A stretch of 64,000 bases of DNA. It comes from Verrucomicrobiaceae bacterium (lineage in GTDB: Bacteria; Verrucomicrobiota; Verrucomicrobiia; Verrucomicrobiales; Akkermansiaceae). Where the stretch lies: contig JAIXWR010000039.1 of the NCBI GenBank assembly GCA_027491155.1, positions 62,001 through 126,000 of the forward strand, in the 5' to 3' direction. The notes beneath the pieces are model-generated. The model was not told the DNA's origin. It worked only from the letters and a program-made list of their open reading frames with translations, and ran no database searches. The position numbers and the translations under genes are program-made. Positions 1 through 64,000 of the stretch are shown here, piece after piece. Within the stretch, counting starts at the first letter, position 1. Each line of letters begins with the position of its first letter.

Positions 1-41
1 CCCGACGATCCGCAATTCTCCCTCAGCCGGCAAGCCCCGGC

Positions 42-413
42 CTAATCCGCGGCCCGCTGGATCCGGTAAACCTTGTCACCCTTGCGGTGCAGGTTCAGCC
101 GGTCCATCGCTTTGAGCTCCAGGAATTCCGGGTCCTCCTTGAGGGCCAGATACTCGGTCTCGCGGTATTCCTTCTCCGCGAGCACCTTCTGCTCCGCCGC
201 CAGCACCCGGGCCAACTCGAACTCGAGGTCTTGCAAGCGGCGCTTCTGCGGAAAAGCCGAAGCGACCACCGCCAACCCGAGCACCAGCCCGAGCAGGCCG
301 AACACCATGCGGTTCACGGTACGGATCACCTGCGTCTGGGCTTCCAAACGCTTCAGCTTCACCTCCCCCGTTTTTTTTCGCCGCGCGGCCATTCGTCGTG
401 AGTTGGTTAGCAT
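42..413 (-). CDS. FtsB/DivIC-like septum formation initiator
   Basis: Small bitopic membrane protein (123 aa) of the septum formation initiator type, which in other bacteria joins the FtsL/FtsQ divisome complex. Visible layout: a basic cytoplasmic N-terminus rich in Arg and Lys, one transmembrane helix at about residues 36-54, then a periplasmic heptad-like coiled coil (about 58-100) and a C-terminal segment containing RLNLHRKGDKVYRI, which resembles the conserved end of the family. The start is uncertain: an ATG seven codons downstream (position 392) begins MAARRKK and may be the true start; neither has a convincing ribosome-binding site. The assignment rests on architecture rather than strong sequence identity. 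Confidence 0.7.
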   Translation of the reverse strand: MLTNSRRMAARRKKTGEVKLKRLEAQTQVIRTVNRMVFGLLGLVLGLAVVASAFPQKRRLQDLEFELARVLAAEQKVLAEKEYRETEYLALKEDPEFLELKAMDRLNLHRKGDKVYRIQRAAD

Positions 414-562
414 TCGTTAACCATCGCGGACAGTAAAAAATGCGGGGATTCCGCCCGCGCACCACCTGCGAACTTCCGCGCATCCTCCATCCCGCCGCCG
501 TCCACGATTGACCGTCCGCGGTGTCGCGGCTTACTTCGCCCCGCAGCACTCGCTTTCTCCAC

Positions 563-1555
<993 letters not shown>

Positions 1556-1579
1556 GACCACGGCGGTCCACCACTCCAA

Positions 1580-1613
1580 AGAAAGCCGCGGGACAACCCG
1601 CGGCTTTCTGCTT
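1580..1613 (+). terminator. Intrinsic terminator after mdh
   Basis: A perfect 13-bp stem (1580-1592 with 1597-1609) closed by a 4-nt ACAA loop, followed by a T-rich stretch. It sits 24 bases after the mdh stop and just ahead of the next gene, so it separates the two transcription units. Confidence 0.88.
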
Positions 1614-1626
1614 TATTGCCCGCCAA

Positions 1627-2367
1627 ATGCTCAAGCTCCCCGTCATCACCGGCCTGATCCGCCGCCGCCTGCTGGTGAACTACCGGGTCGATCCCGCCGC
1701 GCTTGAAAGCATCCTGCCGTCCCGCTTCCGCCCGAAGCTCCACGACGGCCACGCCATCGCCGGCATCTGCCTGATCCGCCTCGAAGGCATCCGCCCGCGC
1801 CTTTTTCCAGCATGGGCCGGCATCACCAGCGAGAACGCCGCCCACCGCATCGCCGTGCGCTGGACCGATGCCGATGGCTCCGAGAAAGAAGGCGTCTTCA
1901 TCCCCCGCCGCGACACCGGCTCGCTCCCGAACCACCTCGCCGGCGGCCGCATCTTCCCGGGCGAGCATCACCTCGCCGACTTCGACATCTGCGACCAGGA
2001 CGGCCGCATCGACCTCTCGATCCAGTCCCGCGACCAGTCGATGAGCATCCGCCTCGCCGCCCGCGAGACCGCCGGCTTTCCTAGCAACTCCTGCTTCCGC
2101 TCGCTCGAGGAATCCTCCGCCTTCTTCGAACCCGGCAGTGTTGGCTTCTCGGTCACCCGCGACTGCTGCCGCCTCGACGGCATCCGCCTCGAAACCCATC
2201 GCTGGAAGGTCGGGAGCCTTTCCGTCGAGCGCGTCGAGTCCTCCTTCTTCGACAACCCCGCCGCCTTCCCTCCCGGCAGCGCCACCCTCGACCACGCCCT
2301 GATCATGCGCGACATCCCCCACGCCTGGCACGAAGTCGACGCCATGACCCTCCCCGCCCAAGCCTGA
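1627..2367 (+). CDS. DUF2071-type protein of unknown function
   Basis: A 246-residue soluble protein with no signal peptide. The pattern resembles DUF2071 (YqjF-like) proteins: an N-terminal RLLVNYRVDPAALESILP segment, a central FIPRRDTGS strand, and a C-terminal segment ending DHALIMRDIPHAW. The biochemical role of the family is not established, so none is proposed. The ATG at 1627 lies only 14 bases after the mdh terminator hairpin; no clear ribosome-binding site is visible. It points the same way as mdh but the terminator argues against strict cotranscription. The next gene begins after a short repeat-bearing spacer. Confidence 0.72.
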   Translation: MLKLPVITGLIRRRLLVNYRVDPAALESILPSRFRPKLHDGHAIAGICLIRLEGIRPRLFPAWAGITSENAAHRIAVRWTDADGSEKEGVFIPRRDTGSLPNHLAGGRIFPGEHHLADFDICDQDGRIDLSIQSRDQSMSIRLAARETAGFPSNSCFRSLEESSAFFEPGSVGFSVTRDCCRLDGIRLETHRWKVGSLSVERVESSFFDNPAAFPPGSATLDHALIMRDIPHAWHEVDAMTLPAQA

Positions 2368-2396
2368 CGTCCGCCTTTGTTTCCTCCACTGCCTTT

Positions 2397-2465
2397 CTTG
2401 GCACTTGGAACTTCAAAACTTGGAACTTTGCCCCTTGGCACTTGGAACTTCCAAACTCGGAACTT
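2397..2465. repeat. Tandem direct repeat ahead of thiG
   Basis: Two copies of a roughly 32-base unit (2397-2429 and 2434-2465), each built from the word CTTGGCACTTGGAACTT and a related second half. Only a few bases differ. It lies in the spacer between the DUF2071 gene and thiG. No function is evident. Confidence 0.8.
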
Positions 2466-2522
2466 CCCCTCTCCCCACACTCCTCTTGCATGCGCGGCCC
2501 CCTTTCCTAAAGTCCGCCGCGG

Positions 2523-3305
2523 ATGTCCCAGCCCCTTGTCATCGCCGGCCGCGAGTTCTCTTCCCGCCTCTTCACCGGCACCGGGAAATTCCCTTCCAAC
2601 GAGTCGATGCGCGACGCCCTCGCCGCTTCCGGCACGGAGATCGTGACCGTGGCCCTGCGCCGGGCCGACCTCACCGGCACGGCCGATCCCTACGCGAACA
2701 TCCTCGATTTCATCGATCCCGAAAGATACCTGCTCCTCCCCAACACCAGCGGCGCGATGAACGCCGAGGAAGCCGTCCGCCTCGCCCGCCTCGCCGCCGC
2801 CGCCGGCCTGCCGAAGTGGATCAAGCTCGAGATCCATCCCGATCCCACCTACCTGCTGCCGGATCCGATCGAGACCCTGAAAGCCGCCGAGATCCTCGTG
2901 AAGGAAGGCTTCACCGTCCTGCCCTACATCAACGCCGACCCGGTCCTCGCCAAGCGCCTGCAGGAAGCCGGCACCGCCACCGTGATGCCGCTCGGCGCGC
3001 CGATCGGCTCTAACAGGGGCGTCGCCACCCGCGACCAGATCCGCATCATCGTCGAGCAGGCGATCGTCCCGGTCGTCGTCGATGCCGGCCTCGGCGCGCC
3101 CAGCCACGCCGCGGAGGCGATGGAGCTCGGGGCGGATGCCGTGCTGATCAACACCGCCATTGCCATCGCATCGGATCCCGTCCGCATGGCCATCGCTTTC
3201 AAGAAAGCCGTCGAGGCCGGGCGCGAAGCCTACGAACTCGGCCTTGCTGAGCCCACCGACCACGCCTCCGCCACCAGCCCGCTCACCGGTTTCCTGGCGT
3301 CCTGA
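2523..3305 (+). CDS. thiG: Thiazole synthase ThiG
   Basis: Builds the thiazole moiety of thiamine from 1-deoxy-D-xylulose 5-phosphate, a glycine- or tyrosine-derived imine and ThiS thiocarboxylate; a cytoplasmic TIM barrel. The product is 260 aa, the normal length. Visible: the N-terminal [12 protein letters not shown] motif, [20 protein letters not shown], the Schiff-base lysine in WIKLEI (Lys101), the phosphate-binding [12 protein letters not shown] loop and [20 protein letters not shown]. ThiS, ThiF, ThiH and ThiO are not nearby, so the pathway is scattered. The GSNRG codons contain one copy of the CTAACAG word (3010-3016), using the unusual codons TCT and AGG. Confidence 0.96.
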
Positions 3306-3312
3306 CGGGCGG

Positions 3313-3410
3313 AAACGGAGTGCCGCCTTGCAGGCGGCATGAAGGCGGGTTGTCGCCTTTCAGGCGACATGCTTGGGCTGCGGTCTCCGGAGCGAAGTGC
3401 GACAGCCCGT
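3313..3410. repeat. Intergenic hairpin array
   Basis: Two successive hairpins share one core but have different, self-complementary stems: TGCCGCCTTGCAGGCGGCA at 3321-3339 and TGTCGCCTTTCAGGCGACA at 3351-3369. A weaker third inverted pair (GGGCTGCGG against GCGACAGCCC) follows to about 3408. The array fills the spacer between thiG and the next gene and belongs to the intergenic palindrome class seen elsewhere in the window. It could also act as a bidirectional transcription stop, though no T-run follows. Confidence 0.7.
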
Positions 3411-3462
3411 CCGCCGGCGGATTCCCATTGCGCCTCCCGGCGGCCTGTCCTCCTTTGTCCCG

Positions 3463-4092
3463 ATGCCCACCCTCCTCCTCGTCGGCGCGACCGGTCTCGT
3501 CGGACGCGAAGTCCTCCGCCTCGCCCTCGCCGACCCGCAGGTCAAGCACCTCGTCGCCCCCACCCGTCGCCCGCTCGCCCCGCATTCGCAACTCACGAAC
3601 CCGCAGGTCGACTTCGACCACCTCCCGTCCGACGCACCCTGGTGGAAAGCCGACGCCGTGATCTGCACACTCGGGTCCACGATCAAGAAAGCCGGCTCGA
3701 AGGAAGCCTTCCATCGCATCGACCACGCCTACCCGCTCGCCGTCGCACGCCTCGCGCGGGCCCACGGTGCCCGCAGCTTCGCCCTCACTTCCTCGACCCG
3801 CGCCGATCCCCGCTCGGGCAACTTCTACCTCCGCACCAAGGGCGAACTCGAACGCGACCTCGACGCCTGTGACTTTCCCTCGCTCACCCTCGTCCGCCCC
3901 TCGCTGATCGGCGGCAAACGCGACGAAGCCCGCCCCGCCGAACGCCTCGCGATGCTCCTGATGTCCGCATTCCATCCGCTCGTTCCCCGCCGCTACCGCA
4001 TGGTCCCCGCCGAAAGGATCGCCCGCGCCCTCCTCGAAGCCGCTCTCTCCTCCATCCCCGGCCGCCACGTGATCGAGTCCGAATCGATCTAA
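3463..4092 (+). CDS. NAD(P)-binding Rossmann protein, atypical SDR type
   Basis: A 209-residue cytoplasmic protein with an N-terminal dinucleotide-binding motif, LLLVGATGLVGREVLRLAL, typical of atypical short-chain dehydrogenase / NmrA-like or HTATIP2-like proteins. A segment reading VICTLGSTIKKAGSKEAF follows, then FALTSSTRADPRSGNFYLRTKGELE, where the Tyr/Lys context resembles the SDR YxxxK site. Members of this group often act as NAD(P)H sensors or epimerase-like enzymes; the substrate cannot be read from sequence. The ATG at 3463 places the glycine motif at the expected distance from the N-terminus; a longer in-frame start at 3373 would run through the upstream hairpin region and is rejected. 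A CTAACAA word overlaps the stop codon. Confidence 0.8.
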   Translation: MPTLLLVGATGLVGREVLRLALADPQVKHLVAPTRRPLAPHSQLTNPQVDFDHLPSDAPWWKADAVICTLGSTIKKAGSKEAFHRIDHAYPLAVARLARAHGARSFALTSSTRADPRSGNFYLRTKGELERDLDACDFPSLTLVRPSLIGGKRDEARPAERLAMLLMSAFHPLVPRRYRMVPAERIARALLEAALSSIPGRHVIESESI

Positions 4093-4167
4093 CAACCTGA
4101 GCTTCCGCCTCGAGGAAATCGCCTCCCGCCTTGCCTTTCGGCCCGCTTCGTGATCTTTCGCGCCATC

Positions 4168-5097
4168 ATGAAGCGTCGCCACTTTCTCTCCGCCGGAGCC
4201 CTCGCCGCCCTGCCGCTCCCCCTTTCCGCGCAGGACAAGCCCGCGGCACCCGCCCGGCCGAACCGGATCGGGGTCTCGTCCTACTCGTTCTGGGGCTTCC
4301 AACGCGAGGCGCTTCGCGACATCCCGACCTGCCTCGACCACGCCGCACGCATGGGCTTCGACGGCTTCGAAATCCTCCAGCGCCAGATCGCCGCCGCCAA
4401 CGAGATCCCGGACAACGCGACGCTCCAGAAGTACAAGCGCCATGCCTTTCTGTTAGGCCTCGATCTCATGGGCTATTCGACCCACCAGGGCTTCCTCAAT
4501 CCCGACGCCGAAAAGCGCAAGGCCCAGGTCAAGCACACCACCGACTGCATCGAGCAGGCCTACGCCCTCGGTATCCCGACCATGCGGGTCAACTCCGGCA
4601 CCTGGGGTACCTCGAAGGATTTCAACGACCTGATGGCCAAGCGCGGCATCGAGGAACCCATCAAGGGCTACACCGAGGAGGACGCCTACGGCTGGGTCAT
4701 CGAGTCCTACAAGCAGATCCTCCCCGTCGCCGAGAAGTGCGGCGTGGTGCTCGGCCTCGAGAACCACTGGGGCCTCGGCGTCACCCCGGAAGGCGTGAAG
4801 CGCGTGGTCGATGCGATCGCTTCCCCATGGCTCAAGGTCACCCTCGACACCGGCAACTTCCTCGAGGATCCCTACGACCGCCTGACCAAGCTCGCGCCCG
4901 ACACCGTGCTGCTGCAGGCCAAGACCTACTTCGGCGGCGGGGTATGGTACACGCTCGACCTCGACTACCCTCGGATCGCGAAGATCCTGAAGGACGCGGG
5001 CTTCACCGGCTACGTCTCGCTCGAGTTCGAAGGCAAGGAAGACCCGCTCACCGCCATCCCCAAGAGTCTCGACTTGCTCCGCAAGGCCTTCGCGTGA
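4168..5097 (+). CDS. Exported sugar phosphate isomerase/epimerase-like TIM barrel
   Basis: A 309-residue protein of the xylose-isomerase-like TIM barrel / AP endonuclease 2 superfamily. The N-terminus MKRRHFLSAGALAALPLPLSA has paired basic residues before a hydrophobic stretch and an Ala-x-Ala-like cleavage site, so it is probably exported; the RRHFL context is Tat-like. Barrel hallmarks include GVSSYSFWGF, MGFDGFEILQRQ, GLENHWG, LKVTLDTGNF and the closing VSLEFEGKEDP, with acidic and His residues positioned for a metal. Exported members are common in Verrucomicrobia and Planctomycetes, usually of unproven substrate. A CTGTTAG word occurs at 4450-4456, giving a rare TTA leucine codon. A related protein lies two genes downstream. 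Confidence 0.85.
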   Translation: MKRRHFLSAGALAALPLPLSAQDKPAAPARPNRIGVSSYSFWGFQREALRDIPTCLDHAARMGFDGFEILQRQIAAANEIPDNATLQKYKRHAFLLGLDLMGYSTHQGFLNPDAEKRKAQVKHTTDCIEQAYALGIPTMRVNSGTWGTSKDFNDLMAKRGIEEPIKGYTEEDAYGWVIESYKQILPVAEKCGVVLGLENHWGLGVTPEGVKRVVDAIASPWLKVTLDTGNFLEDPYDRLTKLAPDTVLLQAKTYFGGGVWYTLDLDYPRIAKILKDAGFTGYVSLEFEGKEDPLTAIPKSLDLLRKAFA

Positions 5098-5107
5098 AGG
5101 TGTGCCC

Positions 5108-5338
5108 ATGGAAAACGCCGGACGCCTCCTCGTCCTCGCCGGGCTCGCCCTCGCGGTAATCGGGCTCGTGCTCTGGTTCGGCGGCGGCCGCGGCTGGTTC
5201 TCGTGGCTCGGCCGGCTGCCCGGCGACATCCGCATCGAAGGCGACAAGGGCGGCTTCTATTTCCCCGTCGTCACCTGCATCGTCGTCAGCGCCCTGCTCA
5301 GCGGACTGCTGGCGCTGGTCCGCAAGTTCTTCGGCTGA
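5108..5338 (+). CDS. DUF2905 small membrane protein
   Basis: A 76-residue inner-membrane protein. It has two predicted transmembrane helices (about residues 5-24 and 48-70) separated by the conserved LGRLPGDIRIEG segment and the FYFPVVT motif that define DUF2905. Function is unknown in the family. The ATG at 5108 is chosen because a GAAGG ribosome-binding site (5096-5100) lies seven bases upstream, overlapping the stop codon of the preceding gene; a GTG at 5102 is the alternative. The spacing of ten bases suggests cotranscription with the upstream isomerase-like gene. Confidence 0.88.
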   Translation: MENAGRLLVLAGLALAVIGLVLWFGGGRGWFSWLGRLPGDIRIEGDKGGFYFPVVTCIVVSALLSGLLALVRKFFG

Positions 5339-5383
5339 AGCCGCCCCGGCCGGGAGTATCCAACAGTGACCCGCCTCCAACCC

Positions 5384-6073
5384 ATGAACCGCTGCACCTT
5401 CCTCACCACCCTCGCCGCCGCCACATTGGCCGCCTTCCTTCCGGCTTCCGCTGCCGATCCCGCAACGAAAGATCTCCCGAAAGTCCTCATGATCGGGGAT
5501 TCCATTTCGATCGGCTACACCCCTTTCGTCGAGAAGCAGCTCAAGGACTCGGCCTCGATCTCTCACAACCCCGGCAACGCCGCGCACACCGGAACCGGCC
5601 TCGCGAAAATCGATGCATGGCTCGGCGACACCCGCTGGGACCTGATCCATTTCAATTGGGGTCTCCACGATCTCTGCTACCGGAATCCCAAGGCCAAACA
5701 ACAAGGCAATCGCGACAAGGTGAACGGCACTCTCACCACCACGCTGGAGCAGTATGAAAAGAACCTCGAACAACTGGTGGCCCGCCTGAAGAAGACCGGC
5801 GCCACCCTGGTCTGGGCATCCACCACCGTCGTCCCCGAAGGCGAGGCCGGCCGCATCGCCGGCGACGAGAAGAAATACAACGAGGTCGCCGCCCAGGTCA
5901 TGAAGAAGCACGGCATCGCCACCAACGACCTGCACGCCCTCAGTGCCACCTTTGCCCCCGAGCTGTTCGTCCGGCCGGGCGACGTCCACTACAAGCCCGC
6001 CGGCTACCAGAAACTCGGCACGCAGGTGGCCGAAAGCATCCGGACGGCGCTCGAAAAGGCGAAAGAGAACTGA
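5384..6073 (+). CDS. Exported SGNH/GDSL-family hydrolase
   Basis: A 229-residue protein with a signal peptide (MNRCTFLTTLAAATLAAFLP, cleavage after ASA). Block I is VLMIGDSISIGY with the nucleophilic serine in GDSIS. A later FNWGLHDL supplies the Asn-Gly pair near block III, and PGDVHYKPAGYQKLG carries the Asp-x-x-His dyad of block V. This is the SGNH fold used by carbohydrate esterases, lipases and rhamnogalacturonan acetylesterases; an acetyl-esterase acting on a polysaccharide is plausible but unproven. An in-frame GTG at 5366 would add six residues ahead of the signal peptide. It sits between two exported sugar-isomerase-like genes in one directional run. Confidence 0.85.
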   Translation: MNRCTFLTTLAAATLAAFLPASAADPATKDLPKVLMIGDSISIGYTPFVEKQLKDSASISHNPGNAAHTGTGLAKIDAWLGDTRWDLIHFNWGLHDLCYRNPKAKQQGNRDKVNGTLTTTLEQYEKNLEQLVARLKKTGATLVWASTTVVPEGEAGRIAGDEKKYNEVAAQVMKKHGIATNDLHALSATFAPELFVRPGDVHYKPAGYQKLGTQVAESIRTALEKAKEN

Positions 6074-6136
6074 CAAAGTCCTCATCAATCGCCAATTTTC
6101 GTGCAATTCCCTGCCCTTTCTGACGGTATTCCCGCC

Positions 6137-7018
6137 ATGCACCGCCGCCAATTCCTCGCGACCCTTGCCGCCGCTTCCGCCCCGCTTTCCCTCCGCGCCC
6201 AGGACGCCGCCGGTCCGCTTCCGATCAAGCTCTCGCTGAAATGCGGCATGGCCAACTTCGGGGCGAACCTCGAGGAGAAATTCCGCATCCTCAAGGAGAT
6301 CGGCTACGACGGCGTGGAGCTCGACTCCCCCGGTGGTCAGGACAAGGCCGAGGCCCTCGCCGCCTCCAAAGCCACCGGCCTGCCCATTCACGGCGTGGTT
6401 GATTCCATCCACTGGCAAACCCGCCTTTCCGACCCCGATGCCGCCGTGCGTGAGAAGGCCCTGCAAGGCCTGCTGACCGCCATCCGCGAAAGCCATGCCG
6501 TCGGCGGCTCCGCGGTGTTGCTGGTCCCCGGCGTGGTCGATGCCAAGACCAACCACGACGAAGCCTGGGCCCGCTCGGTCGAAGGCATCCGCAAGGCCCT
6601 GCCGCTCGCCGCGGAACTCGGCGTCCACATCCTGATCGAGAACGTCTGGAACCGGATGTTCTACACCGAGGACGGCGGCAACGCACAGTCAGCGGACTTG
6701 TTGATCAAGTATCTCGACGAGATCAACTCTCCCTGGGTCGGCTCCTACTTCGACATCGGCAACCACCAGCGTTTCTCGAAGCCCGCCGAATGGATCCGCG
6801 CGCTCGACAAGCGGATCGTGAAGCTCGATTGCAAGGACTGGGGCGTGAAAGGCGGCTTCGGCAAGATTGGCGAGGGCGATATCGACTGGCCGGAAGTCCG
6901 TAAGGCGCTCCGCGAGATCCGCTTCACCGGCTGGGCCACCGCCGAGGTCCAGGGCGGCGACCGCGACGCCTGCGCCGCGATCCTCGCGCAGATGAAAAAG
7001 CATCTGTTAGGGGCCTGA
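6137..7018 (+). CDS. Exported sugar phosphate isomerase/epimerase-like TIM barrel (second)
   Basis: A 293-residue xylose-isomerase-like TIM barrel with the signal peptide MHRRQFLATLAAASAPLSL followed by Arg-Ala-Gln. Barrel motifs include IGYDGVELDSPGG, PIHGVVDSIHW, LIENVWNRMF, VGSYFDIGNH, RIVKLDCKDWG and the final WATAEVQGGD, with conserved His, Asp and Glu metal-ligand candidates. It is only distantly similar to the copy at 4168, so this is not a recent duplication. The gene ends with a CTGTTAG word (7004-7010) encoding Leu-Leu-Gly by the rare TTA codon. Likely role: periplasmic processing of a sugar or polyol; the substrate is not determinable here. Confidence 0.85.
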   Translation: MHRRQFLATLAAASAPLSLRAQDAAGPLPIKLSLKCGMANFGANLEEKFRILKEIGYDGVELDSPGGQDKAEALAASKATGLPIHGVVDSIHWQTRLSDPDAAVREKALQGLLTAIRESHAVGGSAVLLVPGVVDAKTNHDEAWARSVEGIRKALPLAAELGVHILIENVWNRMFYTEDGGNAQSADLLIKYLDEINSPWVGSYFDIGNHQRFSKPAEWIRALDKRIVKLDCKDWGVKGGFGKIGEGDIDWPEVRKALREIRFTGWATAEVQGGDRDACAAILAQMKKHLLGA

Positions 7019-7048
7019 CAAAACCGGGATCGATGCCACCATGGCAGC

Positions 7049-7354
7049 GTGAGGTTTTTCCCGACCGCACTTCTGCTGCTCTCCCTCATCGCCACGGCCA
7101 CCGCCGGGACGATCCGCGTCACCGTGGGCAACAACGGCTGCCGGACCAAACAGCTCACCGTCCAGCGCCTCTGGAAGGCCATGCCCGGCATGGAGTCCGT
7201 CGTCATCGTGCCGCGCAAGTCCGGCGACCCCGCCAACCAGCGCGTCTTCGTTCTCACCTCCAAGGGCAAGCCGCCGGAGCAAAAGGACCTGGAGCGTGCC
7301 CTCGGCCGTCGCGCCGAACGCTACCCGATCCTCGCCGTCGAAGCCGTTCCCTGA
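7049..7354 (+). CDS. Small exported protein of unknown function
   Basis: A 101-residue product beginning at GTG with a signal peptide (MRFFPTALLLLSLIATATA, then Gly-Thr). The mature part is short and basic, with a single cysteine, and contains VTVGNNGCRTKQLTVQ and the segment VVIVPRKSGDPANQRVFVLTS. I do not recognise a family. It follows the second isomerase-like gene by 30 bases and precedes tcdA by 53 bases, all in the same direction. Codon use matches the surrounding genes. Confidence 0.6.
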   Translation: MRFFPTALLLLSLIATATAGTIRVTVGNNGCRTKQLTVQRLWKAMPGMESVVIVPRKSGDPANQRVFVLTSKGKPPEQKDLERALGRRAERYPILAVEAVP

Positions 7355-7407
7355 ACCCGGGCCAATCGGCATTTGCACCGCACCGGCCCGCCGGTTAGGA
7401 CGCTCCC

Positions 7408-8199
7408 GTGTCCGATAGCGATCCCTACCTCTCGCGCTTCTCCGGCATCGCCCGGCTCTACGGCAGCGCTGCGCTCGGGACGTTCCGCCGCGCCCATGTC
7501 GCGGTGGTCGGCATCGGCGGCGTCGGCTGCTGGGCCGCGGAATGCCTCGCGCGTTCCGGGATCGGCAAGATCACGTTGATCGATGCCGACGACCTCTGCG
7601 TCACCAATACCAATCGCCAGATCCACGCGCTCGACGGGACCTACGGCAAGCCCAAGGTCGGCGTGATGGCGGAGCGCCTCCGCGCCATCCAGCCGGAGAT
7701 CTTGATCACCGAACGCCAGGAGTTCCTTTCCGACCGCAATGTCGACGAGTTCCTCGACGCCGGCTTCGACGCGGTGATCGATGCCATCGACGCCGTCCGC
7801 GCCAAGTGCGTCCTGCTCGCCCGCTGCCGCGACCGCGGTATCCCCATCGTCACTTGCGGCGGCGCCGGCGGCCGGCGCGATGTCACCTGCATCCGCGTCG
7901 CCGACCTCGCCCGGACGAAGGACGACGCCCTCCTGATGGCCGTCCGCAAGCGCCTGCGCGACGAGCACGGCTTCCCCAAGGCCCCTCCGGGAGAAAAAGT
8001 CCGCAAGTTCCACATCGAGGCCGTCTTTTCCGACGAACCGCCCCTCTTTCCCACCTGCGACGGCGGCGTCAGCCACGACAAGCCCGAGGACCTTCCCGCC
8101 GGCATCCGCTGCGACGCCGGCTACGGCACCGCCACCCACGTCACCGCCGTCTTCGGCATGACCGCCGCGGGACGGGTGCTGGAGAGGCTGGCGGAGTAG
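7408..8199 (+). CDS. tcdA: tRNA threonylcarbamoyladenosine dehydratase
   Basis: E1-like ATP-dependent enzyme (263 aa) that cyclises threonylcarbamoyl-adenosine at tRNA position 37 to ct6A. The nucleotide-binding motif VAVVGIGGVGCWAAECLARS is at 31-50, with ITLIDADDLCVTNTNRQIH containing the adenylation Asp and the Arg70-Gln71 pair. A later VTCGGAGGRRDVTCIRVADL region and the C-terminal CDGGVSHDKPEDLP segment fit TcdA (CsdL) better than ThiF or MoeB, and the two CxxC zinc motifs of MoeB are absent. The start is GTG. The gene is the last of a co-directional run and is followed by an inverted repeat. Confidence 0.88.
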   Translation: MSDSDPYLSRFSGIARLYGSAALGTFRRAHVAVVGIGGVGCWAAECLARSGIGKITLIDADDLCVTNTNRQIHALDGTYGKPKVGVMAERLRAIQPEILITERQEFLSDRNVDEFLDAGFDAVIDAIDAVRAKCVLLARCRDRGIPIVTCGGAGGRRDVTCIRVADLARTKDDALLMAVRKRLRDEHGFPKAPPGEKVRKFHIEAVFSDEPPLFPTCDGGVSHDKPEDLPAGIRCDAGYGTATHVTAVFGMTAAGRVLERLAE

Positions 8200-8200
8200 C

Positions 8201-8278
8201 GTGCCCCTTGGACTGGCGTGCAGCTCCGCCCCTCGTAGCTTTAGCGAAGTGGGGCCGCTGCCGCAGTCCAAGGGTGCC
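8201..8278. repeat. Intergenic inverted repeat after tcdA
   Basis: The outer arms pair over about 14 bases (GTGCCCCTTGGACTG near 8201-8215 against CAGTCCAAGGGTGCC at 8264-8278). A second imperfect dyad lies inside (CCCCTCG to GAAGTGGGG). The right arm ends in CTGCCGCAGTCCAAG, the same word that ends the element at 21927-22043, so both belong to one family. It directly follows the tcdA stop. Confidence 0.8.
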
Positions 8279-8284
8279 TAATAA

Positions 8285-8617
8285 CCAAAGCGGGATTCGG
8301 CAGGGTTCGAGCCCCGTCCGCTCCGCAGAAGTTCCGGGGACGCACCCACAAAAAAGCCGCCACGAAGGGCGGCATTGCCACTCACGAAGAGTGGCGGAGC
8401 GGACGGGATTGCCTGCGGCCATGCCAGCCTGCCGCAAGGCGGATCAAAGCAAGGTCGCGATGCTCCCGCGCATTCGAACCGGGTGCCTCATCCCCAAAGC
8501 GGGATTCGGCAGGGTCCGAGCCCCGTCCGCTCCGCAGAAGTTCCGGGGACGCACCCACAAAAAAGCCGCCCCGAAGGGCGGCATTGCCACTCGCGAAGAG
8601 TGGCGGAGCGGACGGGA
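8285..8617. repeat. 124-bp direct repeat containing tRNA-Asp 3'-end copies
   Basis: Two near-identical 124-base copies, 8285-8408 and 8494-8617, differ at a handful of positions. Each carries a plus-strand copy of a tRNA-Asp T-arm and acceptor 3' half (8303-8327 and 8512-8536), a hairpin with an A6 run, a second hairpin, and a minus-strand copy of the tRNA-Asp 3' end. In the right copy the last part is the end of the real gene; in the left copy it is a remnant. The 85 bases between the copies contain another tRNA-T-arm-like word, ATTCGAACCGGG. Confidence 0.88.
8559..8582 (-). terminator. Intrinsic terminator of tRNA-Asp
   Basis: Read on the minus strand, a 7-bp GC stem (8576-8582 with 8565-8571, TTCG loop) is followed by six T residues (8559-8564). 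It lies 19 bases beyond the tRNA 3' end. A second copy with one mismatch sits at about 8350-8373 in the left repeat. Confidence 0.85.
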
Positions 8618-8677
8618 CTCGAACCCGCGACCTCCGCCGTGACAGGGCGGCATTCTAACCAACTGAACTACCGCTCC
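8601..8677 (-). tRNA. tRNA-Asp (GTC)
   Basis: A 77-nt cloverleaf on the minus strand. The acceptor GGAGCGG (8671-8677) pairs with CCGCTCC (8605-8611). The D-arm contains AGTTGGTTAGA, the anticodon stem is CCGCC/GGCGG around loop CTGTCAC with anticodon GTC, and the T-loop is TTCGAGT. The discriminator base is G, as expected for tRNA-Asp, and CCA is encoded (8601-8603). A trailer hairpin (8586-8604) overlaps the CCA end and is followed by a terminator. Confidence 0.97.
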
Positions 8678-8767
8678 AACTGGTAGTCTCATGCGCCTTG
8701 CGGCGTGGGCGGGACGCTAGGGGGAGGCCCCGACCCGCGCAACATCAATTTTCAATTTTTCTCAGCC

Positions 8768-9694
8768 TCAATCGAGCAGCTCCGTGACCGCTTCCAGAGA
8801 CGCCAGATCCTCGATGGAATGCACCGTCGCGTCCTTGTCGATCTTGCCGACCAGACCCGCCAGGACCTTGCCGGGCCCGAGCTCGACGAAGGTCCGGTGA
8901 CCCATTTCGCAGAGCAGCCGGATCGATTCGGTCCAACGCACGGACCCCGTCACCTGCTTCTCCAGCATCGAGCGGATCGCCGCGGGATCCGATACCACGG
9001 AAGCCCCGAAATTGCACACCACCGGGATCCCCGGCGGCTGCATCGACACGCCCGCCAACTCCGCGGCGAGCTGGTCCTGCGCCGACTGCATCAGGCGGCT
9101 GTGGTAGGCCCCGGCGACGTTGAGCTTGATCGCCCGGCGGATCCCGTGGTCGCGGGCTTTCTCGACGGCGGCATCGATGCCTTCCACGGTCCCCGAAAGC
9201 ACGATCTGCCCCGGCGCGTTGAAATTCGCCACGTCCACCGCGCACTCGGCGGCCAGCGCTTTCACCGCCTCCTCCTCGCCGCCGATCAACGCCGCCATCG
9301 CGCCCTGCGTCGCCTGGCAGGCTTCCTCCATGAAAAGTCCGCGGCGGGCAACCAGCTTGAGTCCGTCTTCAAACGAAAAGGTCCCGGCCGCCGAGTGGGC
9401 AGTGAACTCCCCGAGCGAAAGCCCGGCCGCCGCCACCGGATTCAGCCCGCCGACCCGCTCCTTCAGCAGCGCCAGCGCGACCAGGCCGTGGAGATAAAGC
9501 GCCGGCTGGCAGCGCGAGGTGCGGGTCAATTCCTCCTCCGGACCCTCGAACATCGTCGTCGAAAGCGGGAAGCCGAGCACCTCGTCGGCCAGCTCGAAAA
9601 GCGCCCGCGCCGTCGCCGAGGCCTCGTGGAAATCCTTGCCCATGCCCACCTTCTGGGCGCCCTGTCCGGAGAATAGAAGAACGACGTCGCTCAT
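8768..9694 (-). CDS. fabD: Malonyl-CoA:ACP transacylase
   Basis: Transfers malonyl groups from CoA to acyl carrier protein for fatty acid synthesis; a cytoplasmic alpha/beta hydrolase-like enzyme of 308 aa. Visible: the N-terminal LLFSGQGAQKVGMGK with the oxyanion Gln11, the nucleophile elbow GLSLGEFTAH with Ser93, and AGAYHSRLM carrying the catalytic His at about 195. Length and motif spacing are normal. It lies 12 bases downstream of the glycerate kinase gene on the same strand, so the two are probably cotranscribed. Other fab genes are not in the window. Confidence 0.95.
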   Translation of the reverse strand: MSDVVLLFSGQGAQKVGMGKDFHEASATARALFELADEVLGFPLSTTMFEGPEEELTRTSRCQPALYLHGLVALALLKERVGGLNPVAAAGLSLGEFTAHSAAGTFSFEDGLKLVARRGLFMEEACQATQGAMAALIGGEEEAVKALAAECAVDVANFNAPGQIVLSGTVEGIDAAVEKARDHGIRRAIKLNVAGAYHSRLMQSAQDQLAAELAGVSMQPPGIPVVCNFGASVVSDPAAIRSMLEKQVTGSVRWTESIRLLCEMGHRTFVELGPGKVLAGLVGKIDKDATVHSIEDLASLEAVTELLD

Positions 9695-9706
9695 GTCGCC
9701 CCTGTC

Positions 9707-10825
9707 CTAGCGGGCCACAAGCCCGTGGAGCAAGCCCTCATGCCCGGCGACCAGCCGCGTGACGAGTTCCGGCGCGCGGGAAATCGACTCGTCCAACGGC
9801 AACCCGAAGCTTTCCAGCGACAGCGCGGCATCGAACAAGCCCGCCGCACAATCTTCCACCCGCCCCGCCACCGCGACCACTGGCACCCCCGCCGCCCGTG
9901 CCAGCGCCGCCACCCCGGCCGGGCCCTTGCCACCGAGTGTCTGGGCATCCAACGAACCCTCGCCGGTGATCACCAGATCCGCCGCCGCGACCCGCTCGCC
10001 GAGCCGCAAGGCCTCAGCCACCAGATCGAATCCCGGCACCACGGTCGCCCCTGCAAATCGCAGCAGCCCGAAGCCCAAGCCGCCCGCCGCGCCCGCACCG
10101 GGCGTCAAGGCTTCCCGCCCGCCGCCGGAAACCGTGGCCAGCTTCGTCAGCACGGCATCGAGAAACGCCACGTCCTCCGGCGTCGCGCCCTTCTGCGGCC
10201 CGAACACCGCCGATGCCCCGCGCGGCCCCGTCAGCGGGTTGTCCACGTCGCAGGCCACGATCACTTCCGGCAACATTATCCGCCGCGACTCATCGATCGC
10301 ATGAAGTCCCGCCAGTGCCTCGGGCACCGCGTCGAGCAAGTCCCCGCGTTCATCCAAAAAGCGAACCCCCAGCGCCGCCGCCATCCCCGCGCCGCCGTCG
10401 TTCGTCGCGCTGCCACCGAGCCCGACCAGCAGCCGCGTCGCGCCCGACACCTCCACCGCGTGCCGCATCAGCTCGCCCGTCCCGAACGTGCTCGCCCGCC
10501 GCGGATTCCGCTCCTCCGACGCGATCCGCCACATCCCGCTCGCCGCCGACATCTCGATCACCGCCACTGTTTCGCCGCCACTACGATAGATCCCGTAGTT
10601 CGCCTCGACCGGCCGGCCCAGTGCATCACGGCAGAAAGCACTCACCCGTTCCCCACCGCTGCCCGCCAGCATCGCGTCGATGAAGCCCTCCCCACCGTCC
10701 GCGATCGGGCAAACGTCGCACTCCCACCCCGCCGGCAACCCCGCCCGCACCGCCTCGCAGGCCTCCACCGCGCCCAGCGATCCCTTGAACTTGTCACATG
10801 CCAGCAGAACCTTCACGGGGGACAT
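9707..10825 (-). CDS. Glycerate kinase, GlxK/GarK type
   Basis: Phosphorylates D-glycerate (this family usually gives 2-phosphoglycerate) using ATP; 372 aa, cytoplasmic. Family signatures are the N-terminal VLLACDKFKGSLGAVEA, the PIADGGEGF motif, GTGELMRHAVEVSG, LVGLGGSATNDGGAGMAAAL and LVITGEGSLDAQTLGGKGP. The start is taken at 10825 (MSPVKV); an ATG one codon earlier is equally possible, while a much longer in-frame extension lacks similarity. It precedes fabD by 12 bases. The region upstream is shared with the divergently transcribed multiheme cytochrome gene. Confidence 0.9.
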   Translation of the reverse strand: MSPVKVLLACDKFKGSLGAVEACEAVRAGLPAGWECDVCPIADGGEGFIDAMLAGSGGERVSAFCRDALGRPVEANYGIYRSGGETVAVIEMSAASGMWRIASEERNPRRASTFGTGELMRHAVEVSGATRLLVGLGGSATNDGGAGMAAALGVRFLDERGDLLDAVPEALAGLHAIDESRRIMLPEVIVACDVDNPLTGPRGASAVFGPQKGATPEDVAFLDAVLTKLATVSGGGREALTPGAGAAGGLGFGLLRFAGATVVPGFDLVAEALRLGERVAAADLVITGEGSLDAQTLGGKGPAGVAALARAAGVPVVAVAGRVEDCAAGLFDAALSLESFGLPLDESISRAPELVTRLVAGHEGLLHGLVAR

Positions 10826-10958
10826 CATGAGAAAGCAGGCACGCCGTGGAATCTCAAAGCGCGGGTCCTGCGCATATCCTGCCAAACCGTTACCATCGAC
10901 CGTTTGATAGCGTCGCACCGCCCGTTGATTCTGGTAACGCCTGAAAAGGCTGACAGCC

Positions 10959-13202
10959 ATGAAACCCCTCGTCGTCCTCCTTGCCCTGACCACCGTGGTC
11001 TCCGCCCAGAAACTCATCGGTTGGAACAATCTCGGGATGCACTGCATGGACGACGACTACTCGGTGTTCTCGATCCTCCCGCCTTACAACACGATCGATT
11101 GCCAGCTCATCAACGCTTCCGGCAAACTCGTGCGCAACCCCGCCGGTTTCCTCCTCACCTACGAGGCCATCGCCGACCCCGACGGTTCGATCAACCGCGG
11201 CAGCCAGGGAAAAACCAACTTCTGGGATCACTCGCAGGCACTCTTCGGGGCGACACTCGCCCCTGAAACCGGTCTCACCGGCCACAAGATGCCCGGTCCG
11301 CTCAACGAGCCGCAGCCGACTGAATTCAACGCCCTGATGAACTGGTTCGAGGCCGCCGGAATCCCCATCACTCCGATCGACGACGCCGGGAACAGGAACC
11401 CCTACCCGGTCATGCGGCTGACCGCGAGGACCCCGACGGGAACCCTGCTTGCGACCACCGACGTCGTGCTGCCGGTCTCCGCCGAAATGGATTGCCGCAA
11501 GTGTCACGCCTCCAACTCCGGCCCCGCCGCCAAGCCCGCCGCAGGATGGGAGAACGACCCGAACCCGGCGCGGGACCACCGACTGAACATCCTGCGGCTC
11601 CACGACGAAAAACATCTTGGAACCACGGTTTATGCCAATGCGCTCGCGGCTGCCAAATACACGGCGGATGGACTCCATGCCAGCGTCGTCGATCTTCAGA
11701 AGCCGGTGCTTTGCGCGGCATGTCACGCCTCCGAGGCGCTCGGCACGGGAGGAGCCGCGGGCGTCTCTCCCCTTACCCGCGCGATGCACTCGAAACATGC
11801 GAACGTCACCGGACCCGACTCTCCTTTGACGCTCGATCACTTGTTAAACCGCAGTTCCTGCTATCAATGCCATCCCGGCTCGGAGACCCGCTGCCTGCGC
11901 GGCGCGATGGGTTCTGCCGTCGCCGCGGATGGCACGGCCGCCATGCAATGCCAGAGCTGCCACGGCACCATGAGCCAGGTCGGCGCGCCCGACCGCACCG
12001 GTTGGCTCGACGAGCCAAACTGCCAGCAATGCCACACCGGCAGCGCGACCCAGAACAGCGGCCAGATCCGCTACACGAGCGTCTTCAAGGATGATGGCTC
12101 CCTGCGCGTCCCGGCCAGCACGCTGTTCGCGACCAATCCCGACACCCCTGCCACGGGGAAGTCGCTCTATCGCTTTTCGAAGGGTCACGGTGGACTCCAA
12201 TGCAGCGCCTGCCACGGCTCGACGCATGCCGAGTATCCCGCGCTCCACCGCAACGACAACCTGCAAAGCGCCAAACTCCAGGGCAACGTCGGCGTCATCG
12301 CGGACTGCTCCGCCTGCCACTCGTCAGTGCCCAACACCGTGTCCGGCGGCCCCCACGGCATGCACCCGGTCGGTAACGCTTGGATCCAATCCCACAAGGA
12401 CCAGGGAGAAAGCAGTTCCTGTCTCGCGTGCCATGGCTCCGACCGGCGCGGCACGGTCCTGTCGCGATCCTTCTCCGATCGGACTCTCACCTTCAGCAAC
12501 GATAACGTCACCCACACGGTTTCTCTGTTCCGCGGTGAAAACGTGAGCTGCTTCCTCTGCCACAAGCGCGAGAACGACGGCCGCGTCGGCGGCATTTTCA
12601 CCAACAACAGCCGACCCGTGGTCATCAATGCGAGTCTCACCACCGCGACCGACAGCGCCGGCAGCATCTCCCTCTCCTCAAGCGATTCCAACGGCCATCC
12701 CCGGACCCTGCGCATCGTCACCCAGCCGCAGCACGGCACCGCTTCACTGGCCGGAAGCCTCGTCACCTATCATCCGGAGAGTGGATTCAACGGCCCGGAC
12801 TCGTTCACCTTCGCCGCGTTCGACGGCTTCGCGGACTCGAACCTCGGCGTCGTCTCGGTCACCGTCGGCAACCCGGCAACCGCCGACACCCTTGACCGCG
12901 ACCACGATCAATATCCGGACATCGTCGAATACGCCCTCGGACTCTCCACCGATTTCCCGACATCTCCCGAAGCGCGCACCCCGTTCATGAGAAACACCGG
13001 CGGCACGAACTACCTGACACTGAGAGTTCCGCGTTTCCTCGCGCCGAGCGATGCCACCGCGGTCATTGAATTCAGCTCGAACCTAGAGAACTGGGTGCCG
13101 GGCGTGATTTTAACCAACACCCCGTTCATCCTCGAAGCCCGCGATCCCGACCCCGCCCTCAGCCACGCCGAGCGCTTCGTCCGCATCCGGGCGGTGCGAT
13201 GA
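10959..13202 (+). CDS. Exported nine-heme c-type cytochrome with surface C-terminus
   Basis: A 747-residue exported protein. After a signal peptide (MKPLVVLLALTTVVSA) comes a domain with WNNLGMHCMDDDYSVFSILP, a motif seen in multiheme proteins. Nine CxxCH heme sites follow, at about residues 178, 251, 300, 330, 354, 414, 449, 487 and 530. The C-terminal third is heme-free: a cadherin-like/Big domain (about 548-645) with GSLVTYHPESGFNGPDSF, then an Asp-rich DRDHDQYPDIVEYALGL motif and a small beta domain ending ERFVRIRAVR. That ending is shared with four other surface proteins in the window. Likely an outer-surface or periplasmic electron carrier; donor and acceptor are not evident. No porin or inner-membrane quinol partner is adjacent. 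Confidence 0.88.
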   Translation: MKPLVVLLALTTVVSAQKLIGWNNLGMHCMDDDYSVFSILPPYNTIDCQLINASGKLVRNPAGFLLTYEAIADPDGSINRGSQGKTNFWDHSQALFGATLAPETGLTGHKMPGPLNEPQPTEFNALMNWFEAAGIPITPIDDAGNRNPYPVMRLTARTPTGTLLATTDVVLPVSAEMDCRKCHASNSGPAAKPAAGWENDPNPARDHRLNILRLHDEKHLGTTVYANALAAAKYTADGLHASVVDLQKPVLCAACHASEALGTGGAAGVSPLTRAMHSKHANVTGPDSPLTLDHLLNRSSCYQCHPGSETRCLRGAMGSAVAADGTAAMQCQSCHGTMSQVGAPDRTGWLDEPNCQQCHTGSATQNSGQIRYTSVFKDDGSLRVPASTLFATNPDTPATGKSLYRFSKGHGGLQCSACHGSTHAEYPALHRNDNLQSAKLQGNVGVIADCSACHSSVPNTVSGGPHGMHPVGNAWIQSHKDQGESSSCLACHGSDRRGTVLSRSFSDRTLTFSNDNVTHTVSLFRGENVSCFLCHKRENDGRVGGIFTNNSRPVVINASLTTATDSAGSISLSSSDSNGHPRTLRIVTQPQHGTASLAGSLVTYHPESGFNGPDSFTFAAFDGFADSNLGVVSVTVGNPATADTLDRDHDQYPDIVEYALGLSTDFPTSPEARTPFMRNTGGTNYLTLRVPRFLAPSDATAVIEFSSNLENWVPGVILTNTPFILEARDPDPALSHAERFVRIRAVR

Positions 13203-13287
13203 GTCCGCGCCCCGGGCGCCGCAAAAGAAATCCGACTCGCCCCGACTTGGCACTTGGCTGCCGCGGAATCGCGACTAGGGAAAACCC

Positions 13288-16200
13288 GTGCCCCGCACGG
13301 TCGATGCCACCCACGACTGGCTGCAGCGGGCCATCGGGCAGCCGGATTTCGCGCAGCGCCTGGCCCTTGCGGCCTCGGGTGCAGGAGGCGTCGTGTTCGA
13401 CCACGCCGACGAGGCCGCCCACTCCTGGCTCGCCGCGGTGATCTGCCGCCACCTTTCCGATGCCGGCAAGCGCCGCCTCTGGCTGGTCTGCGAAGGCCAC
13501 CGCCAGCGCGAACGACTCGCCGCGGAACTCGAGCTGTGGGGCATCGACGCCACCGATCTCCCCGAAATGCCGGCCGAACTCGACGGCGGCCAGATCGCCG
13601 ATCCCGAAGCCGCCGCGCTGCGCCTCCAGGTCCTCGACGATGCCGCCCAGAAAAAGTCCTGCGTCATCCTCTGCGGCCCCGACGCCTTCGCCCAGCCGGC
13701 CCCCTCGCCCGCCGCGCTGGCTGGCAGCCGGATCGTCGTCAAGCAGGGCACCACGGCCGATCCGCTCGATCTAACAGCCAAGCTTTCCTCCCACGGTTAC
13801 GACCGCGTCGTCACCGTCCAGGGCCGCGGCCAGTTCGCGATGCGCGGCGGCATCCTCGATGTCTTCCCCTGGCAAGGCGGACGACCGCTGCGGATCGAAT
13901 TCTTCGACACCGAAGTCGATTCCCTCCGCGAGTTCGACGTCGATTCGCAAGCCTCCATCGGCAAGCTGGAACAAGCCGAACTCCTCCTCGCCGAGCCCGA
14001 CCTCGATGCCACGGTCGGCGATTATGTGAGAAAGGGCGACGTCCGCATCGGCTTCGAAGAGGCGGACGGTGACATCCGCATTCTCACAGGCGCGGCGGAC
14101 GGCAAAGGCGAGGAAGACTTCTCCACCGCCTGCTTCGGCAGCCCGCTCGGCAGCTTCGAAGCCGGCGACTTTGTCCTCGAACAATCCCGCCGCCAGACCT
14201 TCTTCGGCCAGCTCGACGAGTGGCGCGCGCAGGACTGGAAGATCGGCATGGTCTTCTCGAACAAGGGCGAGGAAGACCGCTTCATCGAACTCGCCGGCCA
14301 GGAAGCCGTCGCCGATCTGGTCCGCCTCCGCGGCGAGCTCGTCCAAGGCTTCACCGTCCCCGCCGCGCGGATGGCCGTGCTTTCCTCCAGCGAACTCTTC
14401 GGCCGCTACCGCACGCCCGGCACGCTGAAGAAACGCCATGATACCCATCGCGCTCTAACAACCCGCGCCTCGCTCGACGACATCGCGGAAGCCGACCTCG
14501 TCGTCCACAGCGAATACGGCATCGGCCGCTTCCGCGGCATCGCGCCCGGCGAGACAGGCGACGAGATCACCATCGAATACAAGGACGGCGGCCTGCTCGC
14601 GGTGCCGATCGACCAGTCGCACCTGGTCGCGAAGTACGTCGGCATCGGCGGCAAGACGCCCGAGTTGAGCAAGCTCGGCGGCACCGCATGGAAGAACCTC
14701 CGCAAGTCGGCCGAGAAGTCGATCCTCGACTACGCCGCGCAGCTCCTCCGAGTGCAAGCCGAGCGCCAGGCCGAGGCCGGGATCCCCCACCCGCCCGACT
14801 CGCGCTGGATGTGGGAATTCGAGAACTCGTTCCATTACACCGAGACCCCCGACCAGCGCCGCGCGATCGAGCAATCGAAGCGCGACATGGAAGGCATCCG
14901 CCCGATGGACCGCCTGATCTGCGGCGACGTCGGCTTCGGCAAAACGGAAGTCGCCATCCGCGCGGCCTTCAAGGCAGCCACCGGCGGCATGCAGGTCGCC
15001 ATTTTGGTGCCCACCACCGTGCTCGCCGAGCAGCACTGGCGGACCTTCCGCGAACGGATGAGCGACTACCCGATCCGCATCGAGCTGCTCAACCGCTTCC
15101 GCACGCCCGCCGAAATCCGCGACACCATCAAGGGCCTCGCCGACGGTTCGGTCGACATCGTCATCGGCACCCACCGCCTGATTTCCGGCGACGTGACCTT
15201 CAAGAACCTCGGCCTCGCGGTGGTCGACGAGGAGCAGCGCTTCGGCGTGAAGCACAAGGAGAAGTTCAAGGAGATGTTCCGCAGCATCGACGTGCTGACC
15301 CTTTCCGCCACGCCGATCCCGCGCACCCTCTACATGGCGCTGATGGGTGCGCGCGACATGTCGACCATCGACACCCCGCCGCCTAACAGGGTGCCGGTCC
15401 ACACCAGCGTCTGCCCCTACGACGAGCGGGTGATCCGCGACGCGATCCGCCGTGAGATGAAGCGCGGCGGCCAGGTCTTCTTCTTGCACAACCGGGTCAA
15501 GAGCATCGAGATGATGCGCAAGAAGATCGCCGAGCTGGTCCCCGAGGCACGCATCCTCGTCGGCCACGGCCAGATGGAGAAGGACGACCTGGAAGTCGTG
15601 ATGCGCAGCTTCGTCCACGGCGAGGCCGACGTGTTGCTGGCCACCACGATCATCGAGACCGGCATCGACATCCCGAATGCCAACACCATCCTGATCGACC
15701 GCGCCGACCGCTTCGGCCTGGCCGATCTCTATCAGCTCCGCGGCCGCGTCGGCCGGGCCGGCGAAAAGGCCTACGCCATCCTGCTGCTGCCACGCGACAT
15801 GGTCACCGCCGGCGACGCGCGGAAAAGGATTCACGCCATCAAGCAGTACACCGCCCTCGGCTCCGGCTTCAAGATCGCCATGCGCGACCTCGAGATCCGC
15901 GGCGCGGGCAATCTGTTAGGTACCAAGCAGAGCGGCCACATCGCCGCGGTCGGCTTCGATCTCTACTGCCAGCTCCTCCGCCAATCGGTCGACCGCCTCC
16001 AGGGCAAAACCCCGAAAGCCCGCGTCGAGGCGAGCTTCCGCAGCGACTTCGTGGCCTTCTCCGAAACCGAGCACGCCCGCGGTTCCGGCGACGGCCCGCT
16101 GCTCCCCGCCTACCTGCCGAATTCCTGGCTCGGCGAAACCCAGCTCCGAGTCAGCGCCTACCGCGAGCTCGCCGAGAGCATGGTCGAGAAGGACCTCGAC

Positions 16201-16452
16201 CAGCTCGAAGCCCGCTGGCGCGACCGCTTCGGCCGCCTGCCGGAGCCCGCCGCGAATCTCATCGCCGTCGGCCGCATCCGCCTGGTCGCCGCGAACAAGG
16301 GCGTCTCGTCGGTCGAGATCAAGGGCCAGCGCCTGATGCTCCACCGCGGCGGCGATTACATCATGCTCGAAGGCCGCCGCTTCCCGCGACTCACGTCCGT
16401 CGATCCCGCCGGCAAGCTGCGCGAGGCGCTGGAGATGCTGCGGGTACTCTGA
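13288..16452 (+). CDS. mfd: Transcription-repair coupling factor
   Basis: ATP-dependent translocase that displaces RNA polymerase stalled at lesions and recruits UvrA. At 1054 aa it is slightly shorter than the E. coli protein. Domains in order: a UvrB-like module (about 1-340), the polymerase-interacting CarD-like domain (about 400-470, VVHSEYGIGRFRGI), the helicase core with Walker A in GDVGFGKTEVA (about 549), VVDEEQRFGVKHKE and LSATPIPRTLYMAL, the second RecA lobe with GRVGRAGEKAYA, and the C-terminal regulatory domain. It starts at GTG with no obvious ribosome-binding site. The gene carries three CTAACAG words and one CTAACAA, the densest concentration in the window. Confidence 0.97.
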   Translation: MPRTVDATHDWLQRAIGQPDFAQRLALAASGAGGVVFDHADEAAHSWLAAVICRHLSDAGKRRLWLVCEGHRQRERLAAELELWGIDATDLPEMPAELDGGQIADPEAAALRLQVLDDAAQKKSCVILCGPDAFAQPAPSPAALAGSRIVVKQGTTADPLDLTAKLSSHGYDRVVTVQGRGQFAMRGGILDVFPWQGGRPLRIEFFDTEVDSLREFDVDSQASIGKLEQAELLLAEPDLDATVGDYVRKGDVRIGFEEADGDIRILTGAADGKGEEDFSTACFGSPLGSFEAGDFVLEQSRRQTFFGQLDEWRAQDWKIGMVFSNKGEEDRFIELAGQEAVADLVRLRGELVQGFTVPAARMAVLSSSELFGRYRTPGTLKKRHDTHRALTTRASLDDIAEADLVVHSEYGIGRFRGIAPGETGDEITIEYKDGGLLAVPIDQSHLVAKYVGIGGKTPELSKLGGTAWKNLRKSAEKSILDYAAQLLRVQAERQAEAGIPHPPDSRWMWEFENSFHYTETPDQRRAIEQSKRDMEGIRPMDRLICGDVGFGKTEVAIRAAFKAATGGMQVAILVPTTVLAEQHWRTFRERMSDYPIRIELLNRFRTPAEIRDTIKGLADGSVDIVIGTHRLISGDVTFKNLGLAVVDEEQRFGVKHKEKFKEMFRSIDVLTLSATPIPRTLYMALMGARDMSTIDTPPPNRVPVHTSVCPYDERVIRDAIRREMKRGGQVFFLHNRVKSIEMMRKKIAELVPEARILVGHGQMEKDDLEVVMRSFVHGEADVLLATTIIETGIDIPNANTILIDRADRFGLADLYQLRGRVGRAGEKAYAILLLPRDMVTAGDARKRIHAIKQYTALGSGFKIAMRDLEIRGAGNLLGTKQSGHIAAVGFDLYCQLLRQSVDRLQGKTPKARVEASFRSDFVAFSETEHARGSGDGPLLPAYLPNSWLGETQLRVSAYRELAESMVEKDLDQLEARWRDRFGRLPEPAANLIAVGRIRLVAANKGVSSVEIKGQRLMLHRGGDYIMLEGRRFPRLTSVDPAGKLREALEMLRVL

Positions 16453-16458
16453 GACGGC

Positions 16459-17082
16459 TCATTTCTCCACGTCCTCTGTCGCCAGTCGGGCGTCCTCAAT
16501 CACGACGCCGCCATTCACCAGCGACAAGCGCCCGGCGATCATCGCAGGACGGTCGCGCCGGATCGCCAGCAGCGACTCTTTCGAACCTGCGGCGAACCGG
16601 CACTCGATGGACTCCACTCCGGTCTGGAGGTTCCGGCCCTTCGGATCCGACTTCGCGTAGGGAAGCTGGAAAGTCCCGACGATGGTCTCGCCTTGGGTCC
16701 GCAAGTCGCCCGCCTGCAACCTCCACGTCACCGCGGCGCCCTCCACCTTCTCGACGAATACCTCTTTCGCAAGGGTGGTCGCCCCCGGATCAAGCCGCCA
16801 GGCCAGAAACATCTCCGGACTCAAGGCATCACCCTTCTGGTATCCGCTGTAGTCCGCCAGTTCGCCTTCCCTCAGTTGAACCGCGGTCACGGTGCTCTCC
16901 CGCTCCACTGCCGCCCGGGCCTCCTCTCGCGCCTTGAACTCCGCGATTTGCTCCTCCACCTCGCGCTTCCCGTGACGGACCGCCTTGAAGCTGTAAACAA
17001 ACACGAGTGCGATCACTCCTACCAAAACGAGCAGTCCGACCACCGCCGCCACCACGCATCCCGACCTTTTCTTGTCCGACAT
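16459..17082 (-). CDS. Membrane-anchored protein of unknown function
   Basis: A 207-residue protein with a short basic N-terminus and one transmembrane helix (about residues 9-30), then a charged helical stalk (about 38-62) and an extracytoplasmic domain. The C-terminal half alternates short beta strands (VTWRLQAGDL, GTFQLPY, IECRFAAGSKESLLAI, AGRLSLVNGGVVIEDARL), a pattern compatible with an OB-fold such as the tRNA_anti-like family, but this is a guess from pattern only. It converges on mfd with only six bases between the stops. The start (17082) is chosen because the helix then begins near the N-terminus. Confidence 0.65.
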   Translation of the reverse strand: MSDKKRSGCVVAAVVGLLVLVGVIALVFVYSFKAVRHGKREVEEQIAEFKAREEARAAVERESTVTAVQLREGELADYSGYQKGDALSPEMFLAWRLDPGATTLAKEVFVEKVEGAAVTWRLQAGDLRTQGETIVGTFQLPYAKSDPKGRNLQTGVESIECRFAAGSKESLLAIRRDRPAMIAGRLSLVNGGVVIEDARLATEDVEK

Positions 17083-17191
17083 GCCGCCAGCGTATCGCAG
17101 CAATTCCCGCCGCCCGCCATTCCAATTCCACCACCCGCTTCCACATCCCGCCCTTGCCGCCGCCCGGGCTTTCCTCTCCAATCCGCCCGCC

Positions 17192-17485
17192 ATGGCCCAT
17201 GACCCCATCGACGTCCGCCACATCGCGGGACTCGCACGACTCGAACTCAGCGAGGAAGAGTGCGCTGTTTTCCAGAAGCAGCTCGAGGCCATCCTCGGCC
17301 ATGTCGAATCCCTCGCCGCGCTCGATGTCAGCGGCATCGAGCCCACCTCCTACCCCGCCCCGGTCTACGACGTGATGCGCGAGGACCTCCCCGGCGACAG
17401 CCTCCCCCGCGAAGCCGTCCTCGCCAACGCTCCCGACCAGGCCCAGGACCAGATCCGGGTGCCGAAGGTCATCGCCGACGCGTGA
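17192..17485 (+). CDS. gatC: Asp/Glu-tRNA amidotransferase subunit C
   Basis: The small stabilising subunit of GatCAB, which converts Glu-tRNA(Gln) and Asp-tRNA(Asn) to the amides. It is 97 aa, normal for GatC. Recognisable features are the N-terminal VRHIAGLARLELSEEE helix, FQKQLEAILGHVESLAALD, and the GIEPTSYPAPVYDVMREDLP motif that wraps around GatA. It is followed 41 bases later by gatA, so the pair is an operon; gatB is not in the window. Confidence 0.93.
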   Translation: MAHDPIDVRHIAGLARLELSEEECAVFQKQLEAILGHVESLAALDVSGIEPTSYPAPVYDVMREDLPGDSLPREAVLANAPDQAQDQIRVPKVIADA

Positions 17486-17487
17486 GA

Positions 17488-17520
17488 GACGCAAGACTTC
17501 AAGACTCAAGACGCAAGACT
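17488..17520. repeat. Short direct repeat in the gatC-gatA spacer
   Basis: The word GACGCAAGACT occurs at 17488-17498 and again at 17510-17520, with the related TCAAGACTCAA between them. The repeat fills the spacer just ahead of the gatA start and resembles in style the repeat ahead of thiG. Confidence 0.7.
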
Positions 17521-17526
17521 GGAATC

Positions 17527-18948
17527 ATGTCCCTCGCCTCGTCCTCCATCTCCGCCCTCCGCAAGCAGCTCGTCGCCCGTGAAATCACGGCGGTCGATAT
17601 CGTCGACGAGCTCGCCGCCGCGATCGCCAGCCGCGACCCCGAGATCGGTGCCTACTTGTCCCACGATCTCGCCGGTGCCCGCGCCGCCGCGGCCACCGCC
17701 GACCTCTCACTGCCCCTCGGCGGCATCCCGATCGCGCTGAAAGACAACATCAACGCCCTCGGCCAGCCCTGCACCTGCGGTTCGCGCTTCCTCGAAAGCG
17801 GCTACACCGCACCCTACGATGCCACCGTGACCACCCGCCTCCGCGCCGCCGGAGCGGTGCCCTTCGGCCGGGTCAACATGGACGAGTTCGCGATGGGCTC
17901 CGCCACCGAAAACTCGGCCCTCCAGGTCACCCGCAACCCGCACGACCTCACCCGCATCCCCGGCGGCTCGTCCGGCGGATCCGCCGCCGCGGTCGCCGCG
18001 GACCTCGCCATCGCCGCGTTGGGCTCCGATACCGGCGGCTCGATCCGCCAGCCCGCCTCGCATTGCGGCGTGGTCGGTCTGAAGCCGTCCTACGGCCGCG
18101 TCTCGCGCTACGGCCTGGTCGCTTTCGCCTCGTCGCTCGACCAGATCGGCCCGCTGACCAAGTCGGTGGAGGACGCCGCGCTGATCCTCCAGGCCATCGC
18201 CGGGGCCGACCCGCGCGATTCGACCTGCCTCGATGTCCCGGTCCCCGATTACGCCGCGGAGCTGGAAAAAGGCGTCGCCGGCCTGAAAATCGGGATTCCC
18301 CGGGAATATTTCGGCGAGGGCATCGACCCCGCCGTCCTCGCCCTCGTCCAACAATCCGCCCAGCGCCTCCAAGCCGCCGGGGCCGAGCTGGTCGACATTT
18401 CCCTGCCGCACACCGAGCACGCTGTCGCGACCTATTACATCATCGCCCCGGCCGAGGCATCGTCGAACCTCTCGCGCTTCGACGGCATCCGCTACGGCAA
18501 GCGCGCCGCGGCCCCGGCCGACCTGCTCGACCTCTACCGCCGCTCCCGCGAGGAAGGCTTCGGCCCCGAGGTGAAGCGCCGCATCATCCTCGGCACCTAC
18601 GTCCTTTCGTCCGGCTACTACGACGCCTACTACTCCCGCGCCCAGAAGGTCCGCACCTTGATCCGCAAGGACTTCGAGAACGCCTTCCAGCAGGTCGACG
18701 CCATCCTGACCCCGGTCGCCCCCGCCCCGGCCCGGAAAATCGGGGAGTTCTCCGACGACCCGCTCCACGAGTATCTCTCGGACATTTTCACCCTCGCCGC
18801 GAACCTCGCCGGCATCTGCGCCGTCTCGGTCCCCTGCGGCACCGTCCCCTCGGAATCCGGCAGCCAGCTCCCCGTCGGCGTCCAGATCCTGGCCCCCCAC
18901 CTCGCCGAGGCCAAGCTGCTGCGGGTCGCCCGCGCCGCCGAACTTTGA
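17527..18948 (+). CDS. gatA: Asp/Glu-tRNA amidotransferase subunit A
   Basis: The amidase subunit that releases ammonia from glutamine for tRNA-dependent amidation; 473 aa, cytoplasmic. The Ser-cisSer-Lys triad of the amidase signature family is intact: Lys72 in IALKDNIN, the cis-Ser148 in PGGSSGGSAAAVAADL and the nucleophile Ser172 in GSDTGGSIRQPAS. The FGRVNMDEFAMGSATENSAL segment is characteristic of GatA as opposed to other amidases. It starts at ATG just after a short direct repeat and follows gatC. With gatC it indicates use of the indirect route to Gln-tRNA and/or Asn-tRNA. Confidence 0.97.
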   Translation: MSLASSSISALRKQLVAREITAVDIVDELAAAIASRDPEIGAYLSHDLAGARAAAATADLSLPLGGIPIALKDNINALGQPCTCGSRFLESGYTAPYDATVTTRLRAAGAVPFGRVNMDEFAMGSATENSALQVTRNPHDLTRIPGGSSGGSAAAVAADLAIAALGSDTGGSIRQPASHCGVVGLKPSYGRVSRYGLVAFASSLDQIGPLTKSVEDAALILQAIAGADPRDSTCLDVPVPDYAAELEKGVAGLKIGIPREYFGEGIDPAVLALVQQSAQRLQAAGAELVDISLPHTEHAVATYYIIAPAEASSNLSRFDGIRYGKRAAAPADLLDLYRRSREEGFGPEVKRRIILGTYVLSSGYYDAYYSRAQKVRTLIRKDFENAFQQVDAILTPVAPAPARKIGEFSDDPLHEYLSDIFTLAANLAGICAVSVPCGTVPSESGSQLPVGVQILAPHLAEAKLLRVARAAEL

Positions 18949-19015
18949 ATCTTTCCTTGACCCCAAGGGCCCCGGAGCCTATTTCCGCCGCCCCAACGAA
19001 CGACCCACGACTCTC

Positions 19016-19495
19016 ATGGCCAACGCTCAAGTTATTCTCCGCGAAAAAATCGAAGGTCTCGGTGCCGAGGCCGATGTCGTCAAGGTCCGTGCCGGCTACG
19101 CCCGCAACTACCTGGTCCCGCAAGGCAAGGCCTTCGAAGCCACCCGCGCCAACCTCCGCCACGTCGAGAACCTCAAGGCCGCCCGCGCCAAGCGCGAAGC
19201 CGAGGAACTCGAACTCGCCAAGGCCCTCGGTGCCAAGATCGCCAAGCTCCGCCCGAAGTTCACCCTCGAAGTCGGCCAAGGCGGCCGCGCTTTCGGTTCG
19301 GTGACCTCCCTCGACATCCACAAGGAACTCGAAGCCGCCGGCATCGTCATCGACCGCCACGCGATCGAACTCGAGAAGCCCGTCAAGAAGTCCGGCAAGA
19401 CCGACGTCACCGTCCGCGTCCACCCGGATGTCAGCGTGATCCTCACGATCAACGTCGAGTCCAACGGCACCGAGCAGGAAGAGGAAGAAGCCTGA
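19016..19495 (+). CDS. rplI: 50S ribosomal protein L9
   Basis: Ribosomal protein bL9 (159 aa) of the large subunit L1-stalk region. The N-terminal domain contains VVKVRAGYARNYLVPQGKA, the L9 signature; the long connecting helix (about 43-75) and the C-terminal domain with FGSVTSLDIHKELEAAG follow. The C-terminus has an acidic tail (TEQEEEEA) slightly longer than usual. A strong terminator follows the stop. dnaB lies downstream, as it does near rplI in many bacteria, but here a lower-G+C hypothetical gene has come between. Confidence 0.96.
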   Translation: MANAQVILREKIEGLGAEADVVKVRAGYARNYLVPQGKAFEATRANLRHVENLKAARAKREAEELELAKALGAKIAKLRPKFTLEVGQGGRAFGSVTSLDIHKELEAAGIVIDRHAIELEKPVKKSGKTDVTVRVHPDVSVILTINVESNGTEQEEEEA

Positions 19496-19517
19496 GTTCT
19501 TCACAAGGTTTTTCACA

Positions 19518-19550
19518 AAGCGCGGCACCCGCAAGGGGCCGCGCTTTTTT
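19518..19550 (+). terminator. Intrinsic terminator after rplI
   Basis: The 9-bp stem AAGCGCGGC (19518-19526) pairs with GCCGCGCTT (19538-19546), and the T-run extends to 19550. It begins 22 bases after the rplI stop. Confidence 0.92.
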
Positions 19551-19554
19551 ACTG

Positions 19555-19669
19555 GGTGCGCGGAGGCTCCGCCCCGCAGAAGCAACGGGCCGGCTGACTT
19601 CGGCGACCCGGACTTGAACCGGCAGCACGCCTCCGGGGACCACTCTGCGGGGCAGAGCCTCCGCGCACC
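19555..19669. repeat. Intergenic inverted-repeat element after rplI
   Basis: Two 26-base arms, 19555-19580 and 19644-19669, are inverted copies with one mismatch. Each arm contains its own small dyad: GCGGAGGCTCCGC on the left and CTCTGCGGGGCAGAG on the right. The spacer includes CGGACTTGAACCGG. It sits immediately behind the rplI terminator and belongs to the same structural class as the elements at 21927, 32769 and 62808. Confidence 0.85.
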
Positions 19670-19745
19670 TGGTAAGTTATTCACAACCTGTTCCCAAGTT
19701 ACCCCTCTTGACCCACGGTCTTCGCTTTGGCGAACTAAGCTGTCT

Positions 19746-20111
19746 ATGGAACTGAATACTCAAACGAAGATCGACGAGCATGACTGTCCGGAACTCCACC
19801 AATTGGTCGGCGAAATCTGCGACTGCCTTGGGCACCCCCCGGCCGAATATCGTGGTTACACCTTTCACGAATTTCTCTCAGTGACGCTTCAAAAGCAGCC
19901 AGTAAATCTCTGCCATACCAATCCGCTGCCGGGGAGCTTGCTTCCGTCAAGAATGGAAAAGCTGGCCGGACGTCCAGTTTACGATTTCGCGAGGCAGCTC
20001 GCCAGCCAACGAACGACAGTTCAACTTGGACGACACGACGGGAAAACTCTCTTGGTGTTTCTGCGGAATTGCTACCCGCTGGAAAAAAAACATCGCAGGA
20101 GATTGAGGTAG
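19746..20111 (+). CDS. Hypothetical protein in lower-G+C DNA
   Basis: A 121-residue soluble product with no signal peptide or membrane helix and no family I recognise. It is rich in Cys and His near the N-terminus (HDCPELHQLV, ICDCLGHPP) and ends in a very basic tail (EKKHRRRLR). Its G+C is clearly below that of its neighbours and it uses A- and T-ending codons that flanking genes avoid, suggesting acquired DNA. It lies between the rplI inverted-repeat element and dnaB. The coding call rests on ORF length and an ATG start; it could be a decayed gene. Confidence 0.45.
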   Translation: MELNTQTKIDEHDCPELHQLVGEICDCLGHPPAEYRGYTFHEFLSVTLQKQPVNLCHTNPLPGSLLPSRMEKLAGRPVYDFARQLASQRTTVQLGRHDGKTLLVFLRNCYPLEKKHRRRLR

Positions 20112-20198
20112 GAGCCCCGAACTGAGATCTCGGTTGCTCCTCTTGTCGGCCGATTGCTATTGATCCGTCCAGCCCGCATCAAGGCTGGCAAACTGGTC

Positions 20199-21647
20199 AT
20201 GGCCGTCGACACCAAGCCCTTCCGCGCCCCGGATTCCCCTTCCCTCCAGACCTCCGATGCCGCCCTCACCGGCCCGGACGTCACCCGCTCCATGCCCCAC
20301 GCCCTGGGCCCGGAGAAAAGCATCCTCTCCTCCATGCTCAAGGACCCCGAGCAGTGGATCGGGATCGCGCTCGAAGAAGGCCTGACCCGCGATCACTTCT
20401 ACCTCCCCGGCCACGGCCTGCTGTTCGAAACCCTCCGCGACCTCAACGCCAAGGGCACCGACATCGAGCTCGTCTCACTCGTCCAGCTCCTCCACGACCG
20501 CGGCAACCTCGACAGCGTCGGCGGCCCGGCGGCGATCACCGACATCTTCACCTACGCGCCCAACGCCGCGCACTTCCACAACCACCTCGCGCTGGTGAAG
20601 GACAAATACGTCCTCCGCTGCGTGATCCGGACCTGCACCGAAGCCGTCTCGGAAGCCTTCGAGAACCCCGAGGAAACCGTCTCGCTGCTCGACCGCGTCG
20701 AATCCAGTGTCCTCGGCATCCGCCAGGGCAACGAGACCACCCGCGGCTTCCACATCAAGCAGTCGGTCGGCGAGGTGATCAGCCACTTCGAGGCGCTGCT
20801 TTCCGGCGACGTCGAGGTCCAGGGCGCGCCCACCGGCTACACCGACCTCGACCGCATGTGCAAGGGCCTCAAGCCCGGTGAAATGTTCGTCGTCGCCGCC
20901 CGCCCGTCGATGGGCAAGACCTCGTTCATGATGAACGTGGCCGAGCACATCTGCATCGACCAGGGCATTCCCTCGATGGTCTTTTCCTGCGAAATGACGG
21001 CCTTCCAGATCGTGCAGCGCCTCGTCTTCTCGCGCGCCCGCTTTGCGATGGCCCAGATGGGCCGCGGCTTCAAACCGAGGAAGGAAGACCTGCTGCGCAT
21101 CAAGCGCGCCGCCGAGGAAATCGCCTCGTCGAAGCTCTTCGTCGACGACACGCCCGGCATCCTCATCGACACCCTCCGCGCCAAAGCCCGCCGTCGGAAG
21201 CGCGAGGACAACATCGGCTTCATCTGCATCGACTACCTCCAGCTCCTCAAGTCCGGCTCGAAGCAGGCGCAGAACTCCCGCGAGCGCGAAATCGGTGAAA
21301 TCTCCGCCGGCATCAAGGGCCTCGCCAAGGAGCTCAGCGTTCCGATCCTCGTCCTCGCCCAGCTCAACCGCGGTCCCGAAGGCCGCACCGGCAAGTCGCT
21401 CGGCGTGCCCCGCATGTCCGACCTCCGCGAGTCCGGCACCATCGAGCAGGACGCCGACATGATCGGCCTGCTCTACCGCACCGCCTACTACGCCGAGACC
21501 GAGGAAGAAAAGGAGGCTGAGGCCGGCAAGGCGGAACTCCTCCTCTCCAAGAACCGTAACGGCGAAACCGGCCACGTGCCGCTCACCTTCATCGCCGAGC
21601 TGATGCGCTTCGAGACCCGGGCAAGGGATGAGAACGAGCAGCATTAG
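20199..21647 (+). CDS. dnaB: Replicative DNA helicase DnaB
   Basis: The hexameric 5'-3' helicase of the replisome; 482 aa. The N-terminal primase-binding domain begins around PHALGPEKSILSSMLKDP, and the RecA-like core follows TGYTDLDRMCKGLKPGEM. Walker A is ARPSMGKTSF (about residue 236) and Walker B IGFICIDYLQLL. The arginine-finger region falls in REREIGEISAGIKGLAKELS, followed by LAQLNRGPEGRTG and MSDLRESGTIEQDADMI. No intein is present. The first 25 or so residues are an unconserved extension; an internal ATG at about 20289 is a possible alternative start, since neither has a clear ribosome-binding site. Confidence 0.95.
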   Translation: MAVDTKPFRAPDSPSLQTSDAALTGPDVTRSMPHALGPEKSILSSMLKDPEQWIGIALEEGLTRDHFYLPGHGLLFETLRDLNAKGTDIELVSLVQLLHDRGNLDSVGGPAAITDIFTYAPNAAHFHNHLALVKDKYVLRCVIRTCTEAVSEAFENPEETVSLLDRVESSVLGIRQGNETTRGFHIKQSVGEVISHFEALLSGDVEVQGAPTGYTDLDRMCKGLKPGEMFVVAARPSMGKTSFMMNVAEHICIDQGIPSMVFSCEMTAFQIVQRLVFSRARFAMAQMGRGFKPRKEDLLRIKRAAEEIASSKLFVDDTPGILIDTLRAKARRRKREDNIGFICIDYLQLLKSGSKQAQNSREREIGEISAGIKGLAKELSVPILVLAQLNRGPEGRTGKSLGVPRMSDLRESGTIEQDADMIGLLYRTAYYAETEEEKEAEAGKAELLLSKNRNGETGHVPLTFIAELMRFETRARDENEQH

Positions 21648-21656
21648 GGAATCACC

Positions 21657-21920
21657 ATGCCTCCGAAGAAAAAGCCCAACGCGAAGCCCCTCGCCGGCCC
21701 CGCCTTGGTCAAAGAGGTCTGCCGCCGGATCCGCCTGGCACGCAGCCTGTGGGACGCGCATCGAAATGCCGCCTGCCGCGGCGAGCGGGAAAAAGCCATC
21801 GCGCTCTATGAAACCCTGAGCGAGGCGGAGAAAGAAAAGGTCCCGCAGACCCTCCGCGTCTGGCTTCGCTACCGCAGCGAGAAATACTTCGGCGAAGGCC
21901 GCACGCCGCCCGGCGGATAG
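21657..21920 (+). CDS. Small basic protein of unknown function
   Basis: An 87-residue cytoplasmic protein, strongly charged: a Lys/Pro-rich N-terminus (MPPKKKPNAKP) and helices containing VKEVCRRIRLARSLWDAHRN and EKAIALYETLSEAEKEKVP. No family is recognised. It begins nine bases after the dnaB stop, so it is probably cotranscribed with the helicase gene. Codon use matches the surroundings, which supports a genuine gene despite the short length. Confidence 0.6.
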   Translation: MPPKKKPNAKPLAGPALVKEVCRRIRLARSLWDAHRNAACRGEREKAIALYETLSEAEKEKVPQTLRVWLRYRSEKYFGEGRTPPGG

Positions 21921-21926
21921 GACCTC

Positions 21927-22043
21927 CTTGGACTGCGGCAGCCTGCTGCCGCTTTCCCTTCGTCAGCCTGCTGACGAGCCCTGGCCCGAATCCTCCACAG
22001 CAGGCTGTGGCAACAAAGCGGCAGCAGGCTGCCGCAGTCCAAG
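21927..22043. repeat. Perfect 29-bp inverted-repeat element with four hairpins
   Basis: The arms 21927-21955 and 22015-22043 are perfect inverted copies. Four palindromes share a CAGCCTGCTG core (or its complement) with different matched flanks: GCGGCAGCCTGCTGCCGC, CGTCAGCCTGCTGACG (21961-21976), CCACAGCAGGCTGTGG (21995-22010) and GCGGCAGCAGGCTGCCGC. The element lies between two convergent small genes. The outer word CTTGGACTG is shared with the element at 8201. Confidence 0.93.
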
Positions 22044-22068
22044 TTCGATCAACCCGCCTCCGGTGCGC

Positions 22069-22362
22069 CTATTCCGCCTCCTTCTTCACCCGGTGCCCGG
22101 GCTTCGCCAAGATCTCGACGTAAACCTCGGCACCGCCCGCCGCCTGCACCTCCGCGATCGCCTTCTCCAGATCGCCCGGATGCTTCACCGTGGCATCTTC
22201 GGCCGCCTTCCCGACCCGGCAGTCGAAGTCCCAGAAATCGACGCCCTCCGGCAAGGGCTTCCGCCGCTCGCGCTTCAGGTACTTGCGGATCTCGTGCTTC
22301 ACCGCATCCAGCACCAGCCCCGGCTTGCGGTCCGGAATCACGAGAGCGAACTTCTTCTTCAT
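22069..22362 (-). CDS. DUF6172-like small protein
   Basis: A 97-residue soluble protein. The central stretch EIRKYLKRERRKPLPEGVDF with WDFDC after it, and the C-terminal YVEILAKPGHRVKKE, match my memory of the DUF6172 family; its function is unknown. The start at 22362 (MKKKFALVIPD) is preferred over an in-frame ATG at 22488, whose extra 42 residues look non-coding. It converges with the gene at 21657 across the palindromic element and is oriented with malQ, about 220 bases downstream of it. Confidence 0.72.
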   Translation of the reverse strand: MKKKFALVIPDRKPGLVLDAVKHEIRKYLKRERRKPLPEGVDFWDFDCRVGKAAEDATVKHPGDLEKAIAEVQAAGGAEVYVEILAKPGHRVKKEAE

Positions 22363-22507
22363 CGGCGGTGCTTGTGCCGCCCGTCGCGCCGCTTGTCCAC
22401 TGCGATTCCCTCCGCCGCCCCACGCGATCCCGGAATACCCTCGCTGCCGGTTCCCGTGCAGGATGTCCCCGATGAGCCTCCCGGCCATCCTCGCTCCTTG
22501 AGCGCGA

Positions 22508-22573
22508 GATTTCCGGCGGGGAAGAGGGCCCGGGCTTCAGGTCGGCCCCTTCCCCTCCTCCCCGCCGGAGATC
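22508..22573. repeat. Inverted repeat just beyond malQ
   Basis: Arms GATTTCCGGCGGGGAAGAGG (22508-22527) and the complement of GATCTCCGGCGGGGAGGAGG (22554-22573) match at 18 of 20 positions. It begins ten bases past the malQ stop on the minus strand. It may terminate transcription, but there is no T-run, so it is listed as a repeat. Confidence 0.75.
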
Positions 22574-22582
22574 CCCCCTTCT

Positions 22583-24253
22583 TCAGCACCGCCCGCTTTG
22601 CTCCAGCAGCGGCTTCATCTTCGCCAGCTCGCGCAGCGCGGTTTCCTCCTGCTCCGCCGACAAGCGGAAGCTCCAGTTGTGCGGCCCCACGGTGCCCGGA
22701 GAGTTGATCCGGTCCGTCAGATCGCAGACATCGGTGATCATCACCGCGGCGTAACGCGACCTCGACCCGAACAACCCGGCGAACAAGCCCGCCTTCACCT
22801 CCGGGCCGTAATGCCGGTTCGAGTCGATCCCCGCGAACTCGGCCAGCAGCGCGAGGTCCCGCTCCGCCTTTTCCCGGTCCTCCTCGTCGGCGTCCGGGTT
22901 GCCCGCGGCCGACTGGAATTCCTCCCACATCGCCGGCAGCGAATCGTGATCGTGCGTCGCATACGTGGCGAAGGAGCACTCCGGCAAGGCATCGGGCGGA
23001 ACCACGTGCCCTTCCTCGTCGTAGTCCCAGTGCGGGATCCGGAAGCCCGGGATGTCCAGCGAGGCAAGGTGCGGCCGGACGTACTCCGGCACGCAGCCGA
23101 GGTCCTCCCCCACCACCGCGGCCCCGCGCGCGGCCTCGATCACCATGCGCAGCCGGACGTCGCCTTCGAAGCGGTTCGCCGCCCGGTTCTCCGGCGTGTC
23201 GTCGGGCCGCGGCGACCAGCCCGGCAACTCGCCGCCGCTCAGCGCGACCGCTTCTTTCTCGGTCAGATCCAGGAACTCCGCATTCCGCTGCGGCTGCCAG
23301 GGAAAGGAATAGATCCGGTAGAAACCGAGCACGTGGTCGATCCGGAAGATATGGAACACGTCCGTCAGCTTCGAGATCCGCTGCCGCCACCAGGGGAAAC
23401 CGGCCGCTTCCATCCGGTCCCAGCGGTAAAGCGGGATGCCCCAGTTCTGGCCCCACTGCTGGATGAAGCGGTCGTGCTTGAACATCGTCTCTGGCGGGGC
23501 GCCGCCGCAGTGCTCGAGATCGAAGTCCTCGCGCCGGAAGAACACGTCGGCCGAATAGCGGCTCACCCCGATCGGGATGTCGCCCATCAGCTTCACGCCG
23601 CGGTGGTCGGCATGCATCCGCACCGTCCGCCACTGGCGGAAACACAGCCACTGGACCCACGCGTGGAATTCCAGCCGCTCGTTCACCGCCGCCGCATCCC
23701 TCGCCCGCTCGCTTTCCAAATGGGCCATCGCTCCCTCGACCGTCCGCCACGCCTCCGGCCAGGCATCCCACACCTCGCTGCCGCCGGCCTGTTCCATCAA
23801 CCAACGATACATGCAGTAGTTCTCCAGCCACGCCCTCTCCTCGCGGCGGAAGCGGTAGAACGAGACATCGCCCGGCCCGGCATAGAACCTCTTCCATGCG
23901 GTCTCCAGCAGCCGCCGCTTGACCTTCTTCACGGCCGCATAATCGACCCGCCCGCCCCGCAGGGTCTGCCCCGACTCCGCCCTCGCCGCCGCCAGGTCGG
24001 CCACCTCCAGACCTGGAATCTCGGCCGGCTCGCAGGTCAGGTAGAGCGGCTCCAGCGCGACCGATGAAATCGCGTTGTAAGGGCTGTCGTCGGACCCGGT
24101 CTCGTTCAGCGGAAGCAGTTGGAGAAAGCCGATCCCGTGCTTCGCGCAGTGGTCGATCCACCGCCGCATCGACCGCGTGTCGCCGATCCCGAGATCGCCC
24201 TCCCGGCACGGGGTGAAGGCAGGCAGAAGAAGTCCGGCAAGGCGCGACGACAT
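22583..24253 (-). CDS. malQ: 4-alpha-glucanotransferase
   Basis: GH77 amylomaltase (556 aa): moves alpha-1,4-glucan segments between maltodextrins in the cytoplasm. Recognisable elements: the N-terminal SRLAGLLLPAFTPCREGDLG with GDTRSMRRWIDHCAKHG, SPYNAISSVALEPLYL, LMGDIPIGVSRYSADVFFR, the FRIDHVLGFYRIYSFP segment with the catalytic Asp of GH77, VVGEDLGCVPEYVRPHL with the acid/base Glu, and YATHDHDSLPAMWEEF. The length matches bacterial MalQ. The start is placed at MSSRLAG (24253). No glycogen phosphorylase or debranching gene is adjacent; downstream lies an inverted repeat. Confidence 0.93.
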   Translation of the reverse strand: MSSRLAGLLLPAFTPCREGDLGIGDTRSMRRWIDHCAKHGIGFLQLLPLNETGSDDSPYNAISSVALEPLYLTCEPAEIPGLEVADLAAARAESGQTLRGGRVDYAAVKKVKRRLLETAWKRFYAGPGDVSFYRFRREERAWLENYCMYRWLMEQAGGSEVWDAWPEAWRTVEGAMAHLESERARDAAAVNERLEFHAWVQWLCFRQWRTVRMHADHRGVKLMGDIPIGVSRYSADVFFRREDFDLEHCGGAPPETMFKHDRFIQQWGQNWGIPLYRWDRMEAAGFPWWRQRISKLTDVFHIFRIDHVLGFYRIYSFPWQPQRNAEFLDLTEKEAVALSGGELPGWSPRPDDTPENRAANRFEGDVRLRMVIEAARGAAVVGEDLGCVPEYVRPHLASLDIPGFRIPHWDYDEEGHVVPPDALPECSFATYATHDHDSLPAMWEEFQSAAGNPDADEEDREKAERDLALLAEFAGIDSNRHYGPEVKAGLFAGLFGSRSRYAAVMITDVCDLTDRINSPGTVGPHNWSFRLSAEQEETALRELAKMKPLLEQSGRC

Positions 24254-24404
24254 GAGCCGCAAGCTGTCAGACCGGCCGGACCATTCCAGCAAGAATCACC
24301 ACCCGGCAGCAAAGTCCTTCACCCGGGACCCGTCCCCAGTCGGGCACCCGACGCAAGGACACGATCGTGAGACAGGTCCCGCGGCGCGGAAACCCTGCAA
24401 CGCC

Positions 24405-25115
24405 TCACGCCAGGTTGGTGAACACCGCCTGCACGTCGTCGTCCTCCTCGATCTTTTCGAGGATCACCTCCACCTCGGTCATCTGCTCCTCGGTCAGCTC
24501 GATCGGCTGGGTCGGGATCCGCTCCAGGCCGGCCTTCTTCGGCGTGATGCCCAGCTTCTCAAAGCCGGCTGTCAGACTGGCGAAGTCATGGTAGTCGGCG
24601 ATGGCCCGGCCGATGCCGTCTTCCACTTCCAGCTCTTCCAGACCGGCATCGATCAGCTCCAGCTCGATCTCCTCCGCGCTCATCTCCGGTGTCATCTCGA
24701 ACTCCACCACGGCCTTGCGGGTGAACATGAAGTCGAGCTGCCCGCTGTTGACGATCTGGCCGCCGTTCTTGTTGAAGATGGTCTTCATGTTGACCACCGA
24801 ACGGTTCGTGTTGTCGGTGGCGCACTCGATGTAGAACAGCGATCCGTGCGGGCCCTTGCCCTCGTATGCGACTTCCACGATGTCCGCGGCGTCCTTGCCG
24901 GAAGCGCGCTTGATGGCGGCCTCGATCTTGTCCTTCGGCAGGTTCTGGCCCTTCGCATTCGCGATCGCCAGCCGCAGCGGCGCGTTGGCGGCAGGGTCAG
25001 GACCGCCGTTCTTGGCGGCCATGGTGATGGATTTGGCGAGCTTGGGGAAAACCCGGGACATCGTGTCCCAGCGGGCTTCCTTGGCTCGGCGTCGGCATTC
25101 GAAGGCGCGTCCCAT
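24405..25115 (-). CDS. YebC/PmpR-family translation or transcription factor
   Basis: A 236-residue cytoplasmic protein. Family markers: KLAKSITMAAKNGGPDP with NAPLRLAIANAKGQNLPKDK after it, IKRASGKDAADIVEVAYEGK, NRSVVNMKTIFNKNGG and the C-terminal EVEVILEKIEEDDDVQAVFTNL. Family members are described as regulators of transcription and, more recently, as factors relieving ribosome stalling on proline stretches. The N-terminus MGRAFECRRRAKEARWDTMS differs from the usual MAGHSKWANIKHRK and matches the second subgroup. It is divergent from the repeat-protein gene at 25266. Confidence 0.9.
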   Translation of the reverse strand: MGRAFECRRRAKEARWDTMSRVFPKLAKSITMAAKNGGPDPAANAPLRLAIANAKGQNLPKDKIEAAIKRASGKDAADIVEVAYEGKGPHGSLFYIECATDNTNRSVVNMKTIFNKNGGQIVNSGQLDFMFTRKAVVEFEMTPEMSAEEIELELIDAGLEELEVEDGIGRAIADYHDFASLTAGFEKLGITPKKAGLERIPTQPIELTEEQMTEVEVILEKIEEDDDVQAVFTNLA

Positions 25116-25265
25116 AGAGTTTCTTGGCTGGCGGGAATTGAAGCGGATCCGCCGGGTTGGGCAAGTCCCGCGTGGCCGCCCGATTCGCCGCCGGGCATCT
25201 GCCGGATTGCCGGTCCGCTTTGGATCCGCTATCGCACCGCGGTCATCGCCAACCCTTCCTCCCTC

Positions 25266-26726
25266 ATGAAAAAAGTCCTCACCTTTTTGCTCGCCGCCGG
25301 CCTCGCTTCCACAAGCTGGGCCATCGAATCCCCGCCGGGTTACTACAACGACGGCGTGAACATCTTCCCCGCCCCTCCCGGCAAGTTCGTGCCGGTCGCC
25401 AACGCCACCGCGCCCACCGATTGCCCGGTCGGCTACTACACGCCGGTCGCCGGCATGAGCGAGGCCATCCCCGCCAGTCCGGGCTATTTCGTGCCGGTCG
25501 CCGGTTCCTCGTCGCAAACCCCGGCGCCCGCCGGCAGCTACGCCAGCGGCATCGCGTCCACTTCCGCCACGCCTTGCGGCCCCGGATTCTACACTCCCGT
25601 CGCCGGCATGAGCGCCCCGATCCCCGCCAGCCCGGGCTACGTGGTCCCCGACGGCGGAGCCACCAGCCAAACCCCGGTCCCCGCGGGCCGATTCACGTCA
25701 ACGTCCGGTGCCATGTCCGGCATCCTCGCTCCTACCGGCTATTACACTCCCGTGCCCGGCATGAGCCAGGCGATCCCGGCCAGCCCCGGTTACTTCGTCT
25801 CCACCGTCGGCGCCGCGACCCAAAGCCCGGCCCCGGCCGGAAGCTTCACCAGCGGAATTGCCTCCTCCTCCGCCACGCCATGTTCTCCGGGATCCTACAC
25901 GCCGGTCGCCGGCATGAGCAGTTCGATCCCGGCCAGCCCGGGCTACGTGGTCCCCGACGGCGGAGCCACCGGCCAAACCCCGGTGCCTGCCGGTCGCTAC
26001 ACTTCGACGTCCGGTTCCATGTCGGGCACCCTGACTCCTACCGGCACCTACACCCCCGTGCCCGGCATGAGCCAGGCCATCCCGGCCAGCCCGGGCTACT
26101 ACGTCCCGACGGTCGGCGCCGCGAGCCAGACCCCGGCACCGGCGGGAAGCTTCGTCGCCACCATCGGTGCCAATTCCGCCACCGAAGCCTCCGCGGGCTT
26201 CTATGTCCCGGTGCCCGGAATGAGCGTCCAGTTGGAAGCGCCGCTCGGCCACTATGTTCCTAGTAGCGGCGCCACTTCGTTCGAGAGGGCCCTTCCGGGG
26301 TTCTACGTTCCGGCCACCGGCTCGGCCGTTCCGTTTCCCGCGATGCCGGGCACCTATGTGCCCACCTCGGGCGCTTCCGAATCCATTCCCGCGCCGGTGG
26401 GATCCTACGTTCCCTCATCCGGGTTCGCCTTCCCGCTCCCCGCGCCGGCCGGATCGACCACCTTTGCGACAGGCTCCACCTTCTTCCAGCCGATCCCCGA
26501 CATCGAACTGACCGCCTACACGCTGAATCCCGGCGGCAGCAGCAGCTTCTCGTGGACCACCGTCACCGGCCAGACCTACGGCGTTTTCATGAGCAACAAC
26601 CTGCTCGAGTGGATCGAAATCGACAGCGTGCCCGGCACCGGCGGCGTCGTGACGAAGAACGTGACCGCTCCTGCTCCGGGATCGGAGAAGCGCTTCTTCC
26701 GCATCGTCGCGACGCCGTCGCCGTGA
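25266..26726 (+). CDS. Exported 17-residue-repeat surface protein
   Basis: A 486-residue protein with a signal peptide (MKKVLTFLLAAGLASTSWA). Residues of about 20-395 are tandem units of about 17 residues following a pattern like G-Y-Y-x-P-V-x-G-M-S-x-x-I-P-A-S-P, for example GYYTPVPGMSQAIPAS. A higher-order duplication of six units (102 residues) is visible: the DNA word GCCACGCC starting at 25566 recurs at 25872, exactly 306 bases later. The C-terminus leaves the repeat and has a small beta domain with TGQTYGVFMSNNLLEWIEI, ending KRFFRIVATPSP, like four other surface proteins here. The repeat spacing recalls Cys-rich ephrin-receptor-like/GCC2_GCC3 repeats but is almost Cys-free. Adhesin or matrix role inferred. 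Confidence 0.82.
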   Translation: MKKVLTFLLAAGLASTSWAIESPPGYYNDGVNIFPAPPGKFVPVANATAPTDCPVGYYTPVAGMSEAIPASPGYFVPVAGSSSQTPAPAGSYASGIASTSATPCGPGFYTPVAGMSAPIPASPGYVVPDGGATSQTPVPAGRFTSTSGAMSGILAPTGYYTPVPGMSQAIPASPGYFVSTVGAATQSPAPAGSFTSGIASSSATPCSPGSYTPVAGMSSSIPASPGYVVPDGGATGQTPVPAGRYTSTSGSMSGTLTPTGTYTPVPGMSQAIPASPGYYVPTVGAASQTPAPAGSFVATIGANSATEASAGFYVPVPGMSVQLEAPLGHYVPSSGATSFERALPGFYVPATGSAVPFPAMPGTYVPTSGASESIPAPVGSYVPSSGFAFPLPAPAGSTTFATGSTFFQPIPDIELTAYTLNPGGSSSFSWTTVTGQTYGVFMSNNLLEWIEIDSVPGTGGVVTKNVTAPAPGSEKRFFRIVATPSP

Positions 26727-26733
26727 GTCCCGC

Positions 26734-29700
26734 CTAACGCTCCACCTGCAAGCGCATGAAGCGCCGCGGATGCGCCGGATCGCTCCGCAGGTGGAGGTCG
26801 CGGACCTCGACATCGCGAACGTCTCCCGAGCCGCTTTCGCTGATCCCGGCTCCCGGAACCAGAGCGGTGAAGGCCCCGCCCCCGCTGCTGGCCGCCAGAC
26901 CGGTCCACGGGCCGGCGGGGCTGGCCGCAGCCTGCACCGTCAGGGTCAGGTCGCGGGCAGAGAGCCGTCGGGAAAACGAGAGCGCCAGCTTGCCACCGGC
27001 CTCGCCGCCCGCGGGAAGCGGCGTCATGGAGGCGAGGTTCGGATCCCCGCCGAGCGCGTATTCCAGCAGGTTGACGATGCCGTCCCGATCGACGTCCGCG
27101 AGGTCCGCCGCATTGCCGGAGTTCGCGTTGGTCGCGAAATGCGTGAAGCGCCACTGCTGGATCGGCGGCAGCGGGGTCCATACGAGGTTCACCGTACTTG
27201 CCGTGTGCTGGAGCGTGAAGGCCCCGTAGCCGCTCGCCGGCCGGCCGTTGAGGTCGCTGCCGATGGTTCCCAGCTTGAAGGTTCCGGTGACCGAGGTCGC
27301 CGCGACCAAAGGCCAGCTCCGCGCTTGCCCCCAGAAGGCGTCGCGGAAGTCCACCGCGCTGCCCGGCCGGTTGAAGACCAGGTCGATCGCCGCGTTGTTC
27401 GTGATCGACACCCCCGCCGCGTTCACGCGGTCGAGGGCAACACCGCTTTCGACATTGTCGCCGAGTTCCCAAGCCACGCGGCTGGCGGAACCGAAGGCAA
27501 GCGTCCCGCTGAAGGTGATCGTGCCGAAGCCGTCGCCCGGCTGGAGGGTGCCGTTGACCACCGTGTTCGCGGCGATGCTTCCGCGCCCTGCCAGCCTCCC
27601 CGCGGTGGCGACCGTGACGGTGCCCCCGGCGACCAGGCTCCCGTTCATGACCAGCGTGCCGGCGCTGACGGTCGTGTTGCCGGTCCAGGTGTTCGAACCG
27701 GCCAGCGTCCAGGTCCCTCCATCGTTCTTCGCCACGGCGAGCACGTTGGGCGCGACGCCGTCGAGCACGTTGCCGGTGATGATTCCCTTCGCCGCTCCGG
27801 CCAGATCGAGCGTGCGGCCGGTGGTGTTCGGCATCAGGTTTCCCTCCAGCGTCAGCGTCCCGTCGCTCGCCAGCAGCCGCGTCGCCCCGCCGCCGCTGGT
27901 CAGGGTGAAATTGCCGCTGACCAGGTTGTCGCCCGCCTCGTTGATGATCGCGCCGCTGTTGCTGCTGGTGGTGAAACTGATGCTCGCCGGCAGTTCGATC
28001 GGATCCAGGGAACCGTCGAGCCGGAGCTGCGGTGCCCCGGCGGTGCCGTTGCTGAGGACGATGGTCTTGGTCCCGTCCCCGAGCGCGTGGCTGTTGGTGA
28101 TCCGCAGCGCGCCGCTGTTCACCGTCACGCCGCCGTCGAAGCTGTTGATGCCGCTCAGCACGATCGTCCCCGCGTTGATCGGGCAGTCGATGTAGAGCCC
28201 GCCGCTGCCGCCGATCGGGTTCGGCACGGTCAAGGTGCCGGTCCGCTCGAAGCGCAACGTGCCGTTGTTCGTCACCTCGCCGCTGCCCAGAACGCCACCG
28301 GGCCCGTCCTCGCCCACCTGCAAGGTCCCCGCGCCGATCAAGGTGTCGCCGGTCCACGAATTGGCACCTCGCAGGATCACCTTGCCGCTTCCGGATTTGA
28401 TGAAATCCCCGGCTCCGTCGATCGCACCGCTGAAGCGGAAGGTCGCGCTGCCGCTCGCGTTGAAAGTCGTCGCCGAACCGAGCGTGACCGGCGTGGCGAG
28501 GTCATAGCTCAATCCGCTGCCGTTGCCGGCCGTCATCTGGACCGACGGGTTCGCCACGCCGTTGTTCAGGAAATGGAGACTGCCTCCGGAGATCGCGACG
28601 CTGGTGGCGGCGCTGCTCGTTCCGGCCAAGGTGAGGCTGTTCAACACGAAGCCGCTTCCGAGATCCTGGTTCGGCTGGATCGCCCCGCCCGCCAGCGTCT
28701 GGCCGGTGAAGAATTGCAAGGCGGTGCCCCGGCCGGGAAGCGGGACGGTCGCGCCCGACCAGTGGCTGCCGTTGCTCCACGGCAGCGGCGTGCCGGGCGT
28801 CGTGTTGTTCCAAACAGAAGTCACCGGCGCGGCCGACAGCGTGATCGACCCTCCCGCGCTCAAGCCGCCGAAGTGACGCACCGTCATCCCGGCCGCGAGC
28901 GTGCCGATTTCCGCCGGTGCCAGCGCGGAGGTGAACACGGCAAGGTCGTCGAGCTGGCCGTCGAACCACCGGCCCGGCTGGAAAGCGGGATTGGCATGAC
29001 CGCCGAAAACCAGGGGCGAATTCTGGTCGATGGCGAAGGTGAAGCCGGAGTCCGTGCCCGCCAGGGTCCCGTTGACGAAGAAGGAAAGCACCGGCCCGTC
29101 GCGGACGACCGCGAAGTGGTGCCAGGCACCCGCAGCGATGCCGGTTTTCTCCAGATCGACGTCGAAGATCGTGCCGTTGTGATGCTGGAGCCGCACCGTT
29201 GTCTGGCCGGCCGGGCAATTCACGTAGATCTCCTTGTTGGTGCCGAAGCCGTCGCCGTCGGAGAGGTGCCAGACGAAATCGTCGTTCGTCGTGTCCCGCC
29301 GCTTGAACCAGCCGCACACCGTCCAGTCCGCGGTGTTCCAGTCGAGCTCCGCGGCGGACACGGAGCGGCGGACCCGGGCTGCCGTGGTTCCGGTCTCCAC
29401 CAGATCCACCGAGCGTGCACCCTGGCTGACCAGCGATGAGGCATGGTCGGGAACCATCCCGAACGAACCCGCTCCCGCGAAGTCGATGGTCCCGTCCCGC
29501 GATTTCCCGGAGACGTCGGGGACCGTCGTGGAGCCCGCGGCATCGGGCTCGTCGAAATCGTAGGCCAGCAGCACGCGGGCATCCGGCGTGGTGTCGGTGG
29601 CGGTGAAGCTGAAACTCGGCACGCCGGTGTAGCCGGGATCCGGCGTGAAGCGCGCGGTGTGGCCGTCGTCTAACAGAACCACCGTGCCGTTCACCCCGCC

Positions 29701-32682
29701 GCTCACGCTGAAGCGCAGCTGCTCCGGCGGCGTGCTGTCGTCGGTGACATAGCCGCGCAGGTCGATGTCCACCGCATTGTCGGCATTGCCGGTCGCGCTG
29801 CCGTTGGCCGCGGCGGGCGGGTCGTTGGTCGCGGCGAGGTTCCAGCTGGAAAGCGGCGCGATCACGGGCAGCGTGGCCGGAACGGTCTCGCCGCCGGAAA
29901 GCGGCACGAACCAGAGCGCGAGCGTGGTGTTCATTACCCCCGTGAGCTGGATCGCCAGCTTCTTGTGCCCGGTGTTGGCATTCTGCCCGGCGGGATTCGG
30001 CGAGCCGGCCAGCGGCACCGCGTCCATGATCTGGAAGGTGCCACCGCCGCTCACGATCTTGCACCACAGCCGTTCCGCGCCCTGGGTCATCATCGCGGAC
30101 GTGCCGTCGGGATCGATCGTCACCGTGGTGGCCGGCGAGGTGAAGTGACCGAACCACCAGACCGTCTTGCCGCTCGCCGCCTGGATCTCGTCCTGCACCA
30201 GCACCTCGTCGCGCTTGCCGGTCAGCCGCGCGCCGCGCCAGACGCGGGTCATCCCGCTGTAAACCGGCGTCAGGTCGTGGATGGCGAAGCTTTCGCTGCC
30301 GCGGGCCTCGCTCTGGAAGGCCAGCAGCGGCGCGACGGCGCCAAGCACCATGCCCCCTCCCGCGCCCGGATCGATCGCCAGCGTGTTCTGCCCCTCCGGC
30401 CGCATCCGGTAGTAGTCCCAGCGGTCGGTGCCGCTGCTCGGGGTGTCGCTGAAATACCCGGGCAGCGCGTAATTGTCGCCGCCGAGGTCGTGGAACCAGC
30501 GCTTGCCGAGGGCATCGAGCACGAAGGTCCCGGCATCCAGATTGCCATGGGCCGCGCCCATTTCCCCGCCTTTGCAGCCGATGAAGGTCGCACGGCTGTC
30601 GTTCCACTTGCCGCGCATCGTCACCATTCCCTGCGGCTGGTAGGCCGTTCCTGCGTCGCCGTGAAAGGCCATGTCCACCGGTGTCGCGGAGCCGGCCACC
30701 GACGCCGTGCTTTCCGTGTGCCACAATGCGCCGAGCGCGCTGCCGCCGCCCTGGTTGTCCCACCACGCCAAGACCGGCTGGCCGTAGCGGCGAGCCATCC
30801 ACGGGAACACCGGTCCGCGCGACGGACCGCCGGCGCCGGCATCGGCGAAGTTGAAGATGATGTTCGTCGGCCCGGTGGCGCCGATCGGGGCGAAGCCGCT
30901 CTCCGACACGCCCTGGGTGCCGCTGATCCCGAAATCGCTGCCCAGCACCCACTCCAGCCCCGCGAACATCCGGATGCCGTATTCCGTCGTGTAGCCCCAG
31001 TAGCCGGGGCCTTCATACCACGCCCCGCAGTCGGTGGTGAAATGCGCCCACAGCGGCCGCGTCGAGTTCAAGGCACGGTGCAGGAGGTTTTCCACCAGCG
31101 CCTCGCTTTCCGTCCCCACCGCCAGCGCGCCGATGCTCAGGCCGCCGTTGCACACCATGTTCCAGTTGTTGCCGCTGCTGCGCGACCACCAGGCGTTCGA
31201 AGTGAGCTGGGAGAGCCCGGGATTCAGCCCGAGGTTGAGGATCGCGTTGCGGATCGTGTCGCGCCGCAGCTGGGTCCAGTAGTGGTAGAACCAGTCGTAG
31301 CCGATCGCGCAGGCGTGGGTCATTTCGGCGGTGTCCAGGAAATGCCCGGGATGCCAGTCGGGGAAAGCGGCCACCGCGGAAAGTTCGGTCCACGCGCGCT
31401 CGGCATACTGGCTGTCCCCGGTGAGCTGCCACGCGACGCCGAGCTTGTACATCCGGTCCACCACCTTCCGGGATTCGCTCAGGATCGTGCCGCGGACGTC
31501 GGGCGCGTAGGTCACCGGGGCTTCCGTGAGGATCGTGTTCGCACTGTTGATCGCGTTCTGCGCCCAGGTCTTCGGCTGGCTGGCGGCCGGGCTCTGCCAG
31601 GTGGCGCGGAGTTTCGCAAAGCGCGCCGCCGTGGCGAAAATCCGCGGATGGTCGCGCGCCATCGTGTCGAGCAGCGCGGCCTGTGCCGGCTGCGCGGTGG
31701 ACAGGCCGGGCTGCACCAGCGCTTCTCCCGGGACGACGCTGAAGTCCGCGTCGCCGGGCTTCTTCCAGCCCACGCTCCAATGGTCGGTGCCGTTGTCTTC
31801 CTTGTGCAGCAGTTCCACGAAGTAGCGCTGACCCTGCACCAGCGGCACGGGCGCCGACTGCTGCCCCGCCTGCGCGTTCCAATCGCGGAAGCCCGTCGCC
31901 GATGCGACCGACGCGACCAGCACCTTGTTGGCGGCCGTCGAGTCGCTGCTGAGGTAAAGCTCCACCACCTCGTCGCCGCTCACCGCGAACTGGTAGTTGC
32001 CGGTCGTTGGCGGCACGATGAACCCGGTGACCCGCGTCCCGTGGCCATCGCTCCAGTCCCGGGCAAGGCACTCGAAGCTCGTGATGAACTCGCGACCGCC
32101 CGGCCTCGCGGGATAGTTCGGGTCGGAGGTCAGCGCGGCGATCGTGCCGCCCGGGATGCCGGTCCAGTGCTCCTCCAACAGCGATCCTCCCGCCTTGGCC
32201 TGGCGTGTTGGAAACAAGCGCGAGGATGGAATCACCTCGCGCGCCCTCGAGGCGCAGGACCATTCCAGCTTCGCGGTGGCCGAACCGCTGCGCTCGATGT
32301 ACTCAAGCCGCAGATTCACCCGCCGGCCGGCTTTCAATTCGATCTGCCCGCGCATCTCGGTCGGCGCGGCAAAATAGGTCCGCGCCACCAGCAGGCGGTC
32401 GTCCACCCACAACCTTGCGCCGTCGTCCGCCGTGACGTGGAAGGTGTAGAGCTGCGAGAACTCCGGCTCCACCTGCCCGGTCCAGACCACCGAGAAGCTG
32501 TCCCCGCTGGTCAGCGAAGTGCCCGCCGGGATCGACGTGCCCCAGTCGAAGTTCACCGTCGCGTCCGTCCGGCTTCCGGCCGGCGTCGTGAAAGTCGACG
32601 TGTCGTAATAGGCGGCGCTGAGCCCGTTCTGGGCGCGGACGAGCGGGACAAGCAGCAGGAGCCAGAGAAGGAGAAAGCGCAT
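26734..32682 (-). CDS. Giant exported heparinase II/III-like lyase with beta-repeat region
   Basis: A 1982-residue exported protein. Order: signal peptide (MRFLLLWLLLLVPLVRA); PA14 domain (about 20-160, FHVTADDGARLWVDDRLL); a second PA14-like domain (about 175-330); a heparinase II/III-type alpha/alpha barrel and beta sheet (about 340-960) with NNWNMVCNGG, the candidate Tyr region GPGYWGYTTEYG and HGNLDAGTFVLDALGKRWFH; a cadherin-like domain (about 985-1035); a LamG domain (about 1037-1265, GAWHHFAVVRDGPVLSFFVN); autotransporter-associated beta-strand repeats (about 1290-1840); and the C-terminal module with DRDGIVNLLEYALGG, ending RRFMRLQVER. The predicted activity is beta-elimination of a uronate polysaccharide outside the cell. 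A CTAACAG word lies at 29670. It converges with the repeat protein, seven bases apart. Confidence 0.85.
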   Translation of the reverse strand: MRFLLLWLLLLVPLVRAQNGLSAAYYDTSTFTTPAGSRTDATVNFDWGTSIPAGTSLTSGDSFSVVWTGQVEPEFSQLYTFHVTADDGARLWVDDRLLVARTYFAAPTEMRGQIELKAGRRVNLRLEYIERSGSATAKLEWSCASRAREVIPSSRLFPTRQAKAGGSLLEEHWTGIPGGTIAALTSDPNYPARPGGREFITSFECLARDWSDGHGTRVTGFIVPPTTGNYQFAVSGDEVVELYLSSDSTAANKVLVASVASATGFRDWNAQAGQQSAPVPLVQGQRYFVELLHKEDNGTDHWSVGWKKPGDADFSVVPGEALVQPGLSTAQPAQAALLDTMARDHPRIFATAARFAKLRATWQSPAASQPKTWAQNAINSANTILTEAPVTYAPDVRGTILSESRKVVDRMYKLGVAWQLTGDSQYAERAWTELSAVAAFPDWHPGHFLDTAEMTHACAIGYDWFYHYWTQLRRDTIRNAILNLGLNPGLSQLTSNAWWSRSSGNNWNMVCNGGLSIGALAVGTESEALVENLLHRALNSTRPLWAHFTTDCGAWYEGPGYWGYTTEYGIRMFAGLEWVLGSDFGISGTQGVSESGFAPIGATGPTNIIFNFADAGAGGPSRGPVFPWMARRYGQPVLAWWDNQGGGSALGALWHTESTASVAGSATPVDMAFHGDAGTAYQPQGMVTMRGKWNDSRATFIGCKGGEMGAAHGNLDAGTFVLDALGKRWFHDLGGDNYALPGYFSDTPSSGTDRWDYYRMRPEGQNTLAIDPGAGGGMVLGAVAPLLAFQSEARGSESFAIHDLTPVYSGMTRVWRGARLTGKRDEVLVQDEIQAASGKTVWWFGHFTSPATTVTIDPDGTSAMMTQGAERLWCKIVSGGGTFQIMDAVPLAGSPNPAGQNANTGHKKLAIQLTGVMNTTLALWFVPLSGGETVPATLPVIAPLSSWNLAATNDPPAAANGSATGNADNAVDIDLRGYVTDDSTPPEQLRFSVSGGVNGTVVLLDDGHTARFTPDPGYTGVPSFSFTATDTTPDARVLLAYDFDEPDAAGSTTVPDVSGKSRDGTIDFAGAGSFGMVPDHASSLVSQGARSVDLVETGTTAARVRRSVSAAELDWNTADWTVCGWFKRRDTTNDDFVWHLSDGDGFGTNKEIYVNCPAGQTTVRLQHHNGTIFDVDLEKTGIAAGAWHHFAVVRDGPVLSFFVNGTLAGTDSGFTFAIDQNSPLVFGGHANPAFQPGRWFDGQLDDLAVFTSALAPAEIGTLAAGMTVRHFGGLSAGGSITLSAAPVTSVWNNTTPGTPLPWSNGSHWSGATVPLPGRGTALQFFTGQTLAGGAIQPNQDLGSGFVLNSLTLAGTSSAATSVAISGGSLHFLNNGVANPSVQMTAGNGSGLSYDLATPVTLGSATTFNASGSATFRFSGAIDGAGDFIKSGSGKVILRGANSWTGDTLIGAGTLQVGEDGPGGVLGSGEVTNNGTLRFERTGTLTVPNPIGGSGGLYIDCPINAGTIVLSGINSFDGGVTVNSGALRITNSHALGDGTKTIVLSNGTAGAPQLRLDGSLDPIELPASISFTTSSNSGAIINEAGDNLVSGNFTLTSGGGATRLLASDGTLTLEGNLMPNTTGRTLDLAGAAKGIITGNVLDGVAPNVLAVAKNDGGTWTLAGSNTWTGNTTVSAGTLVMNGSLVAGGTVTVATAGRLAGRGSIAANTVVNGTLQPGDGFGTITFSGTLAFGSASRVAWELGDNVESGVALDRVNAAGVSITNNAAIDLVFNRPGSAVDFRDAFWGQARSWPLVAATSVTGTFKLGTIGSDLNGRPASGYGAFTLQHTASTVNLVWTPLPPIQQWRFTHFATNANSGNAADLADVDRDGIVNLLEYALGGDPNLASMTPLPAGGEAGGKLALSFSRRLSARDLTLTVQAAASPAGPWTGLAASSGGGAFTALVPGAGISESGSGDVRDVEVRDLHLRSDPAHPRRFMRLQVER

Positions 32683-33049
32683 GGTCGGCGGGCAAGCCCT
32701 TGGGTTTCAGGCAGGAATCGCCCGAAGCCTAGAACCCCCGCTGCGTCGCGGCAAAGCGAATCTTCCCTCTGGAGTGCGACGGCACGACGTCGCTTTGGCT
32801 CGGGGTGACGCTCGCCTCACCCCGGGGATACGGACCACCACCAACGGCAATCCGTGGCCGGCAGAGCAGAGAAGCCGCACCCCGAGCGAAAGCTGCGTCG
32901 TGCCGCAGCACTCCAGACGGTCGCTCGTCCGGCGGGGCAGGATGATCTGCAACCGCAAGGAACCGCTCACCTCACGTCACATCCGAATGCCCCCCTGAAT
33001 CCACGTGGTCATCCCTAAAGGCATCGGGCTGAAGACGGGACGGCCTCCA
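32683..33049. other. Intergenic region between the lyase and parE genes
   Basis: The 367 bases contain the 148-base inverted-repeat element (32769-32916) and otherwise no ORF with coding character. The left end should hold the promoter of the lyase gene, but no clear -10/-35 pair stands out. No RNA gene is recognised. Confidence 0.6.
32769..32916 (+). repeat. 148-bp inverted-repeat element, copy A
   Basis: The outer arms (32769-32800 and 32887-32916) pair and begin with CTGGAGTGC. The left arm carries GCGACGGCACGACGTCGC. The right arm, read in complement, carries GCTGCGGCACGACGCAGC: the same core with two exchanged base pairs. A central hairpin (GGGGTGA 32802-32808 with TCACCCC 32817-32823) follows. 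A second full-length copy, in the opposite orientation and of the same length, lies at 62808-62955. Confidence 0.9.
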
Positions 33050-34894
33050 TCACGCCACCTGCCGGTCCACGTCGATCCTGAGGTTCCCGATGATGAAGTC
33101 CTGCCGGTCCGGCGTGTTCTTGCCCATGTAGAAGGCGAGCAACTCCTTGGTCCCCTTCCCTTCCTCGAAGGTCACCGGATCCAGCCGCATGTCGGGGCCG
33201 ATCATGAACTTGAACTCGTCCGGCGAGATCTCGCCGAGGCCCTTGAAGCGGGTGATCTCCGCGTTCTTGCCGAGCTTGTTGATGGCGTTCACGCGCGATT
33301 CCTCGTCGTAGCAGTAGATCGTCTCCTTCTTGTTGCGCACCCGGAACAGCGGCGTCTGCAGGATGAAGAGATGACCTTCGCGGATCACCTCGGGGAAGAA
33401 CTGGAGGAAGAACGTGAGCAGCAGCAGGCGGATGTGCATGCCATCGACGTCGGCATCGGTGGCGACGACCACGCGGTTGTAGCGCAGTTCCTCGATCCCG
33501 TCTTCAATCCCGAGCGCCGCCTGGAGCAGGGCGAACTCCTCGTTCTCATACACGATCTTCTTCGCCAGCCCGAAGGTGTTCAACGGCTTGCCGCGCAGCG
33601 AGAAAACGGCCTGCGTCTCGACGTCGCGGCTCTTGGTGATCGAGCCCGAGGCGGAGTCGCCCTCGGTGATGAACAGCGTGCTGTCGAGCCGCTGCTTGTG
33701 CTTCGAGTCGAGGTGCGCGCGGCAATCGCGCAGCTTCTTGTTGTGCACCTTCGCCTGCTTGGCGCGCTCGCGGGCCATCTTCTGGATGCCCTTCATGTCC
33801 TTGCGCTCGCGCTCGGCGGCCTGGATCCGCTTCTGGATCGCCTCGGCCACCTTCGGGTGCTTGTGCAGGTAGTTGTCGAGATGCTGCTTGAGGAAATTCC
33901 CGACGAAGGTGCGCAGCGACTCGCCCTCCGGCGCGATGGTGGTGGAGCCGAGCTTGGTCTTGGTCTGCGACTCGAAGACCGGCTCGATGATCCGCACGCA
34001 GATCGCCGCCTCGATCCCCGCGCGGATGTCGGCGGGGTCGTACTGCTTCTTGTAGAATCCTCTAACAGCATTCACCAGCCCCTCGCGGAAGGCCTGCAAG
34101 TGCGTGCCGCCCTGGGTCGTGTTCTGGCCGTTGACGAAGGTGTAGTACTCCTCGCCGCTCTCGGCGGTGTGGGTGAAGGCGATCTCGATGTCCTCGCCGC
34201 GCAGGTGGATCGGCTCGTAAAGCGCCTCGCTCTCCATCTCCTCGCGCAGCAGGTCGAGCAGGCCGTCCTTCGATTTGAACTTCTTGCCGTTAAAGGTGAT
34301 CGTCAGCCCGGGGTTGAGGTAGGAATAGTAGCGGCACATCCGCTCCACCGTCGCCTCCTTGAACTTCGCCTTCGCGGGGAAGATCGAGCGGTCGATCTCG
34401 AACGCGAGCCGCGTGCCCGACTGGGCTTCTTCCTTGCGAGGATACTTCATGTCCTCGGTGACCATGCCCTTGGAGAACTCGATCGCCTTGGTCTGCCCGT
34501 CGCGCCAGGCCTGGATCTCGAAGAAACTGGAAAGCGCGTTGACCGCCTTGATGCCGACGCCGTTGAGGCCGACCGATTTCTTGAAGGCCTCGCTGTCGTA
34601 CTTGGCACCCGTGTTGATCTGGGCGGCGCAGTCGAAGAGCTTGCCGAGCGGGATCCCGCGGCCGAAGTCGCGGACCTCGACGCGACCTTCCTCGTCGATG
34701 TCCACCTTGATCTCCTTGCCGTGCCCCATGATGTGCTCGTCGATGGAGTTGTCGATGACCTCCTTGAGCAGGATGTAGATGCCGTCGTCCGGCGAAGTGC
34801 CGTCGCCCAGCTTTCCGATGTACATCCCGGGGCGCATCCGGATGTGTTCGCGCCAGTCGAGGGACTTGATGTCAGCTTCGGTGTATTCGGCCAT
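33050..34894 (-). CDS. parE: Type IIA topoisomerase subunit B (ParE-like)
   Basis: ATPase and TOPRIM subunit of a type IIA topoisomerase, 614 aa, the shorter ParE/GyrB class. ATP site: [18 protein letters not shown] (Glu45), RDFGRGIP and [14 protein letters not shown]. Transducer region: [38 protein letters not shown] (about 411) and [19 protein letters not shown] (about 480), then [15 protein letters not shown]. It lacks the large GyrB insertion, and the sequence flavour matches ParE of topoisomerase IV; GyrB of a minimal type cannot be excluded. The partner A subunit is not in the window. A CTAACAG word at 34062 is read as Ala-Val-Arg with an unusual AGA codon. The kinase gene upstream is about 110 bases away. 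Confidence 0.88.
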
Positions 34895-35003
34895 GGGGAA
34901 ATTGTTTCGGAAAGGTTGGGCAATTGCCGGGCGACTGGCAAGCCCCCCGGGAGCGCCGGTCCTTCCAACCGGCCCGGATGGTCCCTTGCTACCGGTCCCG
35001 GCC

Positions 35004-37385
<2,382 letters not shown>

Positions 37386-37487
37386 GACGAAGGGTAATCT
37401 ACGGGGCCTCCGGCTGGAAACTTCATTTTCTCGAAACATCTTCCGGCCATTGACAGCCGGCCCGGGCGACCGCGACGCTCCCCGCCG

Positions 37488-38411
37488 ATGGAAATCCGCG
37501 TGGAAAGCGATGCCGGCACCCGCCTCGACGCCTTCCTGGCCTCGAGGATCGCCGACCTTTCCCGCTCGCGCATCCAGGAGCTCATCCGCGAGCAATTCGT
37601 GCTCCGCAACGGCGGGCCCGCCAAACCCCGCGACGCGGTGGCCATCGGAGACGTCCTCAGCGTCGCCATCCCGGAAGCCGTGCCCGACCAGGCCCAGCCG
37701 CAGGACATCCCGCTCAACATCCTGTTCGAGGACGAGCACCTCGTCGTCCTCGACAAGGAATCCGGCATCGTCGTCCACCCCGCCGCCGGCAATCCCGACG
37801 GCACCCTGGTCAACGCCCTGCTCCACCACTGCAAGGGACAACTTTCCGGCATCGGCGGCGTCGAGCGCCCGGGCATCGTCCACCGCCTCGACAAGGACAC
37901 CTCGGGCTGCCTCGTCGTCGCCAAGACCGACGCTGCGCACCAGTCGCTCAGCGAGCAGTTCTCCGGGCGCACCATGGAAAAGCTCTACCTCGCGGTGGCC
38001 CAGGGCATCCCCTCGCCCGCCACCGGCACCGTCTTCACCCACATCGGCCGCCACCCGGTGAACCGGCAGAAAATGGCCGTGGTGAACCCGCCCGGCGGCA
38101 AGACCGCGATCACCGACTACGAGGTGCTGGCCATCGACCGCTCCACCGGCAGCTCGCTCGTCCTCTGCCACCTCCACACCGGCCGCACCCACCAGATCCG
38201 CGTGCATCTTTTGCACCTCGGCTGCCCGCTCGTCGGCGATCCCATCTACGCCAAGCCCGAGCGCCAGAAGGCCAAGCCCGGCCGCCTGATGCTCCACGCC
38301 TGGCGCCTCGCCTTCGACCACCCCGCCACCGGCGAGCGGATGAAATTCGAAGCCCCCGTCCCGCCGGAATACACCCCCTGGCTCCAGATGCTGGAACGCC
38401 CCTTGCCCTGA
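37488..38411 (+). CDS. RluD-type pseudouridine synthase
   Basis: Converts specific uridines of 23S rRNA (RluD/RluC class) to pseudouridine; 307 aa. An N-terminal S4 RNA-binding domain (about 1-65, AGTRLDAFLASRIADLSRSR) precedes the catalytic domain with ILFEDEHLVVLDKESGIVVH and the signature GIVHRLDKDTSGCLVVAKT, where Asp135 is the nucleophile. The later LHTGRTHQIRVHLLHLG and GCPLVGDPIYA motifs are also intact. RluD versus RluC cannot be settled without alignment. The next two small genes follow at 7 bases and with an overlap, so this gene heads a three-gene operon. Confidence 0.93.
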   Translation: MEIRVESDAGTRLDAFLASRIADLSRSRIQELIREQFVLRNGGPAKPRDAVAIGDVLSVAIPEAVPDQAQPQDIPLNILFEDEHLVVLDKESGIVVHPAAGNPDGTLVNALLHHCKGQLSGIGGVERPGIVHRLDKDTSGCLVVAKTDAAHQSLSEQFSGRTMEKLYLAVAQGIPSPATGTVFTHIGRHPVNRQKMAVVNPPGGKTAITDYEVLAIDRSTGSSLVLCHLHTGRTHQIRVHLLHLGCPLVGDPIYAKPERQKAKPGRLMLHAWRLAFDHPATGERMKFEAPVPPEYTPWLQMLERPLP

Positions 38412-38418
38412 CCCTCCC

Positions 38419-38703
38419 ATGGATGAAGACGCCTTTTTCCAAGACCTGCTCGCCGCCGTGGAGCAGCAACTCGTTTCGCCGCAGACCCGCTACGTCGCGA
38501 AGGCTTTCGAGCGCCTGACGGCGAAGGGCATGAGCATCTCCGACGCGAAGGAGCGCATCGCCGCCATCCTCGGCGAGGAAACCGACGCGATGTACCGCCG
38601 CAAGTCCGGCTTCGATGAAAAGAGCTACCGGGAGAAGCTCGCCGCGATCGATCCGGGGGAGCGCTTCGAGGAGGATCCCGAACCGGAGGCCGATGCCCCG
38701 TGA
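38419..38703 (+). CDS. Small acidic protein of unknown function
   Basis: A 94-residue cytoplasmic protein, largely helical, reading AFFQDLLAAVEQQLVSPQ early on and AKERIAAILGEETDAMYRRK in the middle, with a strongly acidic C-terminus (GERFEEDPEPEADAP). The pattern is vaguely like DUF1841 but I would not assign it. It begins seven bases after the pseudouridine synthase stop, and its own stop overlaps the start of the next gene, indicating translational coupling. Confidence 0.6.
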   Translation: MDEDAFFQDLLAAVEQQLVSPQTRYVAKAFERLTAKGMSISDAKERIAAILGEETDAMYRRKSGFDEKSYREKLAAIDPGERFEEDPEPEADAP

Positions 38704-38990
38704 ACCCGAAAGGCCGCCGGATTTCCGAAGCTTACCGGAGCCCGCTGCGCGACTCCCTGATCCTCGAGGCCTTTTTCATTTTCGTGTGCTCGCTGGCCCT
38801 CGATGGCGGCGTGATGCTGCGCTACAGCCTCTTTGCTCTCGCTCCGACCTGGCTTCTCATTCTGCTGATCGTCGTGCGCCGTCCCGCCGAGCCGACACCG
38901 CTCGATCTCAAGGTGGTCCGCTTCACCTATCTCGCCATGTGGGTGCTCTTGCCCGGGATATCTGCCCTTGTCTTTCCGCTCGTCGACTGA
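38700..38990 (+). CDS. Small integral membrane protein of unknown function
   Basis: A 96-residue protein with three predicted transmembrane helices (about residues 18-36, 41-60 and 74-95) and a basic N-terminus. The GTG start at 38700 overlaps the TGA of the preceding gene, a classical arrangement for translational coupling. No family is recognised. It converges with the regulator gene at 39004, thirteen bases away. Confidence 0.65.
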   Translation: MNPKGRRISEAYRSPLRDSLILEAFFIFVCSLALDGGVMLRYSLFALAPTWLLILLIVVRRPAEPTPLDLKVVRFTYLAMWVLLPGISALVFPLVD

Positions 38991-39003
38991 GCCCGCCTAA
39001 GCC

Positions 39004-40080
39004 CTAGCCGCCCCTGCCCCGCGGCACCGGCCCGATGGTCCCGCCGCTCACGAACTCCGCCGGCGTCAGCACCTGCCGCAGGTCCGGCTTGCCGTTGCTC
39101 AGGTTCACCGCCCAGCGCACGATCCGCCGCACCACCGGCCGGCTGTCCCAGCGGATGTGCGCCACCGTCGGTTTGCACCAGGCGAAGGTGGGATCGGCAT
39201 CGGTGCAGATCAGCGAGACATTCTCCGGCACCCGCAGCCCCTTTCGCGCCAGAAACTGCTGCGCCGCGGCGAACAGCACCGCCTCCTGGATGACCAAAGC
39301 CGTGGGCGGCGTCACCCGGAACAAGGCCTCGAGCCCCGCGTGGAAGCCTTCGACGCTCTCCTCCCAGTCCGGCAGATGATAGGCACCGCGCGGGATGCCA
39401 TGGGCCGCTAGTTCGTCGAGAAAGGCCCGCTCCGACGATCCCGGCTCCGGCAGGCGCCGCATCCGGCGCGCGATCAACACGATCCGCCGGTGGCCCAGCG
39501 CCACCAGTTGCCGGGTGGCCTGCGCGTAGGCCGGCGACTTGTCCGGACCCACGCCGGCCAAGGGCAAGCCGCGCCGACGCCCGAACAAGGCGCACACCGG
39601 CAAGGACCGCTCCAGAAACCACGTCAGCACCTCCCTCGTCCCGCCGGCCACCACCCACGCGTCCGCCGGCACTTTCTCCACCATCCGCGCGATCCGCCGC
39701 ACCTCCATCCCGCAATCGATCATCGCCACCGGAGCCTGCACCACCTGGTGCCCGATCCGCGCCAGCTCGTGCTGGAGATCCACCACGTAGTCGAGCTGGC
39801 GGTCGGTCGCCTCGCTGAACAGAAAGCCGATCCTCAGCGAGTTCGATGGCGGCGCGCCCGGCACTTCGATGCTCCGCCTCCGCCGCGGGCCGTTCTTCTT
39901 AAGCACGCCCTCCCCCTCCAGCTGCCGCAGCGCCGCTTCCAGCGTCTTGCGGCTCACGCCCAGCTCCGGCGCCAGACGGTCGATCCCCGGCAGATACCCG
40001 CTCCATTTCCCCCGCTGCAGCTCGTCTTTCAAATACACCGCCACCTGTTCGACGGCGGAAAGGATCCGGAGCAAGGGCAT
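39004..40080 (-). CDS. GntR-type winged helix / LacI-type sensor transcriptional regulator
   Basis: A 358-residue DNA-binding regulator with a hybrid layout typical of Verrucomicrobia: an N-terminal GntR-like winged helix-turn-helix (about 5-72, LPGIDRLAPELGVSRKTLEA then LRQLEGEGVLKKNGPRRR) joined to a periplasmic-binding-protein-like sensor domain (about 80-345) of the LacI/XylR type, with LGHRRIVLIARRM, ALVIQEAVLFAAAQQFLARK and VSLICTDADP. It probably senses a sugar. The target genes are not obvious: it converges with the rluD operon and diverges from the membrane gene at 40240, so the shared upstream region 40081-40239 is the most likely control site. Confidence 0.88.
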   Translation of the reverse strand: MPLLRILSAVEQVAVYLKDELQRGKWSGYLPGIDRLAPELGVSRKTLEAALRQLEGEGVLKKNGPRRRRSIEVPGAPPSNSLRIGFLFSEATDRQLDYVVDLQHELARIGHQVVQAPVAMIDCGMEVRRIARMVEKVPADAWVVAGGTREVLTWFLERSLPVCALFGRRRGLPLAGVGPDKSPAYAQATRQLVALGHRRIVLIARRMRRLPEPGSSERAFLDELAAHGIPRGAYHLPDWEESVEGFHAGLEALFRVTPPTALVIQEAVLFAAAQQFLARKGLRVPENVSLICTDADPTFAWCKPTVAHIRWDSRPVVRRIVRWAVNLSNGKPDLRQVLTPAEFVSGGTIGPVPRGRGG

Positions 40081-40086
40081 GCCCGC

Positions 40087-40112
40087 AACCTACCCCCCGG
40101 GGGAGGGTAAGG
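40087..40112. promoter_or_regulatory. Possible operator ahead of the GntR/LacI regulator gene
   Basis: A C-run/G-run dyad, CTACCCCCC followed by GGGGGAGGGTAAG, lies 7-32 bases upstream of the regulator start in a divergent promoter region. It is imperfectly symmetrical and could be an autoregulatory site. This is inferred from position and symmetry only. Confidence 0.25.
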
Positions 40113-40239
40113 CGAATCCATAAATCGCCGGTCCCGGAACTCTCCCGGAGCCCCGCCACCCGTCGCCGCCCCATCCACCCGGCCCCTCGCGCCCATTCCC
40201 TTCGACTTTCCGGACATCCGCGTTTAAGAACCGCCGCCC

Positions 40240-41112
40240 ATGCCTCCGCAAGCCACCGCCCGCTCGCCCTTCGCCGGCTGCCTGATCCTCATCCTGGCCC
40301 TGCTGATGCTGCTCTTCCTGATCGGCTTCACCGCCTGGATGCCCTTCCGCCAGGCCGCCGAAATCGAGAAATTCACCCGCGACACCCCCGCCCCGTTGGC
40401 GGTCGATCCCATCGAAGGCAACGAACCCAAGGTCAACGACCTCGTCGCCCGCCTCGAAGCCTTCCGCAACGACCTCCAGGGCGATGACGCCAAGCCCGCC
40501 CGCATCGAACTCACCGCGGAGGACCTCAACCTCGCCATCGCCGCCTTCGAGCCCGTCAAGGAACTCCGCACCAGCTTCCGCGTCCGGGAAATCACCGCCG
40601 GCGCGCTGGTCATCGACATCTGCTACAAGCTCAACGGCCGCCCCCGCCTCGCCAAGGACGGCGAGGAAGGCCCCCTCGCCTCCGATCCCCGCTACCTGAT
40701 CGGCACCCTGAAGGGCCGCCCCCAGCTGATGCAACGGGAACTGGTCCTGAAGGTCGATGCCCTGGAAGTCCCCGGCGCCGCCGTGCCGGAAGGCTTCATG
40801 AACCACTTCTCCACCCTGCGGATCCTCGAGAAATCCCGCACCGATCCGCTGCTCGGACCCGCCATGGCCGCCATGACCCGCGCCACCCTCGAAGACGGCA
40901 AGATGATCCTCGCCCGCATCCCCGGCGAGACCGCGCCCGACGTCGTCAGCGACGCCGATTTCCGCAAAGGCGGCGGCCGCCTCATCACCTGGCTCGGCAT
41001 CGGCGCCTGCCTCTTCCTCGCCTTCGCCGCCCTCATGGTCTTCTTCGGCATCCGCCGGCAAAAGAGGGCCGAACGCGAAGCCGGCAGCACCGGCTCCAAT
41101 TCCGCCGACTGA
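40240..41112 (+). CDS. Membrane protein of unknown function with two end helices
   Basis: A 290-residue protein with transmembrane helices near both ends (about residues 14-36 and 247-270) and a roughly 200-residue extracytoplasmic domain between. That domain has regular amphipathic segments such as PARIELTAEDLNLAIAAFEP and FRVREITAGALVIDICYKLN, with a charged cytoplasmic tail (RRQKRAEREAG). No family is recognised; it reads like a structural or scaffold protein. It is transcribed away from the regulator gene and has no close downstream partner (277 bases to the next gene, which include a small hairpin GGCGGACTCCGATCCGCC and no other recognisable feature). Confidence 0.65.
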   Translation: MPPQATARSPFAGCLILILALLMLLFLIGFTAWMPFRQAAEIEKFTRDTPAPLAVDPIEGNEPKVNDLVARLEAFRNDLQGDDAKPARIELTAEDLNLAIAAFEPVKELRTSFRVREITAGALVIDICYKLNGRPRLAKDGEEGPLASDPRYLIGTLKGRPQLMQRELVLKVDALEVPGAAVPEGFMNHFSTLRILEKSRTDPLLGPAMAAMTRATLEDGKMILARIPGETAPDVVSDADFRKGGGRLITWLGIGACLFLAFAALMVFFGIRRQKRAEREAGSTGSNSAD

Positions 41113-41389
41113 AGTCACCCGCTGCCACCCCCTCAAGGAGCGGCGGACTCCGATCCGCCGTGCCCCTGAGCCGCCAACGATCACGCGCGGGAACCGCCTT
41201 CAAACGGGTTGCCTTCCGCACCGCCGCCCCGAGCCCGCCGCCCCGTGGCCCAATCGCGCTCTCCGCGAGCCTGCCGATCTTCACCGCCGGGAAATCCTCC
41301 AGACAAGCCGGCTCGGCGACGGCGCTTGAAAGCCGCGCCCGGGTCCGGCCCGTAAGCGCCCCGCCAGTCCCACCGCCTCGAGCACCTCC

Positions 41390-42640
41390 ATGAAAGTCAC
41401 CACCCGTTCCGCCCTCGTCCTGCTTGGCACGGCGACCGCCCTGTTCGCCCAGGAAGCCGCCGTCACCCCGCCGGCCGCCGCCGCTCCTGCCGCCGAAAAG
41501 CCCGCCGAAGCCCCGGCCAAGAAAAACCCGGCCCAGGAAGAAACCGACAAGCTCACCGCCGAGAACAACCTCGCCGAAGCCCGCCTCAAAGCCGACACGA
41601 ACGCCCTCCGCGCCGAGGTCACCAAGCTCAAGATGGAGAAGGAACTCCTCGCCGAGCGACTCGCCCTCTCAGCCGTCAAGCGCCAGGCCGAACAGGAAAA
41701 CGAAACCGCCAAGATGGAAGCCGAGCGCGCCAAGCTGATGCGCGAGGCCGAACTCGCCAAGGTCCGCGCCGATTTCCTCACCAACCAGCTCAAGGTCGTC
41801 CAGACCGAAGCCGGGATCGAAGTCAGCAAGCTCCAGAACCAGATCGCCGCGATCGAGATGGACTCGAAGCGCCGCTCCTACGCCGACGCCAAGCCGGTCT
41901 ACCTCGAAAACCCGCTCAAGCCCGACGGCACGCTCGTCATTTCCGACCGCCGCATCCCGCTCAACGGACCCATCAGCATGTCCACCGCGGAGAAGATCAC
42001 CGAGCGCATCGACTTCTTCAACAACGCCGACAAGAAGATGCCGATCTTCATCGTCATCGACCAGTCGCCCGGCGGCTCGGTGATGGCCGGCTACCAGATC
42101 CTCAAGGCGATGGAGTCCAGCGACGCCCCGGTCCACGTCGTGGTGAAGTCCTTCGCCGCCTCCATGGCCGCCGGCATCGCCACCCTGGCCAAGGAATCCT
42201 ACGCCTACCCGAACGCGGTCATCCTCCACCACCAGATCAGCTCCACCCTCTTCGGCCAGATCAACCTGACCCAGCAGGCCGAGATCGTGAAGGAAAGCCA
42301 GCGCTGGTGGACCCGCCTCGCCACCCCGGTCGCTGACAAGATGGGCATCACCACCGACGAGTTCATCAAGAAGATGTACGAGCACTCGACCAGCGGCGAC
42401 TGGACCGAGTTCGGCGTGGAAGCCCAGAAGCTCAAGTGGGTGAACCACGTCATCCAGGGCGTCGAGGAAACCTCGCTCACCAAGAACCCCGACGCCAAGA
42501 CCGTGCCGGCCGTCCCGGTGGCTGCGGAGATCAAGGAGGAGATCGATGCCGACGGCAAACCCTTCGCCTACCTGCCCCGCCTCACGCCGAAGGACGTCTA
42601 TTTCCTCTACAATCCCGACGGCTACTACCGCATGCGCTGA
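41390..42640 (+). CDS. Exported ClpP/crotonase-fold serine protease-like protein
   Basis: A 416-residue protein with a signal peptide (MKVTTRSALVLLGTATALFA), a Pro/Ala-rich linker and a long Lys/Glu-rich coiled coil (about 45-160). The C-terminal domain (about 165-390) is ClpP-like: IFIVIDQSPGGSVMAGYQIL, the nucleophile region VKSFAASMAAGIATLA with a candidate Ser, and AVILHHQIS with a candidate catalytic His. Cytoplasmic ClpP has no signal peptide or coiled coil, so this is an exported paralogue rather than the ClpXP subunit; the closest functional analogies are SppA- or NfeD-associated envelope proteases. A strong terminator follows. It is a single-gene unit. Confidence 0.8.
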   Translation: MKVTTRSALVLLGTATALFAQEAAVTPPAAAAPAAEKPAEAPAKKNPAQEETDKLTAENNLAEARLKADTNALRAEVTKLKMEKELLAERLALSAVKRQAEQENETAKMEAERAKLMREAELAKVRADFLTNQLKVVQTEAGIEVSKLQNQIAAIEMDSKRRSYADAKPVYLENPLKPDGTLVISDRRIPLNGPISMSTAEKITERIDFFNNADKKMPIFIVIDQSPGGSVMAGYQILKAMESSDAPVHVVVKSFAASMAAGIATLAKESYAYPNAVILHHQISSTLFGQINLTQQAEIVKESQRWWTRLATPVADKMGITTDEFIKKMYEHSTSGDWTEFGVEAQKLKWVNHVIQGVEETSLTKNPDAKTVPAVPVAAEIKEEIDADGKPFAYLPRLTPKDVYFLYNPDGYYRMR

Positions 42641-42666
42641 GCCGGCGCAGCCAACCCTTCCGCACG

Positions 42667-42700
42667 AAAGGCCCCGGATCCCTCCGGGGCCTTTCCCGTT
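42667..42700 (+). terminator. Intrinsic terminator after the ClpP-like gene
   Basis: A perfect 11-bp stem (AAAGGCCCCGG, 42667-42677, with CCGGGGCCTTT, 42684-42694) and a 6-nt loop. The T-run forms the end of the stem, and a short T/C tail follows. Confidence 0.9.
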
Positions 42701-42798
42701 CCAGCCCCCGGCCTTCCGCCGCCCCCCGGATTTCCGCCTTGGAAATGCTTGCCAAGCCCGGCCCTTTTCCCCAAAACCTCGGCCCCGTCACCACCGAT

Positions 42799-42873
42799 GC
42801 GCGCTTAGCTCAGTGGTAGAGCACATCCTTCACACGGATGGGGTCGCAGGTTCGAACCCTGCAGCGCGCACCA
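42799..42873 (+). tRNA. tRNA-Val (CAC)
   Basis: A 75-nt cloverleaf. The acceptor GCGCGCT pairs with AGCGCGC, the D-loop contains AGTGGTAGA, the anticodon stem CATCC/GGATG encloses loop TTCACAC with anticodon CAC, and the T-loop is TTCGAAC. CCA is encoded. The decoded codon is GTG (valine). The DNA directly downstream is lower in G+C and carries two immunity-type genes, making the tRNA a likely insertion boundary. Confidence 0.96.
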
Positions 42874-43024
42874 TCTTTCCGGGTCGCTGATTGACAGTTC
42901 ATTCACGACGCGAGTGCCTCCGCAACGAGGTCGAGGTCTGCCCTGAACGGTGCGACCCGCCCCAAAAAACCGCGGGCAGCATTTGAACCGCACCATCAAG
43001 CGCCGCGGACCCATTCAGCGCAAT

Positions 43025-43477
43025 TCAAAGGATCCACTCAAACTTCAGGGTATCGCCGTCCTTCAAATCCTTCGTCTGCCGAGCGACATCACCTGTGAAG
43101 CGGAGATACTCATATAGGCCGCGCCTCCTGATGTTATCGATGGAATACTCGCCACCGAAAACTGCGGGGATAGTCAGCCCGAAACACTCGCCAACCAGAG
43201 GCTCCCCGTAGCTCTCAATCAAATCAGCGACCAAGCTGGCCATCTCCCAATCCCTCTTGTATTCTGCATCCGAATAAAGCGCATCCAACTCTCCAGGCGT
43301 TCGTGCAACAGCCTCAGCGGTAAGCTCTTCCGGGCAGATCCGCCAGTAATTCTGATCGTCGCACTTGAGGAAAACATTCCCCATCGAGCTGACAGCCAAA
43401 ACCTGATTGATCGGCGGCAGGATCCAAGCCCACTCCTCGCTGAGCGCTTCGATCACACTTGGTCCGTCGAACTGCAT
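43025..43477 (-). CDS. DUF1851/Tdi1-like immunity-type protein
   Basis: A 150-residue acidic soluble protein without signal peptide. The middle and C-terminal part read GECFGLTIPAVFGGEYSIDN, then YEYLRFTGDVARQTKDLKDG, and the N-terminal part EEWAWILPPINQVLAVSSMG. This is the pattern of the DUF1851 domain found in Tdi1, the immunity protein of a type VI secretion DNase effector. Here it is an orphan: no effector, VgrG or toxin gene is adjacent. G+C and codon use are clearly lower than in flanking genes, so recent transfer is likely. The call is from pattern memory; a general ADP-ribosyl/SMI1-type superfamily member is the alternative. Confidence 0.68.
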   Translation of the reverse strand: MQFDGPSVIEALSEEWAWILPPINQVLAVSSMGNVFLKCDDQNYWRICPEELTAEAVARTPGELDALYSDAEYKRDWEMASLVADLIESYGEPLVGECFGLTIPAVFGGEYSIDNIRRRGLYEYLRFTGDVARQTKDLKDGDTLKFEWIL

Positions 43478-43507
43478 GAACTTCTTGGCGAACGATGAGC
43501 GCGTGCA

Positions 43508-43590
43508 CCACTACCAGCGAGGGCGCGCGTCGATCACGGGGTTAGGGTTGTAGTCAGGTGAAATCATCCAAACTGAACGGCTGGTAGTGG
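43508..43590. repeat. Inverted repeat between the two immunity-type genes
   Basis: CCACTACCAGC at 43508-43518 and its exact complement GCTGGTAGTGG at 43580-43590 bracket a 61-base AT-richer spacer. The repeat fills the gap between two minus-strand orphan immunity-type genes and could mark the ends of a gene cassette. Confidence 0.72.
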
Positions 43591-43612
43591 TTGTCACGGC
43601 GCGGCTTGTTCG

Positions 43613-43990
43613 CTATTGCTTTCTGAACTTAGTCCAAGTGCCGCCACGCTTCTCGCGGGTTGCACCAACTCCTTCCGGCATCTCGTGTAGTTCATTGAGA
43701 CTGGGATCCATCTTCACGACTTCGCCCATACCAACGATCATCGCGTCGTCTTCGGTGTGGTCGCCTCCACACAAAAACTGCCATCCTCCATCGTCAGCAT
43801 CGTGCGTGACATAAAGTATCGCAGCACTCCCCTTAATTACGTGTCGGCAGGAGAAGCAGGCTGTGTTCTCAGGCTGTTCGAACTGGTAGCCGGACGGCTC
43901 AGGCGTCGAAGCCGCAGTGTTGGATGGCTTCTTGCATCCGAAAAGTGAGGGAAATATACCCATGGCGATAAGCAGTGTTAAACGATGCAT
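43613..43990 (-). CDS. Immunity-type lipoprotein, DUF2185-like
   Basis: A 125-residue protein with a lipoprotein signal peptide: MHRLTLLIAMGIFPSLFGC ends in a lipobox Cys (residue 19). The mature part has CFSCRHVIKGSAAILYVTHD then ADDGGWQFLCGGDHTEDDAM, followed by VKMDPSLNELHEMPEG and a Trp-containing end. This resembles DUF2185 (Imm33-like) immunity proteins, which usually protect against polymorphic toxins; membrane anchoring would suit protection against a periplasmic effector. The start at 43990 is chosen because it gives the signal peptide; an upstream ATG at 44059 adds a 23-residue non-hydrophobic extension. G+C is low for the window. No toxin gene is adjacent. Confidence 0.55.
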   Translation of the reverse strand: MHRLTLLIAMGIFPSLFGCKKPSNTAASTPEPSGYQFEQPENTACFSCRHVIKGSAAILYVTHDADDGGWQFLCGGDHTEDDAMIVGMGEVVKMDPSLNELHEMPEGVGATREKRGGTWTKFRKQ

Positions 43991-44456
43991 TCTTCTAGCG
44001 AGCAGCCGAATTCGTAGCGGATCAGCGGTGGATATCCCCATTCCCCACCCCACCAGCATGGCGCGCGGGACCCTTATTTGACAAGGATTTCCTCGGGCGA
44101 GGTGCGTGGATCCGGCAGTCCGGAGGAGAAGAATCCCGGGCCGGGTGCCGGGCCTGATATCAGCACGTTTCGGGCGGGCCTGCCTCGCGGGGGCTCCCCG
44201 CCTCGCCGGACGACTCCGGGCGAGGCCGGAGTGGATGAGTCACGGGCAGGCTCACGGCGGAGACGGGACCGGCGGGCATCCGGCATTCCGTGAGAACTTC
44301 GCCCTTCCGGCGGGAATCGTCATTTCTCCCCCCCGGAATCGGCAGGTAGCGGGGCACCCGGGAGTAATGCAGCGCAGGAATCGGTCATGTGCTTCCCGGC
44401 ACCCGCCGCCCCGCGATGCCGGGTCCGTTCCGGACCGCGCTCCAACCCGCCATCCC
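43991..44456. other. Intergenic region ahead of the Verru_Chthon A gene
   Basis: The left 100 bases continue the lower-G+C patch; G+C then jumps sharply near 44085, a probable boundary of acquired DNA. The GC-rich part has several short hairpins, for example ACTCCGG (44213-44219) with CCGGAGT (44226-44232) and a GCGGGGGCTCCCCGC dyad near 44191-44205. It should contain the promoter of the pilin-sulfatase operon, but no convincing -10/-35 pair was found. No small ORF or RNA is recognised. Confidence 0.5.
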
Positions 44457-47400
44457 ATGAAGAACCCAAGACTCTTCAAACCCGCCCGTTCCGGCCGCGG
44501 CTTCGCCCTGGTCATTTCCCTCACGCTGATGGTCCTGCTGACCATCCTCGCCGTCGGCCTGCTCGGCCTTTCGTCGATCTCGCTGCGAAGCGCCAGCGCC
44601 GACCTGCTGATCCAGGAGGCCCGGCAGAACGCACGGATGGCCCTGATGCTCGCCATCGGGGAGCTCCAGGCCACGGCCGGGCCCGACCAGCGGATCACCG
44701 CCACCGCCGGCACGCTCGATGATAAGAGCCCGCGCCCCCATTTGACCGGGGCCTGGGAGGGATGGAAATGGGACGGCACCGGCAGCGCGCCGGACTTCGA
44801 CGGGGAGAAGTCGAAGCGCTTCGTCCGCTGGCTCGCCTCGTCGCGCGAGGACGGCGAGGAGCGCTCGCCGGACTTCGCCTCAGCCGCGCCCGGCGGCACG
44901 GCGGTGAGCCTGGTGAGCGGGGAGCTCAACCCGGCCGACGAGGTGCAGGCCAGCCGCGTGGCGATCGGCGGCGGCCGCAGCGGCGGCGAGCAGGGCTTCG
45001 CCTGGGCGGTGTTCGATGAATCGATGAAGCTGCCGATGGCGCTGCCGGAGCCCGCGGGCGACACGCCCGGCAAGCTGCTTTCCCGCGCCGCCGCCGCCCC
45101 CTTGCCCGGCTACGCCGCGGCGACCGGACGCAAATGGGAGGCACTCGCCGCGATGAAGGACGAGCGGATGAAGCTGCTCACCCCGGGGCAGTCGGCACTT
45201 CCCGGCCTGCAGGCCGCCGACCGCGGGTTCCACGACGTGACCGGCGGCAGCGCCGGCATCGCCGTCGATGTCAGCCGCGGCGGACTGGCAACGGACCTCT
45301 CGCGCGCTTTCGACACCCCGGGTAAGCTGCCCGACGAATACGCGTCGCGCTTCCTCTACTCCGGGACCAACGCGCCGCTCGTTCCGCCGCCCGCCCGTTT
45401 CAGCGGCGCGAATCCCTTCCCCTCGCCCGACCCCTCGTGGCGGCTGCTCCAATCGCACTACCGGATGTTCGACAGCATGACCGGCGGCAGCGCCCCGTCC
45501 CTGGCCAACTCCCGGTCCCCCCGCCCCGCCGCCGGCACCACGGCGAACGCGGCGCTCAACCACCCCTTCTTCCACAGCCAGCAGATCCTGCCCGTCATCG
45601 CCAAGGCCCAGTTCGTCTTCAGCCTGAGCTTCGGCTGGCACGCCTCCCTCGACCAGTCCGCGGCCGCCAACAACAGCAGCCTCCCCGAGGGCCAGAAGGA
45701 CCAATACGTCACATGGCTGGTCATCGATCCGGTGATCACCCTGTGGAACCCCTACAACGTCACCATGCGCTTCGGCGGCGGCCGGATCGATCTCTACCGG
45801 GTGCCCCTTGCCTTCCGCCTCTACAAGAACGGCCAGCTCATCAATGCCGAATACACCCATCTCGCGAACACCTTCGTGACCGGCGACATGGGCAGCCGGA
45901 ACGACACCTACTACCGCCTCAACCTGCTGCCGGAGCAGGGCAAGTCCGAGATCACCCTGGCTCCGGGCGAACACGTCGTCCTCACGGCCAGCAACCACGT
46001 CAAGCACTACGGCCATGAATACCAGCGGGTCGGTCTCGACCTGCGCCCCGGCTTCAGCCCGCCCGCCGGCAATGCCAGCACCGCCACCGTGGGCGGCACC
46101 TCGACCCTCAACGTCTGCGTTTCCTCCACTGGCGCGGCATCGGGCCGCGACTACGGCCGCGCGGTGCGCACCATCGCGGTGAAGGCGGACGACCAGATCC
46201 AGATCGAGGTCAAGCCGCTGCGCGCGAAGATCGACAAGCCGGCGGAAACCGGCGGCAAGGAGATCTCCGGCCTGATGAAATACTACGTCGGCCCGCCCTC
46301 CTCGCCCCAACTGGTCGGCGGAATCGAGTTCGACTACGGCGACCAGGAAGGCGCCCACCTCGAGCAGTTCGAGAAGGAGGACCTTCCTTCGTTGATCGTC
46401 GCCCCCGACATCCCGCGCGGCGTCAAGGCGGACGACTACCAGGGCACGAAGCCGCCCGTGGTGGTCCGCTTCAAGGAGCCCTTCCTGATTTCGACCTTCC
46501 AGCTCAAGAGCGAGCGCGACTCGAAGTTCGCGAGCCGCGGCTGGATCCACAACTCGCCGGTCAATCCCTATGCCTCCGCCGGACTCGACCAGATCGAGCC
46601 GTGGGCCCAGCACCAGACCGAGTTGAAATGGGAGGTGATGACCGACTGGCCGCCGTCCAGCCCCACCATCGAGATCAGCAACACCGGCAACCGAGGCTAC
46701 GGCGGGCCCGGTGTTTACGCGCAGTCCGGACTCGAGTTCGCCGTCCACAGCTCGCTGCCACTCGCCCCCGCGCTCTCGCTGCCCCAGTTGCGCCACGCCC
46801 CGCTCAATACCGGCGGCCAATTGCCGCTGGTCTCGCAAGTCGTCGCCAACTCGTTCCAACCGCCGCTGATGAATGCCGACAGCGTGCGCAGCCAGGCCGG
46901 AAACCGCACGCTGCTCGATCACTCCTGGCTCGCGAACACGGCCCTTTTCGACGGCCACTTCTTGTCCGGCCTCGCCACCCCGGCGGGCCCGCTGGCCGAT
47001 GACAACCAGGACCTCGAGTCGCGACTCACCGCCTTCCTCGATCAAGGCGCGCCCCTGCCCAATGCCCGCTTCATCGCCCATCCCGGCGGCAGTTCCACCG
47101 GGGAAATCGTCGATCGCCTGACCGCCCCGGACGGCCACCGCAAGTCCGCCGCGCACCTGCTGATCGACTCGCCTTTCAACGTGAACTGCACCCGCGTCGA
47201 TGTCTGGGAAGCCCTGCTTGCCAGCACCTTCGGCAGCGCTGTCCCGCTGCGGGAAACCGCCGGCATCCGCGCCGCCGGCGGCGACGGCGTGCCCGCGACC
47301 CGGCACCTGCCCGCCACCGGGCCCGACCACGAATCCCAGGCGGATCCCCTGTCCCGCGACCGCGCGAAATGGAACGGCTACCGTCGCCTCTCACCGGATC

Positions 47401-47885
47401 AGGTCCGCAAGCTCGCCGAGCAACTCGTGCTTGAGGTGCGCGAGCGCGGCCCCTTCCTTTCCCTCGCCGAGTTCGTCAACCGCCGGCCCGGCGGCGGCGA
47501 TGCCGCGCGCTCCGGCGCCCTCCAGTCCGCCCTCGAGAAGGCCGGCATCAACGAGGCCCTGCTCGATCCCGCGTTCAACCTTGCCGGCGGCGGCAACACC
47601 GCGGACGGCGCGCCCGGCATCCTCACCCAGGCCGACCTGCTGACACCGCTCGCCCCCGTCCTGACCGCGCGCGGCGACACCTTCCGCATCCGCGCCTACG
47701 GCGAAGCCGGCACCCCCGGCGGCACCAAGGTCCGCGCCTGGTGCGAGGCGGTGGTCCAGCGGGTGCCCGAATACCTCGACCCGTCCGATGAAGCCTGGGA
47801 ATCGCCCGGACTTCCCGTGAACCAGCGCTTCGGCCGTCGCTTCGTCGAAGTCGCCTTCCGCTGGCTGTCTCCCTCGGAAATCTGA
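44457..47885 (+). CDS. Verru_Chthon cassette protein A-like pilin-type surface protein
   Basis: A 1142-residue protein with a type IV pilin-like N-terminus: after GRGFALVISLTLMVLLT one hydrophobic helix (about 17-40) runs into SSISLRSASADLLIQEARQN and ARMALMLAIGELQATAGPDQ, the signature of Verru_Chthon cassette protein A. The canonical Glu5 of major pilins is absent. The long C-terminal part contains beta-rich segments and conserved blocks such as WLVIDPVITLWNPYNVTM, TLAPGEHVVLTASNHVK, VDVWEALLASTFGSAVP and RGPFLSLAEFVNRRPGG. In the family the gene usually sits with pilin-like B, C and D genes; here it is instead followed by two paralogous exported proteins and three sulfatases at spacings of 0-35 bases or overlaps. 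Probable pseudopilin or surface filament. Confidence 0.85.
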   Translation: MKNPRLFKPARSGRGFALVISLTLMVLLTILAVGLLGLSSISLRSASADLLIQEARQNARMALMLAIGELQATAGPDQRITATAGTLDDKSPRPHLTGAWEGWKWDGTGSAPDFDGEKSKRFVRWLASSREDGEERSPDFASAAPGGTAVSLVSGELNPADEVQASRVAIGGGRSGGEQGFAWAVFDESMKLPMALPEPAGDTPGKLLSRAAAAPLPGYAAATGRKWEALAAMKDERMKLLTPGQSALPGLQAADRGFHDVTGGSAGIAVDVSRGGLATDLSRAFDTPGKLPDEYASRFLYSGTNAPLVPPPARFSGANPFPSPDPSWRLLQSHYRMFDSMTGGSAPSLANSRSPRPAAGTTANAALNHPFFHSQQILPVIAKAQFVFSLSFGWHASLDQSAAANNSSLPEGQKDQYVTWLVIDPVITLWNPYNVTMRFGGGRIDLYRVPLAFRLYKNGQLINAEYTHLANTFVTGDMGSRNDTYYRLNLLPEQGKSEITLAPGEHVVLTASNHVKHYGHEYQRVGLDLRPGFSPPAGNASTATVGGTSTLNVCVSSTGAASGRDYGRAVRTIAVKADDQIQIEVKPLRAKIDKPAETGGKEISGLMKYYVGPPSSPQLVGGIEFDYGDQEGAHLEQFEKEDLPSLIVAPDIPRGVKADDYQGTKPPVVVRFKEPFLISTFQLKSERDSKFASRGWIHNSPVNPYASAGLDQIEPWAQHQTELKWEVMTDWPPSSPTIEISNTGNRGYGGPGVYAQSGLEFAVHSSLPLAPALSLPQLRHAPLNTGGQLPLVSQVVANSFQPPLMNADSVRSQAGNRTLLDHSWLANTALFDGHFLSGLATPAGPLADDNQDLESRLTAFLDQGAPLPNARFIAHPGGSSTGEIVDRLTAPDGHRKSAAHLLIDSPFNVNCTRVDVWEALLASTFGSAVPLRETAGIRAAGGDGVPATRHLPATGPDHESQADPLSRDRAKWNGYRRLSPDQVRKLAEQLVLEVRERGPFLSLAEFVNRRPGGGDAARSGALQSALEKAGINEALLDPAFNLAGGGNTADGAPGILTQADLLTPLAPVLTARGDTFRIRAYGEAGTPGGTKVRAWCEAVVQRVPEYLDPSDEAWESPGLPVNQRFGRRFVEVAFRWLSPSEI

Positions 47886-47901
47886 ACCGCCTTCGCCCGC
47901 C

Positions 47902-48636
47902 ATGCTCCGCCTTCTTTCCCTCTTCTCGCTGTTTCTCGCACCGCTCCTGCCGGCACAGGATCCCGCGGCGAAAGTCTCCGTTTCGTTCTACGCCTTCGCC
48001 TACCTGAAAGGGCACGAATCGGTCCAGGTGCCCACCGCCGCCGGGAACTTCACCACGGTCCGCCTCTCGACCGCGAACATCGTCGGCCCGGTCGAATGCA
48101 CCGTCCGCGACGGCCGCATCGCCCTCCTTGCCGCGAAGGCGGCGGCGGACCCGGCCGGCGCGGCCCCGCCGGAAATCGCCAGCATCAAGATGCCCGCGGG
48201 CCTCCGCCGGGCGGTCGTGATCCTTTTCCCGCCCGCCGCCGGCAAGACCGAGGAATACCGGACGCTGGTCCTCAACCACGACGCCACCGACTTCCCCCTC
48301 GGGATCTACCGGCTGGTCAACCTCGCCAACAAGCCGGTCCGCGGCGCGGTCGGCCGCGAGATCGTGCAGGCCAAACCCGGCGGCATCGCCGACCTGAAGC
48401 TCACCGGCACGCCGGGCACCGTGGTGCCGGTCCGCTTCGAGTTCCAGGAAGAGGACCGCTGGAACCTGCTCACGGAAACCCGCGCGGCCATCCGCCAGGA
48501 CCGCCGCTGGCTGATGTTCATCTTCGAGGACCCCGCGACCGGCCGGATGAACATCCGCAGCATCCCCGACCGCACGGCACCTGCCAAACCCGAGACTCCC
48601 GCCGCCCCCGCAACCCCGCCCGCACCGAACCCATGA
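47902..48636 (+). CDS. Exported protein, tandem paralogue 1
   Basis: A 244-residue protein with a signal peptide (MLRLLSLFSLFLAPLLPA) and a beta-rich mature part. It shares VSFYAFAYLKGHESVQVP and VRLSTANIVGPVE with corresponding segments of the next gene (LSLFCFDYATGLKSVQVK, VKLSTANVVDAGE), so the two are diverged tandem duplicates. It ends in a Pro/Ala-rich tail. No established family. It starts 16 bases after the Verru_Chthon A stop and overlaps its paralogue by four bases (ATGA). Proposed role: accessory or minor surface subunit of the pilin-like protein; inferred from position only. Confidence 0.7.
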   Translation: MLRLLSLFSLFLAPLLPAQDPAAKVSVSFYAFAYLKGHESVQVPTAAGNFTTVRLSTANIVGPVECTVRDGRIALLAAKAAADPAGAAPPEIASIKMPAGLRRAVVILFPPAAGKTEEYRTLVLNHDATDFPLGIYRLVNLANKPVRGAVGREIVQAKPGGIADLKLTGTPGTVVPVRFEFQEEDRWNLLTETRAAIRQDRRWLMFIFEDPATGRMNIRSIPDRTAPAKPETPAAPATPPAPNP

Positions 48637-49370
48637 ACGCCCGACCCGGACTCCAGGCGATCCGATTTCCCCGGATCCTCCGCCGAACGCTCGCGTTGCC
48701 GCTCGTCGCGCTGGCACTCCTCGGCAACGCCCGCTCGCAAGACGGCTCCCCGTCACCCGCGAAGGTGCCGCTTTCCCTCTTCTGCTTCGACTACGCGACC
48801 GGCCTCAAATCGGTTCAGGTGAAGCGCACTCCGTCACAACTCGCCGAAGTGAAGCTTTCCACCGCGAACGTCGTGGATGCCGGCGAAGTCGCGACCGAAG
48901 GCGGCAAGCTGCTCCTCTACGGTTTCCCGGAGAACACCGCGGAAGCTCCCGTCGTCGCGAGTTCATCCCTTGGCGATCTGCGGCAACCGCTGATGATCCT
49001 CGCCCCCGCCGGCGAGCAGACCGGACCGGCATACCGCAGCCACCTCATCGACCGCGATCCGGCGAAATTCCCGCCGGGCTCCTGCCTCTTTGCGAACCTG
49101 ACCCCGCATCCCGTCCGGATCATGCTCGGGGAACAGAAGCTGGAGATCGCCGCCGGAGCCGATCTCGTCGCCAAGCCCGCCGCGGCCGCGGGCGAGGTCA
49201 TCGCGGTGACCGTGGAATGCCAGGTGGACGGCCACTGGCAACCGGTGTCGAGCTCCCGCCTCGCCCAGCGCGACGACCGCCGCTCGCTCGTCACGCTGCA
49301 TCTCGCCGCGCGCACCGGGCGGGTCATGATGAAGAGCATCCCCTTGCGCGAAGCGGGCAACACTCCCTGA
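48633..49370 (+). CDS. Exported protein, tandem paralogue 2
   Basis: A 245-residue exported protein, a diverged duplicate of the previous gene. The N-terminus MNARPGLQAIRFPRILRRTL is a long basic n-region before a hydrophobic stretch (LALPLVALALLGNARS). Shared blocks with the paralogue include KSVQVK, LSTANVVDAG, RRSLVTLHLAARTGRVMMKS (compare RRWLMFIFEDPATGRMNIRS) and IPLRE (compare IPDRT). The start overlaps the preceding stop in an ATGA arrangement, and the stop is immediately followed by the start of the first sulfatase gene (49371). The tight coupling argues for a common role. Confidence 0.7.
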   Translation: MNARPGLQAIRFPRILRRTLALPLVALALLGNARSQDGSPSPAKVPLSLFCFDYATGLKSVQVKRTPSQLAEVKLSTANVVDAGEVATEGGKLLLYGFPENTAEAPVVASSSLGDLRQPLMILAPAGEQTGPAYRSHLIDRDPAKFPPGSCLFANLTPHPVRIMLGEQKLEIAAGADLVAKPAAAAGEVIAVTVECQVDGHWQPVSSSRLAQRDDRRSLVTLHLAARTGRVMMKSIPLREAGNTP

Positions 49371-50900
49371 ATGCGCGCGGCCATGACCCTTCCCCCGCTC
49401 CATCGCATCCCGCGGCTGCTCGCTTTCGTCCTGATCCCCGCCCTCGCCCCGGTCCGGGCCGCCGACTCCCCGCCGAACATCGTCCTGATGGTCGCCGACG
49501 ACCTCGGCTACGGCGACCTCGGCTGCCAGGGTGCCACCAAGATCGCCACCCCGCGGATCGATTCGCTGGCCCGCGACGGCGCGCGCTTCACCGACGCCCA
49601 TTCCTACAGCGGGATCTGCATGCCTTCGCGCTACAGCATTCTAACAGGAAGATACGCCTTCCGCCACCGGCGTTCGATGGAATACGCCTGCCATTTCGAC
49701 GAAGGCCAGGTCCTGCTGCCGGAGTTGCTCCGGTCCGCCGGCTACCGGACCGCCGCGATCGGCAAGTGGCACAACGGCTTCGGCACCGCGGCGCAAGTCG
49801 ACTGGAACGCCCCCCTCAAGCCCGGCCCGCTGGAGTCCGGCTTCGAATCCTTCTTCGGCACCCCGCGCACCCACTCGGAACCGCCGCTCGTCTTCATGCG
49901 GGACCACCGCATCCTCGGCTGGGAGGAAAGCGATCCCATCTCGGTCGACCGCTCGCCCGGCACCGGCGCGCACGGCAAGCAGATCGGCGGGAAAAAGGCG
50001 ATGGAACTCCGCCCCGACGACCGGATCGACCTGATGCTGGCGGACGAAGCCTCGCAATTCATCGGCAGCCAGACCGCCGGCAAGCCCTTCTTCCTCTACC
50101 TGGCCTGGGTGTCGCCGCACAACCCGATCCGCCCCTCCGCCGCGTTCCAGGGCAAGAGCGGTGCCGGCCGCTACGGCGATTTCATCCAGCAGCTCGACCA
50201 CTCCGTCGGACGGGTGCTCGACGCGCTCGAGAAGCACGGCCACGCCGGCAACACGCTGGTCCTTTTCACCAGCGACAACGGCGGCCGCTACGAGAAGGCC
50301 TCCTTGAATGCCGGCCACCGCACCAACGGCGAACTGCTCGGCCAGAAGACCGACGCCTGGGAAGGCGGCCACCGCGTCCCCTTCCTCGCCCGCTGGCCCG
50401 GCAGGATCCCGGCCGGCAGCCTGCGCAAGGAACTCTTCCACCAGGTGGACCTCATGGCGACCCTCGCGGAGGCCGCCTCGGCAAAACTGCCCGCGGGAGC
50501 CTCGCCCGACGGACGTTCGGAACTGCCCGCCTTCCTCGCCCCCTCCACCGCGCCGCCCATCCGCACCGAAGCCATCTTCCACGGCACCCGCAGCCTCGCC
50601 CTCCGCCAGGGCTCCTGGCTCTACCTCCCGGTGCAGGGCTCGGGCGGCAAGACCGTCCCCGAACCCGCCAAACCCTGGGCCATTCCCTACCGTGCCATGG
50701 GAACCTCTAACAGCGACGTCGATGAGAGCGGTGCCATCAAGGAGGGCGCGCCGAAGGAGCAGCTCTACGATCTCGCGAACGACCTCACCCAGACCCGCAA
50801 CCTCGCCGCCGGCGAACCGGACAAGCTGAACGCCATGCGCGAGCGTTTCAAAGCGCTGACCCGCACCGGCAAGGCCGCGGCAAAGACCAAGGCGGAATGA
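49371..50900 (+). CDS. Exported sulfatase (Cys-type) 1
   Basis: A 509-residue S1-type sulfatase. A signal peptide (about residues 8-31, PALAPVRAADS) precedes NIVLMVADDLGYGDLGCQGA with the first metal Asp pair. The formylglycine motif is CMPSR (Cys83, canonical Cys-x-Pro-Ser-Arg), followed by SILTGRY. Further metal and substrate residues lie in AAIGKWHNG, YLAWVSPHNPIRPS and FTSDNGGRYEKAS. The Cys needs anaerobic-SME or FGE maturation; neither gene is here. Two CTAACAG words occur: one (49641-49647) in the SILTG codons just after the formylglycine site, the other at 50707-50713. It lies directly after the paralogue pair, within one operon. A second ATG at 49383 is an alternative start. Confidence 0.88.
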   Translation: MRAAMTLPPLHRIPRLLAFVLIPALAPVRAADSPPNIVLMVADDLGYGDLGCQGATKIATPRIDSLARDGARFTDAHSYSGICMPSRYSILTGRYAFRHRRSMEYACHFDEGQVLLPELLRSAGYRTAAIGKWHNGFGTAAQVDWNAPLKPGPLESGFESFFGTPRTHSEPPLVFMRDHRILGWEESDPISVDRSPGTGAHGKQIGGKKAMELRPDDRIDLMLADEASQFIGSQTAGKPFFLYLAWVSPHNPIRPSAAFQGKSGAGRYGDFIQQLDHSVGRVLDALEKHGHAGNTLVLFTSDNGGRYEKASLNAGHRTNGELLGQKTDAWEGGHRVPFLARWPGRIPAGSLRKELFHQVDLMATLAEAASAKLPAGASPDGRSELPAFLAPSTAPPIRTEAIFHGTRSLALRQGSWLYLPVQGSGGKTVPEPAKPWAIPYRAMGTSNSDVDESGAIKEGAPKEQLYDLANDLTQTRNLAAGEPDKLNAMRERFKALTRTGKAAAKTKAE

Positions 50901-50907
50901 CAAGCGG

Positions 50908-52218
50908 ATGAAGCTCGCCCTCTTCCTCACGATCTTCTTCTGCGCGGCGGCCTGCCTGCCGTCCGCCGCGGACGCGCGCGAAGGCAAGCCGAACGTCGTG
51001 CTCATCCTCGCGGACGACCTCGGCTACGGCTCGCTCGGCTGCTACGGATCGAAACAGATCGCCACGCCGCAGCTCGACCGCCTCGCGGCCTCGGGCATCC
51101 GTCTCACCGACTTCCACAGCAGCGGCCCGATGTGCACGCCCACCCGTGCCGCCTTGATGACCGGCCGTTATCCCCAGCGCTGCGCGTGGGTTCCCGATGA
51201 AGAACTCTCGCCCGCCTTCCGGGAACAACGCCGCCGGAATCCCGCCCAACGCTGGGCCTGGGGCATCGCGCTCGCCGAGCAAACCCTCGCCGAATCCCTC
51301 CGCGATGCCGGCTACCGCACCGCCCTGTTGGGAAAGTGGCACCTCGGGTACGACACCCGCTTTCATCCCATGAACCAGGGCTTCGACGAGTTCCGCGGCT
51401 TCACGGGCGGGGCGGTCGATTACCACACGCATGTCGCAACGCACGGCCTGAAGGAACTCGACTGGTGGGACGGCAGGGAAATCCGCAACGAGCCCGGATA
51501 CACCACCGACCTGCTCACCCGGCACGCCGTCGATTTCATCGCCCGCCACAAGGACAAGCCCTTCTTCCTCTACCTCGCCCACGCCGCGCCGCACGATCCC
51601 TGGCAAGGCCGCGATCCGGCGGCGAAGAAGACTCCCGCGGAGACTTACCGGGAGATGATCGGGGTGCTCGACGAATCGGTCGGCAAGGTCGCCGCCGCCC
51701 TGCGCGAGCACGGCCTCGAAAAGAACACGCTGCTGGTCTTCTGCTCCGACAACGGCGCCGCCCCGCCCGGCGGGATCGCCGCGAACGGAAGGCTCAAAGG
51801 CCGGAAAGGCAGCCTGCACGAAGGCGGCCACCGGGTTCCCTTCATCGCGTCGTGGCCGGGCGTCATCCCCGCCGGATCGACCAGTGGCGCAACCGCGATG
51901 ACCATGGACCTCTTCCCCACCTTCGCAAAGCTCGCCGGTGCCGGGCCCGCGAGCCGCCTCGACGGCATCGACCTCATGCCGGTCCTGAAGGGCGGAAAGC
52001 AGGAGAGCGCACGCCCGCTTCATTGGCTGTTCGGCGGGAACTGGGCCGTCCGCGAAGGGCCGTGGAAACTGATCGGCAAGGGCGACAAGGCGACCTTCCT
52101 GGTGAACCTCGACGCCGACCCCGCGGAAAAGACCAACCGCATCGGAGATCAACCCGCCATCGCCGAAAAGCTGTTAGTCCTCCACCGGCAATGGATCGGT
52201 GAAGTCGGCAAGCGCTAG
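50908..52218 (+). CDS. Exported sulfatase 2 with CTPTR site
   Basis: A 436-residue sulfatase with a signal peptide (MKLALFLTIFFCAAACLPSA). The site motif is MCTPTRAALMTGRYPQR: Cys76 with Thr instead of the canonical Ser at the fourth position. Metal and active-site surroundings are intact: VLILADDLGYGSLGCYGS, LLGKWHLGYD, YLAHAAPHDPWQ and FCSDNGAAPPG, with GSLHEGGHRVPFIASWPG near 310. Thr at this position is seen in many planctomycete and verrucomicrobial sulfatases and is usually still matured. It starts seven bases after sulfatase 1. A CTGTTAG word at 52171 gives Lys-Leu-Leu-Val near the end. Substrate unknown; probably a sulfated polysaccharide fragment. Confidence 0.88.
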   Translation: MKLALFLTIFFCAAACLPSAADAREGKPNVVLILADDLGYGSLGCYGSKQIATPQLDRLAASGIRLTDFHSSGPMCTPTRAALMTGRYPQRCAWVPDEELSPAFREQRRRNPAQRWAWGIALAEQTLAESLRDAGYRTALLGKWHLGYDTRFHPMNQGFDEFRGFTGGAVDYHTHVATHGLKELDWWDGREIRNEPGYTTDLLTRHAVDFIARHKDKPFFLYLAHAAPHDPWQGRDPAAKKTPAETYREMIGVLDESVGKVAAALREHGLEKNTLLVFCSDNGAAPPGGIAANGRLKGRKGSLHEGGHRVPFIASWPGVIPAGSTSGATAMTMDLFPTFAKLAGAGPASRLDGIDLMPVLKGGKQESARPLHWLFGGNWAVREGPWKLIGKGDKATFLVNLDADPAEKTNRIGDQPAIAEKLLVLHRQWIGEVGKR

Positions 52219-52253
52219 CCTTCCGCGCCCAAACCCGCCATCCCGCTTCCACC

Positions 52254-53561
52254 ATGAACCATCCCCGGCAGCTCATCCTGATCGCCGTGCTGACCATCCT
52301 GGCGCTTTCGTTTCACGCCCGCGCCGGTGACCCGCCCGCCAAGCCCAACATCGTCATCATCCTGGCCGATGATCTCGGGATCGAGTGCCTGAAATCCTAC
52401 GGCGGACTCTCCCACAGAACGCCCCACATCGATCTTCTCGCCCGCGAGGGCATGAGGTTCACGCACTGCTTTTCCAACCCCTACTGCTCCCCGTCGCGCG
52501 CGACGCTCCTCACCGGGCGCTACCCGTTCAAGAACGGCTTGAAGACCGTCCTGCACAGCCGCCGCCAGGAAGAAACCTATCTGCGCCCCGACCAACCCAG
52601 CTTCGCCCGCCAGCTCAAGCAAGCCGGCTACGCCACCGGCCTCGCCGGCAAGTGGCACGTCTCCCTCCTGCACAAGCACGACACCGTCCGTGCCTTCGGA
52701 TTCGACCAGTACCAGTCCTGGCAGATCTTCGACAAGGAGGGCCGCAAAACGACCCGCTACCATCAGCCCCACCTCAACCGGAACGGCACGATCATCGCCG
52801 GCGAGATCAAGGATCGCTACGGCCCCGACGTGGATGCCGAATTCCTGATCGGGTTCATGAAAGCGAGCGCGGCGAAGAAGCAGCCCTTCCTCGCCTACCT
52901 CGCCACCGTGCTGCCCCACTACCCGTGGGAACCCACCCCGGACAGCCCGGAAAAGGGCTACCGTCAGCCAAGCCCGGAGCACAAGGGCGACCCGAAGTAT
53001 TTCCCCGACATGGTCGCTTATCTCGACAAGACCGTCGGCCGCATCCTCGGCACCCTCGACGAGCTGGGCATCGCCGGGAATACGATCGTCCTCTTCCTCG
53101 CCGACAACGGGACCGACACCGGCATCGTGAACCTTTGGAGAGACGGCGTGGAAGTGCGCGGCGGCAAGGGAACCCTCACCGATCGCGGCACCCACGTCCC
53201 GCTGATCGTCCGGTGGCCCGGCCATGTGCAGGGAGGTTCGACGTGCACCGACTTGGTCGACTTCTCCGACTTCCTCCCCACCCTCTGCGAACTCGGTCAA
53301 GCGCCGCTGCCCGCCGAGGCCATCCACGGCCGCAGCTTCGTCCCGCAACTTCTCGGCAAACCCGGCAACCCGCGGGAATGGATCCACATCCAGCACGAGG
53401 GCAAGCGGCAGGTCCGCAACCGCGAATACATGCTCGACCACAAGGGCCGGCTCCAGCGGGTCGTCGCCCTCGGCGAGAAGCCGCCCGCAACAAGGGATCC
53501 CGGCAAGGAAGCCGCCGCACGCAAGTCGCTCCACGCGGTGTTCGATGACTTGGGAGACTGA
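52254..53561 (+). CDS. Exported sulfatase 3 (CSPSR)
   Basis: A 435-residue sulfatase with a signal peptide (about 1-24, AVLTILALSFHARA). Canonical motif CSPSRATLLTGRYPF with Cys78. Metal-site and substrate segments: NIVIILADDLGIECLKSYGG, AGKWHVSLLHKHD, LATVLPHYPWEPTPD and LADNGTDTGI, with GKGTLTDRGTHVPLIVRWPG near 305. It follows sulfatase 2 by 35 bases and is the last gene of the pilin-sulfatase run. The three sulfatases are diverse, so they probably act on different positions or fragments of one sulfated glycan rather than being recent duplicates. Confidence 0.88.
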   Translation: MNHPRQLILIAVLTILALSFHARAGDPPAKPNIVIILADDLGIECLKSYGGLSHRTPHIDLLAREGMRFTHCFSNPYCSPSRATLLTGRYPFKNGLKTVLHSRRQEETYLRPDQPSFARQLKQAGYATGLAGKWHVSLLHKHDTVRAFGFDQYQSWQIFDKEGRKTTRYHQPHLNRNGTIIAGEIKDRYGPDVDAEFLIGFMKASAAKKQPFLAYLATVLPHYPWEPTPDSPEKGYRQPSPEHKGDPKYFPDMVAYLDKTVGRILGTLDELGIAGNTIVLFLADNGTDTGIVNLWRDGVEVRGGKGTLTDRGTHVPLIVRWPGHVQGGSTCTDLVDFSDFLPTLCELGQAPLPAEAIHGRSFVPQLLGKPGNPREWIHIQHEGKRQVRNREYMLDHKGRLQRVVALGEKPPATRDPGKEAAARKSLHAVFDDLGD

Positions 53562-53881
53562 ACATGCCTGCGGCCCGGATTCCTCCCCCCGGCCTCCGCT
53601 TGTGGCCACCCCGGTTCGTCGCGGGACCCGGCCAACGACGGGGAATCCAGAACGAGCGGACTACCCCCCTGAGGAGCCCAGTCCCTCGCCCGGAAGTTTC
53701 TTGCGGCTCGCGATCCCGAGGCGTGGATTCACCCCTTGGTTGTTGGGAGATTTCTCTTCATGCCACCGAGAACCCAAGCGCCGACCCGAATGTCAGGGGT
53801 CCCGGCAAACGACTGACCCGTCGGTCCGGACTCCGTCCTCCGCCGTAGCCCCTTGACTTAGACCTCACATCCAGCAATCCC
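53562..53881. other. Intergenic region ahead of the first autotransporter-repeat gene
   Basis: A 320-base gap with no plausible coding region. A TTGACT word at 53853 might be a -35 box, but the spacing to the ATG at 53882 leaves little room for a -10 and leader, so it is not called. A mixed pyrimidine tract (TACCCCCCTGAGG) near 53665 is the only other notable feature. It probably separates the sulfatase operon from the repeat-protein gene. Confidence 0.45.
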
Positions 53882-56800
53882 ATGAAACCCCGCCGCATCT
53901 TCTCCGCCGCCCGCCTCTCCCTGCCGTTCGCATGCGCCCTGGTCGCGCTCTTTACCGCCCGTTCCGCGAAGGCCCAGACGACGCGCTATTGGGATGGAAA
54001 TGACAGCGCCGCCAACTTTGGCAGTGCATCCGGAACCTGGGCAGCACCCACCACCGGAACCGCCACCGCCGGGTGGTCGACGTCGGCCGGCGGCACCGCC
54101 GTCGTCCTCGGCAACAGCATCACCACCCTGATCAACGACCCCCTCAACTTCGGCAGGGACACGACCGGCACCGGCCTCGGCGGGGGCACCATCACGGTTT
54201 CGGGCACGGTCAATGCCGCTTCCTTGAGGTTCGGGTCGCAAACCACCGGCAACATCACGCTCTCCGGCGGCACGATCAACCTCGGGGCCGTCAGCAGCAT
54301 TCACGTTGGCGCCGGCAGCACCACCGTCCACACCATTTCCTCGAGCATCACCGGAGCGGGCACCAGCCTCACCAAGACCGGCAACACCCTCACCCTCTCC
54401 GGAGCCAACAGCTATACCGGATCGACGATCCTCAACTCCGGCACCCTGAACCTCGGCAGCACCGGCGCTCTCGGCTCCAATCCGGGTGTCGCGGGAACCA
54501 GCGGCATCACCATCGGCGGCGCCGCCGCCGCAACCCTCCAGAGCAGCCTCACCGGCATCACCATCGCCGCGCCGATCACCACGGCGAATACGGGAATCAA
54601 CTCCACGATTTCATTCGCGATAAACACCGCCGCCACAGCCTCGATCACCCTCAATGGCGCGATCGGCGGCAATGGCAATGTGATCTTCACCACGCCAAAC
54701 CTGGGTGGAAGCGCCGGTAACGCCCAGACCATCAATCTGGGCGCGGCGGGCACCTATGCCGGCAACACCACGATCAACACCGGAAACATCGCTGTAACCC
54801 TCTCCGTCAGGAACTCATCCGGAGCCGCGAATGCCCTCCCGTCGGGCACGGTCCTGACTTTTGGCGGACAAGCCGGCAACGGCTCAGGCAGGACCATGAC
54901 CTATGACCTGAACGGCCAGAACCAGACTCTCGCCGGTCTGACACAACCGACCAACATCCCCAATGACAGGAACTACCGCGTCAACTCGACCAATGCCGCA
55001 ACACTAACCATCAGCAACACCGCGGACTACAGCTTCGGCGGGACGAACATCGATGTTGGCACTTCCACCCCCGGCACGGTAACGAGCGCACAAATCAGCG
55101 GGGCAATCTCACTGGTCAAGAACGGTGCCGGCACCTTCACCCTGGGCGGCAACCTGACGAACGGTGCCATCGCGACGGGGAATTCCTTCACCGGCAGCAC
55201 CACGGTTCTGGGTGGCATTCTGGTTCTCGGGGAGAGCACCTCAATCCGGAACAGTGCCTTCGACACCACCGGCAGTATTGCCGGAGACGCCACCAACGGC
55301 CTCCGCAGTTCCGTGACCACCCTGACCCTCGGCGGTCTCACCGGTAACAAGAACTTCGCCGACGTCTTCACCACCACCACCGGCGGCTACACCGGCGTAA
55401 CCGCCCTCACGCTCAATCCCGGCACCGGTGTGACCCACAGCTACGCCGCGAACATCGCCGATGGCGCCGCGGGCATGAACCTCGTCAAAGCCGGTGCGGG
55501 CACCCAGATCCTCACAGGCACCAACACCTACACCGGCACCACGACCGCTACCGGCGGCGTCCTGAGCGCCGCCACGAGCGCGGCCCTGCCCGGCTACAAC
55601 GTCGCCGGCAAGGTCGTTTTCAACGGCGGAACGATCGGCGTGCCAGTTGGCGGAGGTTGGACCACCGGAGATGTGGATACCCTGCTGGCCAACGCCACCA
55701 AAACCTCCGGGTCACTGGGAATCGACACCACCAACGGCAACCTGACCCAGTGGACCGCCTTCACGACCACCAACTTCGGCCCGACGCTGGGACTGAACAA
55801 GCTGGGGTCCAATGATCTGACCCTCGATCAGCCCAACACCTTCGCCGGTCCGACCACCATCACCGCCGGCACACTGACCCTGACGAATCCCCTCGCCCTC
55901 CAGAACAGCGCGCTCGTCACCACCGGCGCCGGCAACCTCGTCCTCAGCGGCGTCACCACGCTCAACCTGGCCGGACTCAGCGGTGCCACGGGAGACCTGG
56001 CCACCGTCATCTCCTCCGGCTACGGAAACGTCACCGCCATCAACCTCAACACGCCGGCCACGTTGCCGGGTTCCGCCTTCACCTACGGTGGATCCATTGC
56101 CGATGGAGCCGCCGGCATGACGCTCACCAAGACCGGCGCGGGAAGCCAGGTCTTCTCCGGCACCAACAGCTACACCGGTGCCACCCAGATCGATGGCGGC
56201 CTGCTGGTGTTCCGCAACAAGGCCGCGAAAGCAGGTGGCACCGCGACCGCCGCCGCCGCCGGTTCCGTCGGCCTCGGCGTGAAGGCCGCGGACACCGCCT
56301 TCTACTCCGAAACCGAAGTGGGCAATCTGTTCAACACCAACACCCTCGCGGGTTTTAACCTCGACCCCGCTTCCGGCGTCGCCATCGACACCAGCGCCGG
56401 AAACTTCGACCAGTCGGTCGCCCTGACCGCGGCGCGCCCGCTGGCCAAGGTGGGTGCCAACACGCTCACGCTCTCCACGGCAAACAGCTACGGCGGCGCC
56501 ACCGATGTCTTCAACGGCAACCTGTCGATCACCGACAGCGCCGCGCTAGGCACCACGGCGGGAGCCACCACCATCCACGGCGGCCAAGGCACGACGGCCA
56601 ATTCCCTCGTCCTGTCGTCCGCCACCACCGACCTGACCATCGCCGAGAACATCAACTTCGCCGCGAATACCGTGGGCCGCTCGCAGCTGAGCCACTCGGC
56701 GCTGGGCCGCTTCCACACCCTGACCGGCGCCATCGATGTGACCAGCGACACGAATCTGGTGCAGTTCTCGGTCAACGCCGCCACCGGCAGTACCGATCTA

Positions 56801-58066
56801 GCCACGGTCGGCGGCGTCACGATCACCGGCGACATCACCGGAGCCTTCACCAATGGTGCCTTCTTCCTGCTGCGCGGTGCCACGGTCGGCGGCCTGTCCG
56901 CCGTCAACGTGATTACGGGGAACATCACCCTGACCGGCGGAGGCTTGCTGAAAACCGACGCCAACACCTGGACGATCGGAGCCCCCGGCAAGACCTACTC
57001 GGCTCCCAACATCGGCTCGGCGAACGGCATCCTCAAGATGGGCGTGGCCGACTACATCACGGCATCGGCGCCGGAACTGATCATGGGGAACGCATCCGGA
57101 GCATCCTCGGGCGTTTTCGACCTCAACGGCTTCAACCAGACCGTCGGCGGCATCACCTACAGCGGCGGTGCCGCTTCGACCGGCACCAAGACCGTCACCA
57201 ACAGCGACCTCGTCAACGCCGCCGTCCTCACCGTGAACAATTCCGCGGACTTCTCGCCCACCGGCGGCAGCCCGGCGAACAGCGTCGTCCTGACCGGAAA
57301 CCTGGGCCTGACGAAGGAAGGTGCGGGCACCCTCACCCTCTCCGGCCTCAACAGCCACACCGGCAATACCGTGGTCAACGCGGGCACGCTCGCGCTTGCC
57401 GACAACGGACAGCTCAAGTTCGTGCTCGGAGCCACCTCCGGCACCAACAACAGCCTCAGCGGCGCGGGCACCGTCACCCTCGATGGCGACTTCGTCATCG
57501 ACACCGCGGCGGCGGATTCGCTCGCCGCCGGCTCCTGGACTCTGGAGAGCGTCGGCACCCTCACCGGTCCCTACGGCGCCACCTTCAGCGTCGTCGGCTT
57601 CACCGATGCCGGCGGCGACAAGTGGACCAAGGCGAACGGACCCACGAAGCTCTACACCTTCGATGAAGCCACCGGCATCCTGAAGCTTGAAACCCTCGGC
57701 TACGCCTCATGGGCCACCACCAACGGCACGGCCCAGACGATCGATCTCGATCATGACGGAGACGGCGTGCAGAACGGCGTGGAATACTTCCTCGGCGGGC
57801 CCGCCGGCAACACCACCGGCTTCACCTCCCTGCCCGGTGCGGTGGAAGGTCCCGGCGGCCTCAGCATCACCTGGATCAAGGGTGCCGGTTATGTCGGCAG
57901 CTACAACACCGACTTCGTCGTCGAAACCTCCTCCACCTTGAGCGGCCCTTGGACCGTCGAGGCCTCGCCGGGTAACGTCGCCGACAGCCCGACCCAGGTG
58001 AAGTACACCTTCCCGGCTCCCCTGTCCGGCAAGCGCTTCGCCCGCCTCAAGGTCACCGGCCCCTGA
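53882..58066 (+). CDS. Large autotransporter-repeat surface protein 1
   Basis: A 1394-residue exported protein: signal peptide (MKPRRIFSAARLSLPFACAL, ending AKA near residue 31), TTRYWDGNDSAANFGSASGT as the opening block, then many copies of the autotransporter-associated beta-strand repeat (examples SLTKTGNTLTLSGANSYTGS, MNLVKAGAGTQILTGTNTYT, MTLTKTGAGSQVFSGTNSYT). The pattern predicts a long beta-helix. No classical outer-membrane beta-barrel domain is present. The C-terminus has the shared module: DLDHDGDGVQNGVEYFLGG (about 1285), then TSSTLSGPWTVEASP and KRFARLKVTGP. Role inferred: adhesion or cell-surface matrix. A hairpin follows the stop and a second related gene lies 93 bases downstream. 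Confidence 0.85.
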   Translation: MKPRRIFSAARLSLPFACALVALFTARSAKAQTTRYWDGNDSAANFGSASGTWAAPTTGTATAGWSTSAGGTAVVLGNSITTLINDPLNFGRDTTGTGLGGGTITVSGTVNAASLRFGSQTTGNITLSGGTINLGAVSSIHVGAGSTTVHTISSSITGAGTSLTKTGNTLTLSGANSYTGSTILNSGTLNLGSTGALGSNPGVAGTSGITIGGAAAATLQSSLTGITIAAPITTANTGINSTISFAINTAATASITLNGAIGGNGNVIFTTPNLGGSAGNAQTINLGAAGTYAGNTTINTGNIAVTLSVRNSSGAANALPSGTVLTFGGQAGNGSGRTMTYDLNGQNQTLAGLTQPTNIPNDRNYRVNSTNAATLTISNTADYSFGGTNIDVGTSTPGTVTSAQISGAISLVKNGAGTFTLGGNLTNGAIATGNSFTGSTTVLGGILVLGESTSIRNSAFDTTGSIAGDATNGLRSSVTTLTLGGLTGNKNFADVFTTTTGGYTGVTALTLNPGTGVTHSYAANIADGAAGMNLVKAGAGTQILTGTNTYTGTTTATGGVLSAATSAALPGYNVAGKVVFNGGTIGVPVGGGWTTGDVDTLLANATKTSGSLGIDTTNGNLTQWTAFTTTNFGPTLGLNKLGSNDLTLDQPNTFAGPTTITAGTLTLTNPLALQNSALVTTGAGNLVLSGVTTLNLAGLSGATGDLATVISSGYGNVTAINLNTPATLPGSAFTYGGSIADGAAGMTLTKTGAGSQVFSGTNSYTGATQIDGGLLVFRNKAAKAGGTATAAAAGSVGLGVKAADTAFYSETEVGNLFNTNTLAGFNLDPASGVAIDTSAGNFDQSVALTAARPLAKVGANTLTLSTANSYGGATDVFNGNLSITDSAALGTTAGATTIHGGQGTTANSLVLSSATTDLTIAENINFAANTVGRSQLSHSALGRFHTLTGAIDVTSDTNLVQFSVNAATGSTDLATVGGVTITGDITGAFTNGAFFLLRGATVGGLSAVNVITGNITLTGGGLLKTDANTWTIGAPGKTYSAPNIGSANGILKMGVADYITASAPELIMGNASGASSGVFDLNGFNQTVGGITYSGGAASTGTKTVTNSDLVNAAVLTVNNSADFSPTGGSPANSVVLTGNLGLTKEGAGTLTLSGLNSHTGNTVVNAGTLALADNGQLKFVLGATSGTNNSLSGAGTVTLDGDFVIDTAAADSLAAGSWTLESVGTLTGPYGATFSVVGFTDAGGDKWTKANGPTKLYTFDEATGILKLETLGYASWATTNGTAQTIDLDHDGDGVQNGVEYFLGGPAGNTTGFTSLPGAVEGPGGLSITWIKGAGYVGSYNTDFVVETSSTLSGPWTVEASPGNVADSPTQVKYTFPAPLSGKRFARLKVTGP

Positions 58067-58084
58067 CCCGCAGGTCCGCATCAA

Positions 58085-58115
58085 GTCCGCGGGGTAGCGG
58101 CATCGCCCCGCGGAC
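58085..58115. terminator. Hairpin between the two repeat-protein genes
   Basis: GTCCGCGGGG (58085-58094) pairs perfectly with CCCCGCGGAC (58106-58115) around an 11-nt loop. It begins 18 bases after the stop. There is no T-run, so it may be a Rho-assisted terminator or another intergenic palindrome. Confidence 0.6.
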
Positions 58116-58159
58116 CGGCCGCTTGATTCCCGGCATTCCTTGCACATCATCACTCGACC

Positions 58160-61100
58160 ATGCGCTTCCGATTCATCCCCTGGCCGGCGGGATTGATCGC
58201 TTGCGGATCAAGGCTCGCGGCGGCGCTCACCGTTGCGTCCCTCTTGCCTGCGATTCCTCCGGCCGACGCGGCCACCCGCTACTGGAGCGCGAACGGCAGC
58301 ACGGCCGGCGGCGACGGGACCTGGAACACCAGCACCGCCAACCGCTGGTCGTCCGATCCCGCCGGCCCCTGGACCCTCGCCTGGGTCAACGCGAACAAGG
58401 ACATCGCCGAAAACAGCTCGGCCACCGCCAACATCACCCTGGGGTCCAACATCACCCTCGGCGGCTTCACCCAGAAGGCCGGCGGCTCCGCCACCGCGAA
58501 CTCCATCGAACAGGGCAGCGGACCCTTCACGCTCACCCTCGGCACCGCCGGGGACAACCCTTTCCTCGCGGCCGCCAACAGCACGACGGGCCGCTTCCTC
58601 ATCGTCAACGCGCCGATCGCCGGCGGGACCGGCAACCACCTCGTCGTCGCCGGCCCCTCGACCTCCGGGACCGGCGTGATCACCCTGGGCCGGGCCAATA
58701 CGTTCAGCGGCGAAACCCGCTTCAGCGCCGGTGCCACCGGCGGCGCACGGGCCGTCATCAGGCACCCGCTCGCCCTCCAGAACAGCACCGTCGTCCTGAG
58801 CGCCGACGCCAGCGTGGTGTTCGACAGCAGCGTCAATCCGGCCGCCTTCACCTTCGGCGGGCTGGCCGCTGCCAGCGCCGGCACCGGCCACAACCTCACG
58901 CTCCAGAACAGCGCCGGCGCGGCCGTGGCACTCACCGTCGGCGGCAACCATCAAAGCACCACCTACCGCGGGGTGCTCGCGGGAAGCGGCTCGCTGACCA
59001 AGACCGGCAACGGCACCCTCGTCCTCGGCGGGGCCAGCACCCACAGCGGCCCCACGACGGTGAACGCCGGCACCTTGCAAGTGGACGGCAGCCTCGCCAG
59101 CCCTCTCACGGTCGGCGGCGGCGCGACCTTGGCCGGCGGCGGCACGGTGCACGCTTCCGTCCAGATGAACGCGGGCTCTTCGTGGATCGCCGGCGACGAT
59201 CCGCTCGGCGTTTCCAGCCTGACCTTCAGCGGCACCGCAAGCCTCGTCGTGACGACCCCGCTTTCCCGCTGGACCTCCGACGCGGCCATCGAAGTGACCC
59301 ACGCCCTTTCGGCGGTCGGCGGCAACGCTTCGGTGACGATCAACCTGCCGCAGGAGATGGGCTTCAACGGCACCTACCGCCTCATCCGCTTCGGCAGCGG
59401 CCCCGCGGATGCACGGGCCTTCCAGCTCGGCACCACGCCCGTGCTCGCCTGGAACCAGACCGGCACCCTGCAAGTCATCGGCAACCATCTGGCCTATGTC
59501 GTGGCCGCGGCCGGCGACACCAGCCCGCCCGTTCTGATGGCCAGGACCCCGGCAAACAATGCGACCGGGGTGCCCGGCACCGTCACGCTGGCGCTCGATT
59601 TCAACGAGACGGTCGCCGCCGGCACAGGCAGCATCGAGCTCCGCCGCAGCAGCGATGCTTCGCTGGTGGAGTCCTTCGACGCCGCCACCTCGCCGCGGGT
59701 CACCTTCAACGCGGGACGGCTGACGATCCAGCCCGCCGCCGCGCTCCCCGCCGGCCAGTATTACGTGCTGATCCCCGCCGGCGCCGTCCGGGACAGCTCC
59801 GGGAACGGCTACGCGGGTTTTACTTCCAACACCGCATGGCGCTTCACCGTCACCGCCCCGGCGACGCTCTTCACCGACACCGGCAGCCCGTCGAACCCGC
59901 CGTGGAGCCAGATCCTGCCGACCTTGAACGTGGAGTCCAACGACCCCGGGCCCGTCCTCGGATCGGTGATCAACGTCAACAACGCGGCCGTCGAAACCGG
60001 TCTCTACGGCAACCGCCCGATCTCGGTGGGCTCCCAGCGCATCCACGTCGCCTGCCACACCTCCACCTCGAGCTTCGCCGACTTCACCCGCTGGTTCCAA
60101 ACCGACGGCAACACCCACGTCCTGCGCGTCTTCGTCGACGACGAGAACACCGCCACCGCTCGCGAAGGCACATCATCCCACACCGAGGCCTTCATGGCCG
60201 GCGGCTGGAACCATGTGGACGGCATGACCTACGAATGGACCGGCCGTTACACCATGGCCCGCATCTTCAAGAGCTTCGCCGCCTTCCAGCTCAAGAACAC
60301 CGACAACGACTGGGCCGTTCAGCTCACGATGTCCGGCAGCGGCATTCTCACCGTCAACAACCGCCTCGGAACCGACGTCGTCGTGACCGGACCCGACGGC
60401 AGCCCGAAGAACTTCACCGGCGGGGGCTTCGACGTCCGCGTGCTCGACGACGGCAAGGACTACAAGCTCTGGGTCGACGGCGTGCTTTACGCCAGCGGCA
60501 GCTTCACCCGGCCCACCGGCGTCACGACCTTCCGCTGGGGCATGTATTTCGGCGCCGGCAACCTCGACCCGCCGGCCGACTTCGGGCTGGTGCTGGTCTC
60601 CGGCGCGCAGATCCGCTCATGGCCGGGCACGCTCGCCACCACCGTGAGCGCGGTGACCAAGGCCAACAACACCACCAACCTCGACAGCGGCGCGAGCTGG
60701 GCCGGCGGCACCGCTCCGGGCATCCACCAGCAGGCGCTCTGGAACAGCACCGTCGGCTCCGCGAACACCACCGCCACCCTGGCCGCGGAGCGTCACTGGG
60801 CCGGACTGAGGATCACCAGCCCCGGCGCCGCGGTGACGCTCGACGGCAGCGCGACGCTCGGGCTGGAAGGCGCGGGGATCGACATGAGCACGGCCACCCG
60901 CGACCTGGTCGTGAACGTGCCGCTGCTGCAAGCCGTCGCCGCACCGTGGAACGTCGCAGCCGGACGCACCGCGACCTTCAACGGTGCCATCCGCGGCTAC
61001 CCGGGGCTCACATTGAACGGCAGCGGCACCGTCCGGCTGGAAGCCGCGAACCGCTTCGCGGGCGACACGGTCGTCAACGCCGGGACCCTGGTCGCCAACG

Positions 61101-62740
61101 ACAATGCCGCCCTTTCCGGCGGCCGGCTCCAGCTCCAGGGCGGAAACCTGGCCAACAGCACGAGCTCCACGCTGCCCAACGAAGTGAGCTTCAGTTCGAA
61201 CGCCTCGGTCGATGTCGCGGCCTCGCAGACACTTACCCTGTCCGGCGCCCTCGACGGCACCGGCACCCTGACCAAGACCGGCCCGGGCACGCTCGTCCTG
61301 TCGGCGGCCAACCCGCGGACCGGCACCACGGTGGTCAATGCCGGCACCCTGGCACTGTCCCACCCCGCCGCCTTGCTCCCGACCCCCGGAATCACGCTCG
61401 CCGCCGGCAGCCTGCTGCAGCCGAGGATCGACGGCGTGATCGTCCGGGCTCCGGTCACGCTCGGCAGCGGGGCCGCGCCGGCCTCCATCAGCGCGCCCAC
61501 CAATTCCCCGGGCGGTGGCGTCCTATCCACCCTCACCCTCCGCGGCCCCTTGTCCGGCAGCGGCGATGTCGTCTTCACCAGCAGCGTCAGCCAGAACGCC
61601 CTCTCCACCGTCTATCTCGGTGCACCGTGCACCTACACCGGCAGCACCCTCTTGAATACGACCGCCTCGACCGACGGCACCACCACCAACGGCGAACAGC
61701 AGATCATCCTCAAGCTCGGCACCCACGACGCGCTGCCGCCGTCGACCGTGGTCACCATCGACGGCGGCAACGGCAGCGGCACCGGCCGCTTTGCGGAGCT
61801 CAACCTGAACGGCTTCAACCAGCGGCTCGCCGGACTGACCAATATCACGCGAAGCGGGGCCAAGGCCGCCTTGAGAAGACAACGCGTCGTCAACAGCAGC
61901 GCCGCCGCACCTGCCACGCTGACGATCGACGGCAGCGACAACCACACCTTCTCGGGGAACCTCGGGAGCGACACTGCCAACGGTTCGGTCTCCTCCGCAT
62001 CGACTCCCGGATCGACCCACGGCAACAACTTCGGACTCTCCAAAAGCGGTCCCGGCACCCTTTTCCTGACCGGACTCAATACCTACCAAGGCGACACCAC
62101 CGTGACCGGAGGAACACTCCGCTTGGCCACCGTCAATCCTTCCAACGACAGTTCAACCGTCACCCTTGCTTCCACCGGTGCCCTCCTCCACCTGGACTTC
62201 AGCGGCACCGATACCGTCGGCAGGCTCTTCATCGGCACCGTCCAACAGCCGGCCGGCACCTACGGCCACGGCAGCACCGGCGCGAACAACGGCGGCAAGG
62301 GCGTCGGCGCGCTGGACACCCTCTTCGCGCCCGGCACCGGCACCCTCACGGTCACCAGCGGCCCGCCTCCGGGATTCAGCTCGTGGATCACCGGCACCTT
62401 CGCCAACGGCAGCGTCCCCGCCGGCAAGCAAGGCCCGGACGACGATGCCGACCGCGACGGCGTTGCCAACCTGCTGGAATACGCCATCGCCGGCCACGAC
62501 CCCACCGTGCCGAACCCCGTCGTCGGCAGTTTCAACGGCTCCGCCCTCAGCTTCGCCAAGCGACCGGTTACCGGCGGCCTCGCTTATGCCATCCAGGAAT
62601 CCACCGACCTCGGTGCCGGCGATCCCTGGTCGGAGGTCACCGGCGCTTCCTATGTGAACAACGCGGCGACCATCTCCTACGCCTTCACCCCGGGAACTCC
62701 GGTTCGGCAATTCCTCCGCCTCCGGGTGCTGGCGGAGTAA
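58160..62740 (+). CDS. Large autotransporter-repeat surface protein 2
   Basis: A 1526-residue exported protein, related in plan to the preceding gene. After a signal peptide (about 1-38) come ATRYWSANGSTAGGDG-type and beta-strand repeats (SLTKTGNGTLVLGGASTHSG), then a Big_5-like domain (about 450-560) with MARTPANNATGVPGTVTLAL, a jelly-roll-like domain (about 600-810) containing DNDWAVQLTMSGSGILTVNN and YKLWVDGVLYASG, more beta-strand repeats (about 830-1400), and the shared C-terminal module with DRDGVANLLEYAIAGHDP, STDLGAGDPWSEVT and RQFLRLRVLAE. The inserted jelly-roll resembles carbohydrate-binding folds, which would suit attachment to a polysaccharide. No outer-membrane barrel is present. 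Only the function class is inferred. Confidence 0.85.
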   Translation: MRFRFIPWPAGLIACGSRLAAALTVASLLPAIPPADAATRYWSANGSTAGGDGTWNTSTANRWSSDPAGPWTLAWVNANKDIAENSSATANITLGSNITLGGFTQKAGGSATANSIEQGSGPFTLTLGTAGDNPFLAAANSTTGRFLIVNAPIAGGTGNHLVVAGPSTSGTGVITLGRANTFSGETRFSAGATGGARAVIRHPLALQNSTVVLSADASVVFDSSVNPAAFTFGGLAAASAGTGHNLTLQNSAGAAVALTVGGNHQSTTYRGVLAGSGSLTKTGNGTLVLGGASTHSGPTTVNAGTLQVDGSLASPLTVGGGATLAGGGTVHASVQMNAGSSWIAGDDPLGVSSLTFSGTASLVVTTPLSRWTSDAAIEVTHALSAVGGNASVTINLPQEMGFNGTYRLIRFGSGPADARAFQLGTTPVLAWNQTGTLQVIGNHLAYVVAAAGDTSPPVLMARTPANNATGVPGTVTLALDFNETVAAGTGSIELRRSSDASLVESFDAATSPRVTFNAGRLTIQPAAALPAGQYYVLIPAGAVRDSSGNGYAGFTSNTAWRFTVTAPATLFTDTGSPSNPPWSQILPTLNVESNDPGPVLGSVINVNNAAVETGLYGNRPISVGSQRIHVACHTSTSSFADFTRWFQTDGNTHVLRVFVDDENTATAREGTSSHTEAFMAGGWNHVDGMTYEWTGRYTMARIFKSFAAFQLKNTDNDWAVQLTMSGSGILTVNNRLGTDVVVTGPDGSPKNFTGGGFDVRVLDDGKDYKLWVDGVLYASGSFTRPTGVTTFRWGMYFGAGNLDPPADFGLVLVSGAQIRSWPGTLATTVSAVTKANNTTNLDSGASWAGGTAPGIHQQALWNSTVGSANTTATLAAERHWAGLRITSPGAAVTLDGSATLGLEGAGIDMSTATRDLVVNVPLLQAVAAPWNVAAGRTATFNGAIRGYPGLTLNGSGTVRLEAANRFAGDTVVNAGTLVANDNAALSGGRLQLQGGNLANSTSSTLPNEVSFSSNASVDVAASQTLTLSGALDGTGTLTKTGPGTLVLSAANPRTGTTVVNAGTLALSHPAALLPTPGITLAAGSLLQPRIDGVIVRAPVTLGSGAAPASISAPTNSPGGGVLSTLTLRGPLSGSGDVVFTSSVSQNALSTVYLGAPCTYTGSTLLNTTASTDGTTTNGEQQIILKLGTHDALPPSTVVTIDGGNGSGTGRFAELNLNGFNQRLAGLTNITRSGAKAALRRQRVVNSSAAAPATLTIDGSDNHTFSGNLGSDTANGSVSSASTPGSTHGNNFGLSKSGPGTLFLTGLNTYQGDTTVTGGTLRLATVNPSNDSSTVTLASTGALLHLDFSGTDTVGRLFIGTVQQPAGTYGHGSTGANNGGKGVGALDTLFAPGTGTLTVTSGPPPGFSSWITGTFANGSVPAGKQGPDDDADRDGVANLLEYAIAGHDPTVPNPVVGSFNGSALSFAKRPVTGGLAYAIQESTDLGAGDPWSEVTGASYVNNAATISYAFTPGTPVRQFLRLRVLAE

Positions 62741-62807
62741 TGGCACGGCTGGATTCAGCGGGGCATCAGGACAGCGCTCCCCCGCGATCGCTGCGACGGG
62801 TGACCCT

Positions 62808-62955
62808 ATGGACTGCTGCGGCACGACGCAGCTTTGGCTTGGGCTACGGACGCTTTGCTCTACGGGCCACGGATCGCATTGGCGGCTCATCCGCGGCCGA
62901 TGGGTTGAGGCGGATTCACCCATAGCCAAAGCGACGTCGTGCCGTCGCACTCCAG
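62808..62955 (-). repeat. 148-bp inverted-repeat element, copy B
   Basis: Read on the minus strand this matches the element at 32769-32916 along its whole length: arms opening CTGGAGTGC, the hairpin GCGACGGCACGACGTCGC, a second dyad (GGGTTGA 62902-62908 with TTCACCC 62915-62921 on the plus strand), a common ATCCGTGGCC word and a closing hairpin GCTGCGGCACGACGCAGC. It lies between two convergent genes. Confidence 0.9.
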
Positions 62956-62983
62956 CGGGGACCATCGCATCAAGGCATCAACC

Positions 62984-64000
62984 TTAAGGCTTCCACCAGG
63001 CGTCGAGCGCCTCGGTCATCGCCTTCACCCGCTCCGCTTCCTTATCGGCCAGGTTGGTCTTCTCGTGCTCGTCGGTGGCGATCTGATAGAGTTCGGCGGG
63101 CGCTTCCGGCTCGTTCGGCTTGTAGGGCACGATGATCTTCCAGCCGTCCTTCACCATCCAGCGGAACCGCAGGCTCTTGGCCGGATCGTTCAGGTCCGCC
63201 AGATCGTGGGTGTAGATCTCGCCGAAGACTTCCTTCCGCGCGGCCACCGCCTCCTTGTTCGTGAGGTCCACTCCCGGCAGGTCCTTCGCCGGCTCGATGC
63301 CCGCGGCCTTGAGGATCGTCGGGAAAAGATCGGCCGATGCCACCGGCGTCTCGTCGCGCCGCGGCTCGATCGTCCCCGGCTGCCACAGCAGGATCGGCGA
63401 GCGCAGGCCGCCGTCGTATTGCGAAAGCTTCGAGCGCGGGGCGAAGCGCGGGTTGTCCGGGCTCTGGATCCAGCCGTTGTCAGCCACGTAGGCCACCAGC
63501 GTGTTCTTCGCCAGCCCGCGGTCATCCAGCATCTTCAGCAGTTCGCCGACCGATTCGTCGAACCACTCGACCATCGCGAGGTAGCGGGCGACATGGATCG
63601 ACGGCACCTTGTCGCGATACTTCGCCAGCAGCCGCTCCGGCGGCGTGTGCGGGTCGTGCGGCAGCAGCGGCGCATACCAGACGAAGAACGGCTTGTCCTG
63701 CTTCACGGCGTCGTCGATGAAATCGGAGATCGGCTTCATGCTCTTGCGGCCGATCGACAGGCCGTCGTCGCCGTGGCGACCGCCCTTTGTCATCCCTTGG
63801 GTGAAGCCGCCGTTGCTGAAATGCCCCTGCCACCACTTGCCGGTCTGGAGCGAAAGATAGCCTTTCTCGCCGAGCACCTTCGGCAGCAGCGGATGCTTCG
63901 CCAGGTTGGCGTTCATCACCTCGCGGCCTTCCTTGAATGCGGGCGACTGGTAGAACTTCCCGCGCGGCATCCCGGCGGGCGCGGCCGGGTCGTTCCCGGT
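62984..64000 (-). CDS. Sulfatase 4, N-terminus beyond the window
   Basis: The C-terminal 338 codons of a sulfatase whose reading frame stays open to the window edge, so the N-terminus with the formylglycine site lies outside. Visible landmarks: LSLQTGKWWQGHFSNGGFTQ (the metal-binding GKW segment), FFVWYAPLLPHDPHTPP, WFDESVGELLKMLDDRGLAK, AYVADNGWIQSP (second metal site) and GGLRSPILLWQPG. A Met near 63970 is internal and not the start. The gene converges with the second large repeat-protein gene, separated by the inverted-repeat element. Substrate unknown. It is the fourth sulfatase in 15 kb. Confidence 0.87.
   Translation of the reverse strand, partial: TGNDPAAPAGMPRGKFYQSPAFKEGREVMNANLAKHPLLPKVLGEKGYLSLQTGKWWQGHFSNGGFTQGMTKGGRHGDDGLSIGRKSMKPISDFIDDAVKQDKPFFVWYAPLLPHDPHTPPERLLAKYRDKVPSIHVARYLAMVEWFDESVGELLKMLDDRGLAKNTLVAYVADNGWIQSPDNPRFAPRSKLSQYDGGLRSPILLWQPGTIEPRRDETPVASADLFPTILKAAGIEPAKDLPGVDLTNKEAVAARKEVFGEIYTHDLADLNDPAKSLRFRWMVKDGWKIIVPYKPNEPEAPAELYQIATDEHEKTNLADKEAERVKAMTEALDAWWKP

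Follow-up and report, generated by a model that had tools for sequence, protein, structure and literature searches.

The intergenic element described here is very probably a short non-autonomous repeat of the REP/REPIN type that is, or formerly was, mobilised by a subclade of RAYTs (REP-associated tyrosine transposases), which are single-strand HUH nucleases. It belongs to a repeat family, its stems change in paired fashion beside a constant core, RAYT genes lie next to copies in other genomes, the core is specific to one RAYT clade, and at one orthologous site the element is present in some genomes and absent from others. A first-pass annotation of the window (the whole stretch of DNA analysed, 64,000 nucleotides long) had proposed a REP-like site for a dedicated transposase, a suggestion borne out by the RAYT subclade found beside or between copies elsewhere, which forms a single clade (support 100/100).

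The element consists of a unit of about 52 nt and its inverted copy (Table 1). Each unit reads, in order, the foot TTGGACT, the hairpin GCGGCAG-CCTG-CTGCCGC, TTT, and a second hairpin that carries the core CAGCCTGCTG on a different stem. The outer arms, initially annotated as perfect over 29 bases, are indeed exact reverse complements over that length and extend imperfectly to 44 nt. The description of four palindromes built on one core was equally accurate: CAGCCTGCTG is found at 21939 and 21964 on the + strand and at 21998 and 22022 on the - strand (two of the four cores read CAGCAGGCTG on the + strand), with the matched flanks GCGG/CCGC, CGT/ACG and CCA/TGG. This core occurs five times in the window versus 0.15 expected, a number reached in 0 of 100 shuffles. 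As a single strand the element folds at -86.5 kcal/mol as RNA and at -53.7 kcal/mol as DNA (z -10.8 in both cases), and the lowest-energy fold of either is one long hairpin formed by both arms, not four hairpins. It is located between the 3' ends of the convergent ORFs P0006 and P0005, beyond which lie dnaB and a gene for 4-alpha-glucanotransferase.

Table 1. Features of the element and its neighbours, in positions of the window.
Feature	Position	Strand
Complete REPIN-like element, with two units of two hairpins each in inverted orientation and the feet outward	21927..22043	.
Left outer arm, exact reverse complement (29 nt) of 22015-22043	21927..21955	+
Right outer arm	22015..22043	-
Foot GGACT, adjoining the outer hairpin on its 5' side, at the position of the REP guide tetranucleotide	21930..21934	+
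Outer hairpin GCGGCAG-CCTG-CTGCCGC, then TTT	21935..21952	+
Inner hairpin CGT-CAGCCTGCTG-ACG	21961..21976	+
Inner hairpin CCA-CAGCCTGCTG-TGG, read on the - strand	21995..22010	-
Outer hairpin, right unit	22018..22035	-
Right foot GGACT	22036..22040	-
Upstream neighbour P0006, small conserved ORF, stops 6 bp short of the element	21657..21920	+
Convergent neighbour P0005, DUF6172 ORF	22069..22488	-

The element is a short palindromic repeat present in many copies, not a unique sequence. A covariance model (R1) built on 136 distinct units found nine units in its own genome (G000), where BLAST with the element returned matches on C1, C3, C20 (twice), C27, C28 and C34. The bare 10-mer core has 77 matches in this genome, and 24 of the 30 sites inspected are located in unrelated sequence. 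Within the genus, units at E <= 1e-8 number 120 in G390, 47 in G327, 45 in G393, 24 in G392, 22 in G178, 9 in G000, 8 in G391 and one in G307, with none in 10 of the 18 genomes; 7 of the 17 congeners of G000 carry between 1 and 120 units each, counts for which the best candidates, at most 150 per genome, were scored, and the 120 of G390 may be low. Allowing one mismatch, the 20-mer CTGCGGCAGCCTGCTGCCGC was matched in 12 of 387 genomes of the phylum. Five of these encode a RAYT scoring above 300 bits (see below) and hold 5 (G215), 26 (G237), 9 (G234), 20 (G327) and 6 (G066) matches, and the other seven hold 6 (G000), 4, 2, 1, 1, 1 and 1; matches devoid of a GGA foot, for example in G184 and G361, look like products of chance.

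The exact 24-mer is present in at least 118 GTDB stretches. Among the 80 matches listed, all are Verrucomicrobiota or Planctomycetota by record title and all are MAGs except Brevifollis gellanilyticus (L148); the Planctomycetota copies come from MAGs and could reflect misbinning. The same 80 listed loci, out of at least 118, hold 49 pairs of neighbouring units no more than 230 bp apart, of which 39 are inverted (+-), the arrangement of HH dimers with feet outward. The 24-mer had no match in viral contigs, and the repeat had none in plasmids and phages. L157, from a Planctomyces sp. MAG, and other Planctomycetota loci contain the exact 24-mer, and the cognate RAYT also occurs in Planctomycetota MAGs. 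The RAYT of L157 groups with L230 and L233, RAYTs of the window's own family (98/95 in the tree), a sequence grouping that suggests horizontal transfer or misbinning.

A difference between congeners that may reflect gain or loss of the element is seen at the junction that it occupies in the window. P0005 was found in 12 loci, seven of which have a homologue of P0006, adjacent in six and 1.4 kb apart in L267. Of the six genomes in which the two genes adjoin, G000 and G393 carry the element, and G307, G387, G327 and G391 lack it. The G393 copy lies at the same site in inverted orientation (alignment 100.5 flipped versus 61.0 unflipped) and is distinguished from the window's copy by two substitutions, a three-base gap and edge bases, the stems being identical. 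Eight orthologous sites were picked by eye from flank matches. Both inner hairpins are readable in both genomes at four of them, and two of these four are flipped (window/L344 and L345/L390, with only the left flank clearly orthologous in the latter), which is too few for a rate; the remaining four, where one genome or both carry a truncated copy, agree in orientation. Inversion in place could occur through recombination or template switching between the arms, or through excision followed by reinsertion. An asymmetry between the two ends of an element, with different stems at each, was also considered and is not claimed: 0 of 32 complete elements have one and the same 3-bp stem at their two ends, with p values of 0.14 for all 32 and 0.51 for the 20 distinct combinations, and the corresponding values for 2 bp are 0.002 and 0.06.

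The matched flanks had been read as compensated change under selection for hairpins. This reading stands for the two or three pairs, in some hairpins up to four, next to the core, and fails for the stem as a whole. In 85 distinct inner hairpins, drawn from 136 units of which 17 have no clean inner core, pairs 1 to 6 are Watson-Crick in 81, 77, 49, 42, 29 and 35 hairpins, respectively; after shuffling, the means are 32.7, 32.5, 25.1, 22.9, 21.9 and 23.1 and the maxima 48, 47, 39, 36, 34 and 35, and the effect weakens from pair 3 outward. A MAFFT alignment of the 136 distinct units gives a covariation of 0.265, versus 0.087 for shuffled (0/500) and at most 0.073 for slid alignments. Two pairs of the outer helix, which was favoured by both the search pattern and the unit-picking pattern, change on both sides and five are invariant, and 7 of 8 pairs of the inner helix change on both sides, a count lowered by CAGCCCTGCTG variants that lie out of register in the alignment.

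Hairpins that were not chosen by the search pattern behave likewise. The stretches, at least 118, yielded 230 such hairpins, 215 of them distinct (181 inner and 34 outer), with pair 1 Watson-Crick in 174 of 181 inner and 33 of 34 outer hairpins. The 34 outer hairpins have pairs 1 and 2 paired in 33 and 32 cases, and 28 are matched over four pairs, with the stems GCGG (10), GCTG (9), GCTA (5) and GCGT (4).

Among close relatives (116 units: 84 from G390, 30 from G393 and two from the window), we asked whether flank changes are unpaired as often as paired. Near the core, paired changes are far commoner; from pair 4 outward, they are not. The inner hairpins of B type (78 units) have at pair 1 C-G in 60, T-A in 16, T.G in one and G.A in one; pair 2 is G-C in all 78, pair 3 is C-G in 77 and T.G in one, and at pair 4 the bases match in 46 and do not in 32. 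Those of A type (35 units) have at pair 1 A-T in 33, A.C in one and C.T in one, C-G at pairs 2 and 3 in all 35, and a pair 4 that is paired in one and mismatched in 34. One further unit is of neither type and two are without an inner hairpin. The pairing constraint spans about three pairs beside the core, the very CGT/ACG and CCA/TGG of the first-pass annotation.

Outer stems are less regular. The 5' arm of the outer hairpin carries one additional unpaired base (e.g., GCGTG or GCGGG before the core) in 62 of the same 116 units (51/84 in G390, 11/30 in G393 and 0/2 in the window), 53 having a regular outer arm and one another form. The extra base recurs in 10 of 10 units read in G178 and in both C20 copies of G000, and its frequency speaks against outer-stem perfection as a general rule; units of this kind were excluded by the pattern behind alignment A2. 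The loci concerned are L361-L412 (G390), L341-L360 (G393), L413-L420 (G178), and L004 and L006 (G000). Units beside the RAYT of L302 (G392) read TTGGAGTGCGTG-TAGCCTGCTA-CCGC and combine the extra outer base with a swapped core pair, TAG-CCTG-CTA; hence even the outermost core pair can change in matched fashion.

Matched stems could also be produced by templated copying from arm to arm (quasipalindrome correction or template switching) and not by selection on independent mutations; as such copying is possible, pairing alone does not prove function. We regard this explanation as unlikely. It agrees with the inversion of elements in place at orthologous sites, and with the first pair of B-type hairpins, which is nearly always one of two Watson-Crick combinations, one of the two mismatched units being the T.G intermediate. 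Nevertheless, templated copying would not respect a limit of about three pairs, and mismatches at pair 4 are frequent in B-type and almost universal in A-type hairpins. Moreover, unpaired outer intermediates exist (2 of 136 units), outer stems with an extra base are common, and the conserved foot and the link with RAYTs are left unexplained. Copying between arms may act together with selection.

A structure acting at the RNA level, either a bidirectional terminator or an mRNA 3' stabiliser between convergent genes, is very unlikely as the primary role of the element. The convergence of the neighbouring ORFs is in line with such a role, as are the terminator-like outer hairpin and TTT on both strands (3 found, two of them overlapping, versus 0.7 expected) and the conservation of tail positions T25 and T27 at 90% or more. 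However, the stem is followed by three T only, which makes it weakly terminator-like, none of the 13 Rfam matches listed reaches its gathering score, and wobble mismatches, which selection on RNA would be expected to favour, are not clearly in excess at pairs 1-3 of the distinct inner hairpins (10 G.T versus 6 A.C). This alternative, raised by the first-pass annotation, drew no support from mismatch balance or Rfam, and it does not account for the repeat nature of the element or its association with RAYTs. An RNA effect could be a secondary result of an inserted copy.

Mobilisation by a RAYT, the reading that we favour, is argued for by the genes that accompany the repeat in other genomes. The check proposed at the outset, a search for RAYT genes beside copies, located one beside or between copies in L148, L157, L159, L163 and L178. 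Y1-like ORFs occur in 7 of the 80 loci listed, these five and two (L133 and L137) in which the ORF is kilobases away from the repeat. The cognate protein is about 194 aa long and has HYH and Y...N motifs. In the PDB, its predicted structure (pLDDT 85) matches best 4er8 (E 1.5e-9, TM 0.56/0.65), in which a RAYT is complexed with a REP hairpin, and the ISDra2 and IS608 transposases come next; by sequence, 4er8 is the only convincing PDB match (E 7e-5). Against NF047646 (REP-associated tyrosine transposase), four proteins score 74.5 to 80.7 bits for a cut-off of 80, one of the four being over it, and the model matches 28 of 28 members of alignment A3. It is extremely improbable that the repeats instead represent the termini of an IS200/IS605 insertion sequence or an IS200/IS605-derived MITE: the Y1 HUH fold and the rank of ISDra2 and IS608 directly after 4er8 would suit it, but the RAYT model takes in the entire family, whereas the IS200 model NF033573 matches 6 of the 28 members only, and weakly (best E 1.7e-6), P0001 reaches 14 bits with the same model, under its cut-off of 55, and Pfam Y1_Tnp gives no match for two of the four RAYT proteins and scores under its cut-off for the other two.

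RAYT genes and the repeat tend to occur together, though not one to one. At E <= 1e-15, a profile built from four RAYTs (A1) detects genes in 65 of the 387 genomes of the phylum, and their scores fall into two separate ranges: G215, G237, G234, G327 and G066 exceed 300 bits and all others score 207 or less. Each of these five genomes has at least five matches to the 20-mer. Two of the five, judging by equal coordinates and flanks, are those of L163 and L159, so that the GTDB set is not independent; both loci were left out of the RAYT tree. Over the 387 genomes, RAYT and unit matches coincide in 39, with 26 of the 65 RAYT genomes having no unit match, 35 genomes having units only and 287 having neither (p 1.7e-16), at a loose unit threshold that also picks up related hairpin families. 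Within the genus, all three RAYTs above 300 bits (G327, G392 and G391) have units nearby.

The link extends to the core itself. In a tree of 33 RAYTs, the eight flanked by CAGC[CT][CT]GCTG hairpins constitute one clade (100/100), and other clades are accompanied by different tips in the same frame, e.g., GCTTGA, GCATGA, CTTG and TCCT. A strict unbroken GGA[CG]T-GC-stem-tip-stem hairpin is found in 23 of 30 RAYT loci (L230-L259), compared with 2 of 43 other Y1 loci, 1 of 24 other own-genome loci and 2 of 11 DUF6172 loci, the hits in the last two groups coinciding with genuine superfamily elements. A looser scan finds a hairpin within 450 bp in 24 of the 30, and the other six have GGA[CG]TGCG feet with hairpins that are longer or broken. 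The 43 loci, which came from PF01797 searches, were rejected as partners, the strict hairpin being present in L041 and L109 only; the cognate RAYTs either stay below the cut-off of the PF01797 model or give no score with it. In L041 (1-3234, G000:C5:58240-61473), a Y1 transposase of the window's own genome lies between direct copies of another double hairpin, GGAGTGCCGCCTTGCAGGCGGCA followed by a TCGCC-TTGGA-GGCGA hairpin. In L306 (790-2676, G388:C2), a RAYT lies inside a tandem array of modules of about 150 bp that alternates two hairpin types, GCGCCGA-CACG and GCGGGG-GCATGA.

With the A1 profile, no RAYT of the cognate subclade was found in G000, the best match being 185.7 bits, and for this reason the copies in that genome are probably orphans. 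This only A1 match, P0007 at C4:38050, is associated with GCATGA/GCACGA loops, whose hairpins also show matched stem swaps (GCGCCG/CGGCGC, GCGACG/CGTCGC and GCTGCG/CGCAGC). Three more repeats of the same hairpin superfamily lie in the window, at 3316, 32770-32914 and 62809-62953; two are complete inverted elements of the P0007 type, with GCACGA loops and the stems GCGACG/CGTCGC and GCTGCG/CGCAGC, and the third is a GGAGT-GCCGCC-TTGCA-GGCGGC unit. Besides G000 (9 units), genomes with units and no RAYT above 300 bits are G390 (120), G393 (45, in an assembly only 72% complete), G178 (22) and G307 (1). The best RAYT match of G390 reaches 172.9 bits, and that gene, like the one of G000, carries other loops. 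At the scale of the phylum, 7 of the 12 genomes with the 20-mer lack a RAYT above 300 bits, several of them having a single match. Loss of the RAYT, spread from elsewhere and assembly gaps are possible reasons for units without a cognate enzyme.

In the mechanism that we propose, each unit would fold while its strand is single during replication. The RAYT would recognise the individual bases of the GGACT foot and of the CCTG tip, would need only a paired stem beside the tip, and would then cut near the foot and move the element. If the tip is read by base and the stem by pairing only, the tip would stay constant and stem bases would change in matched pairs only. According to PMC8266576, two group 3 TnpA-REPs depend on particular loop bases, are impaired by a mismatch in the stem, and tolerate several complementary stem swaps with little effect, although some reduce cutting; for the E. 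coli TnpA-REP, a bulge is required and no particular loop sequence. By analogy, enzymes that read the loop would be expected to leave an evolutionary pattern of the kind observed here. A more speculative and still rather unlikely extension is a phylum-wide RAYT superfamily in which each clade reads its own tip (here CCTG) in the frame GGA[CG]T-GC-stem-tip-stem-GC-TTT with free stems, and in which single-strand processing rewrites both arms and inverts elements in place, keeping the repeats foldable.

The family shares several traits with the canonical GTAG REP/REPIN and RAYT (TnpA-REP) systems of E. coli, Pseudomonas and Stenotrophomonas: extragenic hairpin repeats that occur mostly as inverted pairs, a short conserved foot that immediately precedes the hairpin on its 5' side, and repeats on both sides of a Y1 HUH gene, an arrangement observed here in other genomes than the window's. 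Reading of the loop with a paired stem would resemble the biochemistry of group 3 TnpA-REPs, and the unpaired stem base recalls the bulge of E. coli REPs (both PMC8266576). In contrast, the foot is GGA[CG]T (GGACT or GGAGT) and not GT[AG]G, which places the repeat outside the GTAG REPs, and each end consists of two hairpins that share one core. A second parallel is offered by TnpA subclass 2.6 / Bertels group 5 and class 3 with "atypical secondary structures", that of an HUH enzyme without GTAG repeats that is flanked by other hairpins copied in the genome (PMC6006769). Compared by motif, WQ and Y[IV]HQN of the present RAYTs resemble the NH[LIV]H, WQ and YIH[QN]NP of subclass 2.6, but NHYH is found here and subclass 2.6 is mostly from Bacteroidetes (same source); the string "Verrucomicrob" does not occur in the main text of PMC6006769.

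A third parallel is provided by TIRtrons/TIRYT, RAYT-like genes flanked by TIRs, some of which are double palindromes and some of which form repeat families (PMC3733652). The likeness, one of description, lies in a RAYT-like gene with double-palindromic flanking repeats. The unit consensus, by reading, contains no GGGGWSAS motif; according to PMC3733652, that motif does not mark all TIRs. A C-terminal HTH extension characterises TIRYTs of subclass 2.1, and the protein here is about 194 aa in length. PMC3733652 also reports GTAG REPs in Opitutus terrae, a member of Verrucomicrobiota; these belong to the same phylum but are GTAG-tagged, whereas the present family is GGAC/GGAG-tagged. Our literature search found no description of this repeat, nor its sequence letters.

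These results extend RAYT/REP repeats to a large group of Verrucomicrobiota, and to some Planctomycetota, in a form that has another foot and two hairpins at each end. The repeat family constitutes an evolutionary record of the hairpin parts that are read, with tip and foot fixed, and the stem free but paired over about three bp. Natural stem variants, those with an extra base included, together with core-specific RAYT clades, make REP recognition directly testable. Finally, the inversion of copies in place raises a concrete question on how such repeats are processed.
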